Assembly: GCA_017656255.1 (NCBI GenBank)
Contig: JACDOE010000010.1
Span: 1-36,399 of the forward strand
Length of the DNA: 36,399 nucleotides
Reading direction: 5' to 3'
Source: Bacillaceae bacterium
Lineage (GTDB): Bacteria > Bacillota > Bacilli > JACDOE01
The notes beneath the pieces were generated by a model. That model did not search any database and had not been told where the DNA came from. It saw only the letters and a list, made by a program, of their open reading frames with translations. Positions 1 to 36,399 of this stretch are shown piece after piece. Position 1 is the first letter of the stretch, and each line of letters begins with the position of its first letter. A program made the position numbers and the translations under genes.

Positions 1-134
1 TGAGGTTGTTTAAAAATTTACGTTGCGGGATGTCTACTTTCTTTACAGAGGTCCAAGATTTCCTCTATTTTCCCCCGGCCCTAAGTATTATGCAAAGTAT
101 TGAAAACCAAATAACCTATGACCCCATCACACAA
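1..134. other. Intergenic, no gene; degenerate copy of a dispersed repeat end
   Basis: No convincing reading frame is seen. Positions 87-103 read ATTATGCAAAGTATTGA, which matches the conserved end of the repeat copies at 19945-19961, 32658-32673 and 32781-32797 with a few changes. The neighbouring CCCCCGG and TTTTC stretches also recall that element. Confidence 0.4.
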
Positions 135-167
135 CAAAAAAACAGCAGACCTTACACCCGTCTGCCG
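135..167 (-). terminator. Rho-independent terminator of the yqeG-yqeM operon
   Basis: Read on the minus strand, GCAGAC (160-165) pairs with GTCTGC (145-150) across a nine-base loop and is followed by a run of seven T. It lies about 20 bases past the yqeM stop codon, so the operon ends here. Confidence 0.75.
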
Positions 168-185
168 CCACGCACCTCTTAAAAA

Positions 186-926
186 CTATTTATAAGCCGC
201 AAAAAAAGCCCGATCATCATCGGCACCCAGCACCTTCCCGCCAAAATCCGCGGTCACCGACACCTTCCGAAACCCGGCCTGTTTCAGCCAGCACTCCAGC
301 TTTTCCGGTTCATAAGCCCGCTGCCGGTGAATCTCGTCAAATCGGCGATACACCCCGTCCGGTTCCCGCACAAATAAGGTGAGGTCATGCTCCACCACCA
401 GGCTGTCCGGGTCACTCTCACACTGCCAGATGTAAGACACATCCTCGTCGACCATATGAAAAGCGTTGTCGGCAAAAATCTCCCGGATTTTATACGGCGT
501 ATGAACATCGAACAGAAACGTACCGCCTTCCTCAAGTTGCGCAAAGACCTGCTCAAACGTCCGGACCACGTCCTCTTCCTCAAGCAGATAATTGATGGAA
601 TCGAAAAAACAGACTACCGTATCCACCGGCTCAGAAAGCGTCAGTGCACGCATGTCCTGGTGCAGATAACGAACGTCGAGCCCGCGGCTTTTCTCCTCCG
701 CCACTGCGAGCATGTCCTCCGAAATATCCACCCCGATGACCCGGAATCCCTGTTGCGCCAGCATTTTTGCCATCGTACCGGTGCCACAGGCCAGATCCAC
801 CACCGTTTCCGGCTTGCGATCGCCCCAGATCCGACGGGCATAATCCAGCCAGCGCCCGTAATCAACATCGTCCATCAGCCGATCATAGACCCGGGCCAGG
901 TTTCGGTAACTATCCCATTTCGACAA
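186..926 (-). CDS. yqeM: YqeM-like class I SAM-dependent methyltransferase
   Basis: Predicted methyltransferase of the YqeM type; its substrate is not established. The Rossmann core carries the SAM motif I VVDLACGTGTMAKML and the second strand acid in VIGVDIS, followed by DMRAL and FDSINYL, as in this family. An ATG at 935 exists, but the GGGGAG ribosome binding site directly abuts it. The TTG at 926 lies nine bases downstream of that site, so I prefer TTG. The gene overlaps the end of rsfS by 17 bases and is the last gene of the operon, the same position as in Bacillus. Family assignment is secure, the start is less so. Confidence 0.85.
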   Translation of the reverse strand: MSKWDSYRNLARVYDRLMDDVDYGRWLDYARRIWGDRKPETVVDLACGTGTMAKMLAQQGFRVIGVDISEDMLAVAEEKSRGLDVRYLHQDMRALTLSEPVDTVVCFFDSINYLLEEEDVVRTFEQVFAQLEEGGTFLFDVHTPYKIREIFADNAFHMVDEDVSYIWQCESDPDSLVVEHDLTLFVREPDGVYRRFDEIHRQRAYEPEKLECWLKQAGFRKVSVTADFGGKVLGADDDRAFFAAYK

Positions 927-1248
927 CCTGTGCATCTCCCCATAAACGTTCTAAATTGTAGAAATCCCGTTCATCCCGGTGAAACACGTGAACCACCACA
1001 TCCCCGATATCAATCAGGACCCAGCGCGCCTGGTTATAACCTTCCAGATCCACGTCCAGCCCGTTATCCTGCATTTTTTTCTTAATCTCCGTCGCAATCG
1101 ACTGAACCTGCGTTTCCGAGTTCCCGTGGCAAATCACAAAGTAATCAGCGATCACTGACAAGCCTCGTATATCCAGGACCACCACGTCCTGTGCTTTTTT
1201 CTCTTCCGCTGCTTCCGTTGCCAGTCGGACTATTTCCTCAACGGTCAT
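910..1248 (-). CDS. rsfS: Ribosome silencing factor RsfS
   Basis: RsfS (Iojap/YbeB/DUF143) binds ribosomal protein uL14 and blocks joining of the 30S and 50S subunits when nutrients are scarce. The 112-residue protein has the family's full length and its core features: the VLDIRGLSVIADYFVICHGNS segment, and near the end the W-V-LIDIGDVVVHVF stretch followed by ER-FYNLERLWGDA. An AAAAGGAGG site lies about 12 bases before the ATG. It sits 19 bases after yqeK and overlaps yqeM, so it is cotranscribed with both. Confidence 0.95.
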   Translation of the reverse strand: MTVEEIVRLATEAAEEKKAQDVVVLDIRGLSVIADYFVICHGNSETQVQSIATEIKKKMQDNGLDVDLEGYNQARWVLIDIGDVVVHVFHRDERDFYNLERLWGDAQVVEMG

Positions 1249-1267
1249 ATCCGGTAACCGCCTCCTT

Positions 1268-1831
1268 TTATTTAATCAAATCATTGCGGGCCGCCAGGGT
1301 CCGGGGATAAATCTTCTTCCCTTTCTGAATCAGAAACATAATCGTATTATCCAGTGCACGAAGCATCGCCTGATCCAGGTCGGACTCCGCCAGCTTCCGC
1401 ACCTCGTCCACACCGGGAAAATCCCGTCCGGGTTCAATATAATCCGCCATCCAGATCACCTTGTCCAGCAGGGTCATGCCGGCCCTTCCCGACGTATGGT
1501 AACGAATGGCATCCAGGACCTCTTCATCGGTCACATTGAGATCTCGTTTGACCACTTCAGCTCCCGCGGGAGCATGCCATAATTCTACGCCGTAGTCGAT
1601 CAGATCATCCGGAATATGCGGTGTTTCCAGGATGATCTGTTCTAGTTTATCCTGCTTCCAGTATTTACAGTAATCGTGCAAAATAGCCGCCAGTTCAGCC
1701 TTATGGGTATCCGCCCCGTATCGCTCGGCCAGCTTCACCGCTGTTTCCATCACACCCAGCGTATGCTGGTAGCGCGGTTCGGTCAGCTGCTCTTTCACTT
1801 TTTCCAGATAAAATGTTTTATCCTGCTCCAT
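1268..1831 (-). CDS. yqeK: HD-domain Ap4A hydrolase YqeK
   Basis: Bacterial YqeK proteins are symmetrical diadenosine tetraphosphate hydrolases with an HD fold. The metal-binding residues are visible: H near residue 19 (YQHTLGVMET), the HD pair in AAILHDYCKYW near residue 50, a further H in LWHAPAGAEV and H in AIRYHTSGR, then D in VIWMADYIEPGR. The length of 187 residues is normal. The gene overlaps the end of nadD by 14 bases and has a GGAGCAGGG-type binding site inside nadD, which implies translational coupling between NAD synthesis and dinucleotide clean-up genes. Confidence 0.93.
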   Translation of the reverse strand: MEQDKTFYLEKVKEQLTEPRYQHTLGVMETAVKLAERYGADTHKAELAAILHDYCKYWKQDKLEQIILETPHIPDDLIDYGVELWHAPAGAEVVKRDLNVTDEEVLDAIRYHTSGRAGMTLLDKVIWMADYIEPGRDFPGVDEVRKLAESDLDQAMLRALDNTIMFLIQKGKKIYPRTLAARNDLIK

Positions 1832-2396
1832 AAAGTCCCTGCTCCTTTATATAGGCTCTGACGGATTCCGGAACCAGATAACGGATCGATCTGCCATCGC
1901 GAACCCGTTCACGAATCATCGATGAAGAGATGTCCACCTCCGGGACATCCACCTTTTTCACCCGGTGTTCGGTAAAGGGCTGGTCCAGCCGGTAGCCTTT
2001 GCGGGCCACCGCAATAAATTGAACCATGGACAGCAGTTCGTTAATGCGATGCCAATTCGGCAGATATTCGACCATATCAGCTCCGATAATAAATTGAAAT
2101 TGATGATCGGGATAGTGTTGTTTCAGTTCCCGAATGGTTTCGTAGGTGTACGAAACCCCTTTTTTATCCAGTTCGTAGGATGAGACTTCAAGCTGAGGAT
2201 GATCCTGTACGGCTAATTGTAGCATACGGAAACGGTGTCTGCCATCCGTAATTTCCTCTCCCTGTTTGTGAGGTGGAACAGCCGCGGGCATCAGCCAGAT
2301 CCGGTCCAGTTCCTCGCTATCGAGCACATGTTCCGCCATGATCAGATGAGCGGTATGAACCGGATCAAACGTTCCCCCAAAAATGCCGATTTTCAT
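1818..2396 (-). CDS. nadD: Nicotinate-nucleotide adenylyltransferase NadD
   Basis: NadD makes deamido-NAD from nicotinate mononucleotide and ATP in the cytoplasm. The N-terminus GIFGGTFDPVHTAHL holds the nucleotidyltransferase (T/H)xGH-like motif, and the late SSSMIRERVRDGRSIRYLVP segment is the second ATP-binding signature (ISST-x-IR type). The 192-residue length fits Gram-positive NadD. The start ATG follows GGAGTGAGCC, three bases after yhbY. Together with pncA at 7061 the window holds two pyridine-nucleotide salvage steps, though in separate transcription units. Confidence 0.96.
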   Translation of the reverse strand: MKIGIFGGTFDPVHTAHLIMAEHVLDSEELDRIWLMPAAVPPHKQGEEITDGRHRFRMLQLAVQDHPQLEVSSYELDKKGVSYTYETIRELKQHYPDHQFQFIIGADMVEYLPNWHRINELLSMVQFIAVARKGYRLDQPFTEHRVKKVDVPEVDISSSMIRERVRDGRSIRYLVPESVRAYIKEQGLYGAG

Positions 2397-2399
2397 GGC

Positions 2400-2693
2400 T
2401 CACTCCGGTAGAACCAGCTTTTTGTTTTCTTCCGATTCTTTATACAGGATGATCACATTTCCGATGACCTGAACCAGCTCCGCGCCCGCTCCTTCAGCCA
2501 GTTCCTCCGCCACCTCATGACGATCCTCAAAACAATTTTTTAAAACCGATACTTTAATCAGTTCCCTGGCTTCCAGGGCATCTTCGATCTGCTTGATCAG
2601 ATTCTGGTTGACTCCGCCTTTGCCCACCTGAAAAATGGGGTTCAGATGATGGGCTTCCGAACGGAGAAACCGTTTTTGTTTTCCTGTTAACAT
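2400..2693 (-). CDS. yhbY: YhbY/YqeI CRM-domain RNA-binding protein
   Basis: Small RNA-binding protein with a single CRM domain that associates with pre-50S ribosomal particles. The family pattern LTGKQKRFLRSEAH, then P-FQVGKGGVN and the central LIKVSVLKNC are all visible in 97 residues. A clean AAGGAGG lies 7-8 bases before the ATG. It is placed between aroE and nadD, as in Bacillus, where it is called yqeI. Confidence 0.95.
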   Translation of the reverse strand: MLTGKQKRFLRSEAHHLNPIFQVGKGGVNQNLIKQIEDALEARELIKVSVLKNCFEDRHEVAEELAEGAGAELVQVIGNVIILYKESEENKKLVLPE

Positions 2694-2712
2694 GAATATC
2701 CTCCTTAAGTTG

Positions 2713-3567
2713 TTATGTCGATGTCAGCATGTGATGGGCCTTTTCATACATCAGTTCGGCAGGTGCCTCTTTCCCCGTCCATAACTCAAAAGCCAGCGCT
2801 CCCTGATGGACCAGCATCCCCAGTCCGGAATGGGTCACACAGCCTGCCTGCCGTGCCTCTTTCAAGAGTTTCGTTTCCAGGGGGTTATAGACCAGATCAC
2901 TGACCACCAGTCGCTGATGCAGCAACTCACCCGGAACTGGACTGTCGGACTCATTGGGAGACATCCCGACGGATGTGGTATTGATGAGCAATGTAGAATC
3001 CGGAACGACGTCCGGCAAATCCGAAAGTGACAGTGCCCGAACTCTGGTATCAGTATGGCGCTGAATCGATTCGGCCAGTTCCGCCGCTTTTTCAGGCGTC
3101 CGGTTGGTGATGACCATGCCGGCCACCCCGCTTCTGGCCAGGGATACCGCGATCGCTCTCGCTGCACCCCCGGCTCCCAGGATCAGGACGTTTTGTTCGG
3201 AAAGAGAAATCTTCGTTTCCCTGAGCAGAGAACGGACATATCCCCTGCCATCCGTATTATAACCAATCAGCTTCCCGTTTTCATGGACAATGGTATTAAC
3301 CGCTCCGATCAGACGTGCTTCTTCATGCAAATCATCGAGAAAATCGATCACATTCACTTTATGCGGAATGGTCACATTGACTCCGCGAAAGCCGAGTGCC
3401 CGGATCCCTTCCACCGCCTGTCCGAGCCGGTCGGGATGCACGGCAAAGGCGGCATAGTAATAAGGAATACCCAGTTGTTTAAAGGCGGCATTCTGCATCA
3501 CCGGCGACATGGAATGTTCCACGGGATAACCCAGCAACCCGGTCATGATCGTCTGCTGTCCGCTCAT
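2713..3567 (-). CDS. aroE: Shikimate dehydrogenase AroE
   Basis: AroE reduces 3-dehydroshikimate to shikimate with NADPH in aromatic amino acid synthesis. Substrate-binding signatures GYPVEHSMSPVMQN, NVTIPHK with the catalytic lysine, and NTDGRGY are present. They are followed by the NADP-binding GAGGAARA and NRTPEKA motifs and the C-terminal GLGMLVHQGALAFELWTG. An upstream in-frame ATG at 3582 overlaps the GGAGGAGG ribosome binding site, so the start is taken at 3567, giving 284 residues. It lies 26 bases after yqeH. Confidence 0.95.
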   Translation of the reverse strand: MSGQQTIMTGLLGYPVEHSMSPVMQNAAFKQLGIPYYYAAFAVHPDRLGQAVEGIRALGFRGVNVTIPHKVNVIDFLDDLHEEARLIGAVNTIVHENGKLIGYNTDGRGYVRSLLRETKISLSEQNVLILGAGGAARAIAVSLARSGVAGMVITNRTPEKAAELAESIQRHTDTRVRALSLSDLPDVVPDSTLLINTTSVGMSPNESDSPVPGELLHQRLVVSDLVYNPLETKLLKEARQAGCVTHSGLGMLVHQGALAFELWTGKEAPAELMYEKAHHMLTST

Positions 3568-3593
3568 TGGCTCCTCCTCCATTTTAAAACATG

Positions 3594-4703
3594 TTATATC
3601 AAACGTTTACGCAGTCCGACGCCGACCCCTTTCGGGGCATACACATCCAGCAGGCAGCCGGTTTCCCTGAACGCCACCCAGCCCAGTCCGGATATGATCA
3701 GATCCTTTTTTTGCCCGGGCTTGATTTTAAAATGAGAACGCTGCATCTCCGGCATCCGCTCGATTTCATCGGGAGCCGGCGGCACCAGGAGATCCCCGAG
3801 TTGCTTATTATAAAGCTCATCCGCCTTCTCCGTTTTGGTCCGGTGAATGTAGAGGCGGTTGGAGGCATAAATCACGAAGGGTTGGCGATCACCCCGCAAA
3901 AAATCGATCCGTGCCAGCCCGCCGAGAAACAGCGTCTGCCCCGCATTCAACTGGTACACCCGGGGATTGATCGTCGATTCCGGCGATATAATCTTGAGAC
4001 TTTCCGGTGACAGGATGTGCGTGATCTGTTCCCGGTTGATGATCCCGGGGGTATCAATGATGGAACTGCCCGTGTCGAGCGGGATGTGAATCATGTCCAG
4101 GGTTGTCCCCGGAAAACGGGACGTGGTAATCCCCTGATCACCTTCACCGTAGTCATGCAGCAGCCGGTTGATCAGACTGGATTTGCCCACATTGGTCGCA
4201 CCCACCACATACACATTTTTGTCCCGTCGGTAAGCGGCCAGCTTAGAAACCAGCTCTTCAATGCCCGTTCCGTTTTTCGCGCTGACCAGTACCACATCCA
4301 CCGGTTTCAGTCCCAGCTGCCCGGCGGCATGGCGCATCCAGTTCTCAACCCGGTTCAAATTAATGTTCTTCGGGAGCAGGTCCACTTTGTTGCCCACGAG
4401 GAGCACCGGGTTATGGCCGGCAAAACGGGTGATCCCGTCCAACCAGCTCCCGTCAAAGTCAAAGATATCCACCACTTTGATAATCAGTGCATCATCCTGT
4501 CCAATCTTGTGAATGATCTCCAGAAAATCATCTTCATCCATCTCAACCCTGGAAACTTCGTTATAGTGGGTGATGCGGAAGCAACGGCGGCACACCACAT
4601 CTTCCCGTCCCAGCGCACTTTCCGGAACATAGCCCGGTTTATGTTCATCCTCGGTTTGCAATTCGACCCCGCAACCGGGACATACGCGTACATCTTCCGT
4701 CAT
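3594..4703 (-). CDS. yqeH: Ribosome biogenesis GTPase YqeH
   Basis: YqeH is a circularly permuted GTPase needed for 30S assembly. The sequence starts with a four-cysteine zinc motif (CPGC near residue 8, CRRC near residue 38), then shows the permuted order of G motifs: NKVDLL (G4), SAKNGTG (G5), GATNVGKSSLIN (G1), the TT-FPGTT switch (G2) and DTPG (G3). A C-terminal domain of about 130 residues ends the 369-residue protein. Its ATG overlaps the yqeG stop in an ATGA and is preceded by GGGAGGATGAG. Confidence 0.96.
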   Translation of the reverse strand: MTEDVRVCPGCGVELQTEDEHKPGYVPESALGREDVVCRRCFRITHYNEVSRVEMDEDDFLEIIHKIGQDDALIIKVVDIFDFDGSWLDGITRFAGHNPVLLVGNKVDLLPKNINLNRVENWMRHAAGQLGLKPVDVVLVSAKNGTGIEELVSKLAAYRRDKNVYVVGATNVGKSSLINRLLHDYGEGDQGITTSRFPGTTLDMIHIPLDTGSSIIDTPGIINREQITHILSPESLKIISPESTINPRVYQLNAGQTLFLGGLARIDFLRGDRQPFVIYASNRLYIHRTKTEKADELYNKQLGDLLVPPAPDEIERMPEMQRSHFKIKPGQKKDLIISGLGWVAFRETGCLLDVYAPKGVGVGLRKRLI

Positions 4704-5227
4704 GACTCATCCTCCCAGTTCAGCATTCCTTTTTTACGCATAATACGCAGGACACGCCGTTCCACCATCCGGTTGATCCGGGTAAAAAATCCGTCCGTGC
4801 TGGCAACCGGAACCACCAGGATGGTGTAGATGCCGGTCCGGTTTCCGCCCAGAACATCGGTTAAAATCTGGTCACCGACCACCACTACTTCCCGGGTATC
4901 AAGTCCCATCATCTCAACAGCTTTTAAAAAAGGTTTCCGGGTCGGTTTTTTGGCCCGGGAGATAAATGGCACCTGAAGGGACGCTGAAAAACGGGACACC
5001 CGGTCACTGGAGGTGTTGTTGGAGACAATGACCACCTGAAATCCGTTACGCTTTGCCTCTTCCACCCACTCCACCAATTCTTCGGTAGCATCCGGCCTGT
5101 CCCATTCAATCAATGTATTATCCAGATCGGTAATGATTCCTTTCACGCCCCGCTGTTTCAGGAGCGTAAAATCGATATCATAAATAGATTTGACATGCAG
5201 ATCCGGTAAAAACCTTTTTAATAACAT
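4700..5227 (-). CDS. yqeG: YqeG-family HAD phosphatase (class IIIA)
   Basis: HAD-superfamily hydrolase; the first gene of the operon. The nucleophile motif is DLDNTLIEWD, motif II is VIVSNNT and motif IV is VVVVGDQILTDVLGGN. The physiological substrate is not established. An in-frame ATG at 5242 would overlap the GAGGTG binding site, so I use the ATG at 5227. This gives 175 residues and the usual MLLKRFLPD start. It overlaps yqeH by four bases. Confidence 0.92.
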   Translation of the reverse strand: MLLKRFLPDLHVKSIYDIDFTLLKQRGVKGIITDLDNTLIEWDRPDATEELVEWVEEAKRNGFQVVIVSNNTSSDRVSRFSASLQVPFISRAKKPTRKPFLKAVEMMGLDTREVVVVGDQILTDVLGGNRTGIYTILVVPVASTDGFFTRINRMVERRVLRIMRKKGMLNWEDES

Positions 5228-5416
5228 GACCCACCTCTTCAATCTCTCTCTTAGTGTCCGGCTTGTCGCAGATAACTATACCATAATTACCCACTGAAGA
5301 AAACTTGGTCTTTCGTCAACTTTTACAGGCTCAAATCGAACTGGCACATGAATGATCGATGCGCCTCTCACAGAAACGTACACGCGGGTCATCGCAACGG
5401 GTCCTCTTGATTTGCA
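5228..5416. other. Intergenic region upstream of yqeG
   Basis: About 190 bases without a supported gene, between the yqeG start and the hydrolase terminator. It must hold the promoter of the yqeG operon. The best candidate is the extended -10 listed separately at 5275-5283. I see no hairpin or riboswitch-like fold. Confidence 0.5.
5275..5283 (-). promoter_or_regulatory. Possible extended -10 promoter of the yqeG operon
   Basis: On the minus strand the bases read TGGTATAGT, an extended -10 (TGN plus TATAGT), about 48 bases before the yqeG start. No good -35 is found at 17 bases, which is tolerated with an extended -10. Confidence 0.35.
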
Positions 5417-5445
5417 GAAAAAAGGGAGAACAAAGTTCTCCCTTT
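5417..5445 (-). terminator. Terminator after the alpha/beta hydrolase gene
   Basis: Perfect 11-base inverted repeat AAAGGGAGAAC (5421-5431) and GTTCTCCCTTT (5435-5445) with a three-base loop. The A run at 5418-5423 gives the T tract on the minus strand, so it ends the hydrolase transcript. It may also work partly on the plus strand. Confidence 0.8.
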
Positions 5446-5519
5446 AACATCTCACCAGCTATTTTCAGTTGACCCCTGATGGCTTGTTTTCCTCTTCCAG
5501 CTTTTGATTTTTCTTCACA

Positions 5520-6296
5520 TTAAAACCCGTTCTCAACCATAAAGTTCCGGATCAGGGCAGCGAAAGCTTCGGGTGCTTCCAGAGGCAAATGGTGATAGGC
5601 CCCGTCCATCTCATGCAGGGGCCCATCGACGATCCGGGCGAGCTCCCGGGCGCCTTCAGCCGGCATTACGGGGCTTTCCTTCGCGCGCACGATCCAGGTG
5701 GGACTGTTAACCTGCTCAGCCAGTGAAAGCGATTCAACCTTTTCAATTGCCAGTGTCCGTCGATCAAAATGCTCTCCCCATCGCCCATCATCCTGTTCAT
5801 GAAAGCACTCCCGGGCAAGTTGCTCCACGCGATCCGTCGGGGCGGTGTGCTGGGGTGGCAATAACTTATAATGAGCCACAGCATCCTGCAGAGTGTCGTA
5901 AATACGTCCACTTTTTTGGCTGGCTTTATGTAAGCCGGCCAGTTCCTCTTTCGGGGAGTCTATTTTCATATCGGCTATCAGTAGAGCGGAAGGAGGACGA
6001 ATCCCGCGACTGGCCACTTTGAGCCCAACGTACCCCCCCATTGAATGGCCCACAATAGCATAAGGACGGTCAAACTTCCCGGCAAGCTCCTCGATATCCC
6101 CTGCGTAATCATCATAACCGTAGCTGTCCGCCCTGCGGCTCTGACCGTGTCCCCGGAAATCAGGGGCCACCAGGTAGTACTCCTTTTCCAGATAGGGTGC
6201 GACCCACTTCCACCAGCCGCTGTGACTGGCAAGGGCGTGCAGGAGTACCACGGGTGGATTTTGTGGATCTCCCCACGTTCGACAGTGCATCTCCAT
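5520..6296 (-). CDS. Alpha/beta hydrolase
   Basis: Hydrolase of the alpha/beta fold with unknown substrate. The nucleophile elbow is GHSMGG (serine near residue 85). An oxyanion-hole HALASHSGWW segment lies near residue 20, DFRGHGQS near residue 46, and the catalytic histidine is probably in GAYHHLPLEAPEAF near the C-terminus. The start at 6296 is chosen because GGAGGTGA lies six bases upstream. An ORF extension to 6350 overlaps a second purine-rich stretch but is not needed by the fold. It stands alone with its own terminator, so context gives no clue to function. Confidence 0.85.
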   Translation of the reverse strand: MEMHCRTWGDPQNPPVVLLHALASHSGWWKWVAPYLEKEYYLVAPDFRGHGQSRRADSYGYDDYAGDIEELAGKFDRPYAIVGHSMGGYVGLKVASRGIRPPSALLIADMKIDSPKEELAGLHKASQKSGRIYDTLQDAVAHYKLLPPQHTAPTDRVEQLARECFHEQDDGRWGEHFDRRTLAIEKVESLSLAEQVNSPTWIVRAKESPVMPAEGARELARIVDGPLHEMDGAYHHLPLEAPEAFAALIRNFMVENGF

Positions 6297-6480
6297 ACTC
6301 TTCACCTCCATTATATTAACTTCTATTGATCTAATCTCCCCTCCTTCCATTTGACTACAAAAGGATTAATTTCAGAAATGTTCTTTTAAACTTCAGATAG
6401 AATTATAATGTCTTTTTGTAGTCTAAATAAAGTTTATAAGCAGAACATAAGAACGTCCTCGCAAGTTCTATAAAATAAAA

Positions 6481-6520
6481 TCGCAGGCTGTGAGAAAATC
6501 ACTTTCTCAATAGCCTGCGA
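6481..6520 (-). terminator. Orphan terminator-like hairpin
   Basis: TCGCAGGCT (6481-6489) pairs with AGCCTGCGA (6512-6520), and an inner TGAGAAA pairs with TTTCTCA. The T-rich side (ATTTTATTTTA) is on the minus strand. No supported gene precedes it, which suggests that it terminated a gene now lost. Confidence 0.5.
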
Positions 6521-6748
6521 AATTATCAGGATCATGCAGGGAAACGATTGTTGATATCACCGTTTCAGTAGATTCAACGGAGTTCATTATATAACGCCTC
6601 AAAGGGTGATTGTTGAAGAGAGCTAACATTGTTGATTAGGACGACACCATCCAATTTGATCCGGAATCCGAATTCTTCGAGGAAATCGTGGATAATGTAA
6701 TGGCACTGATAGCTTATACTGAAGATGATGAGTGAACCAATGGTTGAA

Positions 6749-6787
6749 AAAACCGTCAAGGGGACAAAAAATCCTGACGGTTTTCTC
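6749..6787. terminator. Orphan bidirectional hairpin
   Basis: AAAACCGTCA (6749-6758) pairs with TGACGGTTTT (6775-6784) across a 16-base loop. T-rich tracts flank the stem on both strands. It lies 14 bases after the stop of the coding-like relic described for this region. Confidence 0.45.
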
Positions 6788-7060
6788 TGGTTGGAATGCC
6801 ATTTGAGTGTTTTATGTTATACCTGGTCACGCTAGGCTTAAAGAACCGGTCAATTGTGGTACATACCTGATTTTATTATCACGAATCCGCTTGCCAAAAC
6901 AGTTTCCACTCAAATGATAACCTTTACTCGACATTTTTCGGGCGGTGACAGGCACCCTAAAGTTCAGCGGATTTGATATGATAAACGTATACTCAACAAA
7001 AAGGCAGCGAGCTGAATTCAGACAATCCTGCCGTCTTGCCGTTAAAAGGAGGAATGAAGC

Positions 7061-7630
7061 GTGAAAAAAGCCCTGATCGTCATTGATTACACCTGTGATT
7101 TTGTGGCTGATGACGGAAAATTGACCTGCGGAAAACCGGGGCAGGCGATTGAAAACCGGATCGCCGAACTGACCCGGGAGTTCGTCGAAAATGGTGAAGA
7201 AGTGGTGATGGCCGTCGATGTCCATGAGGAAAACGATCCGTACCATCCTGAAACCGCGCTATTCCCGCCGCACAATATCCGGGAAACATCCGGCCGCAAC
7301 CTGTACGGCAAACTGGATGAGGTCTACCGCAGATATCGGGAGCAGATTTACTGGATGGATAAAACCCGTTACAGCGCGTTTGCCGGCACCGACCTGGAAA
7401 TTCGGCTTCGTGCAAAAGGGATCGAAGAAGTGCATCTGGTCGGGGTCTGTACCGACATTTGTGTCCTGCATACAGCGGTGGACGCTTACAATAAGGGATT
7501 TCGCATCGTTATCCACCAGGATGCTGTGCAGAGCTTTGATCCACAGGGACACGAGTGGGCGCTGCGTCATTTTAAAGGAACTCTGGGTGCCACTTTGATG
7601 GAAAAAGGGACAGAAGTTGCAGCCGAGTGA
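7061..7630 (+). CDS. pncA: Nicotinamidase (isochorismatase-like cysteine hydrolase)
   Basis: Converts nicotinamide to nicotinic acid in NAD salvage. It closely resembles the Bacillus nicotinamidase (YueJ/PncA): the catalytic triad is visible as D9 (IVIDYTCDF), K101 (MDKTRYSAFAGT) and C134 (GVCTDICVLHT). Likely metal ligands are D53, H55 and H62 (AVDVHE and YHPET). The GTG start follows AAAGGAGG at a good distance. It stands alone and is closed by a terminator. NadD at 1818 acts later in the same salvage route. Confidence 0.93.
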   Translation: MKKALIVIDYTCDFVADDGKLTCGKPGQAIENRIAELTREFVENGEEVVMAVDVHEENDPYHPETALFPPHNIRETSGRNLYGKLDEVYRRYREQIYWMDKTRYSAFAGTDLEIRLRAKGIEEVHLVGVCTDICVLHTAVDAYNKGFRIVIHQDAVQSFDPQGHEWALRHFKGTLGATLMEKGTEVAAE

Positions 7631-7653
7631 TAAATAGATACCTCCACATTTCA

Positions 7654-7679
7654 TCCCTCCTGAATAAGGAGGTTTTTTT
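7654..7679 (+). terminator. Terminator after pncA
   Basis: CCTCC (7656-7660) and GGAGG (7668-7672) flank a seven-base loop, followed by seven T. An alternative longer pairing of ACCTCC (7640-7645) with GGAGGT is also possible. Confidence 0.75.
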
Positions 7680-7767
7680 GTACATTTTGCTTTACAAAAC
7701 CTGTGCACGGAATTATAATATCCTATAATTCCGATTAATTTACTTACATTTAAAAAGGAGTGGAGAG

Positions 7768-8226
7768 ATGATGGCAGTGTCTTCAAGTCTGGTGAAAGTT
7801 TCGGCAGCTTCAACATGGGAAGGCGGCGTCAAAACCCGTAATGTCATTCGTAACTTTCCCGAGTTCTACATGGATGAGCCGGAGCAACTGGGAGGAACCG
7901 ATACCGCTCCCAATCCGATGGAATATGTCGTTGCGGCCCTGAACGGGTGCAAAGGCGTGATGATTCCCATGATTGCCGGGGAATTAAATTTTTCATTTAC
8001 CGGGATCCGGTTTGAAACCAGCGGTTACATCGATCCCCGCGGTTTAATGGGAGAAGAGGGTGTGTCCCCTCACTTCAAGAAAGTGAAGTTTAACGTCTAT
8101 ATCCAAACGGATGAAACAGATGAGCGACTGGAACAGTTAAAATCCCAGGTGGAAAAAAGATGCCCGGTCTTTAATCTCCTTAAAGATGCGGGAGTCGACC
8201 TGGAGGTTCAGTGGCACAAAGAATAA
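7768..8226 (+). CDS. OsmC/Ohr-family protein
   Basis: OsmC-like thiol peroxidase-fold protein; the family reduces organic or inorganic hydroperoxides. Both conserved cysteines are present, C61 in AALNGCKGVM and C132 in VEKRCPVFNLL, so the redox pair is intact. The 152-residue length is normal for the family. AAGGAG lies a few bases before two adjacent ATG codons and either could be used. It stands alone between two terminators. Which OsmC subgroup (Ohr, OsmC or YhfA-like) it belongs to cannot be settled by eye. Confidence 0.85.
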   Translation: MMAVSSSLVKVSAASTWEGGVKTRNVIRNFPEFYMDEPEQLGGTDTAPNPMEYVVAALNGCKGVMIPMIAGELNFSFTGIRFETSGYIDPRGLMGEEGVSPHFKKVKFNVYIQTDETDERLEQLKSQVEKRCPVFNLLKDAGVDLEVQWHKE

Positions 8227-8235
8227 AAAGCAAAG

Positions 8236-8271
8236 ACCGGCAGCCGCATGAAATGGCTGCCGGTTATTTTT
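8236..8271 (+). terminator. Terminator after the OsmC-like gene
   Basis: Perfect 10-base stem ACCGGCAGCC (8236-8245) and GGCTGCCGGT (8255-8264), then TATTTTT. It lies between converging genes and may also serve arsM, which ends at 8284. Confidence 0.85.
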
Positions 8272-8283
8272 CATTCCCCTGTT

Positions 8284-9084
8284 TTACGGTTTTCTGGCTT
8301 CGATGATGGCTGATGTGATGTAATCATCGATTCTCGTACCCGGTACCCACTCGCGAATAACCTCCCGGGTTTCATCTTTCGGCGTGATGCGGATATCCTG
8401 GAAACCGGCTGATTCCAGCATCCCGGTCAGGGCCTGAATCGATTCGGCACCGGTAACACAGCCGGCATGCAGCGTCAAATCCTGTTTCAATGCAGGCGGA
8501 AGCTCTGCTGTAGCGACGACATCGGATATGGCCAGTCGACCACCGGATTTCAAAACACGGTATGCTTCTTCAAATACCCGCTGTTTATCCGGAGACAAAT
8601 TAATCACACAGTTTGAAATAATGACATCTACGAGATTATCGGCCACTGGAAGGTTTTCAATTTCTCCCAATCGAAACTCCACATTCCAGTCATCACGTTT
8701 GTCCGCATTTCTTCGTGCTTTACTGATCATATCCGGGGTCATATCCACCCCGATCACTTTTCCGGTCTTCCCCACCTGACGGGCCGCAAGAAAACAGTCA
8801 AATCCACCGCCACTGCCGAGATCAAGCACTGTTTCACCGGGTTTCAGTTGTGCAATGGCATGCGGGTTACCGCATCCAAGACCCATATTGGCTCCTTCCG
8901 GAATAAATTGCAGATCTTCTCTGGCATAACCCAGTTTTTCTGCAATTTCATCAGATGCCGGCATATCACTGCCGCAACAACCGGTTTGCGGTGTACAACA
9001 ACTGCTATCCTGTTCCCGAGTGGCCACCTCACCATAATACTGCCGAACCGCTTCCCGAATTTGATCCTTCTGTGTTTCCTTCAT
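8284..9084 (-). CDS. arsM: Arsenite S-adenosylmethionine methyltransferase ArsM
   Basis: Methylates trivalent arsenic using SAM. The protein (266 residues) has the SAM motif VLDLGSGGGFDCFLA and the three conserved arsenic-binding cysteines: C71 (GLGCGNP), C149 (ISNCVINLSPDK) and C199 (HAGCVTGA). Two cysteine pairs lie near residues 29-30 and 36-37. The ORF can be extended to 9159, but that would run through the arsR stop. The ATG at 9084, nine bases after AAAGGGG and 17 bases after arsR, is the natural start. Cotranscription with arsR implies arsenic-inducible expression. Confidence 0.93.
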   Translation of the reverse strand: MKETQKDQIREAVRQYYGEVATREQDSSCCTPQTGCCGSDMPASDEIAEKLGYAREDLQFIPEGANMGLGCGNPHAIAQLKPGETVLDLGSGGGFDCFLAARQVGKTGKVIGVDMTPDMISKARRNADKRDDWNVEFRLGEIENLPVADNLVDVIISNCVINLSPDKQRVFEEAYRVLKSGGRLAISDVVATAELPPALKQDLTLHAGCVTGAESIQALTGMLESAGFQDIRITPKDETREVIREWVPGTRIDDYITSAIIEARKP

Positions 9085-9101
9085 AACTGACATCCCCTTT
9101 C

Positions 9102-9452
9102 TCAATTTTCTGTCGCACATGAACCCGTACCACAGTGACTGGGACGGAAAATACAGCAAAGCTCTTCAGAAAGCAAGTGATTCACTTCCTTTACGTTTAA
9201 GGTATAGTAACTGGATGTCCCTTTTGTTTCACGCAAAATCAGGCCGGCATCCAGCAGAATCTTCAAATGATACGAAAGCCTGGACTGCGCCATTCCGACG
9301 ATGTCACACAATTCACCGACACTGATTTTCCCGGACTGGCACAGGGTATACATGATATGAAGCCTTTTTTCATCAGCCAGGGCATGAAACTGCGTGGCAT
9401 AGGAGGCAAATGACGCCGGACCAACATCCACGCGAACGGGAATATGTTTCAT
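9102..9452 (-). CDS. arsR: ArsR-family arsenic-responsive repressor
   Basis: Winged-helix repressor of 116 residues. The recognition helix region is VGELCDIVGMAQSRLSYHLK and the wing lies near GLILRETKGTSSYYTL. It lacks the classical ELCVCD pair in the DNA-binding helix. Instead it carries C99, C100, C107 and C112 at the C-terminus. This resembles the variant sensor site known from Acidithiobacillus-type ArsR (Cys95, Cys96, Cys102). A GTG at 9458 is possible, but the ATG at 9452 is better spaced from AAGGATGAG. The operator at 9470-9493 lies just upstream, so the gene is probably autoregulated with arsM. Confidence 0.9.
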   Translation of the reverse strand: MKHIPVRVDVGPASFASYATQFHALADEKRLHIMYTLCQSGKISVGELCDIVGMAQSRLSYHLKILLDAGLILRETKGTSSYYTLNVKEVNHLLSEELCCIFRPSHCGTGSCATEN

Positions 9453-9469
9453 AAGCACTCATCCTTGTG

Positions 9470-9493
9470 TTTAATCAATTTTTTTTGATTAAA
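9470..9493. promoter_or_regulatory. ArsR operator upstream of arsRM
   Basis: Perfect inverted repeat TTTAATCAA (9470-9478), six T spacer, TTGATTAAA (9485-9493). The ATCAA-N6-TTGAT core is the classical ArsR/SmtB operator pattern. It starts 18 bases before the arsR ATG and would block the promoter or early elongation. Confidence 0.85.
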
Positions 9494-9729
9494 TGAAGTG
9501 TATCATAATCATGCACGATTGAACAGTCCTTTTTTCATAAATGAGCCACGGTTTGTTATTTTAAGAAAATTTATAATTTTATATTGAATTTATGTCTGTA
9601 TCCTGTATCCTGAAGACAAGTCTTGTTACAGAAAGATTTTGTTTGTGAAACATCTTAACCGTATACAGGTATGTTTCAACCAGCTCGCGCATAAGGTGAA
9701 GATGGAAAAATGAAAATGGAGGGGATTGA

Positions 9730-10506
9730 ATGAAACTGACGCGTCTCGGGCATGCCATGTATCTGTTAACCAGTAAAAAAGGAAAGAAGTACCTGATCGA
9801 TCCTTTTTACGATATGAATCCCGGCTGTCCGGAAACGTACATGCAGGAAGCGGAGCTAAAATCAATCGATGCTGTGTTCTTGACCCACGGTCATTTTGAC
9901 CACACCAGCGGCCTCAAGAACATTACCGACGTCAATCCGGACGTCCTGGTCGTAGCTCAGTACGAGCTGGCCATGATCTTGATGCAAAATGGGGTAAAGA
10001 ATGTTTATCCGCTCAATTACGGCGGTTCCATCCAGCTCGATGACGTCAAAGCCAGTATGGTCCAGGCCAAACATACCTCTTCTTATGGCGAAACAGAAGG
10101 AACACCCATCTATGCCGGGGAACCCGCAGGATATGTTTTTGATTTCCACGGGGACCGCACCCTCTATCATTCCGGTGATACGGCGATGATGTCCGACATG
10201 AAACTGATTCAGGACTTCTATCAACCGGATGTTGCCATTCTCTCCTGTTCCGGTCAGTTTGTGATGGGACCGGAAGAAGCGGCCTATGTCGTCAAGCATT
10301 TACTGGATGTTCAAACGGTGATTCCCAATCACCATTTTCCCAGCCAGGAACAGGCTCCCCGCAGAGATACGCTGAGCAACCTGCTCGAAGCTTTCCCTAT
10401 AGTTGAGAACATGATGGGAACAGATCAAAAGTTAAAAGCGTTGCTGGAGCCTGAAAAGCAGGTCAACGTGCTGATAGTTGATTTTGGTGAGGAAATTGAA
10501 TTGTAA
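9730..10506 (+). CDS. UPF0173-type metal-dependent hydrolase (MBL fold)
   Basis: Metallo-beta-lactamase-fold hydrolase of 258 residues resembling UPF0173/YtkL proteins (usually about 230). The metal site HGHFDH lies near residue 54, a further histidine is in AKHTSSYG near residue 115, and SGDTAMM plus PNHHFP supply the remaining ligands. The substrate is unknown. GGAGGGG precedes the ATG by six bases. It is alone, with a strong terminator after it. The insert around YGETEGTPIYAGEPAGYV is typical of this group of MBL proteins. Confidence 0.85.
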   Translation: MKLTRLGHAMYLLTSKKGKKYLIDPFYDMNPGCPETYMQEAELKSIDAVFLTHGHFDHTSGLKNITDVNPDVLVVAQYELAMILMQNGVKNVYPLNYGGSIQLDDVKASMVQAKHTSSYGETEGTPIYAGEPAGYVFDFHGDRTLYHSGDTAMMSDMKLIQDFYQPDVAILSCSGQFVMGPEEAAYVVKHLLDVQTVIPNHHFPSQEQAPRRDTLSNLLEAFPIVENMMGTDQKLKALLEPEKQVNVLIVDFGEEIEL

Positions 10507-10524
10507 TATGATGTATGTATAAAA

Positions 10525-10556
10525 AGACCTGGCGACAACATTAGTCGCCAGGTTTT
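10525..10556 (+). terminator. Terminator after the UPF0173-type gene
   Basis: Perfect 10-base stem ACCTGGCGAC (10527-10536) and GTCGCCAGGT (10544-10553) followed by TTTT. Confidence 0.85.
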
Positions 10557-10569
10557 TAGTGTGATCTTC

Positions 10570-10668
10570 GCAACAATATCAAGGACGCAAATATTAAAAT
10601 ATAGCGAAAAAAAGTACCTCTATCCTGAAGATAAACGCCGGCTTCTGACCTCCGACCTCCGATTCGAC
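10570..10668 (-). repeat. Degenerate copy of the dispersed intergenic repeat
   Basis: Read on the minus strand from the acetamidase stop, GAATCGGAGGTCGGAGGTC and CAGAAGCCGG are followed by TTTTTTTCGCTATATTTT. The same order, a purine-rich GGAGGTCGG tract and then a TTTTTCCGCTAT segment, occurs at 19830-19961 and 32499-32673. It is much decayed and the boundaries are approximate. Confidence 0.4.
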
Positions 10669-11973
10669 TCACAACTTGTATTGTTCCAGGACCAGATCCA
10701 GAATCCCCATTTTTTCCAGCAGGTCAACCGGAGCCAGCAGTGTCACTGTGACCACACCCGGATGTCGGCCAATCTGGATCGAACCGTTAATCGTTGCCCG
10801 GTTCAAAACCTCAGGCACCGACATTTCCAGTAATGCTGCCGCCCGCTGCAGTCCATTATCTGTGGCGACATTCAGATTTTCACCGGTTCCCACAAAGGAT
10901 ACGGGAGCTGTTTCTTCTATCCGATCCAGATCCCATTCCCTTGCCAGATCCAGCGCTTTTTCCTTCTCTTCCGCCGTAAACGGTCGGGCCAGATAAGGGA
11001 GATCGTCCTGCACTGGTAACAGAACAGGTCCCGCCAGTTCCAGTCCCTTTATGACCTGTACCTGCAGTGTTACAATGCCTGATACATCGGTGGTATGGCC
11101 TGCAATTTCGCCATCTCCCTGCATGGCGTGCATATCTCCGAGATAAACCCCTCCTCCGGGCACCTTGACCGGACAGAGGAGTACCGCCCCTTCCCGGACC
11201 CGGTTAATATCCATATGCCCGTCGGTACGATGTCGGTCCAGTTCTTCTTCTGTCAGAGCATATTCATGGGGGGCGTCAATCAGAAAGGAACCGAAATCAC
11301 CCGCGTTATGCGAATCCGGTATTGGACAGGACGGCGTGGTTCCCAACTGTCCAAGAAACGGCCTGACCCGTGCCTGCAGACCAACCAGATCATGGGGCGC
11401 AAACGTCACCACCGGGTTTTGTACGGACTTCTCAGGGGTCTTCATATAGTGCCTGCCTTTTCGAGCGATTTTCTCCGCCGCTTCACCGTGCACCGTCACC
11501 CCGAGTCTCCTCGCTTCATCAAATACCATCGTATAGCCGTTTGTAAATACGAACGGCGTTGCTTCCGCACCGCAGTGAACGCAACGAACCGCTCCCGCTC
11601 CAATGCCTTCAATTCTTGTCTTCGGATAAACAATGCCGCATCCCGGACACTTACCCGCCACATAAGGATCCCCGACAAACCGATCCTCCACCGTTTTATC
11701 ATTGCCGGACGCAGTGGCGATGGAGGTAACGCGTATTGACTCAATCCGTATCGCAATCGCATCCCCCACTTCCGCTCCCTCCACATAGACCGGACGGGTC
11801 ACTTCATGTCCACCGCGAAGACTGGGCGTGATCATCGGTCCCCAGCAACCGGGTGTTGTGTTGGCTACAATGTATCCCCCGTTTTCCACCGGACCCAGCA
11901 TCTCCTGCGACGGATCAAGTACGCCATCGGTAAACGCATCCACATAGACTGTCTGTTGTGCTTTTTTCTCCAT
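10669..11973 (-). CDS. Acetamidase/formamidase family protein
   Basis: Amidase of the FmdA/AmdA family, expected to release ammonia from formamide, acetamide or a related short amide. Family signatures include NTTPGCWGPMI, the PGGGVYLGDMHAMQGDGE segment that holds catalytic and metal-site residues, and a C-terminal ATDNGLQRAAALL. Around residues 105-135 a CPGC-x-CVHC four-cysteine insert looks like a zinc ribbon. The ATG at 11973 is preceded by GGGAGGAG; the ORF extension to 12018 lacks a binding site. It is a single-gene unit with a strong dyad in its leader (12001-12034), so expression is probably controlled. Confidence 0.88.
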   Translation of the reverse strand: MEKKAQQTVYVDAFTDGVLDPSQEMLGPVENGGYIVANTTPGCWGPMITPSLRGGHEVTRPVYVEGAEVGDAIAIRIESIRVTSIATASGNDKTVEDRFVGDPYVAGKCPGCGIVYPKTRIEGIGAGAVRCVHCGAEATPFVFTNGYTMVFDEARRLGVTVHGEAAEKIARKGRHYMKTPEKSVQNPVVTFAPHDLVGLQARVRPFLGQLGTTPSCPIPDSHNAGDFGSFLIDAPHEYALTEEELDRHRTDGHMDINRVREGAVLLCPVKVPGGGVYLGDMHAMQGDGEIAGHTTDVSGIVTLQVQVIKGLELAGPVLLPVQDDLPYLARPFTAEEKEKALDLAREWDLDRIEETAPVSFVGTGENLNVATDNGLQRAAALLEMSVPEVLNRATINGSIQIGRHPGVVTVTLLAPVDLLEKMGILDLVLEQYKL

Positions 11974-12000
11974 CCCTGTCTCCTCCCATTCATCCCTTGC

Positions 12001-12034
12001 TGTTACACCCATACTCATGGGTATGGGTGTAACA
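12001..12034. promoter_or_regulatory. Perfect 14-bp dyad in the acetamidase leader
   Basis: TGTTACACCCATAC (12001-12014) and GTATGGGTGTAACA (12021-12034), identical arms with a six-base spacer, 28 bases before the acetamidase start. It lacks a T tract, so an operator (DNA level) or an RNA stem that affects translation is more likely than a terminator. I do not recognise the cognate regulator. Confidence 0.7.
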
Positions 12035-12116
12035 AGAATCGCATTTTACCAGTTTATAAATATGCAAGGTCCACGACATTCATGTCCAAAAACGTATTCA
12101 GATCCGGAAGGAGAGA

Positions 12117-12158
12117 TTAAAAAACATCAAGCAAGATGAAACATCCGGCTTGATGTTT
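12117..12158 (-). terminator. Terminator after mobA
   Basis: Arms AAACATCAAGC (12122-12132) and GCTTGATGTTT (12148-12158) with a 15-base loop and six T on the minus strand (12119-12124). It lies 21 bases past the mobA stop. Confidence 0.8.
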
Positions 12159-12179
12159 AAAAGGATGGGAAAATTCATG

Positions 12180-12809
12180 TCACACATGTTTTTTTGACTT
12201 TTCCATTTGAAGCATGTTCTGATATTCCTGCGGCGTATCAAAACTCATCACAAAACGGAGATCCAGTCGATGCCTTAGAAAATCCTGATCCGTCATCGGG
12301 ACATAGTAAATGGTATGCAAAAGATCTTCATCTTTGCACAATCCTCTGCTGATCAGTTTGGAAATCCGGTCCGCACTCTTTTTATGATAAATAGCCTGCA
12401 AAAGATAAGGCCTGCCGCCGATGATCGGAATGGCGGCATCCGCCCTTTCTTGTTTGCGAGATTTCTGCATCAGGGAAGCGGCGTCAGGTGACAGAAACGG
12501 CATGTCACACGCAGTCACCCAGACATCCTGATATTTGGCGAGGGACAGAGCAGCGTGTATGCCACTGATCGGCCCTTTTCCCTGGTAATAATCCGTAATA
12601 ATGCGTACCGTATTTCCCAGCACTTTCAAGAAAGGTTTCGGATCGTTGCTGACCAGAATGATTTCATCCGATACCTCCCTCATCAGACGGATTTGCCGCT
12701 GAACCATAATTTCACCATGAAAAGGGAGCAATGCCTTATGGGATCCTTCCATTCTCCGGTTTTCACCGCCTGCCAGTATTACACCCGTCAGCTTGTTGAT
12801 TTCACCCAC
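12180..12809 (-). CDS. mobA: Molybdenum cofactor guanylyltransferase MobA
   Basis: MobA joins GMP to molybdopterin-molybdenum to make the MGD cofactor of DMSO-reductase-family enzymes such as nitrate reductase. The nucleotidyltransferase signature GVILAGGENRRMEGSHKALL is at the N-terminus. KGPISGIHAAL, TACDMPFLSP and the PIIGGRPYLLQAIYHK segment follow. The reading frame begins with GTG at 12809, but the AAAAGGGGG tract is very close, so the exact start is uncertain. An FNR-like box lies upstream (12852-12867). No molybdoenzyme gene lies in the window. Confidence 0.9.
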   Translation of the reverse strand: MGEINKLTGVILAGGENRRMEGSHKALLPFHGEIMVQRQIRLMREVSDEIILVSNDPKPFLKVLGNTVRIITDYYQGKGPISGIHAALSLAKYQDVWVTACDMPFLSPDAASLMQKSRKQERADAAIPIIGGRPYLLQAIYHKKSADRISKLISRGLCKDEDLLHTIYYVPMTDQDFLRHRLDLRFVMSFDTPQEYQNMLQMEKSKKHV

Positions 12810-12823
12810 CCCCTTTTAACAAA

Positions 12824-12867
12824 AATATAAACCGGCTCATCCCGTTAATGCTGTGAAATACATCACG
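12824..12867 (-). promoter_or_regulatory. FNR-like box and -10 for mobA
   Basis: TGTGA-AATACA-TCACG (12852-12867) matches the Bacillus FNR consensus TGTGA-N6-TCACA except for the last base. On the minus strand a TATATT hexamer (12824-12829) would put the start point near 12817 and the centre of the box near -42. That is the position of a class II activator. Confidence 0.65.
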
Positions 12868-12903
12868 GATTTTCACAACCTGTTCAAAGATGATTCCAAA
12901 AGT

Positions 12904-12947
12904 TGTGACAAATGTCACACTTGTTTTTTCTGTATGTAGTGTATACT
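12904..12947 (+). promoter_or_regulatory. FNR box and promoter of fnr
   Basis: TGTGA-CAAATG-TCACA (12904-12919) is a perfect FNR/CRP-type palindrome. TATACT (12942-12947) is a good -10 that predicts a start near 12954, placing the box centre at about -42. This suggests positive autoregulation of fnr. Confidence 0.8.
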
Positions 12948-12989
12948 AAACATAACGATTAAAACCCTGTACGATAAGGAGGATTCCAG

Positions 12990-13715
12990 ATGAGTTCTTC
13001 CATGTTGCAAACGGATCGCCCCTATTCACTCAAAAATACCAATCTGTTTTCCGAGGAAACCTATAACAGATTAAAGGAAATCATGTATGAGCAGAAAGTA
13101 GAAGCCGGAACCTATATTTTCTGGGATTCCGACCCGGCTGACAAATTGTACTATATCAAAAAGGGACACGTCCGGATTACCAAATCCACAGATGACGGCA
13201 AAGAGTTTATTCTTTACCTGTTTCAGGACGGAGATCTGTTCGGGGAATGGGGCAGTTACGAGAATGCTCGCTACAGTTATAACGCTGTTGCTGCTGATGA
13301 ATGTGTCCTCGGCGTCGTTCAGCAACGGGACCTGGAAATCCTCCTCTGGCAACATGGTGAGATGGCCGTTGAACTGATGAAATGGATGGGAATCATGCAC
13401 CGCATCACCCAGACCAAATTCCGGGATCTGATGATGTACGGCAAAACCGGTGCCCTCTGTTCCACCCTGATTCGCCTGGCCAACACATATGGTCAGGAAA
13501 CACAGGAAGGCACGGTGATCTCTCGGCATTTTACCAACACAGAACTGGGTGACATGATCGGTGCAACCCGGGAAAGTGTCAACCGGATTCTCAGCGATCT
13601 CCGGTCGAAAAAAGTGCTCCGTTATGAGGACGGGAACATTCTGATCATGGATATTGATTATTTAAAAGATGTCTGCCACTGTGAAGAATGTCCACTGTCA
13701 GTCTGCCGAATTTGA
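12990..13715 (+). CDS. fnr: Fnr, oxygen-sensing Crp/Fnr-family activator
   Basis: Global anaerobic activator. An N-terminal cyclic-nucleotide-type beta-barrel (residues about 20-130) is followed by a dimer helix and an HTH with FTNTELGDMIGATRESVNRIL. The C-terminus ends DVCHCEECPLSVCRI; C231, C234 and C239 have the same CX2CX4C spacing as the Fe-S ligands of Bacillus subtilis Fnr, and D near residue 145 (FRDLMMYGK) could be the fourth ligand. C229 is an extra cysteine. The ATG follows AAGGAGG. Divergent mobA, the downstream stress gene and fnr itself all have FNR-like boxes. Confidence 0.93.
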   Translation: MSSSMLQTDRPYSLKNTNLFSEETYNRLKEIMYEQKVEAGTYIFWDSDPADKLYYIKKGHVRITKSTDDGKEFILYLFQDGDLFGEWGSYENARYSYNAVAADECVLGVVQQRDLEILLWQHGEMAVELMKWMGIMHRITQTKFRDLMMYGKTGALCSTLIRLANTYGQETQEGTVISRHFTNTELGDMIGATRESVNRILSDLRSKKVLRYEDGNILIMDIDYLKDVCHCEECPLSVCRI

Positions 13716-13737
13716 TCCAGAATATCGCACACAACAG

Positions 13738-13775
13738 GCAAACGGATCTTTGAAAATGATTCGTTTGCTTTTTTT
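13738..13775 (+). terminator. Terminator after fnr
   Basis: GCAAACGGATC (13738-13748) pairs with GATTCGTTTGC (13758-13768) with one mismatch position, followed by seven T. Confidence 0.8.
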
Positions 13776-13778
13776 GTA

Positions 13779-13827
13779 TGTGACAATCGTCATAGCTAAA
13801 TTTTTCCGGGAGGCTTAGACTTAAAAT
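13779..13827 (+). promoter_or_regulatory. FNR-like box upstream of the usp gene
   Basis: TGTGA-CAATCG-TCATA (13779-13794) differs from the FNR consensus by one base. A weak -10 TAGACT (13816-13821) would place the box near -41.5. A better TAAAAT at 13822-13827 would place it near -47. Confidence 0.5.
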
Positions 13828-13907
13828 GGGAAGGGATTAATTGATCCTCATCAAGTTATCTTAACGTGCCCCGACCCGAATGATGAACAAGTCTGGGAGG
13901 GAGAATC

Positions 13908-14342
13908 ATGTTGACATTTTATTCTCGCATTCAGGTGGCATACGACGGATCGGAGTTGAGTGAAAAAGCTCTGGATATGGCCATTACACTGGCCAAACAG
14001 GATAAACAGGTACAATTGGGCGTGACGCACGTCATTACCTCATCGTCCCATCATGATGTCTATGGAATGCCTGAAGTCGATCTGCTGGAATCGGCCCGGG
14101 AAGAAGCCCATAAACTCATGGAAGACGTCAAAAAGAAACTGGACGAATTACCGAACAAAACAAGAACCTATATCCTGGAGGGCAATCCGGGCAAAGTGCT
14201 TGTGGATTTTGCCAAAAAGAACGATGTGGATCTGATCATTATCGGAAGCCGGGGACTCAGCGGATTTAAGGAATTTTTCATGGGAAGCGTCAGTCACCAT
14301 GTGGTCCAGAAATCACACTGTCCGGTACTTGTCGTCAAATAA
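13908..14342 (+). CDS. Universal stress protein (UspA family)
   Basis: Single-domain Usp protein of 144 residues. The ATP-binding signature G-2X-G-9X-G-S is seen in GSRGLSGFKEFFMGSVS near residues 115-131, and the VAYDGSELSEKAL start is typical, so it should bind ATP and dimerise. GGGAGG lies seven bases before the ATG. It is flanked by terminators, and an FNR-like box lies upstream. This suggests induction under oxygen limitation. Confidence 0.92.
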   Translation: MLTFYSRIQVAYDGSELSEKALDMAITLAKQDKQVQLGVTHVITSSSHHDVYGMPEVDLLESAREEAHKLMEDVKKKLDELPNKTRTYILEGNPGKVLVDFAKKNDVDLIIIGSRGLSGFKEFFMGSVSHHVVQKSHCPVLVVK

Positions 14343-14368
14343 TCGGCCTCTCTTATTGAATATATACT

Positions 14369-14396
14369 AAAAAAGCCCGTTAGCAGGGGCTTTTTT
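14369..14396 (+). terminator. Terminator after the usp gene
   Basis: AAAAAAGCCC (14369-14378) and GGGCTTTTTT (14387-14396) form a symmetric stem with an eight-base loop; the T side directly follows the stem. Confidence 0.85.
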
Positions 14397-14422
14397 AGTG
14401 TATTTAACGATGATTTTAAAGA

Positions 14423-14458
14423 AAGAACCCGCCCCTTTGGGGACAGGTTCTTCTTTTT
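14423..14458. terminator. Bidirectional hairpin between usp and hsp20
   Basis: AAGAACC (14423-14429) pairs with GGTTCTT (14446-14452), with an inner CCCC-TTT-GGGG stem. Seven T follow on the plus strand. The minus-strand side is also T-rich, so it can terminate hsp20, which ends at 14469. The GGGGACAGGTTCTT arm recalls REP-like repeats seen in other Bacillota. Confidence 0.6.
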
Positions 14459-14468
14459 TTAATACCAA

Positions 14469-14927
14469 TCACGAAGTCAGGCCATTAATTTTGATTTTTT
14501 TCACTTTCCGCTCTTTCAGTTTCGGAATATGGATGTAGAGGACACCATGTCTGGTTTTCGCCTTTATGTCATCCATGTTGGCATCGTCCGGGAGCGTAAA
14601 CGATCTGCGAAATGCGCCATATTTCCGTTCAACCCTGTGAGTTTCTTCATCCTCTGTTGTCTCTTCCATACGCTTTTCCCCTTTCAGGGTGAGCAGATTG
14701 CCGTTCATTTCGATTTCAATATCGTCGGGTTCGAGGCCGGGGACTTCTACTTCGACCACATATTTTTTTGACTTCTCTTTAATATCAATTGCCGGCACAA
14801 AGGAACGTTTCTGAGTAAAAAAGCCGTCGTCACTGAAGAAACGTTCAAACATCTGGTGAACCTCATCCTGAAAAGGAGCCAACCAGTTGTCGTCCTGTCG
14901 GTGGTGATCCCGTTTGATCAAAGCCAT
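14469..14927 (-). CDS. Hsp20/alpha-crystallin small heat shock protein
   Basis: ATP-independent holdase chaperone of 152 residues. The alpha-crystallin domain spans roughly residues 45-140: VVEVEVPGLEPDDIEIEMNG, ERKYGAFRRSFTLPDDA, and the A-x-x-x-GVLYIHIPK signature near the end. A C-terminal IKI motif fits the I-x-I/V assembly tail. The ATG at 14927 follows GGGGAGGGG; an in-frame ATG at 14948 would precede that site. An FNR-like palindrome lies at 14991-15006. Confidence 0.92.
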   Translation of the reverse strand: MALIKRDHHRQDDNWLAPFQDEVHQMFERFFSDDGFFTQKRSFVPAIDIKEKSKKYVVEVEVPGLEPDDIEIEMNGNLLTLKGEKRMEETTEDEETHRVERKYGAFRRSFTLPDDANMDDIKAKTRHGVLYIHIPKLKERKVKKIKINGLTS

Positions 14928-14963
14928 TTTGAACCCCTCCCCTGTCATATTAGTTACACTTTA

Positions 14964-15006
14964 GTTGTACCACACCGGTTGAAATCAGGGAGTGACATTC
15001 GTCACG
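14964..15006 (-). promoter_or_regulatory. FNR-like box and extended -10 for hsp20
   Basis: AGTGA-CATTCG-TCACG (14991-15006) keeps the GTGA-N6-TCAC core of the FNR consensus. On the minus strand TGG-TACAAC (TACAAC at 14964-14969) is an extended -10 that places the box centre near -41.5. The box directly abuts the T tract of the ectD terminator. Confidence 0.45.
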
Positions 15007-15037
15007 AAAAAAGAGCCCGGCTGGCATACCGGGCTCT
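15007..15037 (-). terminator. Terminator of the ectABCD operon
   Basis: AGAGCCCGG (15012-15020) and CCGGGCTCT (15029-15037) with an eight-base loop, then six T on the minus strand. It lies 28 bases after the ectD stop. Confidence 0.88.
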
Positions 15038-15065
15038 GCTATCAAGCATTGGCATAAGATTCGAT

Positions 15066-15977
15066 TTATTCAATGGGCTTCAGTGGTTTAATCGTGCGTT
15101 CCCCGAGAAAGTCCGGGCGGGGATTCTGTCCGGAAAACGGCTGTACCAGTCCGTTTTCTACACTGTTATACACCATAAAGATATTACTTCTCGGATAGGG
15201 TGTGATGTTTCCGTTCGAACCGTGCATAATGTTACACTCAAACAGCAACAGGGAACCGGCCGGGCCTGTCGGTGTATCAATCCCGAATTCCTTCACCATT
15301 TTCGTCAGGCTCTCATGATCCGGAACCCCGTACTCCTGCTTCTTCAGAGACTGCTTGTAGTGGTCATCGGGCGTTTGCCCCACACAGGAGACGAAGTATT
15401 TGTGAGAGCCCGGCAGCACCATGAGCGGGCCGTTGAAATGATAGTTGTCTTCGAGAGCGATGGAACAACTGATGGCCCTCATCCGCGGCATCCCATCCTC
15501 CACATGCCAGGTTTCAAAATCGGAATGCCAGTAGAATTCTTTTCCGTTAAAACCGGGTTTGAAATTGATTCGGGATTGATGAATGTACACCTCACTGCCC
15601 AGCAGCTGCATGATCATGTCGAGGATTCTCCGGTCACGTGACAAACGGTTGAAAATGTCATTCGTCTCATGGATCTTGAACACGGATCGAATCTCATCGT
15701 TTTGTGGTTCACGAATGATTTCAGGAGCGCTGGTATGTTTACTTTCTTCCCAGACGTTTCGCAGTTCCTGGCGCCATTTCTGCACCTCATCGTCGGAGAA
15801 GAACTTTTCGAAAAACAGGTAGCCGTTTTTCTCATAGAAATCCAGCTTTTCCTGATCCAGCGGGCCCTGCTTCAACTGATCGCCTGCTGAGAAAATAACC
15901 GGGTCTTTTCTCTCCAGGATCCTGGGCCTGTCGTTAACACGTGATGGATACAGATCTGTCAGTTCCTTGACCGTCAT
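15066..15977 (-). CDS. ectD: Ectoine 5-hydroxylase EctD
   Basis: Non-heme Fe(II)/2-oxoglutarate dioxygenase that converts ectoine to 5-hydroxyectoine. The family signature is intact: FYWHSDFETWHVEDGMPRMR supplies H151 and D153, and H252 in IMHGSNGN completes the iron triad; PYPRSN supplies the 2-oxoglutarate-binding arginine. The 303-residue length is normal. GGAGAG precedes the ATG by seven bases. It is the last gene of the operon, 111 bases after ectC, separated by a stem-loop that may tune its expression. Confidence 0.97.
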   Translation of the reverse strand: MTVKELTDLYPSRVNDRPRILERKDPVIFSAGDQLKQGPLDQEKLDFYEKNGYLFFEKFFSDDEVQKWRQELRNVWEESKHTSAPEIIREPQNDEIRSVFKIHETNDIFNRLSRDRRILDMIMQLLGSEVYIHQSRINFKPGFNGKEFYWHSDFETWHVEDGMPRMRAISCSIALEDNYHFNGPLMVLPGSHKYFVSCVGQTPDDHYKQSLKKQEYGVPDHESLTKMVKEFGIDTPTGPAGSLLLFECNIMHGSNGNITPYPRSNIFMVYNSVENGLVQPFSGQNPRPDFLGERTIKPLKPIE

Positions 15978-16007
15978 AGAATCACTCTCCTTTTTTAGTT
16001 TATATAT

Positions 16008-16049
16008 GTAAGCAACCGGCGCCCATTAAATATGACACCGGTTGTTTAC
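16008..16049. other. Intercistronic stem-loop between ectC and ectD
   Basis: GTAAGCAACCGG (16008-16019) and CCGGTTGTTTAC (16038-16049) pair over 12 positions with one mismatch around an 18-base loop. No T tract follows on either strand, so it is not a simple terminator. An RNA stability or processing element is more likely. Confidence 0.55.
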
Positions 16050-16088
16050 AGCTGTGGTTCCCTGTTTGATTTGATTCAGAGTTCCTGG

Positions 16089-16475
16089 TCAGTCTTCAAT
16101 TATCGGGTAGGTTCCTTCTTCATCGTGTACTTCTTTTCCGGTAACGGGCGGGTTGAAAACACAGACCATACGCATTTGTTTTTTGGCACGCAGGTAATGT
16201 TTTTCATGGCCGTCAAGGGCATACATGGTTCCGGGTTTGATCGGATAGATTTTCCCTTCACCCAGAACCTCGATTTCCCCTTCGCCTTCGACACAATAGA
16301 CGGCTTCAAGGTGGTTTTTGTACCAGATATAGGTCTCGGTTCCTTCCTTGATGATCGTATCATGCAGGGAAAATCCCATGCCGTCTTTTTTCAGCAAGAG
16401 TCGTCTGCTGACCCAGTTACCGCCGTCAACATCGTCTTCTGTTCCCAGAATATCTTCTAAATTTTTGACAATCAT
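16089..16475 (-). CDS. ectC: Ectoine synthase EctC
   Basis: Cupin-fold cyclase that closes N-gamma-acetyl-diaminobutyrate to ectoine. The 128-residue protein begins [21 protein letters not shown] and contains [13 protein letters not shown], the YWYKNH-EAVYC core and [16 protein letters not shown], all typical of EctC, with its iron-binding glutamate, tyrosine and histidine positions. It lies 57 bases after ectB. Confidence 0.97.
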
Positions 16476-16532
16476 GTTGATTAAGATCTCCTCTCACTTT
16501 GTGATTCAATAGAAATTTAATTCAGTCCCTCT

Positions 16533-17804
16533 TTATTTAACGGTAGCGGCGACACTTTCACGCAAAATTTCAAGCCCGCGCTCCAGCCCATCTTCATCGA
16601 TGACCAGCGGAGGCAACAATTTGGCCACTTCACTGTCCGGTCCGGACGTTTCCATAATCAGGCCACGCTGGAAAGCCGCTTCACAAATTTTATCCGCCAG
16701 TCCGTCGACACCGCAGGCGATCCCCTGCATCAGACCGCGTCCGCGGACTTCACCCTTGATCTGCGGAAATTCTTCGACGATCTGTTTCAGATGGCGGGTG
16801 ATTTTCTCCCCTTTTTGCTGAATTTCATGGCTGAACGAATCGTTTTCCCAGTAACTGAGTGCTTCCGTTGCCGTCACAAAAGCCAAATTGTTACCACGGA
16901 ATGTTCCGTTGTGTTCGCCTGGCTCCCAGACATCGAGCTCCGGTTTCATCAGCGTAATCGCCATCGGGAGCCCGTATCCGCCGATGGATTTGGACAGGCA
17001 GACAATATCCGGTTCAATACCGGCCGGCTCAAAGCTGAAAAAGGTTCCGGTACGCCCGCATCCGGCCTGAATATCATCCACAATCAGCAGAATGTTGTAA
17101 CGGCGACAGATCTGTTCAACCTTCTTCAGCCATTCAAAGCTGGCCGCATTGATTCCGCCTTCCCCCTGGACCGTTTCCAGAATGACAGCGGCCGGCAGGT
17201 CCACCCCGCTTCCGTTGTCTTCGAGAAAACGTTCCAGATAACGGGTTGTATCTTCCCCTTTTACATAGTTGTCAAAAGGCATAAAATAACTGTTATTTAA
17301 AGGGATTCCGGCTCCTTTACGCTTAAACGCGTTTCCGGTAATGGACAGGGAACCGATGGTCATCCCGTGAAAGGCATTGGTAAAACTGATCACCTTATCC
17401 CGGCCCGTCACTTTGCGGGCAAGCTTCAGGGCACTTTCCACCGCGTTGGTACCGGTGGGTCCCGGAAACATGACTTTATATTCAAGGTTACGCGGTTTTA
17501 AGATAACCTCATCAAATTTTTTAAGAAAGGCTTCCTTGGCGTTGGTCGCCATATCTAGACTGTGCGCGATTCCGTCCTCCATAATGTATTCGACAAGCTT
17601 CTCTTTGAGGCGCGGATTATTATGGCCATAGTTCAGCGCACCGGCTCCGGCAAAAAAGTCAATGTACTCGTCGCCATCCCGGTTCCAGAGTTTATAACCT
17701 TTCGCTCTGGTAAACACCGTGGGAAAACTGCGACAATAACTGCGAACTTCGGATTCCAGATTTTCAAAAATTTGCATTGGAGATGCAGCTTCTTCAACTT
17801 GCAT
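16533..17804 (-). CDS. ectB: Diaminobutyrate--2-oxoglutarate aminotransferase EctB
   Basis: Class III PLP aminotransferase that makes L-2,4-diaminobutyrate from aspartate semialdehyde using glutamate. Visible features are [19 protein letters not shown], the FTNAFHGMT segment, the PLP aspartate in [15 protein letters not shown], and the lysine near residue 272 in [14 protein letters not shown]. The start is uncertain: the ATG at 17816 abuts GGAGGT with no spacer, while the ATG at 17804 is 13 bases away. An internal ATG at 17777 also fits the family's usual N-terminus. It follows ectA by 28 bases. Confidence 0.95.
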
Positions 17805-17832
17805 ACAGATATACATACCTCCTGAAATTTTT

Positions 17833-18417
17833 TTAGGACAAATGATGTTTTCTGAACGGTCCGATACGGAATGTCATTTCCGGCTCATGCTCATCTCCCG
17901 GAAAGACTTCCTCGGAAAAACATTCCTGAACTTTGCATTCAGTGTCCATTTCCCGAGCGAGTTTACGGAATAATGACTGAGAAGGAATATTGGAAGGTGT
18001 GACGGTTGCCTCCAGGTAGCGAACATCTTTCAACTGCTCACGACTCAGCAAATCTTTCAACAGGGTCAGTCCCAATCCTTTTCCCCGTTCTGATTCTGCC
18101 ACGGCTACCTGCCATACAAAAATAACGTCGGGTCTGGTTGGAGGACGAAATGCGGAAACAAAACCTACGATTTCTCCGTCGTCGGATTCAGCCACCACAC
18201 AGGTGTCACGGAAAAACTTGCACATCATAAGATAACTGTAAGAAGAATTCAAATCCAGTACTCCCGTATCACGAATCAAATGCCAGATCTCCGAACCATC
18301 TTCGACCTCCGGTTCTCGGAGAACATATTCTTCAGAAATATCAGAATAGAGCTTATTTTCAGTTATTTCCAATGATACCACCACTGCATGTAAAGATTTT
18401 GACGTACAAAACACCAT
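17833..18417 (-). CDS. ectA: Diaminobutyrate acetyltransferase EctA
   Basis: GNAT-fold enzyme that acetylates diaminobutyrate at the gamma-amino group with acetyl-CoA. Family motifs: the [20 protein letters not shown] segment, [17 protein letters not shown], the CoA-binding RGKGLG loop, and [20 protein letters not shown]. The ATG at 18417 directly follows GGGGAG with no spacer; internal starts such as the TTG at codon 16 after GGTGGT are possible, and family alignment only clearly begins near residue 30. First gene of ectABCD. Confidence 0.95.
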
Positions 18418-18466
18418 CTCCCCTGTTCAAACACTTTTTAGTTGGATCTTCTGTACTTCGTTCATT

Positions 18467-18495
18467 ATGGTATTGTATTTTGTTTCACCAGTCAA
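18467..18495 (-). promoter_or_regulatory. Sigma-A-type promoter of ectABCD
   Basis: On the minus strand TTGACT (18490-18495), a 17-base spacer and TACCAT (18467-18472) give a predicted start near 18460 and a leader of about 43 bases. The near-consensus -35 with a poor -10 would suit an osmotically regulated promoter. No sigma-B pattern was found. Confidence 0.55.
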
Positions 18496-18736
18496 AACTA
18501 TTTATACCAGATTGAAACTGTTTAGGCGGGCTGACACTCGATACAGGTCACTAAGAGCACTTCTCGTTAAAAATGCTCGTGTATATTCCATATCCTTTTG
18601 ATTTTGAGAGGGTCATTTTCAATTTTTACCATTTTGAAGGGTAAAACGACTCTTCAAAAAAATGGGTTGAATTTTCTATGTTGTAAAGTTGAAAAACCAG
18701 GAAACAGGCGTCATCATTTTAAACTTGAATATACTT

Positions 18737-18771
18737 AAAAAACGACCGTTTGGTGCGGTAACACCAAACGG
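18737..18771 (-). terminator. Terminator after the SDR gene
   Basis: Perfect 10-base stem CCGTTTGGTG (18746-18755) and CACCAAACGG (18762-18771) with a six-base loop; six T follow on the minus strand (18737-18742). It lies about 180 bases past the SDR stop. Confidence 0.7.
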
Positions 18772-18829
18772 CCTGAGTTTAACAGTTTTTCCATATAGGG
18801 GGCTGGCTCAGGTAAATCGGATGGGAAAT

Positions 18830-18863
18830 AGACCGTGCACCCGGCTCAAGGGCGGTCTTTTTT
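18830..18863 (+). terminator. Orphan plus-strand terminator-like hairpin
   Basis: AGACCG (18830-18835) pairs with CGGTCT (18853-18858), with an inner CCC/GGG pairing, followed by TTTTTC. No plus-strand gene precedes it within several hundred bases. Confidence 0.45.
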
Positions 18864-18953
18864 CTTTTCAGTATTGAAACCACAAACATCCCATACATGA
18901 TCTGATAAATCATGTGTTTAACCCAGATCAAATACTTGATAACCCTTTCGTCC

Positions 18954-19709
18954 TCACGCTTCATAGATCATTTTACGTGTCATGCCGCCATCCACCACCA
19001 GATTGGCACCGGTCACAAAGTCATTTTGCGGATCGGTCAGATACAGACAGGCACGCGCCACATCGGCGGGCTTGCCCACTCTTCCCGCCGGGTGCTGCCG
19101 GTGGTCGATCTCCCTTAAGGCTTCATCGGGATCAACATGAATCCAGCCGGGACTGACGGCATTGACACGAATGCGATCCTCTGCGAGGGAGACCGCCAGG
19201 GCGTGGGTCAACGCGATCACGCCCCCTTTGGACGCAGCGTAAGCTTCTGTATCTTTTTCCGACATAAGGGCACGGGTAGAGGCAATGTTAACAATGGCGC
19301 CTCCTTTTTCGTTGCGACGCATATACCTGGCGGCTTCCCTGGCACAGAGGAAATAGCCGCGGAGATTGATGTTGATGATGTCATCCCATTCATCCACCGA
19401 CAGTTCGTAGACGTTTTTCCAGCGGGACACGCCGGCATTGTTGATGAGAATGTCAAGGGTGCCCCAGGTATCGGCCGACTGCTGCATCAGGCGTTCGATA
19501 TCTGCCGGCTTTCTCACATCCGTTGGGATAAAGAGCGCCTGTCCGTCTTCATCCTTGATTTGGTGTACCAACTCTTCCCCTTTTTTCTGATCAATATCAG
19601 CAAGGACGACCCGTGCTCCTTCCCTGGCATAGGTTAAGGCCAGTTCCCGGCCGATGCCGCCTGCTGCACCGGTGATGATGACAGTCTGATTGTTGAAAGA
19701 TGGTGCCAT
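18954..19709 (-). CDS. Short-chain dehydrogenase/reductase
   Basis: Classical SDR of 251 residues. It has the NAD(P)-binding TGAAGGIG (residues 13-20), D38 after the second strand (VVLADID, which favours NAD), NNAG at 90-93, and the catalytic S144, Y157 and K161 (YAASK). The C-terminal GANLVVDGGMT is typical. The closest look-alikes are glucose 1-dehydrogenase or 3-oxoacyl-ACP reductase-type enzymes; the substrate cannot be told. It is transcribed alone, with GGAATGA before the ATG and a terminator downstream. Confidence 0.85.
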   Translation of the reverse strand: MAPSFNNQTVIITGAAGGIGRELALTYAREGARVVLADIDQKKGEELVHQIKDEDGQALFIPTDVRKPADIERLMQQSADTWGTLDILINNAGVSRWKNVYELSVDEWDDIININLRGYFLCAREAARYMRRNEKGGAIVNIASTRALMSEKDTEAYAASKGGVIALTHALAVSLAEDRIRVNAVSPGWIHVDPDEALREIDHRQHPAGRVGKPADVARACLYLTDPQNDFVTGANLVVDGGMTRKMIYEA

Positions 19710-20094
19710 TCTACGATCATTCCTTTCACCCTGGGATTGCCAATTATACCCTCACTATTATTTTACTCAAATAACCCTGCAACACCGTACTGTTTTTTGC
19801 TTCGGGATGAAGTTAACCGATGAGCTAAGGTGAGAAGCCGGAGTTCGGATTTCGGAAAAGCGCAACTTTTTTCCGCTATCATCCGGTTTTCTGCGATTTT
19901 TAAAAATTAAGAGAGAAAATTTCCGTTATCCTCATCAAATATATATTATGCGAAGTATTCGATCACACGCCCCTTTTTTCCTGCCACCACCCTGTCGCCC
20001 GAATCCTCCCAAATCACCGGTAGAATCTGTAATCATGCCTGCCTGCCATTCCCGTACGGCTTTTATCCACTCCAGATATCTCAAACGATCCATG
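19710..20094. other. Intergenic region with a repeat copy
   Basis: No supported gene. It holds a copy of the dispersed repeat at 19830-19961. Short minus-strand frames between 19940 and 20240 run through the terminator of the liv operon (20095-20129) and end inside the repeat, so I do not call them genes. The segment 19962-20094 shows nothing recognisable. Confidence 0.5.
19830..19961 (+). repeat. Dispersed intergenic repeat, copy B
   Basis: Purine-rich GAGAAGCCGGAGTTCGGAT is followed by TTTTTTCCGCTATCATCCGG, an A/T-rich middle with TTTCCGTTAT, and the end ATTATGCGAAGTATTCG (19945-19961). The same blocks in the same order and orientation recur at 32530-32673 with roughly 70-75 percent identity by eye. 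Confidence 0.7.
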
Positions 20095-20129
20095 AAAAAA
20101 GGCCACCCGGTCCTCCGACCCCGGTAGCC
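20095..20129 (-). terminator. Terminator of the liv-tautomerase operon
   Basis: On the minus strand GGCTACC pairs with GGTGGCC (20101-20107 and 20123-20129 on the plus strand) with one G-T pair, followed by six T. It lies 20 bases past the tautomerase stop. Confidence 0.7.
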
Positions 20130-20149
20130 CATCTTTCGTCAAACAACAT

Positions 20150-20341
20150 TTAGTCATCCAGATCGGAAAACAACCGACCCTGCTTCCCATAATTCTCTTT
20201 TTCCAGGTCTTCAATAAAGATGAAAACACGGCTCTCATCGACATCCAGTGTCTCTGTCACCACTTTGGTCATTTTCTCCACCATCGCCCTTTTTTGTTCC
20301 TTCGTCTTGCCTTCCAGTACCTTCACCGTAATAAACGGCAT
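20150..20341 (-). CDS. 4-oxalocrotonate tautomerase-family protein
   Basis: Small tautomerase of 63 residues. After Met removal the N-terminal catalytic proline is exposed (MPFITVKVLEGKTKEQK), as in 4-OT/2-hydroxymuconate tautomerase; arginines near residues 19 and 38 (QKRAM, ESRVF) are at plausible active-site positions. The start is set at 20341 because that places Pro next to the start Met and nine bases after GGGAG; the ORF's extra three residues would abolish Pro1. It lies 37 bases after livF and before the operon terminator, so it is cotranscribed with the ABC transporter. Its substrate is unknown. Confidence 0.85.
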   Translation of the reverse strand: MPFITVKVLEGKTKEQKRAMVEKMTKVVTETLDVDESRVFIFIEDLEKENYGKQGRLFSDLDD

Positions 20342-20378
20342 CAAAATCATCTCCCTTCATCATTATCCCAAAAACACG

Positions 20379-21083
20379 CTAGATCCCCAGATATGCTTCC
20401 CGGACCCGTTCGTCATTCAACATCTCTTCTGCCGTACCCGACACAGCAATCTCCCCGTGTTCAATCACGTAAGCCCGGTCCGACAACTCCAGGGCATGAT
20501 GAACATGCTGCTCAACCAGCAAAATGGTCATCCCTTCTTGATTAATTTCCTTTATTTTTTCGAAGATTTCCTGGACCAGAATCGGGGCGATCCCGAGGGA
20601 CGGTTCGTCGAGAAGCAAAATATCAGGTTTGGACATCAATCCGCGCCCGATGGCGAGCATCTGCTGTTCACCACCGCTCAGTGTCCCGGCATGCTGTTTG
20701 TGACGGTCTTTTAAGCGAGGAAACATCTGATACACTTGTTCCAGCATATTTTCCCGATCCGATTTCGCCCGCGGGTTATAACTTCCCAGCACCAGATTCT
20801 CGTATACCGTCATCTGCGGGAACACCTTCCGCCCTTCCGGTACATAGGAAATGCCGGCCCCCGCCATTTCAAACCCGTTTTTCTCTGTAATGTCTTCTCC
20901 CTTAAAGGTAATCTCACCCTTCTTATTCTGGATGAGGCCGGCCACACTTTTCAGCGTGGTGGTTTTCCCGGCACCGTTGGCCCCGATGAGGGAAACGATT
21001 TCCCCTTCCTGTACCTCAAAAGAAATGTCCCACAACGCCTGAATATCGCCGTAAAAGGCCTGTAAATGATTAACTTTGAGCAT
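20379..21083 (-). CDS. livF: Branched-chain amino acid-type ABC transporter ATPase LivF
   Basis: ATP-binding subunit of a HAAT-family importer, 234 residues. Walker A is GANGAGKTTT, the signature is LSGGEQQMLAIGRGL, Walker B is ILLLDEPSLGIAP, and the switch histidine is in LLVEQHVHHAL. The C-terminus EAYLGI is typical of LivF. The open frame reaches 21182, but the family start MLKVNHLQAFYG at 21083 has GGGGAGG upstream and overlaps livG by 14 bases. Confidence 0.93.
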   Translation of the reverse strand: MLKVNHLQAFYGDIQALWDISFEVQEGEIVSLIGANGAGKTTTLKSVAGLIQNKKGEITFKGEDITEKNGFEMAGAGISYVPEGRKVFPQMTVYENLVLGSYNPRAKSDRENMLEQVYQMFPRLKDRHKQHAGTLSGGEQQMLAIGRGLMSKPDILLLDEPSLGIAPILVQEIFEKIKEINQEGMTILLVEQHVHHALELSDRAYVIEHGEIAVSGTAEEMLNDERVREAYLGI

Positions 21084-21798
21084 GGTATTCCTCCCCCAGA
21101 TACGCCGTGATGACCGCCTCGTTTTTGGAGATCGCTTCAGGGGTTCCTTCCGCAATTTTTTCACCCTGGGCCAGTACCACAATACGATCGGAAACCTGCA
21201 TCAATGCCTTCATGATATGCTCAATAATCACGACGGTCTTGCCACTCTTGTTGATTTTCAAAATAAGTTCAATGGCCTGATCCACTTCTTTTCCGTTCAG
21301 GCCTCCCATCGGTTCGTCCAGCAAAAGCAACCGGGGTAGCGTCGCCAGAGCCCGGGCCACTTCCAGGCGTTTCAGGTTCCCGATGGAGAGCTCGCCGGCC
21401 CCCTTTTTGGCCAGATCATGGATCCCGGTGAAGTCGATCACTTCCTGGGCTATCTCTCTGGCCTGACTGATGTCTTTTGATTTGGACAGTGCCGCAATCA
21501 TGACGTTATCAAATACGCTCAGATTTCGCAGCGGTTTGACGATCTGAAACGTCCGCGCGATTCCCTTTTGCGAAATCTGGTGCGCCTGTAATCCATCGAT
21601 CCGCTGTCCTTCAAATTCAATCTGTCCTTTGGTCGGATTCATCGCACCCGCAATCATATTGAAGCAGGTGGTTTTACCCGCCCCGTTGGGACCGATCAGG
21701 CCGAGCACTTCCCCTTCATTGACAGAAAACGATACCTTTGAGACGGCCGTCAGACCGCCGAACTGTTTTGTTAAATCTTTAACTTGCAACATCGGCAT
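21070..21798 (-). CDS. livG: Branched-chain amino acid-type ABC transporter ATPase LivG
   Basis: Second ATPase of the importer, 242 residues. Walker A is GPNGAGKTTCFN, Walker B is LLLLDEPMGGLN, and the H-loop is VVIIEHIMKAL; the C-terminal AYLGEEY is characteristic. The signature motif reads LSIGNLKRLEVARAL instead of the usual LSYGQQRRLEIARAL, a notable but probably functional variation. It overlaps livM by 20 bases. Confidence 0.93.
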   Translation of the reverse strand: MPMLQVKDLTKQFGGLTAVSKVSFSVNEGEVLGLIGPNGAGKTTCFNMIAGAMNPTKGQIEFEGQRIDGLQAHQISQKGIARTFQIVKPLRNLSVFDNVMIAALSKSKDISQAREIAQEVIDFTGIHDLAKKGAGELSIGNLKRLEVARALATLPRLLLLDEPMGGLNGKEVDQAIELILKINKSGKTVVIIEHIMKALMQVSDRIVVLAQGEKIAEGTPEAISKNEAVITAYLGEEYHAQS

Positions 21799-22783
21799 CG
21801 GCCATCACCTTCTTTCGCGCGTTCCATTTTTTCTTCAAATAGCCGTAAATGCCCTCAGGCATATACAAAATGACCAGAATCAGCAACAACCCGTACACAA
21901 TCAAGTAAGCATTGTCAAAATAGGATTTGAAGACTTCACTCAGGACCGTCAGCACAACGGCACCCACCACGGGTCCCATCAGCGTGCCGACACCGCCCAC
22001 AATGGTGATGAAGATCATTTCCACCGAGGTGTGAACGGAAAAGACATCATGCGGGCTGATAAATCCGACATACAGCGTATAAAAACCTCCGGCCAGGGCT
22101 GACAAGAAAGCTGATGCCATCAGTGCCAGGATTTTATAGCGTTTGGTCGGTACACCCATCGCTTCTGCTGCTTGATTATCTTCGCGGATGGCGAGCAGGA
22201 AGTAACCCATTTTTCGTCTCATGATCTGATAAACAAAAAAGACGGTCAATAACATCAACACCAGAATCAAATAATAAAATGACGTTTTACCCATCAGTTC
22301 AAACGGGCCAATGGAAGGGGTATCCAGCAGCAGAATACCTTCCCCCCCGTTGGTAACGCTTTTCAAATTCATTGCGATGACCAGGCCGATTTCAGCCATC
22401 GCCAGGGTTCCCAGTCCAAAATAGGGACCACTCAGGCGAAAAATGATCGTTCCCATTAAAAAGGTAACCAGTATCGTCATTAACCCCCCGAAAATGATAG
22501 CCAGAATCGGATCCGCCTGATGATTAAAAATGACACCGATCTTTGACAGGGAATCACTGGTCAAAAATTTGGCCGTCCCGTATGCTCCGATTCCAAAGAA
22601 CAACGCATGTCCGAACGAGATTTGCCCGGTGAAGCCCCCCAGTAGATTCCATGATTGCCCGTAAATCACACCGAGAAATATCAGAATGAACATATGAAGT
22701 AAAAATTGATTCTTGATAAAAAGAGGGAGCAGTAACAGCACTACAATGCTGAGGGCGATATAGCTTTTTTGACGATTCATCAT
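21779..22783 (-). CDS. livM: Branched-chain amino acid-type ABC transporter permease LivM
   Basis: Inner-membrane permease of 334 residues with about ten hydrophobic segments. The family EAA-like region is seen in YFLLAIREDNQAAEAMGVPTKRYK, and GQISFGHALFFGIGAYG is typical of LivM. AGGAGG lies just before two adjacent ATG codons (22783 or 22780). It is 11 bases after livH. Confidence 0.93.
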   Translation of the reverse strand: MMNRQKSYIALSIVVLLLLPLFIKNQFLLHMFILIFLGVIYGQSWNLLGGFTGQISFGHALFFGIGAYGTAKFLTSDSLSKIGVIFNHQADPILAIIFGGLMTILVTFLMGTIIFRLSGPYFGLGTLAMAEIGLVIAMNLKSVTNGGEGILLLDTPSIGPFELMGKTSFYYLILVLMLLTVFFVYQIMRRKMGYFLLAIREDNQAAEAMGVPTKRYKILALMASAFLSALAGGFYTLYVGFISPHDVFSVHTSVEMIFITIVGGVGTLMGPVVGAVVLTVLSEVFKSYFDNAYLIVYGLLLILVILYMPEGIYGYLKKKWNARKKVMADADVAS

Positions 22784-22794
22784 AAACCTCCTCT

Positions 22795-23655
22795 CTATCG
22801 CGTTGCCGTTCCAAACAGTCCGCTGGGCCTAAACAGAAGAATAAGTAAAAACAGGATAAGTCCGAAGGCATCCGTCATACCCGTTGAAATATAGACGGAT
22901 CCAAGTGATTCCGTCACGCCCAGAATAATACCGCCGATCAGGGCGCCTTCCACGGACCCCATGCCTCCCAGAACCACGACGACAAACGCCTTGACCAAAA
23001 ACAGGGTTCCGATGGTGGGATAAGCGTACAATGCCGGTGCCAGTAAAGAGCCGGAGATGGACGCAAACGCGGCGCCAATCCCGAAGGTGATCATGGCAAT
23101 CTTCTTTACATTGATTCCCATGACGGTTGCCGCTTCACTTTCTTGGGCCGATGCACGAATCGCCAGGCCGAGATCGGTTTTGTTCAGGAACCAGTAAAGT
23201 AAAAGCGTAATCGCAATCGTGATCAGAAAAGAAATCAACATCGGCAGACTCACGCTGATGTTCCCCAGCTTGACGACCTCGGTTCCATACGGCACTTTCA
23301 AATGCCGGTAATCGGGTGACCACAGCAACAATGCCGTATTCGCCAGTACCAGCGACAGGCCGGCTGTTAAAATCAGGGAATTTTCTTCATTTTGCGAACG
23401 GGAAACCACAAAACGATAGATGACGACCCCCAGTAAAAATGTCAGGGGTGCACTGATAACAATGGATATAAAGGGATCGATATGGAACAGGGTGTAACTG
23501 AAATAGGAAATGTACATCCCGATCATCAGAAATTCCCCGTGTGCCATATTAATGATTCTCATGACCCCGAAAATCAACGTCAGACCAAGGGCAATAATGG
23601 CATAAACCCCGCCTGTCATAATGCCGCTGATAAGTGATTGTAAAAAGAGATCCAT
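22795..23655 (-). CDS. livH: Branched-chain amino acid-type ABC transporter permease LivH
   Basis: Second permease, 286 residues, with eight or so membrane segments. Signatures: GGVYAIIALGLTLIFGVMRIINMAHGEFLMIG at the N-terminus and the LAIRASAQESEAATVMGINVKK loop, the coupling region that meets LivF/LivG. The start at 23655 follows AAAGGAGG; the open frame reaches 23691 without a binding site. Confidence 0.93.
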   Translation of the reverse strand: MDLFLQSLISGIMTGGVYAIIALGLTLIFGVMRIINMAHGEFLMIGMYISYFSYTLFHIDPFISIVISAPLTFLLGVVIYRFVVSRSQNEENSLILTAGLSLVLANTALLLWSPDYRHLKVPYGTEVVKLGNISVSLPMLISFLITIAITLLLYWFLNKTDLGLAIRASAQESEAATVMGINVKKIAMITFGIGAAFASISGSLLAPALYAYPTIGTLFLVKAFVVVVLGGMGSVEGALIGGIILGVTESLGSVYISTGMTDAFGLILFLLILLFRPSGLFGTATR

Positions 23656-23693
23656 CTTGACCCTCCTTTGAATGCAAAGTCTGTATATCAAAT

Positions 23694-23718
23694 GATAGGA
23701 GGGGCGTCCCCTCCTATC
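23694..23718. other. Intercistronic hairpin between livJ-like and livH genes
   Basis: Perfect 11-base inverted repeat GATAGGAGGGG (23694-23704) and CCCCTCCTATC (23708-23718) with a three-base loop, 30 bases after the binding-protein stop and 38 before livH. No T tract follows on the minus strand. Such stems after a binding-protein gene commonly stabilise the upstream message and lower permease expression. Confidence 0.7.
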
Positions 23719-23748
23719 CCATGTTTCATTTACTTGTAGAATATTGTT

Positions 23749-25014
23749 TTAGCGCTGGTCCCATGGTGTTAACGGATAGACGTATTCCGTCTCAGCAATC
23801 TCTTCCGGATAGACACTCATCAGTTTGCCGTCAATCCACTGGGACAACTCGGAAACGGATTTGTTCTGGTTGGTATAGCCGTCAAAGTCCTCAAATTTCA
23901 CATGACCGAAAATAGTATCCATATCCGTTTCATCCAGCGCTTTCATCACACCGTCACGGGTCAATTCACCAGCTTCGTCGGCACGCCGCAGAGCATCGGC
24001 CATAACCTGAATCGCGGCATATCCTTCTGCTTCATGCTCCCCGATGTAATGTCCGTAACGTTTATTAAATTCTTCATTGAACCATTGCCATTCCTCATTC
24101 TTTTTGTCACCATGCCACGGGCCGGTGGTCATGATATACTGAGCCAGATCGCCGCCCTGCTCGTGGAATCCCTGTACGGCATGGCCCGCACCGGTTCCGA
24201 TTATCGCTTTCGGCGTATAATTCAATTCTTTAAATGCTTTGGTGACCTGAACCGCATCGTTTTCATTGCCGGCGGTGATGACCACAACATCCGGATTGGC
24301 TTCCTTCACTTTCGCCACGATCGGTTTAAAGTCAACCGTACCCCCCTGGAACTTCTCATCTGCAACAATCTCAATGCCATTTGCTTCCGCATACTTTTTG
24401 GTTCCGTATTCAAAAACAGACTCTCCAAACAGGTTGTCCACACGGATCACCGCGATGGATTCCGGTTTCACGATATCCGTCAGGAATGCCTGCATCCCTT
24501 CTGTATACATCCCGGCCGTCGGATTCAGGCGGAAGACATTTTCCCATCCGGACTGGGTGATTTTATCGCTGGAACCGTGCTCAACCAGCATCGGCATATT
24601 ATTCTGGCTTGCCACTTTGGCTACGGCATAGGTGGTTCCGCTTGCACGTGCTCCCAGAATCGCCAGGACCTCATCATTGTTGATCAGCTTTTCAGCTGCT
24701 GTCATTCCGATGTTAGCCTTTTCCTGGGAATCTTCAATGATGATTCGCAATGTTTTTCCGTTGATGCCGCCTTCTTCATTAACTTTCTCAATGGCGATGG
24801 TATAAGCCTGTTCGAACTTCTTGCCGAAGGTCGCAGCCGGGCCCGTCATCGGCAGTACGGCACCGATGGTAACCGTATCACCGTCGGATGATCCCTGACC
24901 ATTCTGCTGCTGTTCGCCTTCATTTCCTCCTTCGGAGGATGTGCCCTGTGACCCGCATGCTGCCACAGATACGACCATCAACATGGCCAGTAATAAGACA
25001 AAAAACTTTTTCAC
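23749..25014 (-). CDS. Substrate-binding lipoprotein of the LivJ-like ABC transporter
   Basis: Periplasmic-binding-protein-fold receptor (type I, Leu/Ile/Val-binding family), 421 residues. A lipoprotein signal peptide with lipobox VAAC (C20) is followed by a Ser/Gly/Gln-rich linker to about residue 45, then the mature domain beginning TVTIGAVLPMTGPAATFG. The ligand could be a branched-chain amino acid, an amide, urea or an aromatic acid; the fold does not say. The GTG at 25014 follows GGGGG at nine bases; the upstream extension is not signal-like. It is the first gene of the sigma-54-controlled operon. Confidence 0.9.
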   Translation of the reverse strand: MKKFFVLLLAMLMVVSVAACGSQGTSSEGGNEGEQQQNGQGSSDGDTVTIGAVLPMTGPAATFGKKFEQAYTIAIEKVNEEGGINGKTLRIIIEDSQEKANIGMTAAEKLINNDEVLAILGARASGTTYAVAKVASQNNMPMLVEHGSSDKITQSGWENVFRLNPTAGMYTEGMQAFLTDIVKPESIAVIRVDNLFGESVFEYGTKKYAEANGIEIVADEKFQGGTVDFKPIVAKVKEANPDVVVITAGNENDAVQVTKAFKELNYTPKAIIGTGAGHAVQGFHEQGGDLAQYIMTTGPWHGDKKNEEWQWFNEEFNKRYGHYIGEHEAEGYAAIQVMADALRRADEAGELTRDGVMKALDETDMDTIFGHVKFEDFDGYTNQNKSVSELSQWIDGKLMSVYPEEIAETEYVYPLTPWDQR

Positions 25015-25053
25015 GACAAAATACCCCCTTTTAAATTTTTCATTCAAATAAAA

Positions 25054-25072
25054 CAAGCAAAAATGATGCCAA
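25054..25072 (-). promoter_or_regulatory. Sigma-54 (-24/-12) promoter of the liv operon
   Basis: On the minus strand the bases read TTGGCATCATTTTTGCTTG: GG and GC elements exactly ten bases apart, matching TGGCAC-N5-TTGC at nine of ten positions. The predicted start is near 25045, about 31 bases before the GTG of the binding-protein gene. An NtrC-type activator gene lies immediately upstream. Confidence 0.85.
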
Positions 25073-25095
25073 AATTAAAAAAAACGGTTATACAG

Positions 25096-25130
25096 CAAAA
25101 AACAGGTTTCCCGGGGGTGAGGAAACCTGT
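25096..25130 (-). terminator. Terminator of the symporter-kinase-regulator operon
   Basis: Perfect 10-base stem ACAGGTTTCC (25102-25111) and GGAAACCTGT (25121-25130) with a nine-base loop, then six T on the minus strand. Its centre is about 71 bases upstream of the predicted sigma-54 start, so it could double as a protein-binding site. Confidence 0.75.
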
Positions 25131-25178
25131 ATCTTTTGTTAAAAAATTTTCAAAATGATCAAATTTTAATTTTTTTGT

Positions 25179-26576
25179 TCACTCCGGAAAATGTTTTTGC
25201 ACCCGCCTCTGTAGTACATGTCGTTTCATGCCCAGTTTTTTGGCAGCCTTCGAGATGTTCCAGCGTGTTTCATGCAGGGCAAATTCAATATACCGTTTTT
25301 CAATCTGATTTAACTTTTCTTCCAGTCCCACCGCTTCAATGTCAGACAGATCCCCATCCGGTGCCGCTTCCGCTTCTGATTTCATAGAGGTGTCAAGCGG
25401 ATGATTCGATGAAACCTTCGCTCTCCGATCATCATGCAGGTCGGAAGGAAGGGCGTCAACCGAGATGTCCCCATCCGGATACAGAATAGAGAGTCGCTCC
25501 AGGATATTTTTTAATTCCCGCACATTGCCCGGCCACGAATAGTTTTCCAGCGTGGATAATACCTCATCAGTCAACGCCATGTCCGGCCAGAAATGCCGAA
25601 TCAGTAACGGAATATCTTCCTTCCGTTCACGCAGCGGCGGTATCTGAATCGGAAACACATTCAACCGGTAATAGAGGTCCGAGCGAAAACGTCCCTGCTC
25701 CACTTCTTCCGATAAATCCCGGTTGGTGGCCGCAATGATACGAACATCGACATATACGTTCTGACTGGAACCGATGCGGCGAAACTTTCGTGTTTCAATA
25801 AAACGCAGCAGTTTGGCCTGGGTTTCATACGGCATTTCCCCGATTTCATCCAGAAAAATAGTGCCGCCGTCCGCCAGTTCAAATAATCCCTTTTTCCCCT
25901 GGCCCGCACCGGTAAACGCATTTTTCTCATGGCCGAACAATTCACTTTCAATCAGATTGGCCGGGATCGCCGCACAGTTGATATCCATAAAAGGCTTGTC
26001 CGATCGCGGCGACAGGTTATGAATCGTCTTGGCCGCCACCTCTTTGCCCGTTCCCGTCTCACCGGTAATCAGAACGGTGGTGTCTTCCCGGGGAGCTACC
26101 CGTTTGATCTGTTCAATAACGTCCGTAATCGCCCGGCTCTCCCCGATGATCCGGTTCTGGATCAAGGCTTCCTTGTGCCGCTCACGATAAAACTGCCACT
26201 CTTTTTTCATTTGATCGGTCTTGATCACATGATGGATCGTTTTCAGCATGTCTTCAAAATCAAAGGGCTTGTCGATAAAATCAGCGGCCCCCATTTTCAT
26301 CGCCTTCACCGCACCCTGAGTATCCCCGAAGGCGGTCATCATCATCACCTGAATCCCGGGATCATAAATCTTGATCTGTTCGAGCAGTTCATATCCGCTC
26401 AATTCCGGCAGGCGGACGTCGAGGATCACCAGATGCGGATTCCATTCCTTCAGATGCCGTTCCAGTTCCAAGCCGGATGCCAGGGTTCGCACCTCAAAAC
26501 CTTCATCGGTCAGTCCGCTTTCCAGTGAAAAACGGATCGCTTCCTCATCATCCACAATCAACACTCTTTTTTTCAT
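25179..26576 (-). CDS. NtrC/AtoC-type sigma-54 response regulator
   Basis: Enhancer-binding activator of 465 residues. The receiver domain (1-120) has D9, D10 and the phosphoacceptor D53 (VILDVRLPE), with K in DFIDKPF. The AAA+ domain (about 145-380) has Walker A GETGTGKE, Walker [12 protein letters not shown] and the R-finger region [14 protein letters not shown]. The sigma-54 contact loop reads NAFTGA instead of GAFTGA. A Fis-type HTH ends the protein ([23 protein letters not shown]). It overlaps the kinase by four bases (ATGA), so the two are a pair. The likely target is the sigma-54 promoter at 25054-25072. Confidence 0.92.
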
Positions 26577-28231
26577 GCTTCCTCCCCCTTTGTCTGTTCA
26601 ATGACGATGGTGGTTCCCCGTCCGGGTTCACTGTCAATCTGAATGTCAGCCTGGTTATATTCAATCAGACGGTGTACCACGGACAGTCCCAACCCTGTCC
26701 CCTGCGGGTCCGTCGTATAAAACGGGTCGAAACACCGCCGCAGCTGTTCAGCGGTCATGCCCGCACCATTGTCAGAAATCCTCAACCGTCCCGGTTCCTC
26801 ACAGGCGATGGTAATCTGCCCGCCGGGGTCACTCGCTTTAATCGCATTTAAAATCAAATTGAGCAGAATCTGTTTGAGATGGTCTTCATCAAACAGGAAT
26901 TCCGCCTGTTCAATTTCCTTCAGTTCGACAGCAATGTGTTTTTCATCCAGCGGCTTTTTCAGCAGGAACAGGACATCCTGAATGATCGGGTCCAGCTGCA
27001 GTTTTTGTTTGCGAGTTCCGTGCGGCCGGGCAAACTGCAACAAATGCTGGATCAGGTGGTTCAACCGGTCGATTTCGCGGATCATTCGGTCCACCAGGCC
27101 TTTAATGGCACCATCTTTGCCCGTTTTGCGATGCAGGACCTGAACACTCGTCTTGATTCCCGTCAGCGGATTACGAATTTCATGGGCCAGACCGGCAGCC
27201 AGTTCACCGAGAGACGCCAGCCGGTCCACCCGCTCCATCCGGTGCAACATCGCTTCTCGTTCCGTGATGTCCTGGAAGGTACAGATGGTCCCCAGACCGC
27301 CGCCCAAAAGGCTCGCCCGGACTTCCAGCACTTTTCCCCCGAAGCGCAGGGTTTCGCCGATCTCTTTTTGACTATGCCAGACCTGTTCACTGATCCGGAT
27401 CAGTTTTTCTTTGAGCGAAGGTTGCTCCTGCTCCTGCAAAATGGATTCCGCCGCCTGATTCAAGTAAGTTTTTTCCCGTTTGCCTTCAATCAGCGTCAGG
27501 ATCCCCATGGACGTGCTCTCCAGAATCTGCTGGTTGAGATGCTGCATTTCCTTGAGTGACTTTTCTTTCTCCTTGAGGCGCCGCACCATCCGGTTAAAGG
27601 TCCGGTTCAGGATGCCCACTTCATCGGAACGGTTGGTTCGTGCCGGTTCCACAAAAGAGCCCAGATCGATTTTTTCACAGGCTTCCGCCAGCGTTCGGAT
27701 TGGTTTGCTGAAATGGTGGGCCACCATCATAATCAACTCGATCATCGTGATACTCGTGAGCACCATCACGATAATCGTATATTTCTGGATGTCGGCAAAC
27801 AGACTGGAGAACGGATTGACCACGGTGGACACATGCAATTTCCACCCCCAGTCCTCCAAATGCTCTTCCGTTGAAATCACCCGGGTAAACATGGATTCTA
27901 TCTGATGCTCCCGCACCACATAATTGACCAGGGAAGCATCGTGGGTAAAGATTTTCACTTCCTGCGGATAAAAATCATGGATATATTGCAGAAGCCGCTG
28001 CTGGGCCACCGTTTCCTGCATGTGTCCCATGTCTACCTGTTCCTTTAACATCCGGTACTGATACATCACCTGGGACACAGCATCCTGGATATGGTCCCGC
28101 TGTACACCCTTGTAATACTCAAATGCCGTCCAGTAGGAGACCGCCCCCACCGCCAGTACTGAGACCACGGTAAAGACCAGAAACAGCCCCAGCAATTTCC
28201 GTTCAATGGACATTTTAAAAAAGCGGATCAC
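26573..28231 (-). CDS. Membrane sensor histidine kinase
   Basis: Partner kinase, 552 residues from the GTG at 28231 (SD GGGGGGAAGG; the ATG at 28249 has none). Two membrane helices (about 10-35 and 150-172) enclose an external sensor region of about 110 residues. HAMP (about 172-225) is followed by a PAS-like segment (about 235-330), HisKA with the phosphoacceptor in LAHEIRNPLTG near residue 350, and a HATPase domain (NLILNAIKASDPGG, DNGAGM, GTGLGLSVV). The HEIRNPL type is shared with AtoS/NtrB-like kinases. It overlaps the end of the symporter gene by 17 bases. Confidence 0.92.
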   Translation of the reverse strand: MIRFFKMSIERKLLGLFLVFTVVSVLAVGAVSYWTAFEYYKGVQRDHIQDAVSQVMYQYRMLKEQVDMGHMQETVAQQRLLQYIHDFYPQEVKIFTHDASLVNYVVREHQIESMFTRVISTEEHLEDWGWKLHVSTVVNPFSSLFADIQKYTIIVMVLTSITMIELIMMVAHHFSKPIRTLAEACEKIDLGSFVEPARTNRSDEVGILNRTFNRMVRRLKEKEKSLKEMQHLNQQILESTSMGILTLIEGKREKTYLNQAAESILQEQEQPSLKEKLIRISEQVWHSQKEIGETLRFGGKVLEVRASLLGGGLGTICTFQDITEREAMLHRMERVDRLASLGELAAGLAHEIRNPLTGIKTSVQVLHRKTGKDGAIKGLVDRMIREIDRLNHLIQHLLQFARPHGTRKQKLQLDPIIQDVLFLLKKPLDEKHIAVELKEIEQAEFLFDEDHLKQILLNLILNAIKASDPGGQITIACEEPGRLRISDNGAGMTAEQLRRCFDPFYTTDPQGTGLGLSVVHRLIEYNQADIQIDSEPGRGTTIVIEQTKGEEA

Positions 28232-29585
28232 GGCCTTCCCCCCTCTCAAATAATCCGGCCAGGAAAAATAGCACCGTTGCGGCCAGCATGCCCCACCAGA
28301 CCGGATGCAGTCCCCAGTTCATCAAGTCTGCGACCGAGGTCACGGTCCAGCCTCCGAGGATGGAGATCAGCACCGTGCGGCACCCGACTTTTTTCCAGAA
28401 GAGCCCCCCGTACAACGGCCAGAAGAAGGTCATGGCCAGAAAACCCCAGATGTAGATGACATGATTCAGGATGGAATCAGGTTTCTCCACGGCAATCAGC
28501 ACTGCAATCAGGGCTGACATAAACAGGATCATGCGATGGAAACGGACCTGTTTCTGCCTGGAAAGATAGGGGAATAGATCGACCAGAAAACTGCCGGTGA
28601 CGATCAGTAACTGTGAATTGGCCGTCGAGACCGCACTGGCCATCACCCCGATCAAAATGACCGCCCCCCAGGGTGAAGCCGCCAGTTGCTGTATGGCAAC
28701 CAGAAACAATTCTTCAGAAGCACCGCTGTAATCCGGTAACAGAAAGGAAATCCCCACGCCCACAAACCAGAGAATCAGATAAAGCACGAGCAGAATAACG
28801 AGGGAATAGACGATCATTTTTTTCGCAGCGCGATCACTTTCTGCTGCCATAATCCGGACAAGGTACTGCGGATTGGAGGTTTTCCCCATCATCCAGATCC
28901 AGGACATCATCACCAGATAAAAGAGGCCTTCATCCATCGTCACATGGCGCAGCATATCCATCGAAACTTGAATATTCGCCGCATTCAGATTCTTCATGAC
29001 AAAAAAACCGGCAATCAAGATGGCAACACCTGTCAGAACCAGCTGGGCCAGATCGGTGCGCGCCACCGACACAAAGCCGCCGAAACTGGTATAGAGCAGA
29101 AACAGGAAGATGATCAATATCGACAAATAATACGGAATATCCAGTAAATGCGTGGTGACCAGTCCGAATCCATAAATCTGAATCGTAATGTAAAACAGAT
29201 AGGCGATGATGACGACCAGACCACCGAGAAATTGCAACAGACGGCTGTGATAACGTTTATAAAAAAATTCCGGCACCGTGACAATGTCATAGCTACGAAT
29301 CCTTTTGACCAGCGGGAGCAACAGGAGCGCTCCGACAAACCAGCTGCCGACGATGAACAGGAGCGGCTGCCAGCCGGTTGCATAAAACCGCCCCGTCAGC
29401 CCCAGAACTGTGGTGGAACTGACCCAGGTAGCGGCAAATGTCACGATCAATAGCGGCAGTTTCAATTTTCCATCCGCGATAAAAAACTTTCTGACACTGG
29501 TAAAATCCCCGAATCCATGTTTTCCGAAGATGAGTAGTATCATAGAATAGGCAAAAAAGAGAAGGGCTGCGATGAACAGATCCAT
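28215..29585 (-). CDS. Sodium:solute symporter family protein
   Basis: SSS-family transporter of 456 residues with 12-13 predicted membrane helices. FAATWVSSTTVLGLTGRFYATGW, YTSFGGFVSVARTDLAQ and IGVMASAVSTANSQLL match the sodium-site and core helices of SSS proteins (PutP/PanF/SglT relatives). The substrate is unknown. AAAGGAG precedes the ATG at 29585 by eight bases; the ORF upstream to 29843 crosses the divergent promoter and is spurious. It is first in an operon with a kinase and regulator, which suggests co-sensing or a target of the same signal. Confidence 0.88.
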   Translation of the reverse strand: MDLFIAALLFFAYSMILLIFGKHGFGDFTSVRKFFIADGKLKLPLLIVTFAATWVSSTTVLGLTGRFYATGWQPLLFIVGSWFVGALLLLPLVKRIRSYDIVTVPEFFYKRYHSRLLQFLGGLVVIIAYLFYITIQIYGFGLVTTHLLDIPYYLSILIIFLFLLYTSFGGFVSVARTDLAQLVLTGVAILIAGFFVMKNLNAANIQVSMDMLRHVTMDEGLFYLVMMSWIWMMGKTSNPQYLVRIMAAESDRAAKKMIVYSLVILLVLYLILWFVGVGISFLLPDYSGASEELFLVAIQQLAASPWGAVILIGVMASAVSTANSQLLIVTGSFLVDLFPYLSRQKQVRFHRMILFMSALIAVLIAVEKPDSILNHVIYIWGFLAMTFFWPLYGGLFWKKVGCRTVLISILGGWTVTSVADLMNWGLHPVWWGMLAATVLFFLAGLFERGEGRDPLF

Positions 29586-29722
29586 AGAAGTAGCTCCTTT
29601 ATCGATTTCTGTTTCTATTATTTTAGCAGACAGTGGCCTATTTTTTGTGATAGAGTCGAAATTCCTTTTTTCGACATCCCTGTTTCTCATTGATACGACA
29701 GCATTGACTTGATTTGAAAAAA
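29586..29722. other. Divergent promoter region, symporter side
   Basis: Short region between the symporter start and the plus-strand promoter at 29723. I find no clear -24/-12 or -35/-10 pair for the symporter operon. A GGCC-N7-GC stretch near 29624-29637 has the wrong spacing for sigma-54. Confidence 0.4.
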
Positions 29723-29751
29723 TTGACCCGTTCTGGATATTTTTATATAAT
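29723..29751 (+). promoter_or_regulatory. Strong sigma-A promoter for the 542-residue protein
   Basis: TTGACC (29723-29728), a 17-base spacer and TATAAT (29746-29751). This is the best vegetative promoter in the window. The predicted start is near 29758, 30 bases before the GTG. Confidence 0.85.
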
Positions 29752-29787
29752 CTTGACGTACTATTTTTTTCTAGAGGAGGAAACATA

Positions 29788-31416
29788 GTGGAAACACGAG
29801 TTGAGAGATATTCGAAAAAACGAACCAACAGAACCGTACTCATCCTCGTTGTCGTTGTGCTGGTGCTGGCGGCGTCCGCCTTTTTTGCCTATGCGAGGCT
29901 GGACGTTTTTAAGAGTCCCAAAATGATTTATCTGGAGTCAGAGTATAAGACGTTGAAAAACACGTCAGACCTTGTTTCCGACACCTACGGGGAATACTTT
30001 GCCGGTCTCATACGTCCCTACACCGAGGAGAGCGTCCATTCCACAATGGAAGTATCAGCCAGCGCAGAACTGGAAGGGCTGATGCCCCAGGAACAGCAAA
30101 TCCTGAATCTATTAAAAGAAGGCAAACTGGTGATAGAATCCCAGGCCGATCAAGCCAACAAAAAGCAATATGCGAAAACCACGCTGCTTTTACAGGAAGA
30201 ACCGCTGATCGATCTGGAATTTGCCGTGGATCAGGATAAAATGTATGTCGGCGCTCCCATGATTTATCCGAAGTATGCCCTGTTCGATTTGACTCAGTCT
30301 CAAAAGCTGGAAGAGAAAGGTATAACCGGTCTTCCGACACGTTATGTGACCTATCAGGACTGGGTGGATGCCATTAAGGTATCGGATGAAGAATGGAAGC
30401 CGATCCTGAATGATTATGCAAAATGGTATAAGGATCAGTTAAAAGACAGCCAGTTTACGATGAACAAAGAGTCCAGCGTGGAAATTGACGGGCAAACCTA
30501 TGAAGCCCGCAACATCACCCTGACCTTTACCGAGGAAGAATGGAAGCAATTCCTGACATCTTTTACAGAGACCTGGACCTCGGATGAACGCCTGCTTTCC
30601 CTGCTTTACAGCCGCTATGAAAATGTGCATAAACTGCTGGAAGACAGCGGCGTTGAGGGGCTTACGAAAATGACGGAAGCAGAATGGAAAGAAAACATTG
30701 CGACGTTGCGGTCCGATACCATTGCGGAAATTGAGGGAATCGAGCTGGCCGATGATGTGAAAATAGTGATGTATATCGATGGAAGCGACCGGATTCTCAG
30801 CCGTCAATTCTTCGCCACCATACCGGATAACCAAAAAGGAGAACAGGCGATTGAACTTCGCATCGATACGGTAGAAAAAGGAAAGGACGAAGTGGACCTG
30901 TGGTTATCACTGTCAACGAAAGGCGCTGAAGATGCATTTACTATTTTGTACGATGAACATCTTGCCCCTGTTGAAACAGGGAAAAAAGGAACGTTTAATC
31001 TGGAGCTGAAGGACCAGACCCGGACTTATCTCAAATCAGACGGCGATATTCTGCTTGAGGATGAAACCGGAAAACTGGAATCGACATTTAATCTGGAGTT
31101 CTTTGATGAATTCCAGGGTAACGGGACCTTGTCCGGTGATATTTCTATCATCCCGAATCAGGCAGATAACACCCGGGAGTCACAGGTTCATCTGGTGATG
31201 GCGTCAAACGACCTGCCGGGTCAGATTGAACTTGATCTGAAACAGAAGGATACGTTTGACAAGCCGGTGGAACTGCCCGAATTTACAGCGGATAACACCG
31301 TGGATATCGCCGCTCTGACACCGGAGGAATCGATGATGTTTCAACAGGAAATCACACAGGCCGCTTTTATATTCTATCAGCAGAACATGGGTAAACTGCT
31401 GCCGTTATTTCAATAA
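29788..31416 (+). CDS. Membrane-anchored protein of unknown function (possibly DUF6583-like)
   Basis: Not recognised with certainty. The 542-residue protein has a basic N-terminus, one membrane helix at about residues 17-36, then a large, acidic, outside-facing domain rich in beta-strand-like repeats (for example DQTRTYLKSDGDILLEDE). It has no lipobox, no catalytic motif and only sparse cysteine. A similar layout is known from large surface proteins of Bacilli annotated as DUFs; I recall DUF6583, without certainty. The GTG start follows AGAGGAGG. It is a single-gene unit driven by a strong promoter and closed by a terminator, so it is probably abundant. Confidence 0.75.
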   Translation: METRVERYSKKRTNRTVLILVVVVLVLAASAFFAYARLDVFKSPKMIYLESEYKTLKNTSDLVSDTYGEYFAGLIRPYTEESVHSTMEVSASAELEGLMPQEQQILNLLKEGKLVIESQADQANKKQYAKTTLLLQEEPLIDLEFAVDQDKMYVGAPMIYPKYALFDLTQSQKLEEKGITGLPTRYVTYQDWVDAIKVSDEEWKPILNDYAKWYKDQLKDSQFTMNKESSVEIDGQTYEARNITLTFTEEEWKQFLTSFTETWTSDERLLSLLYSRYENVHKLLEDSGVEGLTKMTEAEWKENIATLRSDTIAEIEGIELADDVKIVMYIDGSDRILSRQFFATIPDNQKGEQAIELRIDTVEKGKDEVDLWLSLSTKGAEDAFTILYDEHLAPVETGKKGTFNLELKDQTRTYLKSDGDILLEDETGKLESTFNLEFFDEFQGNGTLSGDISIIPNQADNTRESQVHLVMASNDLPGQIELDLKQKDTFDKPVELPEFTADNTVDIAALTPEESMMFQQEITQAAFIFYQQNMGKLLPLFQ

Positions 31417-31437
31417 ATAGATTTTGATGATGACGTG

Positions 31438-31466
31438 AGGAGGGGTTGTGAATACCCCTCCTTTTC
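31438..31466 (+). terminator. Terminator after the 542-residue protein gene
   Basis: AGGAGGGGT (31438-31446) and ACCCCTCCT (31454-31462), a perfect nine-base stem with a seven-base loop, followed by TTT. Confidence 0.75.
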
Positions 31467-31487
31467 TATGGCGTTTTAAACGGACTC

Positions 31488-31526
31488 TTTTCATTTGCTT
31501 CCGGTCATTATATAATGAGTCATTAT
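31488..31526 (+). promoter_or_regulatory. purU promoter overlapped by nested palindromes
   Basis: TTTTCA (31488-31493), 17 bases, TATAAT (31511-31516). The -10 lies inside TCATTATATAATGA (31505-31518, a perfect 14-base palindrome), which overlaps ATAATGAGTCATTAT (31512-31526, arms of seven with one central base). Three TCATTAT half-sites in alternating orientation suggest an operator. Confidence 0.6.
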
Positions 31527-31589
31527 TTGATTCCATCGAAACGGCAATGAATACCTGAACAGGATGAAAGAGGAGCGTGAACCGGAACG

Positions 31590-32492
31590 ATGAAACAAGC
31601 AACCGAAATCAAGAAACTTCCGCAGGTGGTAAGCCGCAAAAATCGGGGCCGTGTACTGATTTCCTGCCCGGACCGACCCGGGGTGGTCGCGGCCGTATCC
31701 CATTTTTTATATGAACATGGCGCCAACATCGTGGAGGCCGACCAGCATTCCACCGATCCGGATGCCGGCCGCCTGTTTATGCGGATTGAATTCGATCTGG
31801 ACCGGCTGGAAGATCGGATGGAAACATTAAAAAAGGGATTTAAGGGTATCGCGTCGGAATTTGAGATGGACTGGGAGTTCAAAAGGGCTGATGACATGAA
31901 AAAGACGGTGATTTTTGTGTCGCGCGAAGATCACTGTTTGATGGAGCTGTTGTGGCAATGGCAATCCGGCGCGTTGTATACGGATATCGTGGCGGTAATC
32001 AGTAATCATCCCGACCATCAGGAAAAAGTGGAGCAACTGGGAATCCCGTTTTATCATGTTCCCGTGACCCGGGACAATAAAAAAGAAGCGGAGCAGCGGC
32101 AACTAGAACTGCTGGCCCAGCATGAGGCCGATCTGATTGTGCTGGCCCGTTATATGCAGATTCTGTCACCGGAATTTGTATCCCATTATCCCAATCGGAT
32201 CATCAATATTCATCATTCGTTCCTGCCCGCTTTCGTCGGGGCCAATCCATACCGGAGTGCCTATAACCGGGGTGTGAAGCTGATCGGGGCCACGGCTCAC
32301 TATGTGACCGATGATCTGGATCAGGGGCCGATTATTGAGCAGGATGTGGAGCGGGTCAACCACCGTTATACGGTGGATGATTTGAGAAAAACCGGCCGCC
32401 ATATTGAGCGGATTGTGCTGGTGCGGGCGGTGAACTGGCATCTGGAGGATAAGATCATACCGTATCAGAACAAGACGGTGGTGTTTGGGTAG
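31590..32492 (+). CDS. purU: Formyltetrahydrofolate deformylase PurU
   Basis: Hydrolyses 10-formyl-THF to THF and formate, balancing one-carbon pools. An N-terminal ACT domain (about residues 20-90, RVLISCPDRPGVVAAVSHFL) is followed by the formyltransferase fold from about 105. The active-site segment INIHHSFLPAFVGANPY and DLDQGPIIEQD contain the catalytic histidine and aspartate. The 300-residue length is slightly above the usual 280-290 because of the N-terminus. The ribosome binding site is poor at the ATG (GAGGAG is 14 bases away), but no better in-frame start exists. Confidence 0.95.
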   Translation: MKQATEIKKLPQVVSRKNRGRVLISCPDRPGVVAAVSHFLYEHGANIVEADQHSTDPDAGRLFMRIEFDLDRLEDRMETLKKGFKGIASEFEMDWEFKRADDMKKTVIFVSREDHCLMELLWQWQSGALYTDIVAVISNHPDHQEKVEQLGIPFYHVPVTRDNKKEAEQRQLELLAQHEADLIVLARYMQILSPEFVSHYPNRIINIHHSFLPAFVGANPYRSAYNRGVKLIGATAHYVTDDLDQGPIIEQDVERVNHRYTVDDLRKTGRHIERIVLVRAVNWHLEDKIIPYQNKTVVFG

Positions 32493-32498
32493 ATAGAG

Positions 32499-32673
32499 GT
32501 GGGAGTTGAGATGTGAGAGGTGGGAGGTGGGAGGTCGGAGAAGTCGGAAATCGGAGTTGGGATTTAGGGATAGCGGAAGTTTTTTCCGCTATCATCCGGG
32601 TTTCCGGGATTTATTAAAATTAGGGGAAATGTTTTCCGTAATGTGCCTCATTTAAAAATTATGCGAAGTATTC
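32499..32673 (+). repeat. Dispersed intergenic repeat, copy C1 with purine-rich lead
   Basis: A nearly pyrimidine-free GGTGGGAGGTGGGAGGTCGG-type tract (32499-32566) is followed by a perfect hairpin ATAGCGGAA (32570-32578) and TTCCGCTAT (32584-32592), then ATCCGGG, an A/T-rich middle with GTTTTCCGTAAT, and the end ATTATGCGAAGTATTC (32658-32673). It matches copy B block by block. Confidence 0.7.
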
Positions 32674-32689
32674 AGCCGAAGTAGGGGAA

Positions 32690-32797
32690 AATTTTTCCGC
32701 TATTATTTTGGATCTTCACTTTTTTTGAGAAATAGCGGAACAAATTTCCGCTATTTCCGCTATGTTATTGCTTCCTTCATATTATACGAAGTATTCG
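32690..32797 (+). repeat. Dispersed intergenic repeat, copy C2
   Basis: Second tandem unit: TTTTTCCGCTATTATTTTGG, a perfect hairpin AATAGCGGAA (32731-32740) and TTCCGCTATT (32746-32755), then the end ATTATACGAAGTATTCG (32781-32797). It differs from C1 in its middle but shares both ends. Confidence 0.65.
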
Positions 32798-32905
32798 ACG
32801 ACCACACGTCCTCCATTTCCTATCATTCCGTCATCTCTGAATTCTGTCACATCAATCTGCAGACTCAGAAACATGTCCTCTCTGGCATGCTCATCCACCC
32901 GGTAT

Positions 32906-33304
<399 letters not shown>

Positions 33305-33347
33305 TCACCGGGTGCCACGTTAACCATACGTCGGCTGTCATCATCAC

Positions 33348-34001
33348 TTACTTCTTTTTCTTCTGCTCCTGATATTCTTCAAAGGTTAATCGCGGCATGG
33401 CGAAGGTTTCACCGACCTTTGCATAATCCCGTCCGGCCAGCCTTCCGATCGGACTCAGGGCATCCGTATCAATTTTACCGTCCTGGTAGAGAGATTCGGC
33501 AATATGGAACCGAACGACCTCCCCAATGATAAAATCGGAGGTCGGTTGATCCTCTGTTCCCCCCAGCCCGATTATCCGATGCAGCTTGCATTCCATCTGG
33601 ATCTTCGCTTCTTTTAACCGGGGAACGCGGACATTTTCACTCTCAATCACGTGAAATCCGAGTTCATCCACTTCACTGACATCCGGCGGAAAATCGATGC
33701 CCGTTTCATTAACCATGGACACATTGTCGGTATCGACGACATGGATGACAAACTCTTTCGTTTCCATAATATTGCGGGACGTATCCTTGGGTACACTACC
33801 CGACCTGCGTCCACAGCTGATGCCGAGAAGCGGCGGATCCGTACACACCACATTATAAAAACTGAAAGGTGCGGCATTGACCAGCCCTTCCCCGTTCATG
33901 GACGTGACAAAAGCAATCGGACGCGGGAGCACACTTCCGATCAACAGTTTGTAATTCTCCCGCCGTTCCTGTGATTTCGGGTCGATGGAAACATAATTCA
34001 T
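33348..34001 (-). CDS. Flavin reductase-like (FMN-binding split barrel) protein
   Basis: Flavin reductase-domain protein of 217 residues. LIGSVLPRPIAFVTSMNGEGLVNAAPFSFYNVVCTDPPLLGI is the characteristic FMN-binding first half; RNIMETKEFVIHVV and the later AKIQMECKLHRIIGLG follow. The role is unclear: it may reduce free FMN for a partner monooxygenase or act as a stand-alone flavoprotein. Two ATG codons are possible; that at 34007 is two bases from AGGGGG, so the one at 34001 is preferred. A lysine-rich tail ends the protein. Confidence 0.88.
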   Translation of the reverse strand: MNYVSIDPKSQERRENYKLLIGSVLPRPIAFVTSMNGEGLVNAAPFSFYNVVCTDPPLLGISCGRRSGSVPKDTSRNIMETKEFVIHVVDTDNVSMVNETGIDFPPDVSEVDELGFHVIESENVRVPRLKEAKIQMECKLHRIIGLGGTEDQPTSDFIIGEVVRFHIAESLYQDGKIDTDALSPIGRLAGRDYAKVGETFAMPRLTFEEYQEQKKKK

Positions 34002-34091
34002 GTTCATATCCCCCTGTTAGTTGTATTTCGTACCAATAGTTTATTCATACCGTCCTTCATAATATTTAGACATTGCTCGGCCAATTCCTTT

Positions 34092-34436
34092 CTAGGATTG
34101 GTTCCAGACAAACATTAACCAACGGTTGATCACCACCAGCAACCCATAAGTCCATGCGAATCCGGTCAACCCGGTTAAAAAAAGGGCGATGACGGGAAAA
34201 CCAAAAACAACGCTTTCCAACAGCCAGTGCCATCCTGAAGACAGGGGAAACAGGGCATTCGGCGAACCGAGTAACGCCCACAACACAGCCATCACCAGGG
34301 GAATCATGACACTCATCAGGGCTCGGTTGGGGCAGCCTGACACGGCATGATATCCCCAGTACCCCAGTGCGACCAGTCCACAAAGCTCCAGGAGAAATCG
34401 TACCAACAAATTGGAAAATTGAATGGCAGCATACAT
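34092..34436 (-). CDS. YrdB-like DUF2568 membrane protein
   Basis: Small integral membrane protein of 114 residues with about four hydrophobic segments. LVRFLLELCGLVALGYWGYHAV, the VMAVLWALLGSP segment and HWLLESVVFGF match the DUF2568/YrdB pattern. Function is unknown. AGGGGA lies seven bases before the ATG, 11 bases after the TetR-family gene, so it is the third gene of that operon and probably a member of the same regulon. Confidence 0.8.
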   Translation of the reverse strand: MYAAIQFSNLLVRFLLELCGLVALGYWGYHAVSGCPNRALMSVMIPLVMAVLWALLGSPNALFPLSSGWHWLLESVVFGFPVIALFLTGLTGFAWTYGLLVVINRWLMFVWNQS

Positions 34437-34447
34437 CTCTTTTTCCC

Positions 34448-35032
34448 CTATTTCTTATTTGACAGGCGTTTTAACTCGTGCAGCCCGGCAACAAAGGTTT
34501 CAAGCAACATGCGAAAACTCGTATCGACATCAAGAGGGATCCCGAACCCGCCCTTTTGTTCCAGAGAGGCAAATCCGTGACAAATGCTGCGCAATCCCCG
34601 AACGGCATGAACGGCTGAATCCTGATCCAGATCAAATGGTTCCAGCACCCGGACAACCAGATCAACAATTTCCTGCCCTGCCTGCTGCAAATCTGTGTCT
34701 GCAGGATCAGGTGCATGAAAAGTTGCTTCATAAAGTCCGGGGTGCCGGCGGGCAAAATGGACATAGGCTTCTCCCAGGGTAAAGACAGCATCATCACCGG
34801 ATTTTCCGATGACAGCTTTGATTAAAGTATCGTATAGTTTCGTCAATCCGTATTCGGCCAGTTTTTGCCGTAACCCGTTTAATCCGTCCACATGATTATA
34901 CAGCGACGGGGAACGTATTCCCAGTTTTTTCGACAGAATAGCCAGTGTCACATTGTCCATCCCCTGTTCATCAGCGATTTTGGCGGCGGCTTCCAGTATT
35001 GTTTGTAAATCGAGACCTGTGCGGGGTGTCAT
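34448..35032 (-). CDS. TetR/AcrR-family transcriptional regulator
   Basis: Repressor of 194 residues. The N-terminal HTH (about 8-55) reads LQTILEAAAKIADEQGMDNVTLAILSKKLGIRSPSLYNHVDG; the SLYNHV recognition helix is typical. The C-terminal ligand domain resembles the TetR_C_33/WHG type (HARRHPGLYEATFHAP, AVRGLRSICHGFASLE). It overlaps the MBL gene by four bases with AAGGAGATGG before the ATG. Two AACTAA-N5-TTAGTT palindromes upstream of the operon are the obvious operator candidates. Confidence 0.9.
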   Translation of the reverse strand: MTPRTGLDLQTILEAAAKIADEQGMDNVTLAILSKKLGIRSPSLYNHVDGLNGLRQKLAEYGLTKLYDTLIKAVIGKSGDDAVFTLGEAYVHFARRHPGLYEATFHAPDPADTDLQQAGQEIVDLVVRVLEPFDLDQDSAVHAVRGLRSICHGFASLEQKGGFGIPLDVDTSFRMLLETFVAGLHELKRLSNKK

Positions 35033-35766
35033 GATTCCATCTCCTTTTCAGTACCGTTCCAATTTAATTTTTGCTTGGCTTCGCTTATCGCATCTTCAAT
35101 GGCCTTGTTCGGCTGTTTCAACATGCGTCCGTGTCCTACGGCAAGTAGTGAAGGCTGGTAGGTCTTAATTTTAAGGGCACTTTCCAGGGCAATGCGTTTG
35201 TTCCAGGTGGCCATTGCCGGGAAAGGAAACAGGATCCGTAACTGGCCGGATACCGCCAAACCAGCTCTGGTTTGAAAGGCATCTCCGGCAATTATGAAGT
35301 TATGACGGGTATCAATAAACGACATGGAACCAGGCGTATGGCCGGGAGTGGTGATGGCCATCAACGATCCAATCCGGTCTCCGTCCTTAAGTAATTCATC
35401 CGGTTTTGTCTTTAAGCTTCGAGGAACCCCTCCTCTGATCGGCGTCCCCGGTTCACCCTCAACAAGAGCGCGATCCCCCGTCAACAACCGGGCATCCCGA
35501 GCCGAAATGTAAACCGGCACATCAGGTAAAACTTGTTTCAATGCATCCAGCCCGCCCACATGATCATCGTGGGCATGGGTCAACAGGATGCGCTTGATCG
35601 GTTTCCCCAGTCTCTCTGAAACACGTAAAATCTTTTTAGCACTGTAGGGAAGAGCGGTGTCAATCAGAGTCATCCCGTCCTCTTCCTCCACCAGGTAACA
35701 GTTTACGGGAAAGGAACGGGGTAAAAAAGATATTTGAATCAGTGTTTTTTCCTGTACAATTCGCAT
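35029..35766 (-). CDS. MBL-fold metallo-hydrolase
   Basis: Metallo-beta-lactamase-fold hydrolase of 245 residues. Metal ligands: H64, H66, D68, H69 in THAHDDHVGG, H in TTPGHTPGSM near 139, D in IIAGDAFQ and H in LAVGHGRML. This is the two-metal set of glyoxalase II/lactonase-like enzymes. The substrate is unknown; the operon with a TetR regulator suggests response to a small molecule. AGGGAG precedes the ATG by seven bases. First gene of the operon. Confidence 0.88.
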   Translation of the reverse strand: MRIVQEKTLIQISFLPRSFPVNCYLVEEEDGMTLIDTALPYSAKKILRVSERLGKPIKRILLTHAHDDHVGGLDALKQVLPDVPVYISARDARLLTGDRALVEGEPGTPIRGGVPRSLKTKPDELLKDGDRIGSLMAITTPGHTPGSMSFIDTRHNFIIAGDAFQTRAGLAVSGQLRILFPFPAMATWNKRIALESALKIKTYQPSLLAVGHGRMLKQPNKAIEDAISEAKQKLNWNGTEKEMES

Positions 35767-35790
35767 GGGAAATCTCCCTTCTTATTTATA

Positions 35791-35807
35791 AACTAATAAC
35801 GTTAGTT
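35791..35807. promoter_or_regulatory. Operator-like palindrome 1 of the MBL-tetR-yrdB operon
   Basis: AACTAA-TAACG-TTAGTT, 17 bases, centre at 35799, about 33 bases before the MBL start codon. Same arms and spacer length as palindrome 2, and 24 bases away from it centre to centre. Confidence 0.75.
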
Positions 35808-35809
35808 TT

Positions 35810-35838
35810 ATATTAACTAATGCAATTAGTTATTGCAA
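35810..35838 (-). promoter_or_regulatory. Promoter with operator-like palindrome 2 of the MBL operon
   Basis: AACTAA-TGCAA-TTAGTT (35815-35831) is a 17-base palindrome. On the minus strand TTGCAA (35833-35838), 17 bases and TAATAT (35810-35815) are a modest sigma-A promoter, so this palindrome fills the spacer. Binding of the TetR-family protein here would block RNA polymerase. Confidence 0.6.
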
Positions 35839-36085
35839 GGGTTTTTAATTCACTCTAATTTAGAAAATTTTCAAACGAAGCAGGATTGTGTAAATATTTG
35901 CCGAAAAATAAAAAAGTATGTCAAAATTTCATAGACATCCTTTTGTTTTAGCTATTATGTTAATTTCCTAAAAGGATGGTTCACATGACGAGGGGTGAGG
36001 GCCAGGGAGGAATCATAATTAGTAAAGCTCATGCAGTTGTAGGTTTTGAAGTACATAGGATTTAAAATTTTAAGGAGGAACTTGC
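35839..36085. other. Intergenic region upstream of the TM2 gene
   Basis: No supported gene of normal size. A 26-codon frame at 35985-36065 starts with ATG nine bases after AAAGGATG and ends 20 bases before the TM2 start; it may be a leader peptide or chance. A good TM2 promoter was not found by eye. Confidence 0.4.
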
Positions 36086-36399
36086 ATGTCATTAATTCAA
36101 AAACAGGGATTAACTTCGGAAGAACTGCAATTATTGAACACAGAAATGACCAAGCGCCAAAAATCCGCGGGAGTCGCCTGGTTATTGTGGGTCTTTACAG
36201 CCGGGTTCGGTGGACACCGTTTTTATCTGGGACGCACCGGAACCGCAGTCGCCATGCTTCTGACGCTGGGAGGCCTCGGCATCTGGGCCTTTATCGACCT
36301 GTTTTTATTAAACGGAATGATCAAGGATACCAACGAAAAGATCGAGAGTGAAATTATTTCTGAAGTCCGTTTGATGAAACAGGCCAAGCAAAATTCAGA
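36086..36399 (+). CDS. TM2-domain membrane protein, cut by the window end
   Basis: Partial gene (first 104 codons). A short polar N-terminus of about 33 residues is followed by the TM2 domain: [24 protein letters not shown], then [24 protein letters not shown], with the conserved GGHRFY-G turn and the D in the second helix. A charged tail follows ([11 protein letters not shown]). The ATG at 36086 has AAGGAGG seven bases upstream; a longer frame starting at 36046 is in another phase and is spurious. Function of TM2 proteins is not known. Confidence 0.85.

Follow-up and report, generated by a model that had tools for sequence, protein, structure and literature searches.

Four neighbouring promoters in a 36,399-nt stretch of a Bacillaceae genome (hereafter the window) are probably activated under low oxygen by Fnr bound at class II sites. 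In the model that we propose, once oxygen is depleted, the Fnr encoded in the window, as a dimer carrying 4Fe-4S clusters, would bind TGTGA-N6-TCACA boxes centred at -41.5 or -42.5. Bound Fnr would then activate the sigma-A polymerase at promoters that have a -10 element and no good -35. The targets in the window would be fnr itself, mobA (molybdenum cofactor for molybdenum enzymes), a universal stress protein gene (usp) and a small heat-shock protein gene (hsp20). We infer oxygen sensing, binding, activation and the identity of the reader alike from sequence. The window lies on contig 11 of a 3.41 Mb genome of 36 contigs (G000), and the 100 genomes drawn for comparison are all related to it only at the level of class.

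The features on which the model is built are listed in Table 1. A sequence-only reading of the window had proposed the four boxes, and its coordinates and mismatch counts match the sequence exactly. It had also placed the box centres near -41.5; predicted -10 elements stand at gaps of 22 (fnr, mobA) and 21 (usp, hsp20), and the predicted centres are thus -42.5 and -41.5, respectively. Provided that its predicted -10 is correct and translation begins at the GTG at 12809, mobA has a leader of only about 8 nt. Another one-mismatch match, TCTGAATTCTGTCACA at 32836-32851, lies outside the four-gene cluster.

Table 1. Boxes, promoter elements, terminators and genes considered in this study. Positions are those of the window unless a G000 contig is given.
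Feature	Position	Strand	Details
mobA-like molybdenum cofactor guanylyltransferase gene	12180-12809	-	NCBIfam MobA models, best E 1.9e-31, below curated cut-offs
mobA -10 hexamer TATATT	12824-12829	-	gap 22 from box
Fnr-type box for mobA	12852-12867	-	TGTGAAATACATCACG, written CGTGATGTATTTCACA for mobA; 1 mismatch; predicted centre ~-42.5
Fnr-type box for fnr	12904-12919	+	TGTGACAAATGTCACA, perfect palindrome; predicted centre ~-42.5
fnr -10 hexamer TATACT	12942-12947	+	gap 22 from box
fnr, Bacillus-type Fnr	12990-13715	+	C231-C234-C239, D146, recognition helix TRESVNR
Intrinsic terminator of fnr	13736-13776	+	fold -16.7 kcal/mol, z -5.7; ends just before usp box
Fnr-type box for usp	13779-13794	+	TGTGACAATCGTCATA, 1 mismatch; predicted centre -41.5
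usp -10 hexamer TAGACT	13816-13821	+	gap 21 from box
usp, universal stress protein, 144 aa	13908-14342	+
hsp20, alpha-crystallin small heat-shock protein	14469-14927	-	start corrected to 14927
hsp20 extended -10 (TGG-TACAAC)	14964-14969	-	TG extension, gap 21 from box
Fnr-type box for hsp20	14991-15006	-	AGTGACATTCGTCACG, written CGTGACGAATGTCACT for hsp20; both outer bases differ; predicted centre -41.5
Intrinsic terminator of upstream ectD-like gene	15012-15037	-	ends 5 bp before hsp20 box
EctD-like PhyH	15066-15977	-
Ectoine synthase EctC	16089-16475	-	Pfam E 1.4e-62
EctB-like aminotransferase	16533-17816	-
EctA-like acetyltransferase	17833-18417	-
Cys-less Crp/Fnr paralogue, divergent from norB	G000:C9:15308-15934
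Cys-less Crp/Fnr paralogue, upstream of hcp	G000:C6:132255-132863

Could all four boxes be chance palindromes? The motif taken by itself leaves room for this, since allowing up to two mismatches gives 23 matches to TGTGA-N6-TCACA in the window where 16.7 are expected, which is not an enrichment. Motif counting alone could therefore not support the claim; a box with a correctly spaced -10 element does. For 263 genes of the window's genome we scored 250 bp of upstream sequence with a box matrix built only from sites of other genomes, adding at gaps of 20-23 the score of a -10 weight matrix that is our own approximation, and took 20,000 Markov-generated upstream regions as background. The resulting P values were below 5e-5 for fnr, 5e-5 for mobA, 3.5e-4 for usp and 1.35e-3 for hsp20. 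Among the 263 upstream regions these promoters ranked 1, 6, 11 and 14, in the same order, but the sample is enriched for regions picked for holding boxes, so it is the Markov P values, and not the ranks, that bear the argument. Many of the other top scorers are boxes before the further regulon genes of this genome named below, or before their divergent neighbours.

The spacing between box and promoter points in the same direction. Around 140 oriented boxes, with loci fetched by their spacing pattern left out, gaps 21 and 22 had 10 and 8 hexamers, respectively, that match TATAAT in at least five of six positions, whereas the other gaps from 5 to 49 averaged 0.63 each; a pile-up at these two gaps only is what class II activation would give. 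The class II pattern was found 13 times in the window's genome, a few of the matches falling inside genes, and never in the reversed control; in 12 Bacilli genomes that carry fnr the counts were 156 and 31. Together with the boxed usp relatives described below, these results leave next to no probability that all four boxes are accidental. Two other ways of reading the sites were rejected. GTGAC-N4-GTCAC, considered as a special sub-box, has three exact matches in the genome, but its one-mismatch counts are under the control (72 vs 84). The Rex operator TTGTGAA-N4-TTCACAA is approached only by the fnr box, with three mismatches, and about three such matches are expected by chance.

The regulator itself fits the boxes. 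The window Fnr has 241 aa and the Crp/Fnr fold, with cNMP-like and HTH domains, and its nearest named relatives are from Paenibacillus. Its C-terminal CxxCx4C motif (C231-x2-C234-x4-C239) is common to close Bacilli relatives, among which D146, in the RDL of the dimerisation helix, is invariant; this residue presumably corresponds to D141 of B. subtilis Fnr, the aspartate that acts as fourth ligand. From this likeness to Bacillus-type Fnr, oxygen sensing by a 4Fe-4S cluster can be inferred. The recognition helix TRESVNR is retained in the closest Bacilli homologues. Because R-E at the two specificity positions of this helix goes with G3/A6 in the half-site (PMC1274295), R180/E181 predict a TGTGA half-site for the window Fnr.

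The window's genome has three further Crp/Fnr genes, and an alternative is that the boxes are read mainly by Cys-less Crp/Fnr paralogues of HcpR/DNR type, perhaps responsive to NO, so that the signal would be nitrosative stress and not oxygen. Two such paralogues, closely similar to each other, carry the helix SRETVSR, which is very similar to that of Fnr, and they adjoin hcp and norB, genes that bear the same kind of box. Moreover, HcpR of Desulfovibrio recognises wTGTGAnnnnnnTCACAw (PMC1274295). The window system resembles the HcpR regulon in its box and in the boxed hcp and NO genes of its genome, but its regulator has the C-terminal CxxCx4C, whereas the cysteine motif of FNR is missing from HcpR proteins (PMC1274295). 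Speaking against the paralogues as main readers, fnr itself has a box, in Paenibacillus both fnr and mobA do, and the oxidase and mobA targets suit oxygen limitation. We consider this alternative improbable and take the window Fnr, not a paralogue, as the more likely reader; the two paralogues probably have an NO-related role and may read some of the Fnr boxes too.

Control of fnr and mobA is the firmest part of the proposal, and both are very probably true Fnr targets. The two genes are likewise arranged divergently in two genomes of Paenibacillus, where the interval between them holds two boxes, both at gap 21 from a -10 element. Beyond the window, perfect boxes in class II position precede the cytochrome oxidase genes COX2-COX1 (ba3 type by reading) and a pilus/secretion operon with an MshEN/T2SSE ATPase. 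The class II pattern also finds a second usp, hcp, ric (named by reading), mobA and fnr, and precedes a small membrane protein gene that follows a sulfide:quinone reductase-like gene. A further perfect box, the same 16-mer as the fnr box, precedes a PAS-GGDEF-EAL protein, with a poor class II -10; of the other perfect boxes, one falls within a hairpin resembling a terminator and another within prophage-like DNA. The boxes at the PAS-GGDEF-EAL and MshEN/T2SSE genes (G000:C1:763827 and G000:C3:228141; loci L151 and L155) raise a possible link of Fnr to cyclic-di-GMP and pili. Although narG was looked for and is absent from the window's genome, in one relative (G041) the narG next to fnr has a perfect class II box at gap 21, and in another (G039) a homologous oxidase beside fnr has a box at the same gap. 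As a separate observation, a formate dehydrogenase-like molybdopterin oxidoreductase of the window's genome (G000:C9:22056-24146, minus strand; L152) contains one in-frame TGA at codon 144 (NRT-*-HAPSVTGL), which falls where FdhF-type enzymes have selenocysteine, making it a candidate selenoprotein.

For usp, we have good grounds to regard the gene as a true Fnr target. In the window both usp and hsp20 would be separate transcription units, since the terminators of their upstream genes abut their boxes. The second usp of the genome, on contig 1, has a class II box and the same terminator-box layout, and among the closest homologues six more Usp genes with boxes at gap 21 were found in five other genomes (two in G101 and one each in G033, G102, G103 and G109) of two other Bacilli families, f27 and f12. 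All eight boxed genes belong to one Usp subfamily. On the Usp tree the boxed state needs 4 changes against 7.6 in shuffles, with one of 500 shuffles as low. Boxes are missing from several close Usp paralogues that share a family with the boxed ones, and the right half of the box is degenerate in G102 and G103. Fnr was confirmed in G033, one of the five other genomes; there, in another Bacilli family, some 5.5 kb separate the class II boxed usp from a nosZ-like gene, and the operon of the latter also carries a box (G033:C8:703821-712281). The usp leader of the window also contains TTGATcctcATCAA (13841-13854), a perfect E. coli-type FNR consensus. Its presence is probably due to chance: it has 19 matches in the genome, the 15 of them inspected elsewhere each fall within a predicted reading frame, and TGTGA is what the R-E helices of the examined Crp/Fnr proteins would predict. 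We therefore rejected it as a site.

The case of hsp20 is more delicate. Its start is most likely at 14927, preceded by the Shine-Dalgarno sequence GGGGAGGGG, and not at the ATG at 14948 of the ORF listing. The site is the weakest of the four: the -10 is weak, the two outer bases of the box deviate, and no box was found before any of the 28 homologues examined besides the window's own. One may thus argue that Fnr controls fnr, mobA and usp while the hsp20 box is a coincidence and another promoter drives the gene, the more so as the genome has three copies of GTGAC-N4-GTCAC, which is about the chance level (expectation from 4^-10, by hand). On the other hand, a window with its some 30 genes is expected to hold only about 0.04 such promoters by chance, the gap is exactly 21, hsp20 sits beside fnr, and no match to CIRCE, a CtsR operator or a sigma-70 promoter was found upstream of it. 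Coincidence at hsp20 is therefore unlikely, though it keeps appreciable weight, and Fnr control of this gene, for which the evidence comes from the window's genome, is plausible: we lean towards hsp20 being a true target. An ectoine cluster (15066-18417, minus strand) adjoins hsp20.

How does this gene set compare with known regulons? In B. subtilis, an Fnr with a C-terminal cysteine cluster motif acts at TGTGA-N6-TCAC-type boxes near -41.5, and fnr is autoregulated. The window shares the C-terminal Cys motif, the box type, the box at fnr itself and the spacing, but its genome has no narG, and the set includes mobA, Usp, Hsp20, cytochrome oxidase, GGDEF-EAL and pilus/secretion genes. In the DosR hypoxia regulon of M. 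tuberculosis, low oxygen induces alpha-crystallin and Usp proteins together, a pairing that recurs in the proposed low-oxygen set of the window. DosR, however, belongs to a two-component system driven by haem sensors, whereas the proposed regulator here is of Crp/Fnr type. A closer parallel in regulator family comes from Alphaproteobacteria. The small heat-shock protein RLV_1399 of R. leguminosarum is induced about 50-fold in microaerobiosis in an FnrN-dependent manner (PMC11784457), FnrL of D. shibae activates Usp genes (PMC5398030), and both Usp and Hsp20 are induced in microoxia in B. diazoefficiens (PMC6515984). Stress protein control by FnrN, FixK2 and FnrL resembles the system predicted for the window in its use of FNR-family activators. 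It differs in phylum, in their TTGA-N6-TCAA box as opposed to TGTGA-N6-TCACA, and in the arrangement of the sensor ligands.

The sequence-only reading had interpreted the four promoters as a class II Fnr regulon, and spacing, like sites across the genome and footprints for fnr, mobA and usp all support it at the sequence level. It had also held that FNR control of usp and hsp20 would be unusual for Bacillota. This view needs adjusting for usp, whose boxes span several Bacilli families; the hsp20 box is seen in this genome only. Searches of the open literature returned no relevant report of Fnr-family control of Usp or small heat-shock proteins in Bacillota, which is weak evidence because few subscription papers were covered.

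The regulon is of an ordinary kind and its interest lies in its content, Usp being a recurring Fnr target in Bacilli. We see an even chance that the class II Fnr regulon has a Usp subfamily, found in several families of Bacilli, as a standing member, and that a small heat-shock protein was added to it in this lineage, giving Bacillota a stress module for oxygen limitation that is based on a Bacillus-type Fnr and otherwise resembles those of Alphaproteobacteria and mycobacteria. Because boxed usp genes recur across families, the link can be tested in culturable Bacilli species. The Fnr regulon of Bacilli, here in a genome without narG, would then reach beyond respiration to protein-protecting and dormancy-type genes.
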